Source: Candidatus Methanomethylicaceae archaeon (GTDB lineage: Archaea; Thermoproteota; Methanomethylicia; Methanomethylicales; Methanomethylicaceae). Taken from it: 33,418 nucleotides of DNA. Shown in pieces: positions 1-33,418 of this stretch (its first letter is position 1; the number at the start of each line of letters is the position of its first letter). The stretch spans positions 13,499 through 46,916 of the forward strand of contig JANXER010000001.1 in NCBI GenBank assembly GCA_025057955.1. Direction: 5' to 3'. Both the position numbers and the translations under genes were made by a program. A model generated the notes under the pieces. That model had not been told where the DNA came from, made no database searches, and was given only the letters and a program-made list of their open reading frames with translations.

Positions 1-565
1 CAATTATCCAAGCATATTCCATGCCCTTTGGTGTATGCTTCAAAATCTCATAACCATTCATAGGTTTAGATGAACCTAATGGAACAAAATTAATCTCATT
101 GGGATGAGAGGCCCTATAATATAGGGGCGGTGAGATTTTATCCAAATCATATATTCCTATAGAGCCCTTCTTTCTATTTGAACAGTAAGTGCTATGAAGC
201 TTTTCTTGAAGTTGCATCATTTGTATAATGGCTTCCTCATTAAGTTCAATTCCTCTAATTGCAGCTGCCACTATATAGGGTCTAACGTATTTCACACTAT
301 TATCAACAAAGAGTTTCATGGGTTTAAGTTCTGAAAATCTGGGCCTCCATTCAATATAACCATGATAGATTCTAATTCCTCTAGCAATTCCTTCACAACT
401 AAATAAGTCGGGCCTATCTGAAGTAACTTCTAAAGAAATCTTTCCATCAATTATGGCTTCTAGTTCACACTTCAAAAGCGATAGCGTCTCAATTATTTCA
501 TCATCTTTTAAGTTCATTCCAATCATTTTCTTAAGATCATTTAAATCAATAGTTATCTTTGGCAA
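1..565 (-). CDS. pheT: Phenylalanyl-tRNA synthetase beta subunit, N-terminal part (runs off left edge)
   Basis: The beta chain of the (alpha-beta)2 phenylalanyl-tRNA synthetase, a cytoplasmic enzyme charging tRNA-Phe. About 188 codons are present; the gene continues past base 1. The reading frame opens LPKITIDLNDLKKMIG and then shows EVTSDRPDLFSCEGIAR, the hallmark TSDRPDLxSxEGIAR block of the archaeal/eukaryotic beta chain. I chose the TTG at 565 because a G-rich GGGGGTGGA Shine-Dalgarno-like stretch lies just upstream; a second in-frame TTG sits at 571. It overlaps the end of pheS by 20 bases in another frame, so the two subunits are probably translationally coupled. Identification is secure; the exact start is less so. 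Confidence 0.93.
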   Translation of the reverse strand, partial: MPKITIDLNDLKKMIGMNLKDDEIIETLSLLKCELEAIIDGKISLEVTSDRPDLFSCEGIARGIRIYHGYIEWRPRFSELKPMKLFVDNSVKYVRPYIVAAAIRGIELNEEAIIQMMQLQEKLHSTYCSNRKKGSIGIYDLDKISPPLYYRASHPNEINFVPLGSSKPMNGYEILKHTPKGMEYAWII

Positions 566-2015
566 ACCCAATCCACCCCCATTCTCTTAATCTTCCTAAA
601 TCATAAGTATGAAGCTCACGTATATCATCAATCCCCAGCTTTATCATTGCCAATCTATCTATTCCAAATGCCCAAGCAATTACTGGAAATTCAATGCCAA
701 GTGGCTTAATTACCTCTGGTCTGAAAAGTCCTGCACCCAGACATTCTATCCAACCAAGCTTTGGATGTTTAACATAGGCCTCTATGCTTGGTTCAGTAAA
801 TGGAAAATAGCTTGGTTTAAACTTTATTTCCTTAAAACCCAATTGATCTGCAAATTCCTTCAATATTCCAAGAAGATGTTTAATATTTATTCCATAATCC
901 CCTATTATTCCATCTAACTGACAAAACTCCACCATATGTTTTGAATCTATTACATCTGGTCTGAATACTTTAGATAAACAAAATGCCTTAATTGGTGGAG
1001 TTTTATGATTATGTAGATATCTAACAGAAACTGCTGTGGTTTGACTTCTTAATATTGGTCGACTAGCTATTTCTCTGCTCCAATTATACCTCCATCCTCT
1101 TGAGCCAGTAGATCCACCATTTTCATGAGCTTCCTTTACTTTTATTATTAATTCCTCAGGAGCATCTATATTGGGCATAACCCCTTTAACTTGAAAGTTA
1201 TCATGTATGGTTCTCGCTGGATGATCTTGAGCTTGAAAAAGTACATCAAAATTCCAAAATTCGCTTTCAACATATGGACCTGACATCTCCTCAAAGCCCA
1301 TGTAAAATAGCAGCTCCTTTACTTCCTCTAAAAATTCTAAATAGGGATGTTTCTTTCCAATGAAAATCTCTGGGGGGGAGGCAGTAACATCATAAGGTGC
1401 TAGAGATATCTCCTTCCATTTTCCACTTTTTATAATCTCAGCTGTAAGAGCTCTAATCCCTACTTCCAATGGAGTTACATCCCTTATGAGTTCTAATATT
1501 ATAATCTTTCCACTTCTTTTATGAATCAATCCTCTTCTCTCGAGCTCTTGAATAATTTTAAGATCTTCCTCTGTCAAATTCAATCCTTCAGCCACTTTCC
1601 TCAAAACAATATCAGAATTGAAAGAAATTTTCTTCTTCAATACAATTTTTTTCCTCTCTATTGTAAAAACTCCACTTTGTCTGCCCCAGCCTAATGCTGC
1701 TGCCAACTCCTTATCATTTAAAAACTTTTTAACTTCCTCAATCGATAGCTCTCCACCAGAGGTCTCCAATAGTTTATAAACTCTTGTTTCAGGGAGGCCC
1801 TCATTAAGGCATTTCCTACCTTCATCAGTGAGCTCATACCATTCCCTTAAGATTTCCTCCACTGAAACATAATTTTTATCCCTCAGAAGAAGGGAAAGAG
1901 AGAATATTGAGGATAAGGGCTCATTCATATCCTTGGCTAGAGTTTCTGCATCTGCTCTTCCACCAAGCTTTTTAAGGGAATTTATAAGGCGAAGCTCTGA
2001 TTGACTTAATACCAT
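546..2015 (-). CDS. pheS: Phenylalanyl-tRNA synthetase alpha subunit
   Basis: Catalytic alpha chain of phenylalanyl-tRNA synthetase (class II), 489 residues, the usual archaeal length. The N-terminal 180 or so residues are winged-helix-like tRNA-contacting segments (SQSELRLINSL, then further HTH-like stretches). The catalytic core follows: motif 2 region around FQAQDHPARTIHDNF, the SQTTAVSVRYL segment, EFCQLDGIIGD and, near the end, the motif 3 segment AWAFGIDRLAMIKLGI. An in-frame GTG lies at 2024, but a perfect AGGTGAT Shine-Dalgarno overlaps it and sits three bases before ATG 2015, so 2015 is preferred. That ribosome-binding site overlaps the coaD stop codon, suggesting coupled translation within a minus-strand run that ends with pheT. 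Confidence 0.96.
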   Translation of the reverse strand: MVLSQSELRLINSLKKLGGRADAETLAKDMNEPLSSIFSLSLLLRDKNYVSVEEILREWYELTDEGRKCLNEGLPETRVYKLLETSGGELSIEEVKKFLNDKELAAALGWGRQSGVFTIERKKIVLKKKISFNSDIVLRKVAEGLNLTEEDLKIIQELERRGLIHKRSGKIIILELIRDVTPLEVGIRALTAEIIKSGKWKEISLAPYDVTASPPEIFIGKKHPYLEFLEEVKELLFYMGFEEMSGPYVESEFWNFDVLFQAQDHPARTIHDNFQVKGVMPNIDAPEELIIKVKEAHENGGSTGSRGWRYNWSREIASRPILRSQTTAVSVRYLHNHKTPPIKAFCLSKVFRPDVIDSKHMVEFCQLDGIIGDYGINIKHLLGILKEFADQLGFKEIKFKPSYFPFTEPSIEAYVKHPKLGWIECLGAGLFRPEVIKPLGIEFPVIAWAFGIDRLAMIKLGIDDIRELHTYDLGRLREWGWIGFAKDNY

Positions 2016-2020
2016 ATGAA

Positions 2021-2485
2021 TCACCTTTTGATTAAATTCCCCTCTTCATCTATTTCTCTATTTCTAATTCTAGTGGAAGAAATTGGATTTCCATTTTCTG
2101 CTAGCACATAATCAATCACATATATCTTCATATCTTTTATTCCAAGGTTCCTTCTAATTTTATTAGCTTCTTCAGCCCTTGGAAGAGTTTCCTTGGATAC
2201 AACTATGGCTTCAATTGAAGGATCATCTATTATTGGACCATAATAATCTTCTAAAATTATTATTTTAGCTCTCTCAATTAATCCCATCTCCTTGAGAAAG
2301 CCTCTAAGATGAGAAATTCTCTGCTCTAAGTTCATATCATGAGGTTTATTCATTCTTTTAAGAAAATCATCAGAGGTTACTCCAATAATGACAAAATCTC
2401 CCTTTTCAAAAGCTGTTAAAATAAGCTTCTTATGACCTTTATGAAGGTGATCAAATGTTCCTCCTATAGCAACAATCCTATGCAT
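2021..2485 (-). CDS. coaD: Phosphopantetheine adenylyltransferase (archaeal CoaD)
   Basis: Transfers AMP from ATP to 4'-phosphopantetheine to give dephospho-CoA, the penultimate CoA step. The 154-residue product starts MHRIVAIGGTFDHLHKGHK, which has the nucleotidyltransferase signature GTFDHLHxGH (residues about 9-18). Near the C-terminus ISSTRIRNREID gives the second ISSTxIR motif of this superfamily. The length fits the archaeal/eukaryotic-type enzyme. ATG 2485 is chosen because homology begins right there and GAGTGAT precedes it; the frame stays open upstream into the neighbouring gene but that extension does not look coding. Only two bases separate it from the upstream zinc-ribbon gene. 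The other CoA genes of the window lie at 26.7-29.5 kb. Confidence 0.93.
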   Translation of the reverse strand: MHRIVAIGGTFDHLHKGHKKLILTAFEKGDFVIIGVTSDDFLKRMNKPHDMNLEQRISHLRGFLKEMGLIERAKIIILEDYYGPIIDDPSIEAIVVSKETLPRAEEANKIRRNLGIKDMKIYVIDYVLAENGNPISSTRIRNREIDEEGNLIKR

Positions 2486-2487
2486 AA

Positions 2488-2841
2488 TCACTCTTTCTTT
2501 ATAGTAACTGAATATATACCCATTATGTAGGATAGACCTGAACATTTTTTACATGGGCCGAGTTCTTTGAATATATAATCCCCTTCCATGAATTGTCTCT
2601 CTTCCTTATAATCGCAATTCTTACAACCTATTATTGTTAGAACTCTCTCTATGGGAATCTGAGGTTGTTTATATCCAAAGAAAAATATTGCCCAAGATGC
2701 AAGCAAGAGCGCCAAACCTCCAAACATAATTATTTGACTATATGAATGATTAATAACAGTGGCAATTAAAAATAGTATAAATGCTCCCATTGTTAAAATC
2801 ATGGAAATAATGGATATTTTTGATCTTCTATTTGCTTCCAT
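2488..2841 (-). CDS. Two-helix membrane protein with C-terminal zinc ribbon
   Basis: Small protein of 117 residues, function unknown. Residues about 10-30 (ISIISMILTMGAFILFLIAT) and 36-57 (IIMFGGLALLLASWAIFFFG) are strongly hydrophobic and should form two membrane helices. The soluble tail carries CKNC near residue 73 and CKKC near residue 97, a likely zinc-ribbon pair. Such proteins are widespread and uncharacterised in archaea. It lies between DUF1512 (22 bases upstream) and coaD (2 bases downstream) on the same strand, so it is probably co-transcribed, but the neighbours do not suggest a function. Confidence 0.75.
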   Translation of the reverse strand: MEANRRSKISIISMILTMGAFILFLIATVINHSYSQIIMFGGLALLLASWAIFFFGYKQPQIPIERVLTIIGCKNCDYKEERQFMEGDYIFKELGPCKKCSGLSYIMGIYSVTIKKE

Positions 2842-2863
2842 AATCTCACCTATATAATCTCAT

Positions 2864-3973
2864 TTATTGAGCAATTCCAATGGTATTACCAATTCCAGCC
2901 ACTATAACAACATCTCCCTCCTTGGTTCTTTCAACTATTGCTTTTTTCAATCTATCCAAAAGCAAATTTGCTGCCTCAAATATCTCCTTCTTCATGGTTG
3001 TAAGAGCTTCTTCTAAGTCCATTTTACATATCATTGCATCCAATGGTATTTTATACTTTGTAGCTACTTCTTCAATTTTATATTTCTCTGGTCCAGGATC
3101 GCCTATGGCTGCACCCACACCTTCTACAATTTCACCTGTGGCTTCGCCCTCAAGCTTAGAAGCTGCATCTATCATGAATATTCTTGCCACTTTTCCCTCC
3201 AATTCCTCTATGAGCTTCTTTATAGCCTCCCCTGGCTTTCCAACAAATCCTCCAGGGCCCTCTGCCTTTATTACATAGACCCTTCTATTCTCTATATTAA
3301 GTTCAGAGCAGACTATATCCTCAGCTATTACTCTTTTTGGAAGACCAAACATTAGCTTAGAGGCCACTAGTGGTCCAAAGCCATCTCCAATGGGCTTTCC
3401 AGAGGAAAATGTCTTTTGAGCCTTATAATAAGCATCAGCAATTTTCATTATAAGTGGAAGTTGCATATCCAATTGAACGAAAATCATAAGGCTTTTGGTT
3501 TTCTTTCCAAGCAATAGAAAATGTCTAACCACTTTAAATATGAAGTTTAAGGCCATGGCAGCTTCTAATACATCCTCTACATTTGCAGCTTCAACCCTTC
3601 CAGCCTTTGGTGCAACTTGAGAGACAAAAGCCTTAATTCTATCCCTTCTATTGTTCAATATATGTTCTAACCTCATGAGAACTCCAAATGGATCCCTGTC
3701 CACAGGTTCTATTGCAAAGAAATCCAACATGGAATTCACCTTTGATTTAATATCAGAGCCCTCCACAGCGAATTTTTGTATATTCGCTAGGGCTTCCTCT
3801 TTGCTTTTTTCTGCAAGCATTTGAAGCTTCATTGTAGCTCTTTCAGCATTTCTTTGATAGTTCCATATTTGAATTCTTTGATTGAATAAAAGTATTATCG
3901 AGAAGAAGATAGCTAACCAAATTATATTTATTAATGTTGATGTTATATCATCACCAAATAATCCTGTGAGCAT
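2864..3973 (-). CDS. DUF1512 family archaeal membrane-anchored protein
   Basis: Conserved archaeal protein of unknown function, 369 residues, matching my memory of the DUF1512 family. It has one N-terminal membrane helix (residues about 13-29, INIIWLAIFFSIILLF), a helical region (NYQRNAERATMKLQMLAEKSKEE...) and a soluble domain with glycine-rich segments (AEGPGGFVGKPGEAIKKLI; EGVGAAIGDPGPEKYKIEE; VIVAGIGNTIGIAQ) that look like a ligand-binding fold. The frame is open back to 4069, but those 32 codons lie partly within the 5S rRNA and their peptide is just translated rRNA, so I start at ATG 3973. No good Shine-Dalgarno is seen before it. First gene of the run leading to pheT. Confidence 0.85.
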   Translation of the reverse strand: MLTGLFGDDITSTLINIIWLAIFFSIILLFNQRIQIWNYQRNAERATMKLQMLAEKSKEEALANIQKFAVEGSDIKSKVNSMLDFFAIEPVDRDPFGVLMRLEHILNNRRDRIKAFVSQVAPKAGRVEAANVEDVLEAAMALNFIFKVVRHFLLLGKKTKSLMIFVQLDMQLPLIMKIADAYYKAQKTFSSGKPIGDGFGPLVASKLMFGLPKRVIAEDIVCSELNIENRRVYVIKAEGPGGFVGKPGEAIKKLIEELEGKVARIFMIDAASKLEGEATGEIVEGVGAAIGDPGPEKYKIEEVATKYKIPLDAMICKMDLEEALTTMKKEIFEAANLLLDRLKKAIVERTKEGDVVIVAGIGNTIGIAQ

Positions 3974-4021
3974 AACAATCCATTTTTTGAAAAAGTTAAA
4001 TATATTTGTTTTTATGGGATG

Positions 4022-4141
4022 GCCGCCAGCTTCTGCGGCTTCCCAGGCCCTCTCGGAGCCCAGTACCACCGCAGACGTTTGGCGGTTTAACTTCCGTGTT
4101 CGATATGGGAACGGGTGGAACCCGCCAACTATGGCCGGCGT
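4022..4141 (-). rRNA. rrf: 5S ribosomal RNA, stand-alone
   Basis: Reading the minus strand, the segment shows the conserved 5S rRNA blocks: GGCCATAG near the 5' end, CCCGTTCCCATATCGAAC, GGAAGTTAA, then GGTGGTACTGGG in the 3' half. The two ends pair as helix I: CGCCGGC at 4140-4134 with GCTGGCG at 4030-4024. The length is about 120 bases, as expected. No 16S or 23S rRNA is adjacent, so this 5S gene is unlinked from the large rRNAs within this window. End positions are accurate to a few bases. A T-rich stretch on the minus strand near 3997-3989 may end the transcript before DUF1512. Confidence 0.93.
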
Positions 4142-4177
4142 GCCAAGAATATTTAAAAAAAATGAATTTTTTAAAGT

Positions 4178-4411
4178 TTACTGTTCCATAACAATCATGG
4201 TCATAGTAGAGCGCACTTTATCGAGTTGTCTTATTTTCTTAGTTACACATTCCCTCAATTTCTCCAAAGTATCTGCCTCAAGAATAGCCACAAGATCGTA
4301 TACTCCATAGACCATATACGCTTGCTTAACCTCTGAAATCTTTTTAATATTTTCAAGTACTTCCTTGTCGGAGCCAGCTTCTACATTGATTAAAACGAAT
4401 GCAAGAGGCAT
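4178..4411 (-). CDS. Stand-alone Lrp/AsnC ligand-binding (RAM) domain protein
   Basis: A 77-residue protein that consists of only the effector-binding alpha-beta domain of Lrp/AsnC regulators. The characteristic pattern is LINVEAGSDKEVLENIKKISEV, then AYMVYGVYDLVAILEAD, then KIRQLDKVRSTMTMIV. No helix-turn-helix is present, and no upstream frame supplies one. Such orphan RAM proteins are common in archaea and are thought to bind amino acids and oligomerise, some pairing with full-length Lrp proteins. It lies between the 5S rRNA and tRNA-Trp genes, same strand, which says little about its role. Confidence 0.88.
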   Translation of the reverse strand: MPLAFVLINVEAGSDKEVLENIKKISEVKQAYMVYGVYDLVAILEADTLEKLRECVTKKIRQLDKVRSTMTMIVMEQ

Positions 4412-4490
4412 AATCTATCCCATATAATCTTTGGGAAATCAATTATTTAAATGGTGGGGCTGGAGGGACTTGAACCCCCGACATGCGGGT

Positions 4491-4545
4491 TTCCCCGTAG
4501 CTCCAGAAGCACATCATCCCTTATGGTCATAGCCAAGATAAACCT
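4491..4545 (-). other. Canonical tRNA-Trp intron at position 37/38 (55 bases)
   Basis: Canonical archaeal intron position. The central helix is CTCC (tRNA 32-35) with GGGG at the intron end; the bulges are AG|A and AA|A, giving cuts after position 37 and before position 38. The intron contains TCTGGAGC, complementary to GCTCCAGA of the mature anticodon loop, preceded by an ATGATG motif. That pairing could be part of pre-tRNA folding or a guide-like element. Confidence 0.82.
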
Positions 4546-4554
4546 CTGGAGCCC

Positions 4555-4583
4555 TTAACGAGGCGAGGATTGTCCCTCACCTT
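4555..4583 (-). other. Non-canonical tRNA-Trp intron at position 28/29 (29 bases)
   Basis: This insert splits the 5' strand of the anticodon stem. It folds into a textbook bulge-helix-bulge: central 4-bp helix GACG (exon) with CGTT (intron end), a 3-base bulge GC|A on the 5' side, a 3-base bulge AA|G on the 3' side, and an inner hairpin AGGTGAGG/CCTCGCCT with a GACAAT loop. Cutting after the second base of each bulge joins GGC to GGG and restores the stem GCGGG/CCCGC. Additional introns at such positions are known mainly from Thermoproteales and related archaea. Confidence 0.85.
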
Positions 4584-4612
4584 GCCGTCATACCGTGCTA
4601 GACCACAGCCCC

Positions 4613-5151
4613 ACCAATATAAGAAATAAAGAAATATTACTTATAATTTTTACGAAAAATTTGGCTTCCTAACAAATGACTTCTAAGGTAAAATATAATT
4701 CCAATAATCCCAATTAAAATGCAGAATAAGCATATCTCTAAAATTAAGGAAGAATTGTAAACTGGATTTTATTTCAATTGAATAGAGGGGTATGATATCT
4801 TCATAGAGAGTAGACATAAAGTAACGTCCCAAAAATGCCCGCAACTATAAAGGACTTAAGAGCTTGATTGAAACATCGAGCACAAATTGTCCTTAAGGAG
4901 AAACATTAGGTAACCTAGGGTCAAATCAATAATTGCAACAAAAACGTATGCAAATATGCAAGGGATAGTTTAATCCCAGAAGAATAATTAGGTTCTAGAT
5001 CGATGATGATGCTTGCTAAAATAAATGTTGGAGCATTGAGGTATTTTCCAAAAAGCAAACTTAATCCTAGGCCAGGACTTAAGAGAGTAAAGGGTATAAT
5101 CTATAACTTAATAATTTACCATGTTATAATATTCCCCCTTTATTCCTCCTT
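4613..5151. other. Gene-poor gap, possible decayed coding remnants
   Basis: About 540 bases without a supportable gene. On the plus strand near 5000-5095 one frame reads AKINVGALRYFPKSKLNP and continues with PGLKRVKG, which looks protein-like, perhaps the tail of a lost transposase or other gene. Frames upstream (about 4840-4980) are broken by stops. I see a perfect TCCTTAAGGA palindrome near 4894 but no clear RNA gene, terminator or repeat family. Confidence 0.35.
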
Positions 5152-5195
5152 TATATACTTAGTTATACTAAATATATACTTAGGCTAAGTATATA
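5152..5195 (+). promoter_or_regulatory. Palindromic operator-like repeats overlapping a TATA-like promoter
   Basis: TATATACTTAG occurs at 5152-5162 and again at 5173-5183, exactly 21 bases (two helical turns) apart. The second copy is followed, after one central G (5184), by its exact reverse complement CTAAGTATATA (5185-5195), making a perfect 23-base palindrome. The A/T core resembles archaeal TATA boxes, so a protein bound here would probably compete with TBP. It lies 30-75 bases before the PH-domain gene and most likely controls that gene. Confidence 0.65.
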
Positions 5196-5252
5196 CTAAG
5201 GATCTACTCTATGGGGTGATGTAAAATCAAAGTTTTCAGGCCGAATCCACAA

Positions 5253-5819
5253 ATGAAGTCGCTATATTTTACATATCTGGCATTGGTAGTTATTCCACTT
5301 TTCATAGTAGGTTTTGGAATAATTTCATATTCAATTCTAATAGGCGAGCGGACTATTGCTATGATATTTGTAATATTATACATTCTTCCCCTCACAATTA
5401 TAACAATATTCATAAGCTATTGGATTCCAAAGTTCTATGAGTCCATAAAATATCAATTGACAGAAACTGAGGTTAGAGTGGAAAGAGGAGTTTGGTGGAA
5501 GATGCGCCATGCTGTTCCTTATTCTAGGATAATGAGCTTGGATACAATTCAAGGACCAATATCAAGGCGCTTTGGAATTGGAACTGTGGACATATATACT
5601 GCAGGTTATACGGGAAGAGCTGGTGGAGGAGGAGGCTTTAGCACAAGAAGAGCTGAGGCATCCATAATGCATATATCAAATTTCTTAGAGTTAAGAGAGG
5701 AGATTTTAAATATTGTTAAGGAAAGAGCGTTATTTAGTTTTTCAAGCACTCCATTAGATATTATTGCTCAGCAAATATTGGAGGAATTGAGGGGAATTCG
5801 GAAATTATTGAGCTCTTAA
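5253..5819 (+). CDS. Membrane protein with bacterial-type PH (YdbS/DUF304-like) domain
   Basis: Function unknown; bPH2-family proteins are membrane-attached beta-sandwich domains. Of 188 residues, about 1-25 (YFTYLALVVIPLFIVGFGII) and 34-57 (AMIFVILYILPLTIITIFIS) form two membrane helices. The PH domain follows: YQLTETEVRVERGVWW, then VPYSRIMSLDTIQGPISRRFGIGTVDIYTAG, and a glycine-rich GRAGGGGGF loop. A strong GGGGTGAT ribosome site at 5213-5220 points to a start near 5226, where the frame has ATC rather than ATG. Translating from there gives IKVFRPNPQ ahead of the ATG used here, which reads like a genuine N-terminus. A paralogue-like PH protein lies at 9575. The palindromic operator lies just upstream. 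Confidence 0.8.
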   Translation: MKSLYFTYLALVVIPLFIVGFGIISYSILIGERTIAMIFVILYILPLTIITIFISYWIPKFYESIKYQLTETEVRVERGVWWKMRHAVPYSRIMSLDTIQGPISRRFGIGTVDIYTAGYTGRAGGGGGFSTRRAEASIMHISNFLELREEILNIVKERALFSFSSTPLDIIAQQILEELRGIRKLLSS

Positions 5820-5842
5820 TTATTTTTCTATGATAAAATATC

Positions 5843-5980
5843 ATGATTCATCATAAAATTAAGTATAATAGGAAATTCTGGAATGTAATAGCTAATTTTC
5901 CAAACTATAAGCAAATAGAAAAGGAGCTACTAAAACATTGGTTTAAAACAGAAAGACTCTTTCAAAATCTTATAAGCTAA
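5843..5980 (+). CDS. Possible small ORF or gene fragment (45 residues)
   Basis: A frame from ATG 5843 reads MIHHKIKYNRKFWNVIANF and ends KTERLFQNLIS. Its composition (aromatics, amphipathic spacing) is protein-like, unlike the surrounding AT-rich gap, but there is no Shine-Dalgarno and I do not recognise a family. It may be the C-terminal remnant of a lost gene. It lies between the PH-domain gene and tRNA-Thr. Confidence 0.3.
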   Translation: MIHHKIKYNRKFWNVIANFPNYKQIEKELLKHWFKTERLFQNLIS

Positions 5981-6037
5981 ACCCTGGAATATGCTATGAT
6001 TAAATTATTAGAAATCCTTGAGTATAAAGTAATTTTA

Positions 6038-6114
6038 TGGAGCCCCAGGCGGGCTTTGAACCCGCGACCCCCGCCTTACCAAGGCGATGCTCCACCAGGC
6101 TGAGCTACTGGGGC
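6038..6114 (-). tRNA. tRNA-Thr (GGT), CCA encoded
   Basis: Minus strand: acceptor GCCCCAG/CTGGGGC with U73, D arm with AGCTCAGCCTGGTGGAGC, anticodon stem TCGCC/GGCGG enclosing the loop TTGGTAA (anticodon GGT, threonine), T arm GCGGG-TTCAAAG-CCCGC. The CCA tail is encoded at 6040-6038. No intron. U73 is normal for archaeal tRNA-Thr. Confidence 0.95.
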
Positions 6115-6310
6115 TTGAAATTTTTATTTGCTTAAGAATTTAATTAATTTTTCCTAATTCCTGGAATACCATGTGCAAAAAATAATGGGCAGTCATCATC
6201 TATATTTGGATGTAACTTAGTCAATTATCTACATCCATTTGTTAAAAATGCTCTTCAGAGAAGCTATTTGTTAAAAAACATTTATAATCCTCGAGGTTTT
6301 AAATCCCAAA

Positions 6311-6360
6311 ATATTGGGAGGATAAATTTAAGCCAAAAAAAATTAAGCCCTCCCCAATAT
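6311..6360 (-). terminator. Hairpin at the 3' end of hcp
   Basis: ATATTGGGAGG (6311-6321) pairs with CCTCCCCAATAT (6349-6360), with one G bulged, enclosing an A/T-rich loop that contains a run of eight T on the minus strand and a repeated GGCTTAA. The right arm lies in the last codons of hcp, so the stem spans its stop codon. It may terminate or stabilise the hcp mRNA. Confidence 0.5.
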
Positions 6361-7977
6361 GGCTTTTAAGTCCTCATCTGGTTTTCCTATCAGTCTAATG
6401 TTATATTTTTCTGCAAGTAGTTTAAGTATATTTGGTGTTAAGAAGGCTGGAAGGCTTGGTCCTATTATTATGTTTTTTATTCCTAGGTATAATAGAGATA
6501 GCAATATAGCAATGGCCTTTTGCTCAAACCATGATATTACCAAGGATAATGGAAGCTCATTGACTCCAATTTTTAGAATACTTGATAGAGCTTGAGCCAC
6601 TTTTATTGCAGAATAAGCATCATTACACTGTCCAATATCCAATAATCGCGGAATTCCATCAATTTCACCCAATTCCTTATCAAAGAATCTGAATTTACCA
6701 CATGCCAATGTAAGTATTAAAGTATCTTTTGGTGTTTTCTCCACAAATTCATTATAGTAATTTCTAATGGGCTTGGCACCATCACATCCACCCACAAGAA
6801 ATATATGCCTTATCTTGCCTTCACTTAAGGCTTTTATGATTTTATCACCAATTGATAATATGGCATTTCTAGCGAATCCAACATTTATAATCCTTCCAGG
6901 CACATCCTCAATAAAGCCGGGCAATTCAAGCGCCCTCTTTATCAAAGGTGAAAAATCTCCATTAGTTATATGAGTGATCCCAGGAGCACCCACAGGACCA
7001 GTAGTAAATATCTTATTACTATAGCTCTCAAGGGGAGGCATTAGACAGTTCGTAGTAATAAGTATAGATCCTGGAAAACTATCGAATTCCCTCCTCTGAT
7101 TTTGCCAAGCTGTTCCATAGTGACCATATAGATGGGGATAGGATTTAAGCTTTGGATATCCATGTGCAGGAAGCATTTCACCATGTGTATAAACATATAT
7201 CCCCATATTCTGTGTTTGTTTCAATAGTTCCTCTAAATCCTTCAAGTCGTGGCCAGATACTAGAATGGCCTTACCTTTCTTTGCACCTAAATTAACTTTA
7301 GTTGGCAAAGGATGACCATAGGATTCTGTATTAGCAGCATCTAAAATTTCCATTGTTCTTAAATTGATTTCACCACATTTTAAATTCAAATTGAGTAAAT
7401 CATCTACGCTCAAGCCATCGTTTATAGGCACGGTTAAAGCATAATCAATGAACCTAAATATCTCATAATCCTTTTTGCCTAGGCGATAAGCATGATAAGC
7501 ATAAGCACTAATCCCCTTTAATCCCAAGGTTAGTAAATATTGTAAAGTGAATTTATCTGTAATAGATCTTGGATAGCTTTCTTCAAAGAACTCAAATGCT
7601 TGTTTAACTATTTCATTTTTTTCAACTTTCAAATCCGCTGGACCTTGATATTTAATGCCAGCATTCTTAATTTTTTCCTTCAGTTTATCGCGTCTACTGA
7701 TGGCTTCTAATATATAGTTTGAAATTCTCTTGGGATCAAAATTAACATTAGTTAAAGTGGAGAATAAAGCCTTACATATGAAAAAGTCATTGGATTCATC
7801 ATATATACCACGCTTGCTTGCATCCAATATCACTTGAGCTAAGCCCCTCAAAGAGTAAATTAATAAATCTTGAAGCGCAGAAACCTCGGGATTTTTACCA
7901 CATACTCCCATAGTAGTACAGCCTTGTCCCTTAGCGGTTTGTTCGCACTGAAGACAGAACATTTTAATTTTTTCCAT
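6343..7977 (-). CDS. hcp: Hybrid-cluster protein (hydroxylamine/NO reductase)
   Basis: Hcp carries a hybrid Fe-S-O cluster and reduces NO or hydroxylamine, protecting cells from nitrosative stress; it is cytoplasmic. The 544-residue product has the N-terminal cubane motif CLQCEQTAKGQGCTTMGVC (Cys 8, 11, 20, 26; C-x2-C-x8-C-x5-C, the anaerobe pattern). Hybrid-cluster segments follow: SGHDLKDLEELL, TTNCLMPPLESY, GPVGAPGITHI, LVGGCDGAKPIRNYY, TLACGKFRF and DIGQCNDAYSAIKVA. Length and motifs indicate an intact enzyme. A Bat-type HTH regulator ends 47 bases upstream on the same strand, and an A/T-rich promoter-like segment lies between them. The dedicated reductase Hcr is not nearby. Confidence 0.95.
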   Translation of the reverse strand: MEKIKMFCLQCEQTAKGQGCTTMGVCGKNPEVSALQDLLIYSLRGLAQVILDASKRGIYDESNDFFICKALFSTLTNVNFDPKRISNYILEAISRRDKLKEKIKNAGIKYQGPADLKVEKNEIVKQAFEFFEESYPRSITDKFTLQYLLTLGLKGISAYAYHAYRLGKKDYEIFRFIDYALTVPINDGLSVDDLLNLNLKCGEINLRTMEILDAANTESYGHPLPTKVNLGAKKGKAILVSGHDLKDLEELLKQTQNMGIYVYTHGEMLPAHGYPKLKSYPHLYGHYGTAWQNQRREFDSFPGSILITTNCLMPPLESYSNKIFTTGPVGAPGITHITNGDFSPLIKRALELPGFIEDVPGRIINVGFARNAILSIGDKIIKALSEGKIRHIFLVGGCDGAKPIRNYYNEFVEKTPKDTLILTLACGKFRFFDKELGEIDGIPRLLDIGQCNDAYSAIKVAQALSSILKIGVNELPLSLVISWFEQKAIAILLSLLYLGIKNIIIGPSLPAFLTPNILKLLAEKYNIRLIGKPDEDLKAILGRA

Positions 7978-8024
7978 GATAGAATTAATAATATTTAGAA
8001 TACTTATTATTAATCCCTTGTATA

Positions 8025-8603
8025 TTAGGGGCTTGATTTGAAATAATCAGCCACAAGCCTTCTTATTCCCCTTCGACATATTTCACTAAAAGTTGCCTCT
8101 GAAATTCCAAGCTCATTTGCAAGCTCCTTGGATTTAATCTTTCTAGGATAATCAAAATATCCCATTTTAAAGGCCAACCATAGAATTTTTTCTTGACTCT
8201 CTGTAAGTATGGTCTTTTTATGCTCAAATTTGCTCAATCTTTTAATTTTTACTTTTAGTCCAAATTTTTCTAAATCTTCCATTATTGCTTTATAGGAATT
8301 GAAAGTTGGAACAATAAAATTATAAAGTATTATAGAATTAAGAAGACTCTTACCTGAAACTAGAAAGGCGCCATGTTTTATTATAGTCTTGCATATATCA
8401 CAGCCCTCACTTTCAAACCAACTAATTTTATTCAAGCCATTCTCATCAAATGAAATTAAATGCTTAATAATTCCATCCTTAAATCCTCTCACATCCACTA
8501 TTCTAGCAAAATTCAATCCTTTAGATTTAAGGCTATTAAGAATTTTACAGCTTAGGTTTTCCACTTCTATTGTCACTTCATAAGGTTCGCTCCAATTTTC
8601 CAT
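8025..8603 (-). CDS. HTH_10 (Bat-type) transcriptional regulator next to hcp
   Basis: DNA-binding regulator of 192 residues, archaeal HTH_10/bacterio-opsin-activator class. The C-terminal part has TESQEKILWLAFKMGYFDYP followed by the helix-turn-helix KSKELANELGISEATFSEICRRGIRRL, the family signature. The N-terminal 130 residues form a sensor-like region without a named domain; it has Cys 19 and a CDIC motif near residue 70 in EGCDICKTIIKHGAFLVSG. Those cysteines could bind a metal or respond to NO, which would fit a regulator of hcp, but that is inference. It is transcribed toward hcp. Confidence 0.85.
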   Translation of the reverse strand: MENWSEPYEVTIEVENLSCKILNSLKSKGLNFARIVDVRGFKDGIIKHLISFDENGLNKISWFESEGCDICKTIIKHGAFLVSGKSLLNSIILYNFIVPTFNSYKAIMEDLEKFGLKVKIKRLSKFEHKKTILTESQEKILWLAFKMGYFDYPRKIKSKELANELGISEATFSEICRRGIRRLVADYFKSSP

Positions 8604-8797
8604 AGTTCAGCCCATAAAAATATTTTAGAAATTAGTATTAAATTTCTTCCATAAGGAATTATTTCTCTTAGTATTTTCTTGACGGTAATTCCTCGAAAAA
8701 TTTATTGCTTATAATTTTTCCACTGTATAGCCTGAGTGTTCATTTAATAATTATATTGAATGATTTTATCAATGGCTTTAATTATCTATATTTGGAC

Positions 8798-9162
8798 GTG
8801 GCTGAGCTTTGAGTTATTGAAAAGACGATCTCTATCATTTTTAAGAGATGCAAAATGGGACTATGAGCGATTATGATTTGGTTTTATTTCATATAGAACA
8901 ATCTCTTCAATTGAAGTATTTAATATATAAGAAGCTTGGCGATTATCCTAAAACTCACTCCATTATTAGATTGATTAAGGACATTATTAGAATATATAAT
9001 GCTAAAAAGAAGAATTTCTAAATAAAAATCTCGAGGGGTTCTATTTACTTGAAGAAGCATATATTTCTTCGCGATATTTGCCAAGGGAATGATCAAGAAA
9101 TAGCCTTTAGAATGTTGGATAAGGAGTTAATTGAGGTGTTCAAATGTCTGGAATCACTCTAA
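8798..9162 (+). pseudogene. Decayed HEPN-domain gene (toxin half of a HEPN/MNT pair)
   Basis: Stitching frames from GTG 8798 gives VAEL, then FELLKRRSLSFLRDAKWDYER, then DYDLVLFHIEQSLQLKYLI and YKKLGDYPKTHSIIRLIKD, then LEGFYLLEEAYISSRYLPRE and finally EIAFRMLDKELIEVFK. This is a recognisable archaeal HEPN protein from end to end. It is broken by single-base frameshifts near 8808, 8870 and 9090, plus a stop near 9019. The last 19 bases overlap the start of the MNT gene, as in intact HEPN/MNT operons. HEPN partners are usually RNases held in check by the MNT protein. Confidence 0.85.
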
Positions 9163-9490
9163 TTGAGCTTGAGTATGCAAAAATTAGGAGGCTCTATTTG
9201 GATAATGCAATGGATTATTTGAAAAAAATTAAGGAAATTTGTAGAGCTTGATCCTGAGTGTAGAATTATTGTATTTGGAAGCTATGTTCGAGGTGAAATG
9301 AAAGCTGATAGTGATGTGGATGTACTCTTGATTACTAATAAAGCACATAATGCTTCTTATAGAGGAAAAATTATATGCAATAATTGCAAGAAATATAGGT
9401 TTAGTAACACCTTTTGAAATTCATATTATTTCCAGTGAAGAATATGAGAATTGGTACAGAAAATTTATAGATGCTCATCAGGAAATATGA
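9144..9490 (+). pseudogene. Frameshifted MNT-type nucleotidyltransferase gene (antitoxin half)
   Basis: ATG 9144 starts MSGITLIELEYAKIRRLYLD and runs to a stop at about 9251. A one-base shift near 9240 restores VELDPECRIIVFGSYVRGEM followed by KADSDVDVLLIT, with the catalytic motif GSYVRG...DSDVD intact. A second shift near 9360 is needed for EEKLYAIIARNIGLVTPFEI and the end EEYENWYRKFIDAHQEI. At least two frameshifts therefore disrupt the gene. In living pairs, the minimal nucleotidyltransferase modifies or sequesters the HEPN toxin. Both halves are damaged here, so the system is probably dead. Confidence 0.87.
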
Positions 9491-9574
9491 TGATTTCAAT
9501 AGAAGATAAGCTTATATGAAATTTTTCATTTTAATAACAAAAATTTGTAGATTTACTGACTGAGGGGATGGGAA

Positions 9575-10105
9575 ATGTATTCATCTAGAAATCAATTATT
9601 AACACTTTATGAATTTAAATCCCCTTACGATAGTTTAGTTAGAGCTGTAACTATAACTGTTGTAGTTGGGCTAATGATACTCTTCGCTTTAATTTCTTAC
9701 ATTGCACAAATTGAGGGAGAGGGATTTATAGTAATACCACTACTGGCTACTGTTTACTCATCAATAACAATTGTACCATATCTTTTCTCGCCTCGAGGAT
9801 TTGCCCTCACAACAAGTGGCATTCTAATTAAGAGGGTTGTGAAGAGCATTTTAATACCTTATAGCGAGATCTCCAATGTTAAAAGAATATCATGGACCTG
9901 GAAGGGCGCAAGGCTTGGTGCAAGTGGAGGGCTCTTTGGTTTTTTCGGATTATTTCATATTCAGGGCTTGGGTAAAGTATGGATGTATGTAACTGATCGA
10001 AGTAAGATGATATATATTGAAGTAAAGCAGGGTAAGAAATATATTATAAGTCCAGATGCTCCACAAGCATTTCTAGAGAAGCTGAAATCCATGCTTCCAA
10101 CATAA
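9575..10105 (+). CDS. Membrane protein with PH-like domain
   Basis: Function unknown; 176 residues. Two membrane helices occupy about residues 26-47 (ITVVVGLMILFALISYIAQI) and 51-75 (FIVIPLLATVYSSITIVPYLF). They are followed by a PH-like beta domain: FALTTSGILIKRVVKSILIPYSEISNVKRISWTW, a glycine-rich GASGGLFGFFGLF turn, VWMYVTDRSKMIYIEVKQGKKYIISPD, and a C-terminal helix PQAFLEKLKSML. The start ATG 9575 is preceded by GAGGGGATGG, a fair Shine-Dalgarno. The same layout (two helices, then PH) is seen in the protein at 5253, although the sequences are distant. Confidence 0.75.
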   Translation: MYSSRNQLLTLYEFKSPYDSLVRAVTITVVVGLMILFALISYIAQIEGEGFIVIPLLATVYSSITIVPYLFSPRGFALTTSGILIKRVVKSILIPYSEISNVKRISWTWKGARLGASGGLFGFFGLFHIQGLGKVWMYVTDRSKMIYIEVKQGKKYIISPDAPQAFLEKLKSMLPT

Positions 10106-10490
10106 AATTATTTTTTGAAAATCATCTGATTTAAATTCAAAATATTTCAAAATTGACCCTTTCTTACCAATAAGGTATTATAGCCTATAACCATTTTTCA
10201 AGATTGTTGTTAATAGCATTGTACTACGTGTGTAGATAAAATATAAATTTTATGTTTATGAAATGGTTTTTCATGGAAAATTTCGAAATCATTATGATTC
10301 CTTAATTTCTCAATTTAAAAAACAACCATAAAATACTAGCGTAAATAATAACCTTAGCCTACTGCCTTATGATTTTTAATAATCATGTTAAACATTAATA
10401 ACTCGCTCAAGTGAAGGGCAATTTAGACTGTCTGATTCTTTATATTCCCAAAGACTTCTTTAGCATAACACCTACAATTCCTTTGGAGAA
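10106..10490. other. Non-coding gap
   Basis: About 385 very A/T-rich bases between the convergent ends of the PH-like gene and the zinc-ribbon gene. I see no gene, RNA fold or repeat that I can support. Confidence 0.5.
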
Positions 10491-10679
10491 TTATGCCTTT
10501 ATGTAGCCCTTTCCTTTTTCGAGTTTTAGTGTGAAGCTATGTTTTCCATTTTTGTCAAAATACTCTCTGTATTGAGTTTGACAGTTGGGACATGTATAAG
10601 CTTTTACGGTGAATATACCATACTTCCACGTTTTATTAGGGTTATCAACCTCCCTCTTACAGTTTGGGCATTTGACCAT
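10491..10679 (-). CDS. Small zinc-ribbon protein, conserved hypothetical
   Basis: A 62-residue protein: MVKCPNCKREVDNPNKTWKY, then AYTCPNCQTQYREYF and HSFTLKLEKGKGYIK. Two CPNC knuckles (Cys 4/7 and about 29/32) form a classic zinc ribbon. I recall similar small proteins in other archaea, but no function is established. ATG 10679 has a weak purine-rich stretch upstream. It stands alone between two gene-poor gaps. Confidence 0.72.
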   Translation of the reverse strand: MVKCPNCKREVDNPNKTWKYGIFTVKAYTCPNCQTQYREYFDKNGKHSFTLKLEKGKGYIKA

Positions 10680-11372
10680 ATAACTTCACATTTAGTTTTA
10701 TTGTTATTTTGATTTAAAAAACTTGCCTTATGCGAGGCTTTAAGGGATTAGCTTACTCCTTTAGCTTCATTTCTATTGTTTTTATTGCTTCTTTTAGGCG
10801 TGAGCTTAAGCGTTATGAAATACTCAGCCGATTTCTCTAACGTCAAGCCTCAAAAAGCTTGCTGCGCCTTATTCTAGCCAAAAGCATAGACATGGCCTTA
10901 TTACGCTGATCCAGAGTTAGCTCTCAACACTTCCTTTCAGAATCATCATAGCCATCCTTATAGCGTTTAAGATAGCACTTCCTAAGGATAGAACAATGTT
11001 ACTGGTAACATAGCCCTCAAAGGTCAAATAATCTTAGAAGATTGGGAAGGGTAGAAAAGTTCTCAACCATCTGGCTTTTCACGTATAAATTACATGCTGA
11101 AGAAATTCCCTAAGCATATTAATTGTTATATCACTTATGCCTAAGCCATGTTTCTCAAGGAATATTGCGAATATTTTTAGACACGATTGTCTTTTTTCAG
11201 TTATTCCTCTCAATCTCACTGAAATCTTCAATTAAAGCTTTAGTCCTTCCAACGCCAACCCCTACCCTTATATTCGACTAAGCCATAAGCCTCTAAAGCT
11301 TCAAACTACCTATCAATAGCCTTAATAGATCCGCATTAGATGGGCTGATGTTTAAGTGTACTAAAGTCTCCT

Positions 11373-11401
11373 CTCGCATATAGGTCTCCCTCGCATATAG
11401 G
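11373..11401 (+). repeat. Short tandem duplication in the decayed gene (17-base spacing)
   Basis: CTCGCATATAGG occurs at 11373-11384 and 11390-11401. The flanking TCTCC is also partly repeated, so this looks like a local duplication that added a frameshift to the old gene. Confidence 0.7.
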
Positions 11402-11588
11402 AGCCGCTCTTCTCAGAGGCTCTATAAGGTCTTAATCGCCTTACACCCTCAAGGAAGGCTGAGTCCTGTAACGCTTAAGCTCTCCAAATTTTTAGCCAAC
11501 CTCTTCAAAAGTCTGCTCTCCTAGCGAAGCTTTTTTCAACTCAGCGCTGCGTGAACAAAGCTCTGCATGGCTTAAGTAGCCTTCGAAT

Positions 11589-11620
11589 AGAATCCTCAAT
11601 ACGCAGAATCCTCAATACGC
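11589..11620 (+). repeat. Perfect 16-base tandem duplication in the decayed gene
   Basis: AGAATCCTCAATACGC is present at 11589-11604 and directly again at 11605-11620. Sixteen is not a multiple of three, so the duplication shifts the frame. Removing one copy joins VERIEDS to IRRLLK in one frame. Confidence 0.9.
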
Positions 11621-11799
11621 TCAACCATAAACCTTGAAATTGAAAAACGCCTTCTCGCCTCCTTCAATCTCAATAATCTTCAAGCTGAATAGATACATGT
11701 AAACGGTGCAATCCTTAATTGTACAAACCCCCATCAGGCCTTATTACAACCACCGACTAAAGCCAACTAAAATAAATGACGTACTTACCAGTAAATTAG

Positions 11800-11884
11800 T
11801 GCGGGGGGTGGGATTTGAACCCACGAAGGCCTACGCCACAAGGTCCTGAGCCTTGCGCCTTTGACCTGACTTGGCGACCCCCGC
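11800..11884 (-). tRNA. tRNA-Leu (CAG)
   Basis: Minus strand: acceptor GCGGGGG/CCCCCGC with A73, D arm GCC...GGC, anticodon stem CAAGG/CCTTG with the loop CTCAGGA (anticodon CAG, leucine), a long class II variable arm (TGGCGTAGGCCTTC region), and T arm GTGGG-TTCAAAT-CCCAC. No intron. The CCA end is not encoded, unlike the Trp and Thr genes of this window. It is divergent from the inositol-phosphatase gene. Confidence 0.94.
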
Positions 11885-11911
11885 CCATTAATTAAAAACT
11901 ATGGAAATCCT

Positions 11912-11919
11912 AAATATAT
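11912..11919 (+). promoter_or_regulatory. TATA box for the inositol-phosphatase gene
   Basis: AAATATAT is centred about 25 bases before ATG 11940, the distance expected for a leaderless archaeal transcript. No Shine-Dalgarno is seen before that ATG. Confidence 0.5.
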
Positions 11920-11939
11920 CTTTAAACTTTAATTTCATT

Positions 11940-12737
11940 ATGGAATTATTGGAAGAATTATGTAGAGCAGGAATGAGAGCAATAGCTAAGATCTCTCATG
12001 ATGAATATTCTAAAGTCATTGGGCAAGGGGCTGGAGGAGAAAGGACAAAGTTAATTGATTTTGTTGCAGAAAGAGCCATTATTTCTTATCTTGAGTCTAT
12101 AAAATTTGAAGGAAGAGTTATAAGTGAGGAAATGGGCGAAAGAAAATTTGGAGATAAGGATTATCCACTAATAATACTTGATCCATTGGATGGAACTACA
12201 AATGCCACTAGAGGAGTTATACCATATTCCATTTCTGTGGCCATTTCAAATGGTCCAAATCTTTCCAATATCTATGCTGGAGCTGTTATGGAAATTCCAT
12301 CAGGAAGAATTTTCAAAGCAGAAAGAGAAAGAGGAGCTTACTTTGATGGAAAGGAAATTCAAGTTGGCAATATAAATTCTTTGAAAAGAGCCATAGTTGG
12401 AATGGATGTAAAGGCTGGAGGTAAGTTTGTTAAAAGTATGCTTCCAATCCTCTATAAGGCAAAATTGATAAGAATTCTTGGCTCAGCTGCTCTTGAGCTC
12501 TGCTATGTAGCTAGTGGAGCTCTTGATCTCTATATAGATATTAGAGATCTCTTAAGGATTACAGATATTGCCGCAGCCTATATAATACTTAAAGAATCTG
12601 GCGCTACTATTTTGAATCCTGATGGATCTGATTTAGATTGGCCCATAGATCTTAAGAGGAGAATTTCAATTATAGCTGGTAATAAAATTTTATGTGAGGA
12701 AGTTATCTCTCTCATAAAGAGAAATTTTAAATATTAA
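11940..12737 (+). CDS. suhB: Inositol-1-monophosphatase / fructose-1,6-bisphosphatase family enzyme
   Basis: Metal-dependent sugar phosphatase; archaeal members act on inositol-1-phosphate and often fructose-1,6-bisphosphate. The 265-residue product has the metal-binding motifs of the family: ISEEMGERKFG, then LDPLDGTTNATRGVIPYSIS (motif DPLDGTxN) and, near the C-terminus, RITDIAAAYIILKESGA (the D-x-A-A-x-x-I-x-x-E-x-G pattern). The frame is open from 11901, but ATG 11940 fits both homology and the TATA-box distance. The pyrimidine operon begins six bases after its stop, so it may be the first gene of that transcript, though its function is not in the pathway. Substrate cannot be read from sequence. 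Confidence 0.88.
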   Translation: MELLEELCRAGMRAIAKISHDEYSKVIGQGAGGERTKLIDFVAERAIISYLESIKFEGRVISEEMGERKFGDKDYPLIILDPLDGTTNATRGVIPYSISVAISNGPNLSNIYAGAVMEIPSGRIFKAERERGAYFDGKEIQVGNINSLKRAIVGMDVKAGGKFVKSMLPILYKAKLIRILGSAALELCYVASGALDLYIDIRDLLRITDIAAAYIILKESGATILNPDGSDLDWPIDLKRRISIIAGNKILCEEVISLIKRNFKY

Positions 12738-12743
12738 AATTTC

Positions 12744-13715
12744 TTGATTTGTAGGTGGGTTTTTATAGCTGAAGGAAGATTAAAAGGAAGAGATTTAGTT
12801 TCAATAAAAGATCTAACAAGAGAGGATTTTGAGCAAATATTCCATATAGCAGAAAAAATGAAGAAGGAAGGCTATAGTAAAAATCTTAAGGATAAAATTA
12901 TTGGATTGTTATTCTATGAGCCTAGCACAAGAACAAGATTAAGCTTTGATGCTGCAGCTCGTTTGCTTGGTGCAGAGACCATATGGTTTGCTGGAGTAGA
13001 GGGAACTTCAGTAATGAAGGGAGAAACTCTAAAAGATACTATAGAGACTGTAGCAAATTACGTGGATTTAATAGTATTACGACATCCATGTGATGGTGCT
13101 GCAAGATGGGCTGCTGATGTTACAACAAATAGAATGAAGAGAGGACATAAGAAAGTTCCAGTAATAAACGCTGGAGATGGTAAGAATGAACATCCAACTC
13201 AAACCATATTAGATTTATTCACAATAAAGGAGAGAAAGGGAAGAATTGATGGACTTTGTATAGCGATTATAGGAGATTTAAAATATGGAAGGACGGTGCA
13301 TTCGTTGATATATGCTTTATCGCTATATGATTGTGATATTATACTAGTGGCACCAGAGGCACTACAAATACCCGAGCATATAGAGGAATTCATGAAGAGA
13401 AAAAATATGAGATATGAAAAGCGTTCTAAGCTTGAAGAGATAATTTCAATAGCTGATATATTATATGTCACAAGAATTCAAAAGGAGAGATTTCCAGATG
13501 AAAATGAATATAATAAAGTCAAGGGAATATTTAGGCTTAATAAAGAGCTTCTATCTAAAGCTAAATCAGATGCTTGTATAATGCATCCTCTTCCAAGGGT
13601 TGATGAAATTTCAACTGATGTTGATTCAGATTATAGAGCTTGTTATTTTGAGCAAGCAGCAAATGGTATACCAATAAGAGCAGCTATAATGTCGCTAATA
13701 TTGGGGATGATATAA
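12744..13715 (+). CDS. pyrB: Aspartate carbamoyltransferase catalytic chain
   Basis: Condenses carbamoyl phosphate with aspartate, first committed step of pyrimidine synthesis. Motifs: STRTRLSFDAAARLLGAETI (carbamoyl-phosphate loop STRTR), RHPCDGAARWAA, HPTQTILDLFTI (HPTQ), IGDLKYGRTVHSL and MHPLPRVDEI (HPLPR). All match the catalytic chain. The only normal in-frame start is TTG 12744, but a strong AGGTGGG ribosome site lies inside at 12753-12759, seven bases before an ATA at 12765. Homology also begins after that point (GRLKGRDLVSIKDLTRE), so the true start may be downstream. Its stop overlaps the pyrI start by one base (TAATG), giving the usual archaeal pyrBI pair. Confidence 0.95.
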   Translation: MICRWVFIAEGRLKGRDLVSIKDLTREDFEQIFHIAEKMKKEGYSKNLKDKIIGLLFYEPSTRTRLSFDAAARLLGAETIWFAGVEGTSVMKGETLKDTIETVANYVDLIVLRHPCDGAARWAADVTTNRMKRGHKKVPVINAGDGKNEHPTQTILDLFTIKERKGRIDGLCIAIIGDLKYGRTVHSLIYALSLYDCDIILVAPEALQIPEHIEEFMKRKNMRYEKRSKLEEIISIADILYVTRIQKERFPDENEYNKVKGIFRLNKELLSKAKSDACIMHPLPRVDEISTDVDSDYRACYFEQAANGIPIRAAIMSLILGMI

Positions 13716-14176
13716 TGAGTATGGAGAAGGGGCTTATAGTAAGATTAATAGAAAATGGAACAGTTATCGATCACATACCACCAGGCAAGGGTATTATAAT
13801 AGCAGAAATGTTGAATTTATTCAATCAAGATTCCGTAGTTATAATAGGTCAAAACCTTGAAAGTACAAAGTATGGTAGAAAGGATATAATAAAGGTTGAG
13901 AATAGATTTTTGAAAAGTGAAGAATATAATAAAATTGCATTAATTGCACCAAATGCAACAGTGAATATCATAGAGAACTATGAAATAAAGGAGAAGAAGA
14001 AAGTAACCATACCAAATGTTATAGAAGATGTAGCCCTTTGTATAAATGCAAATTGTATATCAAATAGAGAGCCCATTCCTTCAAAATTATATTTAATAAA
14101 TAGAAATCCATTGAAGCTAGTATGTCACTATTGTGGCTATGAATGTAATGAGAAAAATATAAGATTGAAGGCGTGA
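13715..14176 (+). CDS. pyrI: Aspartate carbamoyltransferase regulatory chain
   Basis: Zinc-binding regulatory subunit that binds nucleotide effectors and assembles with PyrB. 153 residues, typical. The N-terminal allosteric domain begins GLIVRLIENGTVIDHIPPGKG. The C-terminal zinc domain has CINANCISN and LVCHYCGYEC, the C-x4-C...C-x2-C ligand set. It overlaps pyrB by one base, so the two chains are coupled. Its presence indicates feedback control of the pathway by nucleotides at the enzyme level. Confidence 0.96.
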   Translation: MSMEKGLIVRLIENGTVIDHIPPGKGIIIAEMLNLFNQDSVVIIGQNLESTKYGRKDIIKVENRFLKSEEYNKIALIAPNATVNIIENYEIKEKKKVTIPNVIEDVALCINANCISNREPIPSKLYLINRNPLKLVCHYCGYECNEKNIRLKA

Positions 14177-14180
14177 AAGC

Positions 14181-15440
14181 TTGCTACTTATAAAGAATGG
14201 AAGAATTATTACACATAGAGAGATATTTCATGCAAACATTTTAGTAAATAAAGGTAGGATAACGCAGATAACCAAAGCTGAGCCAAAGGCTGATATAATA
14301 ATAAATGCTGATGGAAAGCTTGTAATACCTGGTGTTGTTGATCCTCATGTGCACTTTAGACAACCAGGATTGAAATCAGAGGATTGGAATAGTGGATCAA
14401 AATCAGCAATTGCAGGTGGAGTTACTACAGTGCTTGATATGCCAAATACCAATCCTCCAACAACAACTCTAAGTAGATTACTTGAGAAGAAAGCATTGAT
14501 AGAAAGAACTAATCCTCCTTTAGTGAACTATGGATTACACTTTGGAGCAAAAGAAGATAACTTGGATGAAATTGAAAAAGTAGTTGGAAAGACACCTCTT
14601 GCAGCTTCAGTCAAGATATTTATGGCCAAATCCAATGAATCATTATTAATTAAGGATGTTAATTTAATAGGTGAAATAATAAGAAGAGCAAGAATCGTCT
14701 GTGTTCATGCTGAGGATGAAGAAGTTATTGAAAAATTCTTCAATATGCCAAATCATAATTCTAAAAGGCCAAAGATTGCTGCTCTTTCAGCCATAAATAA
14801 GTTAATTCCCTTTGCAAATAGAGGAAGAGTCTATGTATTGCATGTAACATCATTAGAAGAGGCAGAATTGGCCTCTCCATTCTATAAGGAAGCTACACCA
14901 CATCATCTATTTCTAAATGAAGAGCTTATGAAAAGAATTGGAAATTATGCAAAAGTAAATCCTCCTTTAAGGGATGAAAAAGATAGAATTTCGCTTTGGA
15001 CTGCCTTAAAAAGAGGCTTAATAGATTGTATAGGCTCAGATCATGCACCACATTTAAAGGAGGATAAGGAAAAGGAAGATGCGCCCTCAGGTATGCCAGG
15101 TGTTGAAACTTCCCTTCCATTAATGTTAAATTCATCTCTGAATGGAATGATAAGCTTGGAAAAACTTGTGGAACTTATGTGTTATAATCCTGCTAGAATA
15201 TTTGGTTTAAAAGGAAAAGGAACTTTAGAAGTTGGAGCAGATGGAGATATAGTAATTGTGGATAAGGATTTGGAGAAAAAAGTAACAGCTGATGAACTTC
15301 ATTATAAGTGTAAATGGACACCTTATGAGGGAATGAGGCTTAGAGGATGGCCAATTATAACCATAATAGGAGGAGAGATTGCATATAAGGATGGAGAGTT
15401 CTTTCCTGTAAGAGGAAGGGAAGTAGTATATGAGGTTTGA
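14181..15440 (+). CDS. pyrC: Dihydroorotase
   Basis: Cyclises carbamoyl aspartate to dihydroorotate. 419 residues, amidohydrolase fold. Metal motifs: VDPHVHFRQPGLKSEDW (DxHxHFR), the KIFMAKS segment with the bridging lysine, CVHAEDEEV, YVLHVTSLEEAELA and GSDHAPHLKEDK (final SDHAPH). The product ends AYKDGEFFPVRGREVVYEV. The start is TTG 14181 with GGCGTGA just before it, four bases after pyrI. The tail overlaps the start of the pyrDK gene by 11 bases. Confidence 0.96.
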   Translation: MLLIKNGRIITHREIFHANILVNKGRITQITKAEPKADIIINADGKLVIPGVVDPHVHFRQPGLKSEDWNSGSKSAIAGGVTTVLDMPNTNPPTTTLSRLLEKKALIERTNPPLVNYGLHFGAKEDNLDEIEKVVGKTPLAASVKIFMAKSNESLLIKDVNLIGEIIRRARIVCVHAEDEEVIEKFFNMPNHNSKRPKIAALSAINKLIPFANRGRVYVLHVTSLEEAELASPFYKEATPHHLFLNEELMKRIGNYAKVNPPLRDEKDRISLWTALKRGLIDCIGSDHAPHLKEDKEKEDAPSGMPGVETSLPLMLNSSLNGMISLEKLVELMCYNPARIFGLKGKGTLEVGADGDIVIVDKDLEKKVTADELHYKCKWTPYEGMRLRGWPIITIIGGEIAYKDGEFFPVRGREVVYEV

Positions 15441-17046
15441 TATTCCAAAGGAGAGGCTTGTATTACCATCTGGAATAGTTGCCTCAACCCCAGATATAAT
15501 TAAAGCATTGGAAGATACAGAAGGCCTTGGTGTTATAACAACAAAGAGCATTGGATTATTTGAAAGAGATGGATATAAAGAGCCAATAATTGCTGGAGTT
15601 CTTGGATCTTTGATAAATGCTGTTGGATTACCAAATCCTGGTATTAAGGAATTTATAAATGAAATTAAGGAAATTTATCCAATAAAGAAGATATTAATGA
15701 CGTCTATTTTTGGATCTTCGAAAGAGGAATTTCAAGAATTAACATTGAAATTGGAAAAGTATACAGATTGGATAGAGCTGAATTTATCATGTCCACATGT
15801 GAAAAATTATGGAGCTGCCATAGGCACATCTTCTTCATTAGTTAGAGAAATTGTTTCTTCAGTACGTCAATGCACCGATCTTCCAATATTTGTTAAACTT
15901 GCACCCTCTCAAGGATTAATTGGAAGAATTGCAAAAATTGCCATTAATGCTGGAGCAAATGGAATAACTGCAGTTAATAGCTTAGGACCTTTAATATTTT
16001 TAGATCCCATCACAAATAAGCCCATATTATCCAATATCTATGGTGGTTTATCTGGTCCAGCAATAAAAGAAATTGCACTAATGTGTATAAAAGAAATAAG
16101 AGAAAATATAAATGCACCAATAATAGGCATGGGAGGAATAACTAGCCCTTGTGATCTTAAAGAGTTTAAAAAAGCTGGAGCAGATCTCTTTGGAATAGGA
16201 ACAGCATTATTGGGAATGAGTACAAACATGATTAAAAAGTTCATTAAAGATTTATGGATGGGAATGAATGGAGAAAGGCCGAAGATCAGCCTTGAATATA
16301 AGAAGTTTACAGTAAGAGAGGCTTGGGGATCTGAAATGAGGGTGCTAATTCTGGATGGAAGTATAGAAGCACTTCCAGGTCAATTTGTATTCATATGGGT
16401 GCCAGGATTAGGGGAGAAGCCCTTCTCTTTAGCATTCAATAATCCAATAACTCTACTTGTGAAAAAAATAGGCCCTGTTTCATCAAAAATAGCAGAAATG
16501 AAAGAAGGAGATGTAATATTATTGAGAGGCCCTTATGGGAATTTTTATATTCCAAATGAAGGAGCAGGACTTGTTGGTGGAGGATCAGGAGTAGCTCCAA
16601 TATACTTTGTAGCAAAAATGTTTAGAAATAGAATCAATATAGCATACATTGGTGGAAAGAGTAGCTCAGATCTACCTCTATATGATTATTTGAAGGAAGT
16701 GGTTGAGGTTAAAGCTTCTACTGAGGATGGAAGCTTGGGATTTAAAGGTTTAGTTACAGATATAATAGATGCAAGAAGATCTAGAGAGTATTTCAATTGT
16801 GGTCCTGAGGCAATGCTTGTAAAAGCAGCTGAGCTTGAGTCCAAATTCGTAGGAGAGAATAGAGTATTTTGTGCTATTGAGAGATATACAAAATGTGGAG
16901 TAGGAATATGTGGTAGCTGTTCCATAGATGGTATGAGGATTTGTGTGGATGGACCAATATTTCCATACTCTATACTTAAGCATGGAAAAGATTTTGGTAA
17001 GTTTAAAAGAGCTCCAAGTGGGAGAAGGATGAGGATTGAAGGATGA
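15430..17046 (+). CDS. pyrD: Fused dihydroorotate dehydrogenase catalytic (PyrD) and electron-transfer (PyrK) subunits
   Basis: Oxidises dihydroorotate to orotate and passes electrons to NAD through FAD and an iron-sulfur cluster. Class 1B enzymes normally use two separate chains; here both lie in one 538-residue frame. Residues 1 to about 275 are PyrD: ELNLSCPHVKNYG with the catalytic Cys of the NLSCP motif, PIFVKLAPS, ITAVNSLGP, IYGGLSGPAIK, IIGMGGITSP and DLFGIGTALL. Residues about 285-538 are PyrK: the flavin segment EKPFSLAFNNP, the nucleotide loop GGGSGVAPIYFVAK, and the 2Fe-2S motif with cysteines in KCGVGICGSC and RICVDGPIF. The junction has no stop or shift. It overlaps pyrC by 11 bases and pyrE by 11. 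Confidence 0.94.
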   Translation: MRFDIPKERLVLPSGIVASTPDIIKALEDTEGLGVITTKSIGLFERDGYKEPIIAGVLGSLINAVGLPNPGIKEFINEIKEIYPIKKILMTSIFGSSKEEFQELTLKLEKYTDWIELNLSCPHVKNYGAAIGTSSSLVREIVSSVRQCTDLPIFVKLAPSQGLIGRIAKIAINAGANGITAVNSLGPLIFLDPITNKPILSNIYGGLSGPAIKEIALMCIKEIRENINAPIIGMGGITSPCDLKEFKKAGADLFGIGTALLGMSTNMIKKFIKDLWMGMNGERPKISLEYKKFTVREAWGSEMRVLILDGSIEALPGQFVFIWVPGLGEKPFSLAFNNPITLLVKKIGPVSSKIAEMKEGDVILLRGPYGNFYIPNEGAGLVGGGSGVAPIYFVAKMFRNRINIAYIGGKSSSDLPLYDYLKEVVEVKASTEDGSLGFKGLVTDIIDARRSREYFNCGPEAMLVKAAELESKFVGENRVFCAIERYTKCGVGICGSCSIDGMRICVDGPIFPYSILKHGKDFGKFKRAPSGRRMRIEG

Positions 17047-17686
17047 ATTCTCAAAATTCTTGCTAGAAATAGGAGCAATTAAATTTGGAGATTTCAAATT
17101 GAAGAGTGGAAGAAATTCTCCTTATTTCATAGATATTGGAACAATTAGAGATGGAAAAAATCTTGCTAAGTTGGGAGAATTTTATGCTAAGGCCATAATG
17201 GAATTGAATATAGAATTTGATGTTATATTTGGACCCTCCTATAAGGGAATACCTATAGCCATTTCCACAGCTATAGCATTAGATAAACTCTTTGGAATTT
17301 CAAAGAGAGTAGCCTTCAATAGAAAGGAGGCAAAGGACTATGGTGAAGGAGGCATAATTATAGGAGAAATAAAAAGTGGAGATAGAGTGGTAATTTTAGA
17401 TGATGTAATGACAACAGGAAGAACTAAGGAGGAGATTATTCATTTACTCTACTCCATGGAAAATGTGAAAGTAGCATTCATATTAATAGCTGTGGATAGA
17501 ATGGAAAGAGGGGAGGGAGAATTAATGGCTACTAAGGAATTTGAAGTTAAATATGGAATACCAGTGAAGTCCATAGTTAATATAAAAGAAGTAGCAGAAT
17601 TTGCATTGAGAAATAAATTAATTAAAGAAATAGAAATGAAGAAAATTCTCAATTATTTAGAGAAATATGGAGGGAGGAGTCTTTAG
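17036..17686 (+). CDS. pyrE: Orotate phosphoribosyltransferase
   Basis: Joins orotate to PRPP to give OMP. 216 residues. Motifs: GDFKLKSGRNSPYFIDIGTI near the start (orotate/PRPP contacts), FGPSYKGIPIAISTA, AFNRKEAKDYGEGG (the flexible KxxKxYG-type loop) and the PRPP-binding motif VVILDDVMTTGRTKEE. It starts at TTG 17036 inside the end of pyrDK, preceded by GATGAGGA. The start of pyrF lies within its last 20 bases, so the whole operon is compact and translationally coupled. Confidence 0.96.
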   Translation: MKDEFSKFLLEIGAIKFGDFKLKSGRNSPYFIDIGTIRDGKNLAKLGEFYAKAIMELNIEFDVIFGPSYKGIPIAISTAIALDKLFGISKRVAFNRKEAKDYGEGGIIIGEIKSGDRVVILDDVMTTGRTKEEIIHLLYSMENVKVAFILIAVDRMERGEGELMATKEFEVKYGIPVKSIVNIKEVAEFALRNKLIKEIEMKKILNYLEKYGGRSL

Positions 17687-18392
17687 AAAAATAAAGAGGG
17701 ATAGAAGCATAATAATTGCATGTGATTTTGATAGCCTAGAGAAATTGAAGGAAATTATTTCCAACTCCTATGATATGGATATGGTAGGAGGATATAAAAT
17801 AGGATTTGGATTAGCATTGAAATATGGACTTCCAAATGTAGCTTCCATAATAAGGAACTTAACAGAAAAACCGATAATATATGATCATCAAAAGGGTGGA
17901 ACAGATGTTTTACATACTGCAAAAATATTTTCAAAAATAATGAGAGAATCAATGATAGATTATGCTATAATCTTTCCATTAAGTGGACCATCAGTTGAAA
18001 GAGCTTGGATAGAGGAACTGAGATCAAATAATATTACACCAATTGTAGGAGGTATAATGACAGTTCAAGATTTCCTGGCTAGTGCTGGAGGATTTATAAA
18101 AAGTGAGGGTCCATTAGAAATTTATAGGATTGCAGTAGAATTGAAAGTTAGGGATTTTGTACTCCCTGGAAATAATTTAGAAATTCTAAAGCATTATAAG
18201 AAAGTAATAGATTCAATGATAGAAGATCCAATATATTATCTTCCTGGATTAGGAGCTCAAGGAGGAGATTTAAAGCTCTGTTCAAAAATAATGGAAAAAA
18301 ATTGGCATGCAATCATAGGCAGAAGTATATATGATTCAAGAAATATTAGAGAGGCTATAATTGAGCATTATAAGATGATAATTAATCCGTAA
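17667..18392 (+). CDS. pyrF: Orotidine 5'-phosphate decarboxylase
   Basis: Decarboxylates OMP to UMP, completing the pathway. 241 residues, TIM-barrel. Visible motifs: [13 protein letters not shown] at the first strand, [20 protein letters not shown] with the catalytic Asp-x-x-Lys-x4-Asp array, [32 protein letters not shown] (phosphate-binding glycines) and [11 protein letters not shown]. The DHQKGGTD active-site form is the one I associate with some archaeal and other type-2-like enzymes. ATG 17667 lies inside pyrE, upstream of a strong GGAGGGAGGAG sequence, so a start slightly downstream cannot be excluded. The 3' end overlaps the convergent UPF0147 gene by 11 bases. Confidence 0.95.
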
Positions 18393-18636
18393 CTTGTTCA
18401 AGTATACTGATTGCTTGCCATATCGCTGTTCTTGCAAATAGAGGCATATTTGGATCTTGACTACACTCCTCAAGAATGCTTATTGCATTCGATGCTCTAA
18501 CAGCATTGCTATAAGTTGTGCTTTGAAGAATTTTTATCGCCTCTGAGGCTGCTCTTCTTATATTTCTTGGTACTCCAGTATCTTCAACTATTCTTTGAAG
18601 TATAGTAATAGCTTGAGCTAATTTTTGAGAGCTCAT
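18382..18636 (-). CDS. UPF0147 family protein
   Basis: Small helical archaeal protein of unknown function, 84 residues. The repetitive pattern [20 protein letters not shown], then [20 protein letters not shown], then AISILEQV, matches UPF0147 closely. ATG 18636 is used because GGAAGTGAT stands directly upstream; the frame is open to 18663 but the extra nine codons are not family sequence. It is divergent from the zinc-ribbon gene at 18706 with about 70 bases between the starts. Confidence 0.9.
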
Positions 18637-18673
18637 ATAATCACTTCCAAAATCAATTCTCAACCCAAAGAAC

Positions 18674-18680
18674 TTATATT
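18674..18680 (+). promoter_or_regulatory. TATA box for the Sjogren/scleroderma autoantigen-type gene
   Basis: TTATATT lies about 29 bases before GTG 18706, which has no Shine-Dalgarno. This is the spacing of a leaderless archaeal gene. Confidence 0.4.
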
Positions 18681-18705
18681 ATTTTTACTCTATTTTTATA
18701 TTTCT

Positions 18706-19062
18706 GTGAGCAAAATAAGAGAGGATGTTATTAAAAGAAGTGCAGAGCTCTTAAGATTAGGAGCGACAATGCTCAATGAAGTCTGCCCAGATTGTAAAAT
18801 ACCATTATTCAAGCTAAAGGGTGGAGAAATTCTATGTCCCAGTTGTAATAGAAAGGTTATATTTGTTAAAACAGATGAAGAAGAAAAAGAGCTTTTAGAA
18901 ATGCTAAAGGCTTCAGAGCTTGAAGAGAGCATATCAAAGAAAATAGATGAGCTAAAGGAAAGAATGCTAACTACAAATGATCCTGAGGAAATGGATAAAA
19001 TTGCAAGAACTATTTCCTCTCTGATTGAGTTGAAGGAGAAGATACGCCATAAGAAGATTTAG
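18706..19062 (+). CDS. Zinc-ribbon protein of the Sjogren/scleroderma autoantigen 1 (SSSCA1/p27) family
   Basis: A 118-residue archaeal protein, function not established. It has IKRSAELLRLGATMLNEVCP and a zinc ribbon CPDCKIPLFKLKGGEILCPSC, followed by a charged helical tail rich in Lys and Glu, the family's usual plan. GTG 18706 is preferred over the upstream ATG at 18625: family sequence begins at about VSKIRED, and the extra 27 codons read as hydrophobic translated promoter. Its end overlaps the convergent XPF nuclease gene by 53 bases. Confidence 0.85.
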   Translation: MSKIREDVIKRSAELLRLGATMLNEVCPDCKIPLFKLKGGEILCPSCNRKVIFVKTDEEEKELLEMLKASELEESISKKIDELKERMLTTNDPEEMDKIARTISSLIELKEKIRHKKI

Positions 19063-19720
19063 CTCCATATTGTCCTGAAATTATGCTTCTAATTCGTTTT
19101 GCCTTTTTAGGGCCTATTCCTTTAACTTTCATAAGTTCACTTTCACTTGCTGTAAATACTCTTTCAACACTTCCAAATTTAGATAGAAGCCTTCTTGCAG
19201 TAGTTAATTCCACCATAGGAAGACTAGCAACTATATATTCCCTCAATTCATCAGAGGTTCTTGCTCTTCTTCTATCTTTTAAGGATATTGTTCTTAAATC
19301 ATTACTTTTCTCCCTTTTTGCTAAAGCAACTATGAATTTTGCAGCCTCATGTGCATCCTTAGCCCAAAGAATTGGTATATTGAAATCCATTATAATAGAT
19401 ATTATTGCTCCTCTTATAGCTTCTTCACTTATATTTCGCATAATTTGATTATTCCCTTCGATTAAAATTATGGGCTTATTGTAGGAATTAAGAAGCAATC
19501 TAGCTTGTTCAAATAGACGTTTGTCTATTATTGAATTTATGAAATCATTGAAGGTTTTTCTCTCTACAACTATTCTTTCAGATATTAAGTAATCTCCCAC
19601 TGGAAGATTTGCATATTCTATTTTTACTCCCATTTCCAATAATTCTCTAACAGTTTCAGAAGATTGCTCTCTATAATCTACAATTATAAGAATGTTCAAG
19701 TTTGGTAAAATGCTCTGCAA
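19010..19720 (-). CDS. XPF/ERCC4-type structure-specific endonuclease (short, helicase-less form)
   Basis: Cuts 3' flap and branched DNA in repair and replication-fork processing, usually as a dimer with PCNA. 236 residues. The nuclease domain has VDYRE (Asp 15), NLPVGDYLISERIVVERKTFNDF (GDY and ERKxxxD, Glu 53-Arg 54-Lys 55...Asp 59), and IILIEG. Tandem helix-hairpin-helix follows at about 165-215: LPMVELTTARRLLSKFGSVE and LMKVKGIGPKKAKRIRSI. The absence of the N-terminal helicase is characteristic of the Crenarchaeota-type enzyme. The Ser-rich C-terminus (GVSSPSTQSERK) shows no obvious PCNA-binding box. It starts at TTG 19720 with GGGATGAT upstream and diverges from tmk. Confidence 0.93.
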   Translation of the reverse strand: MQSILPNLNILIIVDYREQSSETVRELLEMGVKIEYANLPVGDYLISERIVVERKTFNDFINSIIDKRLFEQARLLLNSYNKPIILIEGNNQIMRNISEEAIRGAIISIIMDFNIPILWAKDAHEAAKFIVALAKREKSNDLRTISLKDRRRARTSDELREYIVASLPMVELTTARRLLSKFGSVERVFTASESELMKVKGIGPKKAKRIRSIISGQYGAKSSYGVSSPSTQSERK

Positions 19721-19732
19721 ATATCATCCCAT

Positions 19733-19742
19733 AAAAATATAT
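19733..19742 (+). promoter_or_regulatory. TATA box for thymidylate kinase
   Basis: AAAAATATAT is centred about 28 bases before ATG 19766, which has no Shine-Dalgarno. This indicates a leaderless transcript. Confidence 0.45.
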
Positions 19743-19765
19743 CAGCTATCTCTTTAATCAATATT

Positions 19766-20359
19766 ATGAGAGGGCTTTTCATTACAATTGATGGAATAGA
19801 TGGAGCTGGATCATCTACACAAGTAAAGATGCTTGTTGATAGACTTAACTCAATTGGTCATTCAGCTATAGGAACAAAAGAGCCAAACCCAGAAGGACCC
19901 ATTGAGCCAATAATTAGGGAAATAATAAGAAGGCCAATTCTATCCCCTGAGCTTGAGGCGCTTCTATTTGCTGCAGATAGAGTATATCACGTTGAAGCCT
20001 TCATAAAGCCTTGGCTCAGAGAAGGAAAAATTGTAGTAAGCGATAGATATTTGGAATCATCCATAGCTTATCAAACAATCCAAGGGCTTGAGGAGGACTG
20101 GATATTAACAATAAATAGAGGGGCAATTAAGCCAGATATATCCATTATTCTCGATATTGATCCAAGAATTTCGCTTAAAAGAAAGGGTAAAGCCAGCGAT
20201 AGATTTGAGGATATTGAATTTTTAAGAAAAGTAAGGGAAAAGTTTCTAGATAGAGCGAGAAGAATTGGGCATTTTGTAATAAATGCTGAAAAATCCATTA
20301 TGGAAGTTCACGAGGAGATTCTAGAAATAGTTCTTAAGGCTCTCAATAGGAAACTCTAG
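19766..20359 (+). CDS. tmk: Thymidylate kinase
   Basis: Phosphorylates dTMP to dTDP. 197 residues. The N-terminus reads FITIDGIDGAGSSTQVKML; the family motif GxDGxGKSTQ is clear except that the P-loop lysine is replaced by Ser 16. Other features are present: EPNPEGPIEPIIREII, ALLFAADRVYHVE, VVSDRYLESSIAYQTIQGL (DRY motif) and ILDIDPRISLKRKG, then the short lid and SDRFEDIEFLRKVREKFLDRAR. Because the rest is intact it is probably functional with an altered phosphate-binding loop, but it may be a divergent nucleotide kinase. Its 3' end overlaps the convergent HD gene by 17 bases. Confidence 0.88.
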   Translation: MRGLFITIDGIDGAGSSTQVKMLVDRLNSIGHSAIGTKEPNPEGPIEPIIREIIRRPILSPELEALLFAADRVYHVEAFIKPWLREGKIVVSDRYLESSIAYQTIQGLEEDWILTINRGAIKPDISIILDIDPRISLKRKGKASDRFEDIEFLRKVREKFLDRARRIGHFVINAEKSIMEVHEEILEIVLKALNRKL

Positions 20360-21608
20360 TGGAATCTGGTGCTCCACCAAGAACTTTTTCTGAGGCTTCT
20401 CTTACTCTCTCTCTATATTGAGGATAAGTGTAAACTCTAACAATATTTAGAAATCCCCTTAATACCTCTATTGTTTTTGAAATTTCTGTAGCTCTTAAAA
20501 TTCTTCTTCTATTTTCCTCAACATCTAAAATTGGAATTTCCATGGGATCAAAATCTAGTGCATGCTTATATGGTATGGAAGGGAGGGTTGGAGTATCTAT
20601 GAAGACTTCTTCACTACTTATGCCTGCAATGTTTGCTATTTCCTCTTCTAATTTCTTCCTAATTACCTCAAGATTTATGAGGCTTGCTAAAGTTCTATCC
20701 TCTAGCTTTAGCTCTCTTTCATAAGAACACTTCAATAATTGTCTTCTCTCAAGCGCTTCCATTATTTTGCTTGATTTTTCACATTGCTTAAGTAAATACC
20801 ATATGCTATAATCATCCATTTTTAAATATTCCTCTGGAGAATTGAATTTACATATTCCCAATTCTTCATCAGCTGCCTTTAATGCCTTTACGAGAAGAAG
20901 TTGAGCTGCTCTAGCCGTCTTATGAAAATATATAGCTTTAAAGGACTCAAGTCTAGCTATTAAAAAGGCTTCAAGTGTTGGAAGGGCTGAGCTATCTATT
21001 AATAGATTATCATCAATTACATTCATAGTATATATCAGTCTATGAATATCCACTTTTCCATATTCAGCACCAGTATGATGAGTATCTCTTACTAAAAAAT
21101 CCATTTTATCCACATCTATGGCGCTACTTAAAATTTGATTAAAGAAAGTTTTACCCTTTCTTAATCTTCCAACGGATAGCTCAGCAATATCCTCAACTGA
21201 ATAACCATAGCTTTCCAATATATCTTTCAACTCAGTTCCTTTCACAATCCAAGGGGTTAAATCTTCATGAGTTTTATTTAATTTCCTAATGAGTAAATCC
21301 TCAAAAGTATGAGAAAAGGGACCATGACCTAAATCATGAAATAAAGCAGATAATCTAATCATTTGAGCTTCTTCATTGCTAATATCCACTGGAAGAGCTT
21401 TACAAACCATTCCAGCTAAATGCATTACTCCAATGGAGTGCTCAAATCTAGTATGACTAGCCCCTGGATAGACTAAATCCACAAAAACCAATTGTTTAAT
21501 TCTTCTCAGCCTTTGAAGAGGTAAAGTATCAATAACATCCTTTTCTATTTTATAAATATGAATAAAACCATGTACGGGATCTTTAATCATTCCCCAAGGT
21601 TTATTCAA
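20343..21608 (-). CDS. HD-domain phosphohydrolase (dGTPase/SAMHD1-like)
   Basis: Metal-dependent phosphohydrolase of 421 residues. Motifs: MIKDPVHGFIHI, RLRRIKQLVFVDLVYPGASHTRFEHSIGV (first His), LSALFHDLGHGPFSHTFED (His 91-Asp 92 pair) and the downstream DVDKMDFLVRDTHHTGAEYG with the last metal Asp. This is the COG1078-type layout. Relatives hydrolyse dNTPs, but the substrate here is not known. It starts at TTG 21608 after GGTGAGGAG and overlaps the small dehydratase subunit by eight bases, so it is co-transcribed with the mevalonate genes. A link to isoprenoid metabolism is only suggested by position. Confidence 0.9.
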   Translation of the reverse strand: MNKPWGMIKDPVHGFIHIYKIEKDVIDTLPLQRLRRIKQLVFVDLVYPGASHTRFEHSIGVMHLAGMVCKALPVDISNEEAQMIRLSALFHDLGHGPFSHTFEDLLIRKLNKTHEDLTPWIVKGTELKDILESYGYSVEDIAELSVGRLRKGKTFFNQILSSAIDVDKMDFLVRDTHHTGAEYGKVDIHRLIYTMNVIDDNLLIDSSALPTLEAFLIARLESFKAIYFHKTARAAQLLLVKALKAADEELGICKFNSPEEYLKMDDYSIWYLLKQCEKSSKIMEALERRQLLKCSYERELKLEDRTLASLINLEVIRKKLEEEIANIAGISSEEVFIDTPTLPSIPYKHALDFDPMEIPILDVEENRRRILRATEISKTIEVLRGFLNIVRVYTYPQYRERVREASEKVLGGAPDSTRVSY

Positions 21609-22011
21609 TTTTTCTCCTCACCATAACCAATCCATTTTTACCATCCATTAAAACATAATCTCCTGTTCTTATTTTCTCTAAGGGATTAACTTCAAGTCTA
21701 TCTATAAGAGGAATTTCAGCAATTATACATCCAGTAGCAATTATGGGCTCAGTCTCTATATTTATTATTCCAGCTGGAGCATGTCCATTCTTTTTAAGCT
21801 GATATATTATGTAAGATCCTACAGTGCTCCCTTTGCCTCTTGGAAATATCAAAATCCTTCCAGTTATGTCCATTCCATATAAATCATGATTTCTCTCTCT
21901 TATTATTCCATTTCGATCTACTCCACCAAAAAAGGATATGGGCTGTTTGGATACAAGAGCTTCACCCTCTCCTGAAAATTTCGATATAGCTCGACCCTTA
22001 AATATCATCAT
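21601..22011 (-). CDS. Phosphomevalonate dehydratase small subunit (AcnX swivel domain)
   Basis: With the large subunit converts (R)-5-phosphomevalonate to trans-anhydromevalonate 5-phosphate in the archaeal mevalonate pathway, first shown in Aeropyrum pernix. The 136-residue protein has the aconitase-X swivel fold: GRAISKFSGEGEALVSKQPISFFGGVD, then ILIFPRGKGSTVGSYIIYQL with the conserved serine, then EPIIATGCIIAEIPLIDRLE. The start overlaps the large-subunit stop by one base (TAATG), so the subunits are coupled. The HD gene follows immediately. Confidence 0.93.
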   Translation of the reverse strand: MMIFKGRAISKFSGEGEALVSKQPISFFGGVDRNGIIRERNHDLYGMDITGRILIFPRGKGSTVGSYIIYQLKKNGHAPAGIINIETEPIIATGCIIAEIPLIDRLEVNPLEKIRTGDYVLMDGKNGLVMVRRKIE

Positions 22012-23177
22012 TATTCAAGACCCCTTTCTAAAATTGAATTAAGTTCAAGTATAGAGGCCTTCATTCCTGATGTTGAAGGAACATAATGAACTGCTTTACA
22101 AGAGTTGCATGCCATATGACTATAGCCAGATAATTGAAGTGGATATACCACCATACAAGTATCTTTGAATACTTTACAACCAGCCCCCTCTATTATTTTC
22201 ACATACTCTTTGCATTTTTCATAAACCCCTCTTGAGGTCCATATCCAAAATCCACATCCCCTTCTTACTCTCCTTCCTTTGATGGCTCTAGCTAATTCTT
22301 TTATTTCTTGAGGGCTACAATGTGGACAACCTATGCAAAATAAATCTGGATCTCCATCAGAGGATAAATTTTCCTTTGTTTGATTCAATTCCCTCCAATC
22401 TATTGATATTTTCTCAGCTTTATCTAAATTCTTAGCGTTTAAATAAAACATTGCTATTCCACCTGATGCAGCTAAGGCAGCCCCCATAATTTTTAATCTA
22501 TCCACATCAGAAGTCCCAAGGTTTTTAAAATATGGTATTCCAGATGGAGCTATTCTACCTATGGTATAGCCAAGCAAGCTAAATTCAAAGGCAGTCCTAG
22601 GCTTAAACTCTAATTTTACAATTATATTTGGTACTCTATTTTCATCAATATGAAGGCCATAATAAGGGGTTCTTCCAGCTATGGCTGCAGCTAAAGCTGA
22701 TGGTCCGCCCTCTCTATTGGTTTTAGCACCAATCACTGAGTTGGCAAATACTACAGCAGAGGATTCTGACCAAGCAATATGAGAGCCTTTTTTTGGTAAA
22801 TTTCCCACTAAGTAGGGAGTACATGTACAAGATATTTCAATGCCCATTCTTTTAAATGCTCTAATAATCCTCATTTGTTTCTCATAATATTCTTCATTAA
22901 TTCCCATTTCTCTCCATTTATCAAGATCCATTCCACATGGATTTATTGTGGATTTTACTTTAGCTTTTGCCCCAATTTCAGCAAGCTCTTCTAAAAACTC
23001 CATTCCAGCATCTCCAATATTATTGTAAGATGCTCCTGAGATTTGAGTGCTCTCTATAGCTATCATTTTCTCTGCTCCAAAAACATCTCCAAGCCCTACT
23101 AATAGCTCCATGGCTTTTCTTAAAGCAGGACCATATTCTCCTGAGAGCATTTTTTCCTCTTCTTTAGTGAGGTACAT
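22011..23177 (-). CDS. Phosphomevalonate dehydratase large subunit (AcnX catalytic domain)
   Basis: Catalytic [4Fe-4S] subunit of phosphomevalonate dehydratase, 388 residues. It begins MYLTKEEEKMLSGEYG, the usual aconitase-X start, and has STQISGASYNNIGDAGMEFL, CTCTPYLVGNLPKKGSHIAWSESSA, GAKTNREGGPSALAAAI, CIGCPHCSPQEIKELA, GFWIWTSRGV, DTCMVVYPL and MACNSCKAVHYVPS. Cluster cysteines are among the CTCTP, CIGCPHC and CMVV residues. The frame is open to 23240 but those residues lie within the UbiD gene; ATG 23177 overlaps the UbiD stop by 14 bases. Organisms with these genes usually lack the eukaryotic-type phosphomevalonate kinase route. Confidence 0.94.
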   Translation of the reverse strand: MYLTKEEEKMLSGEYGPALRKAMELLVGLGDVFGAEKMIAIESTQISGASYNNIGDAGMEFLEELAEIGAKAKVKSTINPCGMDLDKWREMGINEEYYEKQMRIIRAFKRMGIEISCTCTPYLVGNLPKKGSHIAWSESSAVVFANSVIGAKTNREGGPSALAAAIAGRTPYYGLHIDENRVPNIIVKLEFKPRTAFEFSLLGYTIGRIAPSGIPYFKNLGTSDVDRLKIMGAALAASGGIAMFYLNAKNLDKAEKISIDWRELNQTKENLSSDGDPDLFCIGCPHCSPQEIKELARAIKGRRVRRGCGFWIWTSRGVYEKCKEYVKIIEGAGCKVFKDTCMVVYPLQLSGYSHMACNSCKAVHYVPSTSGMKASILELNSILERGLE

Positions 23178-24456
23178 TTCGATTTCCCCACTTAGCTTTT
23201 TCAAATTTCTCCCTAGGTTTATTCCAAGGAATTGTGGCATCTATGCCCACTTTGCATGTGATTAACCTCTCTTGATCAGAGGAAGGATCTAAGCTTGATC
23301 CTCTTGCATTTCTCACAATTATTAAGTCCTCATCCCCTTGAAATCTAGTAGCAATAGCCCATTCCACTTCGTTCATATCATCAATATCTATATCTTCATC
23401 CACTACTACAACATGCTTTAAGCTTGGATTTGAACCAAAGGCTGCTAATATAGCACTCTTTCCATCACCCTCAGATTGCTTTTTTATTGAGACTATCGCA
23501 TTAAACCAACAACATCCACCAATTGTAAGCCTAACTCCTTTAACCTCGGGTATAATCTTAGAAATTGCATCATACATCTTTGCCTCTTTTGGCATTCCCA
23601 TTAGAAGTTTATGTTCTAATCCTCCAGGAAGTATGGCATAGTAAATGGCATCTCTTCTTCTTAAAACTTTCTTAATCTCAACCACAGGCTGTTTTCTCAC
23701 TATATCATAAGTCCCAGTAATATCAACAAATGGTCCTTCATCCACAAATTCATCCTTCTTTATTACACCTTCTATGAGAATTTCCGCATCTGCTGGAACT
23801 AATAAGTCCGAGGTTTTACATTCCACTACTTTGAGCTCACCATTCATTAAGCGATTTGCTACCCAAAGCTCATCCACACCATATTTTGGACTTGTATTCA
23901 CACCCACAAGTACGGCTGGATGTACTCCAATTACTATGGCTATTTTCAAATCCTCTTCATTTTTCTTTGCCTCTTGATATATTGCATATAGATGTCTTGG
24001 GACTATTCTTATTGCCATATGTTTTTTATCCAATAATAATAAACGATGTATAGAAGCATTCTGAAATCCAAATTTACTCTTAGCTATAACTATTCCAGAG
24101 GTTATATAAGGCCCTGCATCCCTTTCATAATGCGTTAGAATGGGAAGAGAAGATAAATCCTCCTCTTCTATTTCAAAATTAGAATTAACTATTTTTGGTT
24201 TAAGCGGATTATTAATAGCATCTATCATTTTTTCATAATAGTTATATTTAGTTGCATTAATGCTCTTAAGAACTCTTTCCCTTTTTCCACATATACCAGA
24301 GGCTATGGATAGTAATTTTCCCTTCACTTTATTAAAGAGAAGTATTGGACCACCATCATATTTCTCCATTATAGCTGGAATTTCATACTTTGGAGAGAGC
24401 TCTTCTTGAAATTCTAATATATCATTCTCTCCCCTCAAATAATCCCTTAGGCTCAA
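23164..24456 (-). CDS. UbiD-family decarboxylase, probable trans-anhydromevalonate 5-phosphate decarboxylase
   Basis: Prenylated-FMN-dependent decarboxylase. Adjacent to phosphomevalonate dehydratase, it should turn trans-anhydromevalonate phosphate into isopentenyl phosphate, as in Aeropyrum. 430 residues. Family segments: GGPILLFNKVKGK, YITSGIVIAKSKFGFQNASIHR (substrate/cofactor contacts), MAIRIVPRHLYAIY, IGVHPAVLVGVN, GPFVDITGTYD, LPGGLEHKLLMGMPKEAKMY, KHVVVVDEDIDIDDMNEVEWA and ATRFQGDEDLIIV. TTG 24456 is preceded by GAGGAT. UbiD enzymes need prenyl-FMN made by UbiX, not seen in this window. The assignment to mevalonate rather than another substrate rests on the operon. Confidence 0.9.
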   Translation of the reverse strand: MSLRDYLRGENDILEFQEELSPKYEIPAIMEKYDGGPILLFNKVKGKLLSIASGICGKRERVLKSINATKYNYYEKMIDAINNPLKPKIVNSNFEIEEEDLSSLPILTHYERDAGPYITSGIVIAKSKFGFQNASIHRLLLLDKKHMAIRIVPRHLYAIYQEAKKNEEDLKIAIVIGVHPAVLVGVNTSPKYGVDELWVANRLMNGELKVVECKTSDLLVPADAEILIEGVIKKDEFVDEGPFVDITGTYDIVRKQPVVEIKKVLRRRDAIYYAILPGGLEHKLLMGMPKEAKMYDAISKIIPEVKGVRLTIGGCCWFNAIVSIKKQSEGDGKSAILAAFGSNPSLKHVVVVDEDIDIDDMNEVEWAIATRFQGDEDLIIVRNARGSSLDPSSDQERLITCKVGIDATIPWNKPREKFEKAKWGNRNVPH

Positions 24457-24488
24457 TGCTAAATCCTCAATTAATTAATCAATATTCT

Positions 24489-25058
24489 TTATCTAAAGCT
24501 TTTGCTCAAAGCAATAATTAATGCAGATTTTAAATCCTTCTTCAATCTCTTTATTCTATACTTTGGTGGAATTGGAAGTTTATCCTCCTTCACAAATTCA
24601 ATTCTAACTCGATTATCATTACAAATAGCAAAAAGAGCTTCCTTAGAAATTTCCCCTTTACCTATTTTAAATATAAAGGATTTTGAGGGATAATCTATTA
24701 ATATATTATGCAAAGTCTCTTCAAGATTATGATTTGATATAATTCTTGCCTCTAAGAGATCTCCATCAGCTAATACTACTATTCCAACTCTAACTCCGGG
24801 ATCTATGCCAACTATAACTTCTTCAAATTCCTCCCTTCCCTTACATATGCTTATGGCTTTTAGTGCTGTTCTCTTAGCATTTCCCTCATATAGAACTAAA
24901 TTTTTAATATTCAATCTCTTCGAGGATATAATTGCACAAACATTGCTAGGCATGAATTCATTGCTTTCTAAGAGCACAAAGGGCACATTAAGCTCCTTAA
25001 GTACTTCTACAATTTCATAAGAAGCCTTTATATCATTTGCAATAATACCTATTAACAA
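24489..25058 (-). CDS. RNase H-fold (RuvC/YqgF-like) protein, function unknown
   Basis: About 189 residues. The C-terminal half has EVIVGIDPGVRVGIVVLADGDLLEARIIS, an IDPG motif with the strand pattern of RuvC/YqgF-type RNase H folds, followed by a basic tail (IPPKYRIKRLKKDLKSALIIALSKSF). The N-terminal half is an alpha/beta region (IIANDIKASYEIVEVLKELN, FVLLES). It recalls COG2433-like RuvC-fold proteins but I cannot confirm all acidic residues. TTG 25058 is preceded by CGAGGAG; the frame continues to 25199 but the extra part is antisense to radB. It sits head-to-head with radB and upstream of the mevalonate genes on the minus strand. Confidence 0.65.
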   Translation of the reverse strand: MLIGIIANDIKASYEIVEVLKELNVPFVLLESNEFMPSNVCAIISSKRLNIKNLVLYEGNAKRTALKAISICKGREEFEEVIVGIDPGVRVGIVVLADGDLLEARIISNHNLEETLHNILIDYPSKSFIFKIGKGEISKEALFAICNDNRVRIEFVKEDKLPIPPKYRIKRLKKDLKSALIIALSKSFR

Positions 25059-25077
25059 AGCTCCTCGGGGATTATAT

Positions 25078-25767
25078 TTGCAATACCATAATAAAAAATT
25101 AAGCCTTGGATGTAGTAAGCTAGATGAAATAATTAATGGGGGACTTTCTACTGGGGAAATCACATTAATATTTGGAGAAAGAGGTTGTGGAAAAACCACT
25201 TTAGTATTTCAAATAATTTTAAGAGCTGCATTAAATGGAGAGAAATCACTGCTTATATTTACTGGACCAAACATAACGCTAAAGAGGCTTGAATTAATGG
25301 CTCATAGAAACTGGTCAGAAATAAGCGAGAAAATTTTAATATCAATAATAAAGAATTTTCAAGATCAAGAGCTTTTAATAGATAATCTTGAAGTTTATAT
25401 GCCAGAAGATGTAGCATTATTTATCTTCGATTCCATAACCACTCACTATCGTGCAGTCTTAAGTGAAAAAAGCGAAGAAAATATAGCCTTAAATAAACAA
25501 TTGAATAGAGAGCTTGCTATAATAAAGTACCTCACGGTTAAAAGAAATATATACACATTAATTACAAGCGATATAACTTCTCCACCGCGGGGCTTACAGC
25601 TACAGCCAGTGGCTAGTCAAATATTAACTTATTGGTGTGATAAGATATTAAGGATGGAGAAGCTCATTGGAAATAGAAGAAAAATATCATTAGTAAAGCC
25701 ACAATCAGATAGAAGCTGTATAGTAAGAATAGAAGAAGAGGGACTAATCAATGATGAACATTTATGA
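25078..25767 (+). CDS. radB: RadB-like RecA-fold ATPase (DNA repair/recombination)
   Basis: RecA-superfamily core ATPase without the N-terminal HhH domain of RadA, so RadB-type. 229 residues. LGCSKLDEIINGGLSTGEITLIFGERGCGKTTLVFQII carries the family opening and Walker A (residues 33-41, GERGCGKTT). Walker B is ALFIFDSITTHYRAV. The motif VASQILTYWCDKILRMEK resembles the RadB end. RadB acts as a recombination mediator with RadA in Euryarchaeota. It starts TTG 25078 and diverges from the RNase-H-fold gene, with only 19 bases between the two starts. It overlaps carS by 17 bases. It could instead be another RadA paralogue. Confidence 0.82.
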   Translation: MQYHNKKLSLGCSKLDEIINGGLSTGEITLIFGERGCGKTTLVFQIILRAALNGEKSLLIFTGPNITLKRLELMAHRNWSEISEKILISIIKNFQDQELLIDNLEVYMPEDVALFIFDSITTHYRAVLSEKSEENIALNKQLNRELAIIKYLTVKRNIYTLITSDITSPPRGLQLQPVASQILTYWCDKILRMEKLIGNRRKISLVKPQSDRSCIVRIEEEGLINDEHL

Positions 25768-26233
25768 AATCATAATTTCATCGATAAAAATAATCATTCC
25801 AATTTATATTGCAAATGCTGTTCCAGTGTTATTTAAAGGAAAGAGACCAATAGATTTTGGAAGATCATTCATTGATGGAAAGAGATTATTTGGTGATGGA
25901 AAGACCTTTGAAGGATTTATATCTGGAGTTTTTTTTGGCACAGTGGCAGGAGCTATAGTCTATAGCACATTATATGGTTTTATATTATCCTTAGGAGCTC
26001 TTCTCGGAGATCTTTTTGGTGCATTTATAAAAAGGAGACTTGGGCTGCCCAGGGGACATCCATTTCCAATTTTAGATCAACTAGATTTTGTTTTTGGAGC
26101 TTTATTATTATTCTCACTATTTCATCCAATCATATTTGAGCAAGCTCTTTTCATAATTTTAATAACACCACCAATTCATATAATATCAAATGCCATTGCA
26201 TATTTATTTAGACTAAAGCCAAATCCTTGGTAA
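25751..26233 (+). CDS. carS: CDP-archaeol synthase (CarS)
   Basis: Integral membrane enzyme that adds CTP to digeranylgeranylglyceryl phosphate (unsaturated archaetidic acid) to form CDP-archaeol for polar lipids. 160 residues, several membrane helices. The family signatures are IANAVPVLFKGKRPIDFGRS, DGKRLFGDGKTFEGFISGVF, LGALLGDLFGAFIKRRLGLP and PILDQLDFVFGALLLF. The start overlaps the radB end. Together with the nearby mevalonate genes it shows lipid genes clustering in the window. Confidence 0.95.
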   Translation: MMNIYEIIISSIKIIIPIYIANAVPVLFKGKRPIDFGRSFIDGKRLFGDGKTFEGFISGVFFGTVAGAIVYSTLYGFILSLGALLGDLFGAFIKRRLGLPRGHPFPILDQLDFVFGALLLFSLFHPIIFEQALFIILITPPIHIISNAIAYLFRLKPNPW

Positions 26234-26234
26234 T

Positions 26235-26555
26235 TTAGTTAAATTTTATCCAAATTAAAGCTTCCAAAAGTATTAATGAAATTATGGAAAGAGATGCTGC
26301 TAATAGAAATCTCATTTTTGCACCACTTATATCAAAGGTTTTTCTCATGGCACCTTCAAGTAGCACAAATCCAATGCCACCTAGTATAATTAAGAAGAAG
26401 GAGGATAGGAATTCCAAAATAGTTTCTGCAGTGCTTGATTTAGCTATAGTTCCAGCTGAAGGACCCATTATAATCAAAAACATCCCTCCACTCATAATGA
26501 AGGCCATGGCTATGATGCCAATTATAGGCAGAAATTTATTCAGTAAATCTCGCAT
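26235..26555 (-). CDS. Small membrane protein, three predicted helices
   Basis: 106 residues, function unknown. Hydrophobic segments at about 10-29 (LPIIGIIAMAFIMSGGMFLI), 45-66 (LEFLSSFFLIILGGIGFVLLE) and 82-102 (FLLAASLSIISLILLEALIW) predict three membrane helices; polar loops are short. Convergent with carS, its stop one base away. I see no recognisable domain. Confidence 0.55.
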   Translation of the reverse strand: MRDLLNKFLPIIGIIAMAFIMSGGMFLIIMGPSAGTIAKSSTAETILEFLSSFFLIILGGIGFVLLEGAMRKTFDISGAKMRFLLAASLSIISLILLEALIWIKFN

Positions 26556-26692
26556 AATCTCTCCTCACTCTGAAATTATTATATCATATATTTAATTTAT
26601 TTCTATGTATATTACATACTTTTTCTAAAAAATACATTCTATACTTTTTACTTACATAAAAAACATAAATATGTTTATATCTTAGTTACCCA

Positions 26693-27922
26693 ATGATGCA
26701 CCCATCTAAGGATATAATGTTTAAGAAGAGCAAAATACTTGAGGGGAAAAAAATAGCCCTCTGTACTTGTGGAAGTGTAGCTATACTAAAGGCTCCAGAA
26801 TTAGCACGTGAGTTAATGAGAAATGGAGCAGAGGTTTTTGTAATAATGTCATATAATTCTCAAAGGCTAATTTCTCCAATAATGTTGGAATGGGCAACTG
26901 GAAATCCCGTAGTTACAGAAATTACTGGAAAAATAGAACACATAATGTTAAGTAAAAGTGTGGATCTTGTAATCATAGCTCCAGCCACTGCTAATACCAT
27001 TGGTAAAATAGCAGTAGGAATAGATGATACTCCAGTAACCTCCTTGGTATCCTCAGCATTAGGATTTGGAGTACCAATTTTAATAGTTCCAGCAATGCAT
27101 GGTTCCATGTATAAAAATCCCATGGTATTGAAAAATATGGAGAAGCTAGCCTCAATGGGAATAAGAATAATTCAACCAGAGATGGTTGAAGATAGAGCTA
27201 AGTTTCCTGATATAGAAGATATCATGGAAGAAGTAATAGCAATACTTCATAAAAAGGATCTTACTGGAAAGCGGATATTAATAACCGCTGGACCAACAAG
27301 ATCCTATATTGACTCTATAAGATTTCTTACAAACTCTAGCTCAGGGAAAATGGGATATGCTTTTGCTAAAGAAGCTTATGCAAGAGGAGCAAATGTAACG
27401 CTCATATCAGGGCCTTCCAATATTCATCCACCTAAAAAAATAAGAACAATATATGTTGAAACAACTGAGGAAATGCTCAATGCTGTGAAAAATTGCCTCT
27501 CTGAAAGTAAATATGATATAATAATAATGGCAGCTGCTCCATTGGACTTCGCAGTAGAAAATAAACATGAAGGGAAAATATCTAGCAACTCCTCTCTAAC
27601 CATTAAATTAAATCCACTTCCAAAAATAATAGAAGTAGCTAGAGAGATGGCAAAAGATGCCTTTATAATAGGATTTAAGGCTGAATATGGCTTAAGAAAA
27701 GAGGAGTTAATTTCTAAAGCTAAAGAGAAATTGCTCGAATGTGGAGCAGATTTAATTATTGCTAATGATTTATCCACACCATTTACAGGCTTCAGTTCAG
27801 ATACTAATGAAGTTTATGTTATTGATAAATTTGGCTCAGTAATTCATATGCCACTTGCTTCCAAGCGAGAAATTGCAAGTAAAATATTAGATATTTACGT
27901 GAGGTTATGTAAAAATGTATGA
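26693..27922 (+). CDS. coaBC: Bifunctional phosphopantothenoylcysteine synthetase/decarboxylase
   Basis: Adds cysteine to 4'-phosphopantothenate using CTP and then decarboxylates it to phosphopantetheine; FMN-dependent. 409 residues. The CoaC part (about 20-190) has KKIALCTCGSVAILKAPELAREL, the catalytic-His segment GKIEHIMLSKSVDLVIIAPATANTIGKIA, and PAMHGSMYKNPMVLKNMEKL. The CoaB part has RILITAGPTRSYIDSIRFLTNSSSGKMGYAFA, IMAAAPLDFAVE and IGFKAEYGLR. The frame is open from ATG 26693, but a second ATG at 26717 with AAGGATAT upstream and a TATA-like TTTATAT at 26674-26680 make the shorter start plausible. First gene of the CoA operon; overlaps the next by eight bases. Confidence 0.95.
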   Translation: MMHPSKDIMFKKSKILEGKKIALCTCGSVAILKAPELARELMRNGAEVFVIMSYNSQRLISPIMLEWATGNPVVTEITGKIEHIMLSKSVDLVIIAPATANTIGKIAVGIDDTPVTSLVSSALGFGVPILIVPAMHGSMYKNPMVLKNMEKLASMGIRIIQPEMVEDRAKFPDIEDIMEEVIAILHKKDLTGKRILITAGPTRSYIDSIRFLTNSSSGKMGYAFAKEAYARGANVTLISGPSNIHPPKKIRTIYVETTEEMLNAVKNCLSESKYDIIIMAAAPLDFAVENKHEGKISSNSSLTIKLNPLPKIIEVAREMAKDAFIIGFKAEYGLRKEELISKAKEKLLECGADLIIANDLSTPFTGFSSDTNEVYVIDKFGSVIHMPLASKREIASKILDIYVRLCKNV

Positions 27923-28772
27923 GGCTTATGTTCCAGCTCATATAACAGGATTTTTTAAAATTCATCTTTCTGATAATCCATTATTCACAGGATCAATAGG
28001 TGCTGGAATATGTTTGGATTTAGGATTAAGAACTTTTGTTAAAGTGGAAAGAGGAAGTAACATAAAGCTATTTTTCAATGGTAGTGAAATTGATTCAGAA
28101 ATCATAAGAATTATATTGAATAAAATGGAAGTAAATGATGAAATCTCAATTATTGCAAAACAAGAGTCTCCATTTTCCATAGGTTATGGATATGGAATGA
28201 GTGGAGCATCAATATTGGGGCTTGCTTTAGCAATTAATAAAGCCTTAGGGGAGCCCTTTAAAAAAGAGGATATTGGAAGAATTGCACATGTAATAGAAGT
28301 TGAAGGGAAAACTGGATTGGGAGATGTCTTAGCACAAATGGTTGGAGGATTTGAACTAAGAACTAAACCTGGAGCCCCTGGCTTTGGAGAAATAAAAAGA
28401 TTATCCCATCCAGAAGGATGGCTTGTGGTTACTACACCAGTGAAAATGAGGAAAACTTGCGATTTAATCGCCAATTATCATAAGATTAATGAAGTTGGAG
28501 ATTTATGCTATAAGGAATTTCTAAAAAATCAAAATATAGAAAATTTCATTAGAATTTCTAAATATTTCTGGGATAGATTAGAAATAATAGATCAAGATCT
28601 TATTAAAGTTGCAAAAATTTATAAAAATTATGGAATAGAGCATATATCCTTCAAAAAGGGAATTGTATATGGTATTGTTCGCAATGAGGATTTTCCATTG
28701 GAAAATGGAGTTTTTGAAAAAAATGGAATCAAATTAATTGTCTCAAGAATTTCCAATAGAGGTGCTTATTGA
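27915..28772 (+). CDS. Pantoate kinase (archaeal GHMP kinase)
   Basis: Phosphorylates pantoate to 4-phosphopantoate, the archaeal entry to CoA in which phosphorylation precedes condensation with beta-alanine. 285 residues. The GHMP pattern is VPAHITGFFKIHLSD at the start, then the nucleotide loop GYGYGMSGASILGLALAIN, and EGKTGLGDVLAQMVGGF. The first motif matches pantoate kinases. It is embedded between coaBC and the phosphopantoate ligase gene with overlaps on both sides, confirming pathway membership. Confidence 0.93.
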   Translation: MYEAYVPAHITGFFKIHLSDNPLFTGSIGAGICLDLGLRTFVKVERGSNIKLFFNGSEIDSEIIRIILNKMEVNDEISIIAKQESPFSIGYGYGMSGASILGLALAINKALGEPFKKEDIGRIAHVIEVEGKTGLGDVLAQMVGGFELRTKPGAPGFGEIKRLSHPEGWLVVTTPVKMRKTCDLIANYHKINEVGDLCYKEFLKNQNIENFIRISKYFWDRLEIIDQDLIKVAKIYKNYGIEHISFKKGIVYGIVRNEDFPLENGVFEKNGIKLIVSRISNRGAY

Positions 28773-29548
28773 TGGGAGTTAAATTAAGAATTCCTGAGAA
28801 TCATCCAAGAGCGAAATCGCTCAAGGAGAGAATGTTAATTATAGAGTGTGAGAAAAAGGGCATTGTTGCAAAGGCAGGACTTATAGCTCATGGAAGAGGG
28901 GAGGCCTTTGACTATATTATAGGTGAAAACACCATACCTCCTGCGCTTTTTGCAACAAAGGCTGCAGCAGCTGCTATGTTATTAGCAAAAAGGCCTGTGA
29001 TTTCAGTTAATGGAAATGCGGCAGCCTTAGTACCTAAAGAGTTGGTGATGCTGTCTAAAGAACTTAATGCTCCATTGGAAGTAAATTTATTCTTTAGAAC
29101 TAAAAGAAGGGAGGAGGCCATTAAAAAGCATCTTTTGGCTCATGGTGCAGAGCTTATTTTAGGGGTTGGAAGGGATGCAAGTGCCATAATACCAGAGCTA
29201 TTTAGTGAAAGAAGAAGAGTTGATCCAAGAGGCATATATTCAGCAGATGTTGTATTAGTTCCTCTTGAGGATGGAGATAGAACATATGCATTGAAGAAAA
29301 TGGGAAAATTTGTAATTGCCATTGATTTAAATCCTCTCTCAAGAACTGCTCAAACTGCCGATATAACAATAGTGGATAATATTGTAAGGGCTATTCCAAA
29401 TATGTTAAGATTCATAGAAGAATTAAAAGGAGCTTCATTAGAAGATTTGGAATCGATAGTTTCTAGATTTGATAATAAGAAGAACCTCTCTGAAACTATA
29501 ATCTACATAAGAGATAGATTAACAAAGCTGAGTAGAGAGGGAAATTAA
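28772..29548 (+). CDS. 4-phosphopantoate--beta-alanine ligase
   Basis: Joins 4-phosphopantoate and beta-alanine with ATP to give 4'-phosphopantothenate; the archaeal replacement of PanC. 258 residues. RIPENHPRAKSLKERMLIIE at the start, then GLIAHGRGEAFDYIIGE, KRPVISVNGNAAALVPKELV, RREEAIKKHLLAHGAELILG and RRVDPRGIYSADVVLVPLEDGDR match the archaeal family (former DUF137). ATG 28772 is chosen because GAGGTG stands six bases ahead; a TTG lies one codon before. It overlaps the kinase stop by one base and is followed immediately by the S-component gene. Confidence 0.94.
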   Translation: MGVKLRIPENHPRAKSLKERMLIIECEKKGIVAKAGLIAHGRGEAFDYIIGENTIPPALFATKAAAAAMLLAKRPVISVNGNAAALVPKELVMLSKELNAPLEVNLFFRTKRREEAIKKHLLAHGAELILGVGRDASAIIPELFSERRRVDPRGIYSADVVLVPLEDGDRTYALKKMGKFVIAIDLNPLSRTAQTADITIVDNIVRAIPNMLRFIEELKGASLEDLESIVSRFDNKKNLSETIIYIRDRLTKLSREGN

Positions 29549-30103
29549 TTGAAGAGGCGCACCATATCCTATATTGCACTATTTGGAGCACTCTCAATAA
29601 TAATGAGCTCTATAAGGGTTTCCTTTCCATTGGGGAATCCAAACTTAGGATCAACTCCTGTCTCTCTATCAGCCATGGTATTGAATGGATCTGCTGTTTT
29701 CATGGTAGGAATAATAAAGGGAATTGGAGTTTCCCTATGGACTGGTCAAGCACTGTTAGAATTACCAGCTGGATTTGGGGATGGAATCATGGGAATTTTC
29801 ACATGTCTTCTATGTAGAAAAATGAGGAAAACTTATGCAATTATTCTAGGGCAAATTTCACGCTATATATTCACCTCAGGAATGATAGCTCTAACTTTGG
29901 GAACTCTTCTTCTATTATCACCAGATGTAGTATTGCCATTAGTTGGAAAAATTATACCACCTAATCTTCAAACAAATTTATTACTTTCGAATATTATTGC
30001 AATATGGTCGGCCATGGTTCCAGCTATAACTGCATCCATAATTGCAAATGCACTACTATCGGCCATAATTAGTTTTGCTCTTGAAAAATATGTAAATCCT
30101 TAA
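29549..30103 (+). CDS. ECF-type vitamin transporter S component, probably for pantothenate or a precursor
   Basis: An integral membrane protein of 184 residues with about five or six hydrophobic helices. RRTISYIALFGALSIIMSSI near the start, then GNPNLGSTPVSLSAMVLNGS, then LPAGFGDGIMGIFTCLL are like S components of energy-coupling-factor transporters (small substrate-binding membrane units). The gene begins TTG directly after the ligase stop, so it is co-transcribed with coaBC, the kinase and the ligase. The substrate is unproven; context suggests pantothenate, pantoate or beta-alanine. The EcfT/EcfA module is not in the window. Confidence 0.7.
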   Translation: MKRRTISYIALFGALSIIMSSIRVSFPLGNPNLGSTPVSLSAMVLNGSAVFMVGIIKGIGVSLWTGQALLELPAGFGDGIMGIFTCLLCRKMRKTYAIILGQISRYIFTSGMIALTLGTLLLLSPDVVLPLVGKIIPPNLQTNLLLSNIIAIWSAMVPAITASIIANALLSAIISFALEKYVNP

Positions 30104-30144
30104 ATCCCTCCATTAATTTATATAATTTCTTGGGGCATTAATTA

Positions 30145-31560
30145 ATGAAGGCCTCAACACTTCAATTATTTGAACACTTTGTCAATTTTCCCTTCACAAG
30201 AGGCATTCTGAAGAAGATGGTGAACTATTGTGATAAAGATAATGGAAATAGACTTGAGGTTGCCCTCGAATTATTCCTAGGAATTAGAAAATATGCTTGT
30301 TTAGAATGTAGATTAGCAGAAAGATCAATATCAAAACTAATAGAGTTAGGAGGAGGAAGTTTTGGAGTAAATGAGGAGGAGATAAAGTATAGATTCATGG
30401 ATGTATATTGGCGCAAAGGATTAATTAATGTTATAAAGGGATTAGCTTATTTTGGGGTTACAAAACCCTTTACCCCTGGAGCTCCATTTCAAGTGGTTTG
30501 GAATATTACCTATAGATGTAACTTAAGATGTAAACATTGTTATGCTGAAGCTGGAACTTCAGATTATTATGAATTAAGCACAGAAGAAGCTAAAATAGGC
30601 ATTAAAAAGCTTGCAGAATGGGGCATAGTAATATTAGCTTTTTCTGGTGGAGAGCCATTAATTCGTAAAGATATACTTGAGCTCTCAAAATATGCGAAGG
30701 ATAACAACCTCTATGTTGCAATAGCTACAAATGGAATTCTTCTTACAAAGGAAAAATGTGAAGAGCTTAAAAAAGCAGGAGTGGAATATCTTCAAATAAG
30801 CTTGGATGGAGCTAAGGCTTCTACTCATGATGGCTTTCGAGGGTTACAGGGAATATTTAATAAAACCATTGAAGGCATAAAGAATGCAGTAGATGAAGGA
30901 TTTTTTGTAAATGTTGCCACTACAGTAACAAATTACAATCTTTCAGAAGTTGTAGAAATAATAGATCTATGTGAATCTTTAGGAGTAAATTGGTTTATGA
31001 TGTATAATTTCGTGCCCACTGGAAGAGGAAAGGATATAGTTGAAAAAGATTTAAAACCAGAAGAGCGTGAGGAGCTCTTGAAAAAACTTTGGAATAAACT
31101 AAAAAGCTGTAAAATTAGCGTTCTTTCTACTGCACCACAATTTGCTAGAATTGCCTTACAAACTGAGGGAATTGGTTGTAATATAATACCAACACACTTC
31201 TATAATTCTGAGTTACATGGTCAATTGAGATCGTTATCAGACTTCATTGGAGGTTGTGGTGCTGGTAGATTTTACATAGCAATAAATCCAAACGGTGATA
31301 TAACACCATGTGTTTATTTTCCCTTAGTTATTGGAAATATTTTAACTTCAAATCTTGAAGAGTTGTGGATTGAGTCAAAAGAGCTTAAGGAATTAAGAAA
31401 TAGAGATTTACTTAAACCAAATTGTGGCAATTGTAATTATAGATATGTTTGTGGTGGCTGTAGAGCAAGAGCTTATGGATATTTTGAGGATTATTTAGCT
31501 CCTGATCCCGGCTGTCTTTTGAATAGACATGCTTATGATAAAATAGGGGATTTAGCATAA
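30145..31560 (+). CDS. Radical SAM protein with SPASM-type C-terminal cluster domain
   Basis: Uses a [4Fe-4S] cluster and S-adenosylmethionine for radical chemistry; target unknown. 471 residues. A 110-residue N-terminal extension has its own pair in YACLECRL (Cys 52, 55). The radical SAM core begins VVWNITYRCNLRCKHCYAEAG with C125-x3-C129-x2-C132, followed by AFSGGEPLIRKDI and LQISLDGAKASTHD. The SPASM-like tail has GGCGAGRFYIAINPNGDITPC and the cysteines CGNC, CGGC and PGC. Families with this layout make heme (AhbC/AhbD), modify peptides or serve cofactor synthesis. Its neighbours (S component, argG) do not decide. It begins ATG 30145 with no evident ribosome site. Confidence 0.85.
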   Translation: MKASTLQLFEHFVNFPFTRGILKKMVNYCDKDNGNRLEVALELFLGIRKYACLECRLAERSISKLIELGGGSFGVNEEEIKYRFMDVYWRKGLINVIKGLAYFGVTKPFTPGAPFQVVWNITYRCNLRCKHCYAEAGTSDYYELSTEEAKIGIKKLAEWGIVILAFSGGEPLIRKDILELSKYAKDNNLYVAIATNGILLTKEKCEELKKAGVEYLQISLDGAKASTHDGFRGLQGIFNKTIEGIKNAVDEGFFVNVATTVTNYNLSEVVEIIDLCESLGVNWFMMYNFVPTGRGKDIVEKDLKPEEREELLKKLWNKLKSCKISVLSTAPQFARIALQTEGIGCNIIPTHFYNSELHGQLRSLSDFIGGCGAGRFYIAINPNGDITPCVYFPLVIGNILTSNLEELWIESKELKELRNRDLLKPNCGNCNYRYVCGGCRARAYGYFEDYLAPDPGCLLNRHAYDKIGDLA

Positions 31561-31605
31561 AAAATTTATTAGATAATATCTAAAATTTTTTCCAAGGTGG
31601 GCATA

Positions 31606-32793
31606 TTGGTAAGTAAAATTGTACTTGCATATTCTGGAGGATTAGATACTTCTGTAGCAATAAAATGGTTAAAAGAGAAATATAATGCTGATATTATAAC
31701 AGTAACACTTGATGTAGGACAAAAGGAGGATTTCAAATTTATAGAAGATAAAGCCTATAAAATAGGCGCTATAAAGCATTATATGATTGATGCAAAGGAG
31801 GAATTCGCTAGAGATTATATATTTCCAGCAATAAGAGCAAATGCAATGTATGAAGATAAATATCCTGTTTCCACAGCCTTAAGTAGACCACTCATAGCTA
31901 AGAAGCTTGTAGAAGTAGCACATAAGGAAGGAGCTGATGCTGTAGCGCATGGTTGTACTGGAAAAGGAAACGATCAATTGAGAATTGAAATTTCTGTTAG
32001 AGCGTTGGATCCCAGCTTGACTGTATTAGCACCCACAAGGGATTGGGGAATGAGTAGAGATCAAGAAATAGAATACGCTAGAAAACACAACATACCCATC
32101 TCTAGCGTGGCTAAGAAGTATAGTGTAGATCAAAATCTTTGGGGGAGATCCATAGAAGGCGGCCCCTTGGAAGATCCTTGGAATGCACCAGATGAAGATG
32201 TTTGGGAATGGACGATAGATCCAAAAAAAGCCCCAGAGGAGCCAACAATAATGGAAATTGAGTTCAAAAATGGTGTGCCAATTAAAATTGATGGAGAATC
32301 CATGAATCCCATAGAATTGATAGATAAAGTTAATAGAATAGCAGGATTAAATGGTATTGGAAGAATAGATCATATTGAGGATAGAATTGTTGGAATAAAA
32401 TCTAGGGAAGTCTATGAATGTCCTGCAGCATTAACTATTATAGAGGCACATAAGGATTTAGAGAAAATGGTATTGAATAGAAGGGAATTAACCTTTAAGA
32501 AAATTGTGGATAATGAATGGACATTTCTTATATATGCAGGGCTATGGGAGGATCCTTTGCGCTATGACTTAGAGGCCTTTATAAATAAGACTAGTGAAAG
32601 AGTGGAGGGAATAGTTAAAATGAAGCTCTATAAGGGCTCTGCGATGGTAATTGGAAGAGAATCTCCATATTCACTCTATGATATAAGAGTAGCTACATAT
32701 GACTCTTCATCAACTTTTGATCAATCCCTATCAAAGGGATTTGTAACCCTCTGGGGGTTACAAACAGTAGCTTCAAGGAAATTCTTGAAATAA
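31606..32793 (+). CDS. argG: Argininosuccinate synthase
   Basis: Joins citrulline and aspartate with ATP, seventh step of arginine synthesis. 395 residues. Motifs: KIVLAYSGGLDTSVAIKWL (ATP-binding SGGLDTS), AHGCTGKGNDQLRIE, LAPTRDWGMSRDQEI and KKYSVDQNLWGRSIEGG (DxNLWGRSxEGG). I start at TTG 31606: AAGGTG stands six bases before it, and the GTG at 31597 is part of that site. It is followed by argH after a 23-base gap. Confidence 0.96.
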   Translation: MVSKIVLAYSGGLDTSVAIKWLKEKYNADIITVTLDVGQKEDFKFIEDKAYKIGAIKHYMIDAKEEFARDYIFPAIRANAMYEDKYPVSTALSRPLIAKKLVEVAHKEGADAVAHGCTGKGNDQLRIEISVRALDPSLTVLAPTRDWGMSRDQEIEYARKHNIPISSVAKKYSVDQNLWGRSIEGGPLEDPWNAPDEDVWEWTIDPKKAPEEPTIMEIEFKNGVPIKIDGESMNPIELIDKVNRIAGLNGIGRIDHIEDRIVGIKSREVYECPAALTIIEAHKDLEKMVLNRRELTFKKIVDNEWTFLIYAGLWEDPLRYDLEAFINKTSERVEGIVKMKLYKGSAMVIGRESPYSLYDIRVATYDSSSTFDQSLSKGFVTLWGLQTVASRKFLK

Positions 32794-32816
32794 TCTTGAA
32801 ATAAGGTGCTAGAAAG

Positions 32817-33418
32817 TTGAAGATTACAAGAGGGGGGAGATTAGAGGGCGATTTGACAAAGGAAATCTCAGAATTCATTTCCTCTTTTCAACATGATATT
32901 TATATAGCAAGGGAAGTAATTGAAATAAATTTAGCACATCTTCTCTGTTTAATGGATATAGGAATCATAAGTAAAGAAGAAGGTAAGGAAATAGCAAAAG
33001 TCCTATTGGAAATGCACATAGACAATATACCCCCTGATATGGAAGACATCCATATGGTTGTAGAGAGCGAGCTAATAAAGAGATTGGGAGAAATTGGAGA
33101 AAAGCTTCACACTGGAAAGAGTAGAAATGATCAAGTGGCCACTGCCATTAGAATGCGATTGAGAAAATTCATTATTGAAATTTGTAAGAATATAATAAAT
33201 CTTCAAGAGATAATCATAAGGAAGGCTGAGCTCTATAAAAATTCAATAATGCCAGGCTTTACACATCTTCAACATGCTCAACCCATCTCTATAGCACATT
33301 ATTTAATTGCTTATTTTGATATGTTCAATAGAAGTTTTGAGAGGATAATATCAAGCTATAGAAGGGTTAACCTTTCTCCAATGGGAGCTGCTGCTCTTGC
33401 TGGAACTGGATATAAAAT
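32817..33418 (+). CDS. argH: Argininosuccinate lyase, N-terminal part (runs off right edge)
   Basis: Cleaves argininosuccinate to arginine and fumarate. Two hundred codons are present. It starts TTG 32817 (LKITRGGRLEGDLTKEISEF, the usual G-R-L-x-G opening), and shows EDIHMVVESELIKRLGE, KLHTGKSRNDQVATAIRM (the TGKSRNDQ signature) and MPGFTHLQHAQPISIAHY. The GGTG of AAGGTGC lies eight bases upstream. The end LSPMGAAALAGTGYK is the familiar PLGAGALAGT-type region, so the active-site half is beyond the window. Confidence 0.95.
   Translation, partial: MKITRGGRLEGDLTKEISEFISSFQHDIYIAREVIEINLAHLLCLMDIGIISKEEGKEIAKVLLEMHIDNIPPDMEDIHMVVESELIKRLGEIGEKLHTGKSRNDQVATAIRMRLRKFIIEICKNIINLQEIIIRKAELYKNSIMPGFTHLQHAQPISIAHYLIAYFDMFNRSFERIISSYRRVNLSPMGAAALAGTGYK

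Follow-up and report, generated by a model that had tools for sequence, protein, structure and literature searches.

The window, by which we mean the whole stretch of 33,418 nucleotides analysed from contig JANXER010000001.1 of a Candidatus Methanomethylicaceae archaeon, carries a tRNA-Trp(CCA) gene on the minus strand (4612-4452) with an encoded 3' CCA. Two inserts divide the gene into three exons (Table 1). At standard settings, ARAGORN called two other tRNAs in the raw window and missed this one. The Rfam tRNA model found it at 35.1 bits (E 6e-4) with 97 anticodon-arm bases left unaligned, and the unspliced precursor is hence still weakly recognisable as a tRNA. A 5S rRNA gene (4142-4021, Rfam) lies on the same strand ~310 bases downstream. 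Further along the window, a run of open reading frames at 12744-18392 resembles a pyrimidine synthesis cluster (pyrB, pyrI, pyrC, pyrD/pyrK-like, pyrE and pyrF, named from translations only).

Table 1. Features of the tRNA-Trp(CCA) gene, in the order of transcription. Arrows mark predicted cuts and hyphens mark joined exon ends.
Feature	Position	Strand	Basis and remarks
Exon 1, tRNA positions 1-28: acceptor 5' strand, D arm, first two bases of anticodon stem	4584..4612	-	Sequence; Rfam alignment; excision test
Core helix of intron 1, 5' strand G23 A24 C25 G26 (also D-stem 3' strand)	4586..4589	-	Pairs with 4557-4560; GACG/CGUU covaries with GGCG/CGCU
Intron 1, 29 nt, in anticodon stem between positions 28 and 29	4555..4583	-	Excision test; homolog alignment; covariation
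Intron-internal helix of intron 1, 5' strand AGGTGAGGG	4574..4582	-	9 bp with 4561-4569; compensatory change in 7/7 aligned pairs
Intron-internal helix of intron 1, 3' strand TCCTCGCCT	4561..4569	-	Compensatory changes
Core helix of intron 1, 3' strand CGUU, then bulge AA↓G	4557..4560	-	Covariation
Exon 2, tRNA positions 29-37, anticodon CCA at 4547-4549	4546..4554	-	Sequence; excision test
Intron 2, 55 nt, canonical position 37/38	4491..4545	-	Excision test; homologs
UGACC element of intron 2, D'-box-like half of k-turn-like motif	4525..4529	-	Conserved in homologs; function putative
GGGAUGA element of intron 2, C/C'-box-like	4514..4520	-	Conserved in homologs; function putative
CUUCUGGAGC of intron 2, antisense to exon 2 around C34	4500..4509	-	10 bp with pre-tRNA, 8-9 bp with mature tRNA; guide role putative
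GGGG of intron 2, BHB core helix 3' strand	4493..4496	-	Pairs with C32-C35 (4548-4551); 4/4 pairs in 21/30 precursors, 3/4 in the other 9
Exon 3, tRNA positions 38-73	4455..4490	-	Sequence; Rfam alignment
3' CCA, encoded	4452..4454	-	Sequence
Predicted spliced tRNA-Trp around the junctions, ...GACGGC-GGGCTCCAG-ACCCGC...			

With both introns cut out, a 77-mer remains that has all four stems, U33 and the anticodon CCA, and that ARAGORN identifies as tRNA-Trp(cca). Removal of intron 1 alone gave a tRNA-Trp with a 55-nt intron, while removal of intron 2 alone led ARAGORN to miscall an Arg tRNA. We also took out all 26,220 pairs of pieces totalling 84 nt, requiring a full cloverleaf, U33 and CCA. 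In each of the four best pairs with U33 and CCA, intron 1 was exactly 4583-4555. The edges of intron 2 can slide over four positions on pairing alone, and its site was set at 37/38 because the bulge-helix-bulge (BHB) rule and the homologs select it among these pairing-equivalent positions. The cloverleaf was thus restored only by exact excision, as expected of archaeal BHB introns. The first-pass annotation had described a tRNA-Trp gene with two introns, the first at 28/29, that folds only when inserts of 29 and 55 bases are both removed. Its coordinates were right and its reading is borne out by these excisions; moreover, the two-intron layout is common to 30 distinct precursors from relatives.

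In a BHB motif, a 4-bp helix lies between two bulges of 3 nt, and each bulge is cut between its second and third base. Intron 1 agrees with this pattern in sequence and structure: its 3-4-3 core has the bulges GC↓A and AA↓G on either side of four pairs, one of which is G-U. It does not have the strict hBHBh' form, in which helices flank the core on both sides. The 9-bp helix on the intron side is present and covaries, but the outer helix between the exons cannot form and was missing in all homologs inspected. Because the exon-side helix is missing, the motif is of the relaxed HBh' type. The earlier description of a 'perfect bulge-helix-bulge' therefore stands for the core, its four base pairs and its bulges, but not for the motif as a whole. 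Furthermore, the D stem and the splice motif are mutually exclusive, as the core helix engages the D-stem 3' strand. The lack of an exon-side helix and the competition with the D stem both count against our interpretation. Relaxed motifs are counted among the archaeal splice motifs (PMC4090602).

The exact site of the cut is assigned from sequence and structure, and for other tRNAs the experimental sites differed from the predicted ones (PMC4307357). Intron 1, whose excision at 28/29 would leave CGGCGGGCTCC at the junction of the spliced product, might be cut at a neighbouring site instead, 27/28 or 29/30. We consider this highly unlikely. Moving the edge of intron 1 by one base in the excision test loses two stem pairs (score 17.5 vs 19.5) and breaks the 3-4-3 bulge pattern, and the exon and intron edges contain no repeat that could blur the junction.

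The structure of intron 1 is conserved across homologs. Within the set of 30 precursors, the inner helix changed on both sides at every one of its aligned pairs, amounting to 63 cells with two-sided changes; shuffles gave 17.9 ± 3.2 such cells, and controls with slid partners 3-15. In the same alignment, G23-G26 of the exon and CGUU of the intron, which form the core helix, were 99% paired. This helix covaries with the exon. Among 56 distinct introns at 28/29, A24 was opposite U in 42 of 45 cases and G24 opposite C in 11 of 11, and the change of the exon from GACG to GGCG was accompanied by a change of the intron from CGUU or CGUC to CGCU or CGCA. Pair 27-43, whose bases are parted by both introns, is G-C, A-U or G-U across homologs. 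The conserved layout, the compensatory changes and the behaviour of pair 27-43 together make an origin of this arrangement by chance untenable.

Alternatively, intron 2 might be the only real intron, with the 29-base insert retained as an extended arm of the tRNA. In favour of this, the insert alone forms a stable hairpin, and even unspliced the gene reaches 35 bits with the tRNA model. Retention would, however, split the anticodon stem; the core helix and bulges fit the pattern of the splicing endonuclease and covary with the exon, and pair 27-43 covaries as if joined to 29-41. In addition, the insert is missing altogether in some lineages (L198). A retained arm is therefore very improbable.

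No second tRNA-Trp gene was found by DNA search and the Rfam tRNA model over the genome, which is 93.8% complete in 49 contigs, and the other readable tRNA matches all have anticodons other than Trp. The first-pass annotation had named a second intact tRNA-Trp gene as an observation that would speak against its reading; we looked for such a gene in vain. That the gene in the window is a pseudogene or decaying copy, with the working tRNA-Trp in the missing 6% of the genome, might draw on this incompleteness and on its being missed by ARAGORN, but is hardly credible for a gene whose mature stems are all intact after splicing, whose layout is conserved with compensatory change over genera, families and classes, and which is matched at E below 1e-30 in most genomes of the same family. 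We rejected both this reading and the retained arm on the basis of covariation, compensatory change and the excision test.

About a dozen tRNA genes of this genome have introns. For instance, tRNA-Lys(CUU) and tRNA-Val(CAC) (L119 and L126, on contigs C45 and C49) carry anticodon-stem inserts of 17 nt at 29/30 or 30/31 and of 16 nt at 27/28 or 28/29, respectively, which must be removed for the tRNAs to fold. Hence, quite apart from tRNA-Trp, this genome requires a splicing enzyme that cuts non-canonical sites.

A splicing endonuclease of two subunits or of broad specificity had been predicted from the tRNA-Trp gene, with a search of the genome for EndA subunits as the check. In line with expectation, this search returned genes for both an alpha and a beta subunit. 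The genome encodes exactly two PF01974 proteins, both of which also have the N-terminal domain. The alpha subunit (contig 14, 183 aa) is closest to the crenarchaeal EndA alpha, matching EndA of Aeropyrum pernix over its whole length (163 bits). Alignment shows that it keeps the catalytic triad Y120, H128 and K159, and its loop NINKPKDPSEIN includes K38-P39-K40 of the crenarchaeal type. The beta-like paralogue (contig 25, 177 aa) has Pro-Ala in place of the catalytic His. The sequence features expected of an (alpha-beta)2 enzyme are thus present: separate catalytic and structural genes, Tyr/His/Lys in alpha with the His lost in beta, and a Lys-Pro/Val-Lys/Arg loop. Among the relatives, two PF01974-type genes occur in most of 60 genomes, and nearly all alpha subunits examined have the loop motif KP[KR]. 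The Lys-Pro-Arg/Lys loop lets heteromeric crenarchaeal enzymes cut relaxed motifs (PMC12397907). The protein sequences support the view that this genome encodes the predicted two-subunit, broad-specificity endonuclease. An RtcB ligase is encoded as well.

Intron 2 has the anticodon stem as its exon-side helix, a core formed by C32-C35 and GGGG, and the bulges AG↓A and AA↓A. No clear intron-side helix was found in the window; its motif is not of the strict hBHBh' form but relaxed.

In archaea, the tRNA-Trp intron commonly houses a box C/D guide whose targets are Cm34 and position 39 (PMC4090602, PMC7994747). In intron 2, three elements are conserved. The element CUUCUGGAGC is kept among homologs and is antisense to G31-G37 plus the next bases. 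The C34 antisense element expected of a box C/D guide intron is thus present, and TCTGGAGC or a close variant occurs in nearly all homologs, although the match in the window is not significant in a single-sequence test (P 0.085). UGACC and GGGAUGA are also conserved in homologs, but GG stands where box C has RU. A D box, located such that the fifth upstream base pairs with C34, was not found after the C34 element of the window, which has TACGGGGA at that place; several homologs have CTGG or CTAG there. Nor does intron 2 of the window have a CUGA box at this place or a guide for position 39.

In Nezhaarchaeota-type loci (L021-L023, L025, L027 and L029), intron 2 contains ACGGGTCTG or a variant of it. 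This sequence is antisense to positions 35-43 of the mature tRNA, reaching over the exon junction, and is accompanied by a D-box-like element that would direct it to C39. The window's family lacks such a guide. Several Nezhaarchaeota-type homologs contain ACGGGUCUG, antisense to mature positions 35-43 and spanning the splice junction; in L022 it is followed by a CUGA box, and the fifth upstream base pairs with C39. We think it rather likely, judging from these sequences, that intron 2 is a decayed descendant of the box C/D guide that archaeal tRNA-Trp introns harbour. Because the window has no D box and its antisense match is not significant by itself, we propose a guide role as probable ancestry only.

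We are highly confident that the locus is the single tRNA-Trp(CCA) gene of this Methanomethylicia archaeon with two protein-spliced introns. The hairpin of intron 1 would be joined via the 4-bp core helix to G23-G26, the 3' strand of the D stem, leaving the bulges described above. The heteromeric alpha-beta endonuclease, with its crenarchaeal-type loop, would cut these bulges at C28↓A and A↓G29, and those of intron 2 at G37↓A and A↓A38, after which RtcB would join the exons. Each splice motif can form alone, and removal of intron 1 completes the anticodon stem. Intron 2 would have kept the C34 antisense element of an ancestral guide, while a recognisable D box and the C39 guide were presumably lost. 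A difficulty is that the 10-bp antisense helix between exon and intron 2 would hide the 5' splice site unless it is opened.

Relatives with homologous DNA belong to Methanomethylicus, Methanosuratincola and Methanomethylicota in the same family, and to Nezhaarchaeota in the same class. An exact pattern of the 28/29 layout, searched over 84,980 species, returned 21 records, all labelled as Methanomethylicota or its genera, Nezhaarchaeota, 'Thermoprotei archaeon', Bathyarchaeota and one Asgard MAG. The last of these, an Asgard-labelled contig of Ca. Baldrarchaeum yapensis (L075), has the same two-intron tRNA-Trp layout, with MAG contamination as a possible source. With a covariance model built on the 5' half, this layout was also detected in a crenarchaeal-like family of complete genomes (E about 1e-10). 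Other families have no insert at 28/29. Two loci from same-class families (L028 in f4 and L031 in f8) have a tRNA-Trp without this insert and with a different D arm (TAGCTCAG...AGAGC); they carry an acceptor-stem insert near 3/4, as if the 5' part had been exchanged with that of another tRNA.

The intron at 28/29 is clearly inherited within the window's own family. Its recurrence in Nezhaarchaeota, Bathyarchaeota, the crenarchaeal-like family and the Asgard MAG argues against a recent insertion in the Methanomethylicia lineage. Since the motif forces the letters at the junctions and the inner helix drifts fast, sequence alone does not separate descent from repeated gain at a favoured site. We tentatively suggest, with somewhat less than even confidence, that the intron was already there before Methanomethylicia, Nezhaarchaeota, Bathyarchaeota and part of the crenarchaea separated, and was kept by descent, and that the tRNA-Trp of some lineages later reached four introns. 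The deep conservation of the 28/29 intron does not fit the general statement that non-canonical tRNA introns are recent (PMC4033280).

In three genomes of the same phylum (G247, G049 and G083), the tRNA-Trp gene (L200, L201 and L212; 226, 238 and 240 nt long, respectively) is interrupted by four inserts, located in the D loop, at 28/29, at 37/38 and in the variable loop. Removal of all four yields a cloverleaf tRNA-Trp, and the edges of the inserts are backed by relatives that miss one or another of them (L207, L071). The published maximum is three introns per tRNA (PMC4033280, PMC8450103). These four-insert genes would exceed it and are the most surprising side result of our analysis.

In comparison with known systems, the gene resembles crenarchaeal (Thermoproteota) tRNAs with non-canonical BHB introns, which often accompany a canonical intron. 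The similarities include short introns with BHB-type sites, a position in the anticodon stem, a second intron at 37/38, and a heteromeric endonuclease with a specific loop. Yet, position 28/29 is not among the non-canonical positions named in a review (20/21, 22/23, 25/26, 29/30, 30/31, 45/46, 53/54, 56/57 and 59/60, in a list ending in 'etc.'; PMC4090602), and the intron is common to whole classes rather than local to a lineage. The tRNA-Trp of Aeropyrum pernix likewise has a non-canonical anticodon-stem intron with a BHB motif and an (alpha-beta)2 enzyme. Its cDNA-verified intron lies 31 bases from the 5' end (PMC4307357), against 29 here. Compared to the A. pernix enzyme (PDB 3p1z), the alpha subunit conserves the triad and the K-P-K/R loop. 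The beta subunit, in contrast, still has an N-terminal domain, and its closest sequence match is an archaeal homotetrameric-type chain (1a79).

Intron 2 shares its canonical position, similar length, C34 antisense element and C/D-like motifs with the box C/D guide introns of Haloferax volcanii and Pyrococcus sR50 (PMC4090602, PMC7994747). It differs from them in lacking a CUGA box after the C34 element and in having lost the guide for position 39. Homologs in Nezhaarchaeota also have the 35-43 antisense element.

For annotators, the gene is a warning: in these genomes, the sole tRNA-Trp escapes software that does not handle archaeal introns. The two-intron tRNA-Trp is a known kind of archaeal tRNA splicing; what is less usual is the position at 28/29 and its deep conservation. 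As this gene shows, a non-canonical intron inside a tRNA stem can keep precisely the same position throughout whole classes of archaea. Intron position can therefore serve as an evolutionary character and for testing co-evolution with the splicing enzyme.

Follow-up and report, generated by a model that had tools for sequence, protein, structure and literature searches.

A predicted pantoate-binding S component of an ECF importer in the CoA operon of Methanomethylicota

The gene at positions 29549 to 30103 (+ strand) of the window, by which we mean the whole 33,418-nucleotide stretch analyzed here, is likely to encode the substrate-binding S component of a vitamin-type (group II ECF) importer with pantoate as its substrate, a substrate read from genome context. 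With somewhat less confidence, we favor a broader reading: that the protein founds a new family of ECF S components specific to pantoate, that pantoate rather than pantothenate is the B5 vitamer exchanged by these methyl-reducing methanogens, and that import and synthesis have traded places within a single operon on at least two occasions. The window comes from a 1.21-Mb MAG (94% complete) of the Methanomethylicota (Verstraetearchaeota).

An S component behind the PoK and PPS genes

The S gene encodes 184 amino acids from a TTG start. Its first base lies directly 3' of the TAA stop of the gene for 4-phosphopantoate--beta-alanine ligase (PPS; 28769 to 29548, + strand), which confirms the original prediction that no base separates the membrane protein gene from the phosphopantoate ligase gene before it. 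PPS was recognized with PF02006 (E = 4e-76) and NF041123 (over cut-off), and its ORF has a TTG start with an ATG one codon later. Upstream on the same strand are pantoate kinase (PoK; 27915 to 28772), a protein of the GHMP kinase fold, and coaBC (26693 to 27922), which encodes phosphopantothenoylcysteine synthetase/decarboxylase (TIGR00521, 387 bits, over cut-off). The best NCBIfam models for PoK were all pantoate kinases, each below its own cut-off (NF041122, E = 9e-39, below the curated cut-off), and the assignment also draws on synteny. With PoK at that strength, the profiles agree with the earlier reading of these three genes as producing phosphopantetheine from pantoate. The gene for the next pathway step, coaD (phosphopantetheine adenylyltransferase; 2021 to 2545, − strand; NF001985 over cut-off), lies away from the operon.

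On the other side, a NirJ2/AhbD-like radical SAM/SPASM gene (30145 to 31560) begins 41 bases 3' of the S gene, and argG is also downstream. Among the 15 loci of the order with an intact S gene, 14 have the radical SAM gene behind S (it was unrecognized in genome G012); the panE-panB loci of G002, G004, and G005 lack it. In G016 (L028:7676-10316), the two genes are separated by a stretch of about 2.6 kb whose small ORFs match nothing in the window.

By sequence, the S protein fails the cut-off of its nearest Pfam family and is not fileable as PanT, the bacterial pantothenate S component. The nearest family, PF07155 (ECF-ribofla_trS), gave an E value of 0.014 and 15.8 bits, below the curated cut-off of 26.7 bits. 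Among 15 aligned orthologues at E ≤ 1, PF07155 matched 5 (best E, 0.014) and the thiamine S-component family PF09515 matched 4. Assignment to the riboflavin or thiamine S components was rejected, since all of these matches are subthreshold. Profile search gave no known-family assignment, whether to biotin, thiamine, or queuosine, and sequence searches of the PDB returned chance-level rows only and no sequence relative.

The fold is more telling. An AlphaFold model of the protein (pLDDT 87, pTM 0.84) was used as a Foldseek query against the PDB, and rows 1 to 26 were all S components (best E, 4e-4); the top rows include chains of RibU, ThiT, PanT, BioY, FolT, and CbiM. In a second look with VIA, ranks 1 to 22 were all S components, with Z scores from 15.3 to 10.6 over 150 to 169 residues; below them, among the families listed, came Lnt, cobalamin S components, and methane monooxygenase chains at Z scores of about 7 to 9. 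The protein resembles RibU, ThiT, and FolT in fold, length, and six-helix core (Z of about 13 to 15 for their best chains). Unlike them, it has no sequence match at a curated cut-off and carries conserved segments of its own, around residues 29 to 36 (GNPNLGST) and 57 to 78 (KG.G.S.WTGQ...E..AG.GD). Over 17 sequences, 41 positions are invariant, including N30, N32, K57, W64, Q67, E71, D78, and R105.

The AxxxA motif of S components is described as needed for docking on EcfT (PMC11109136, PMC4820897). In the S protein it lies in helix 1 (A10/A14) and is invariant in all 15 orthologues; its counterparts in the two distant homologues are AxxxS and GxxxA. We also considered a free-standing receptor with the related 5TMR fold and rejected it, because the 184-amino-acid ORF holds no signaling domain and the AxxxA motif is conserved.

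EcfT, EcfA, and EcfA' are encoded consecutively on contig C49 of the same genome as the window, away from the S gene. No gene for an S-type membrane protein was found near them in the 20 kb read around that site, in line with a shared (group II) module. The module (L020) is flanked by an EF-G-type gene and by what seem, by eye, to be exosome and proteasome genes. Of the 23 genomes of the order, 21 have EcfT, among them every one of the 15 with an intact S gene. The ECF module on which the original prediction depended is thus present elsewhere in the genome, and the resemblance to S components that it had noted is borne out by the predicted fold, the AxxxA motif, and this module. With the marks of the superfamily present (a six-helix fold, AxxxA in helix 1, and EcfAA'T in the same genome), the identification of the product as an ECF S component is supported, weakly by sequence and strongly by the modeled fold.

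Exchange of the S gene with panE-panB

A search of the order with the S protein gave matches in 16 of 23 genomes (its own included), 15 of them intact and 1 decayed. In all six pairs compared, dN was well below dS (0.14 versus 0.78 for the window genome and its nearest relative); the gene is under purifying selection. In a sample of 398 genomes of the phylum, we found only two further full-length relatives, G347 and G372, which come from two distant families; this is a small set from genomes that are related and so are not independent samples. G347 belongs to a different family of the phylum and has no PanB; its gene order is pok-pps-S, with a 4-base overlap. In all 16 loci, G347 included, PPS and S lie close together, the extremes being an overlap of 17 bases and a gap of 4. 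In G372, the S gene is not adjacent to PoK or PPS, which counts against the pantoate reading. G372 also has a second, different S component (L136:12179-12976; PF07155 over cut-off) a few kilobases from its coaBC-pok-pps genes.

The locus was readable in 19 of the 23 genomes of the order; G001, G006, G007, and G011 had no PPS match and were excluded. Fifteen of the 19 carry an intact S gene without PanE, and the other four carry panE-panB and lack an intact S gene; whichever the state, all 19 retain PoK and PPS. Thus, S and the genes for making pantoate take each other's place against a constant background of PoK and PPS (15 versus 4 of 19), which is the mark that we propose for a pantoate importer. 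The Fisher figure for this exclusion, 2.6e-4, counts related genomes as if they were independent and should not be read as a true probability. Of the 23 genomes of the order, 5 gave a PanB match (PF02548) and 4 a PanE match over cut-off (PF08546); a further PanE match in G007 (E = 0.0035) fell below the cut-off and was not counted. In the window genome, neither PanB nor PanE was detected by profile search. The original prediction had asked whether these genes are missing; they are, and relatives without an S gene carry them in its slot, so that pantoate, which it had offered as an interesting alternative, is now the favored substrate.

In G002, G004, and G005, panE-panB sits exactly in the S slot (coaBC-pok-pps-panE-panB-argG-argH). 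Behind panB, G002 retains an S-like C-terminal remnant with a stop (profile E = 1.6e-5), in which 4 of the 10 invariant columns covered are kept. In G008, the slot holds a degraded S pseudogene, with pieces in two frames and an in-frame stop, and panE-panB lies on the same contig about 16 kb away (versus G002, PanB is 73% and PanE 66% identical). About half of the 38 invariant columns covered are changed in the pseudogene, including K57, W64, Q67, and E71. Its pieces are 34 to 47% identical to those of its genus (41 to 47% for the N-terminal piece), whereas the intact S proteins of the genus are mutually 68 to 95% identical; the CoaBC and PPS of G008 are 70 to 88% identical to those of the genus (78 to 88% for PPS). 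A tree of CoaBC, PPS, and ArgG places G008 inside the S-bearing genus, apart from G002 and from G004/G005, with 65% support for the placement of G002. Because G008 is nested among S-bearing genomes, the S gene was lost on at least two occasions, with panE-panB present each time.

One genome departs from this pattern. G009 (74% complete) is the only genome with an intact S gene in which PanB was also found. That PanB is on a separate 12.6-kb contig (C38, L118), which also encodes an ABC importer and a glycyl-radical enzyme with its activase; no panE accompanies it. It is 36 to 38% identical to the PanBs of the family, which are 69 to 80% identical among themselves. The contig is bacterial-looking and is likely a contaminant, although its G+C content of 0.56 does not set it apart.

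Candidate substrates

PanB and PanE together make pantoate. That panE-panB can replace the transporter in the same slot while PoK and PPS stay is most simply explained if the transporter delivers pantoate, and the retention of PoK and PPS in either state suggests that pantoate remains the entry point. Absence of PanB alone proves nothing: of the 398 phylum genomes, 202 have no PanB, and the majority of these also lack this S gene, so other archaea manage otherwise. Of the three substrates first offered, pantoate is probably the best supported, judging from genome context. The comparison of relatives favors it and makes pantothenate less likely, and beta-alanine finds no support, since the panE-panB pair that replaces S does not make beta-alanine.

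Pantothenate is the usual exchanged vitamer, and PanT chains are among the fold matches (VIA Z of 13.1 for 4rfs and 12.8 for 6zg3). The S protein might thus import pantothenate as PanT does, with an undetected pantothenate kinase or cleavage to pantoate to follow, but we consider this unlikely. PanT does not rank above ThiT, RibU, or FolT in the fold comparison. Import of pantothenate would require a pantothenate kinase and would leave PoK and PPS idle, yet the two enzymes that it would bypass are conserved in all 15 genomes with an intact S gene, and a search of the 23 genomes of the order gave no type III pantothenate kinase. Type II PanK likewise had no match in the 23, a result that is uninformative because the control genomes also gave none. 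Moreover, a gain of panE-panB would replace pantothenate import only if the cell already runs on pantoate.

There is a small chance that the substrate is an unrelated micronutrient (thiamine, riboflavin, beta-alanine, or another) and that the gene sits in the CoA operon by accident. The best subthreshold Pfam matches are to the riboflavin and thiamine S components, and the whole gene neighborhood is conserved in the family, as would suit such a reading. Against it stand the pok-pps-S order in a distant family and the alternation of S and panE-panB within one slot; PanE and PanB make none of beta-alanine, thiamine, and riboflavin. Smaller still is the chance that ketopantoate is imported and reduced inside the cell by another enzyme, such as ketol-acid reductoisomerase. 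Genomes with an S gene lack a PanB of the family's own type, which fits import of ketopantoate or pantoate alike. However, no genome with an S gene has PanE, and in all four replacements panE came together with panB. This suggests that an alternative enzyme for reducing ketopantoate was unavailable, and ketopantoate import would leave the gain of panE unexplained.

An RraA-type aldolase as an alternative source of ketopantoate in genomes with an S gene was also tried and rejected, because PF03737 matched none of the order's 23 genomes. A different CoA operon layout, coaBC-pok-[hexulose-6-phosphate synthase/RraA fusion]-panE-pps-mfnA, occurs in another family of the class, in G223 (L135:5263-11489) and G084 (L139:4815-11215), both of which are without PanB; the domain scan of the fusion covered G223. 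As pure conjecture, this fusion may be a missing ketopantoate-forming aldolase that works with formaldehyde. RraA-like matches also occur in the control genomes of Methanocaldococcus jannaschii and Methanosarcina acetivorans, where PanB had no match, and we found no open-license paper linking RraA to ketopantoate.

Possible pantoate salvage in Methanomethylicota

If the pantoate reading is right, the S protein would bind pantoate outside the membrane and dock through AxxxA of helix 1 onto the shared EcfAA'T encoded elsewhere. It would then topple, in the cycle known for other ECF transporters, and free pantoate into the cytosol. PoK and PPS would convert the imported pantoate to 4'-phosphopantothenate, and CoaBC would carry this on to 4'-phosphopantetheine. 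The organism would then be a pantoate auxotroph that salvages pantoate. PoK and PPS are described as standing in for the bacterial PS-PanK pair (PMC6650551).

Among the closest known systems is ECF-PanT of Firmicutes (4rfs, 6zg3), with which the predicted importer shares the S fold, a group II ECF module, and the supply of a CoA precursor. The two differ in sequence (13 to 15% identity over the structural alignment), in genetic setting, since the S gene here accompanies the archaeal PoK-PPS route, and in the predicted substrate, which here is pantoate. PanS, the known pantoate transporter and a member of the BASS family, is a secondary transporter of another fold, whereas the importer here is predicted to be ATP driven and to work with archaeal enzymes. 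The likeness to PanS of Salmonella, and to the panD-panC-panS operons of Clostridiales and related orders, is in predicted pantoate salvage beside pantoate-using enzymes (PMC6593275). A term search of the PanT paper PMC11521937 gave no mention of pantoate, and we found no report of an archaeal or ECF pantoate transporter in the open-license literature.

The genus Methanosuratincola is represented among the genomes with an S gene. For its described isolate, Methanosuratincola petrocarbonis LWZ-6T, the growth data in PMC12244365 give yeast extract as an essential growth factor and the Wolin vitamin mixture among the factors tested. This need would fit a demand that pantothenate does not meet, although yeast extract supplies much else. 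Archaea with PoK and PPS are not expected to use pantothenate, and their CoA salvage route should therefore carry pantoate. A dedicated pantoate importer, if confirmed, would be the missing piece of CoA salvage in these archaea and would give a concrete growth-factor prediction for Methanomethylicota.
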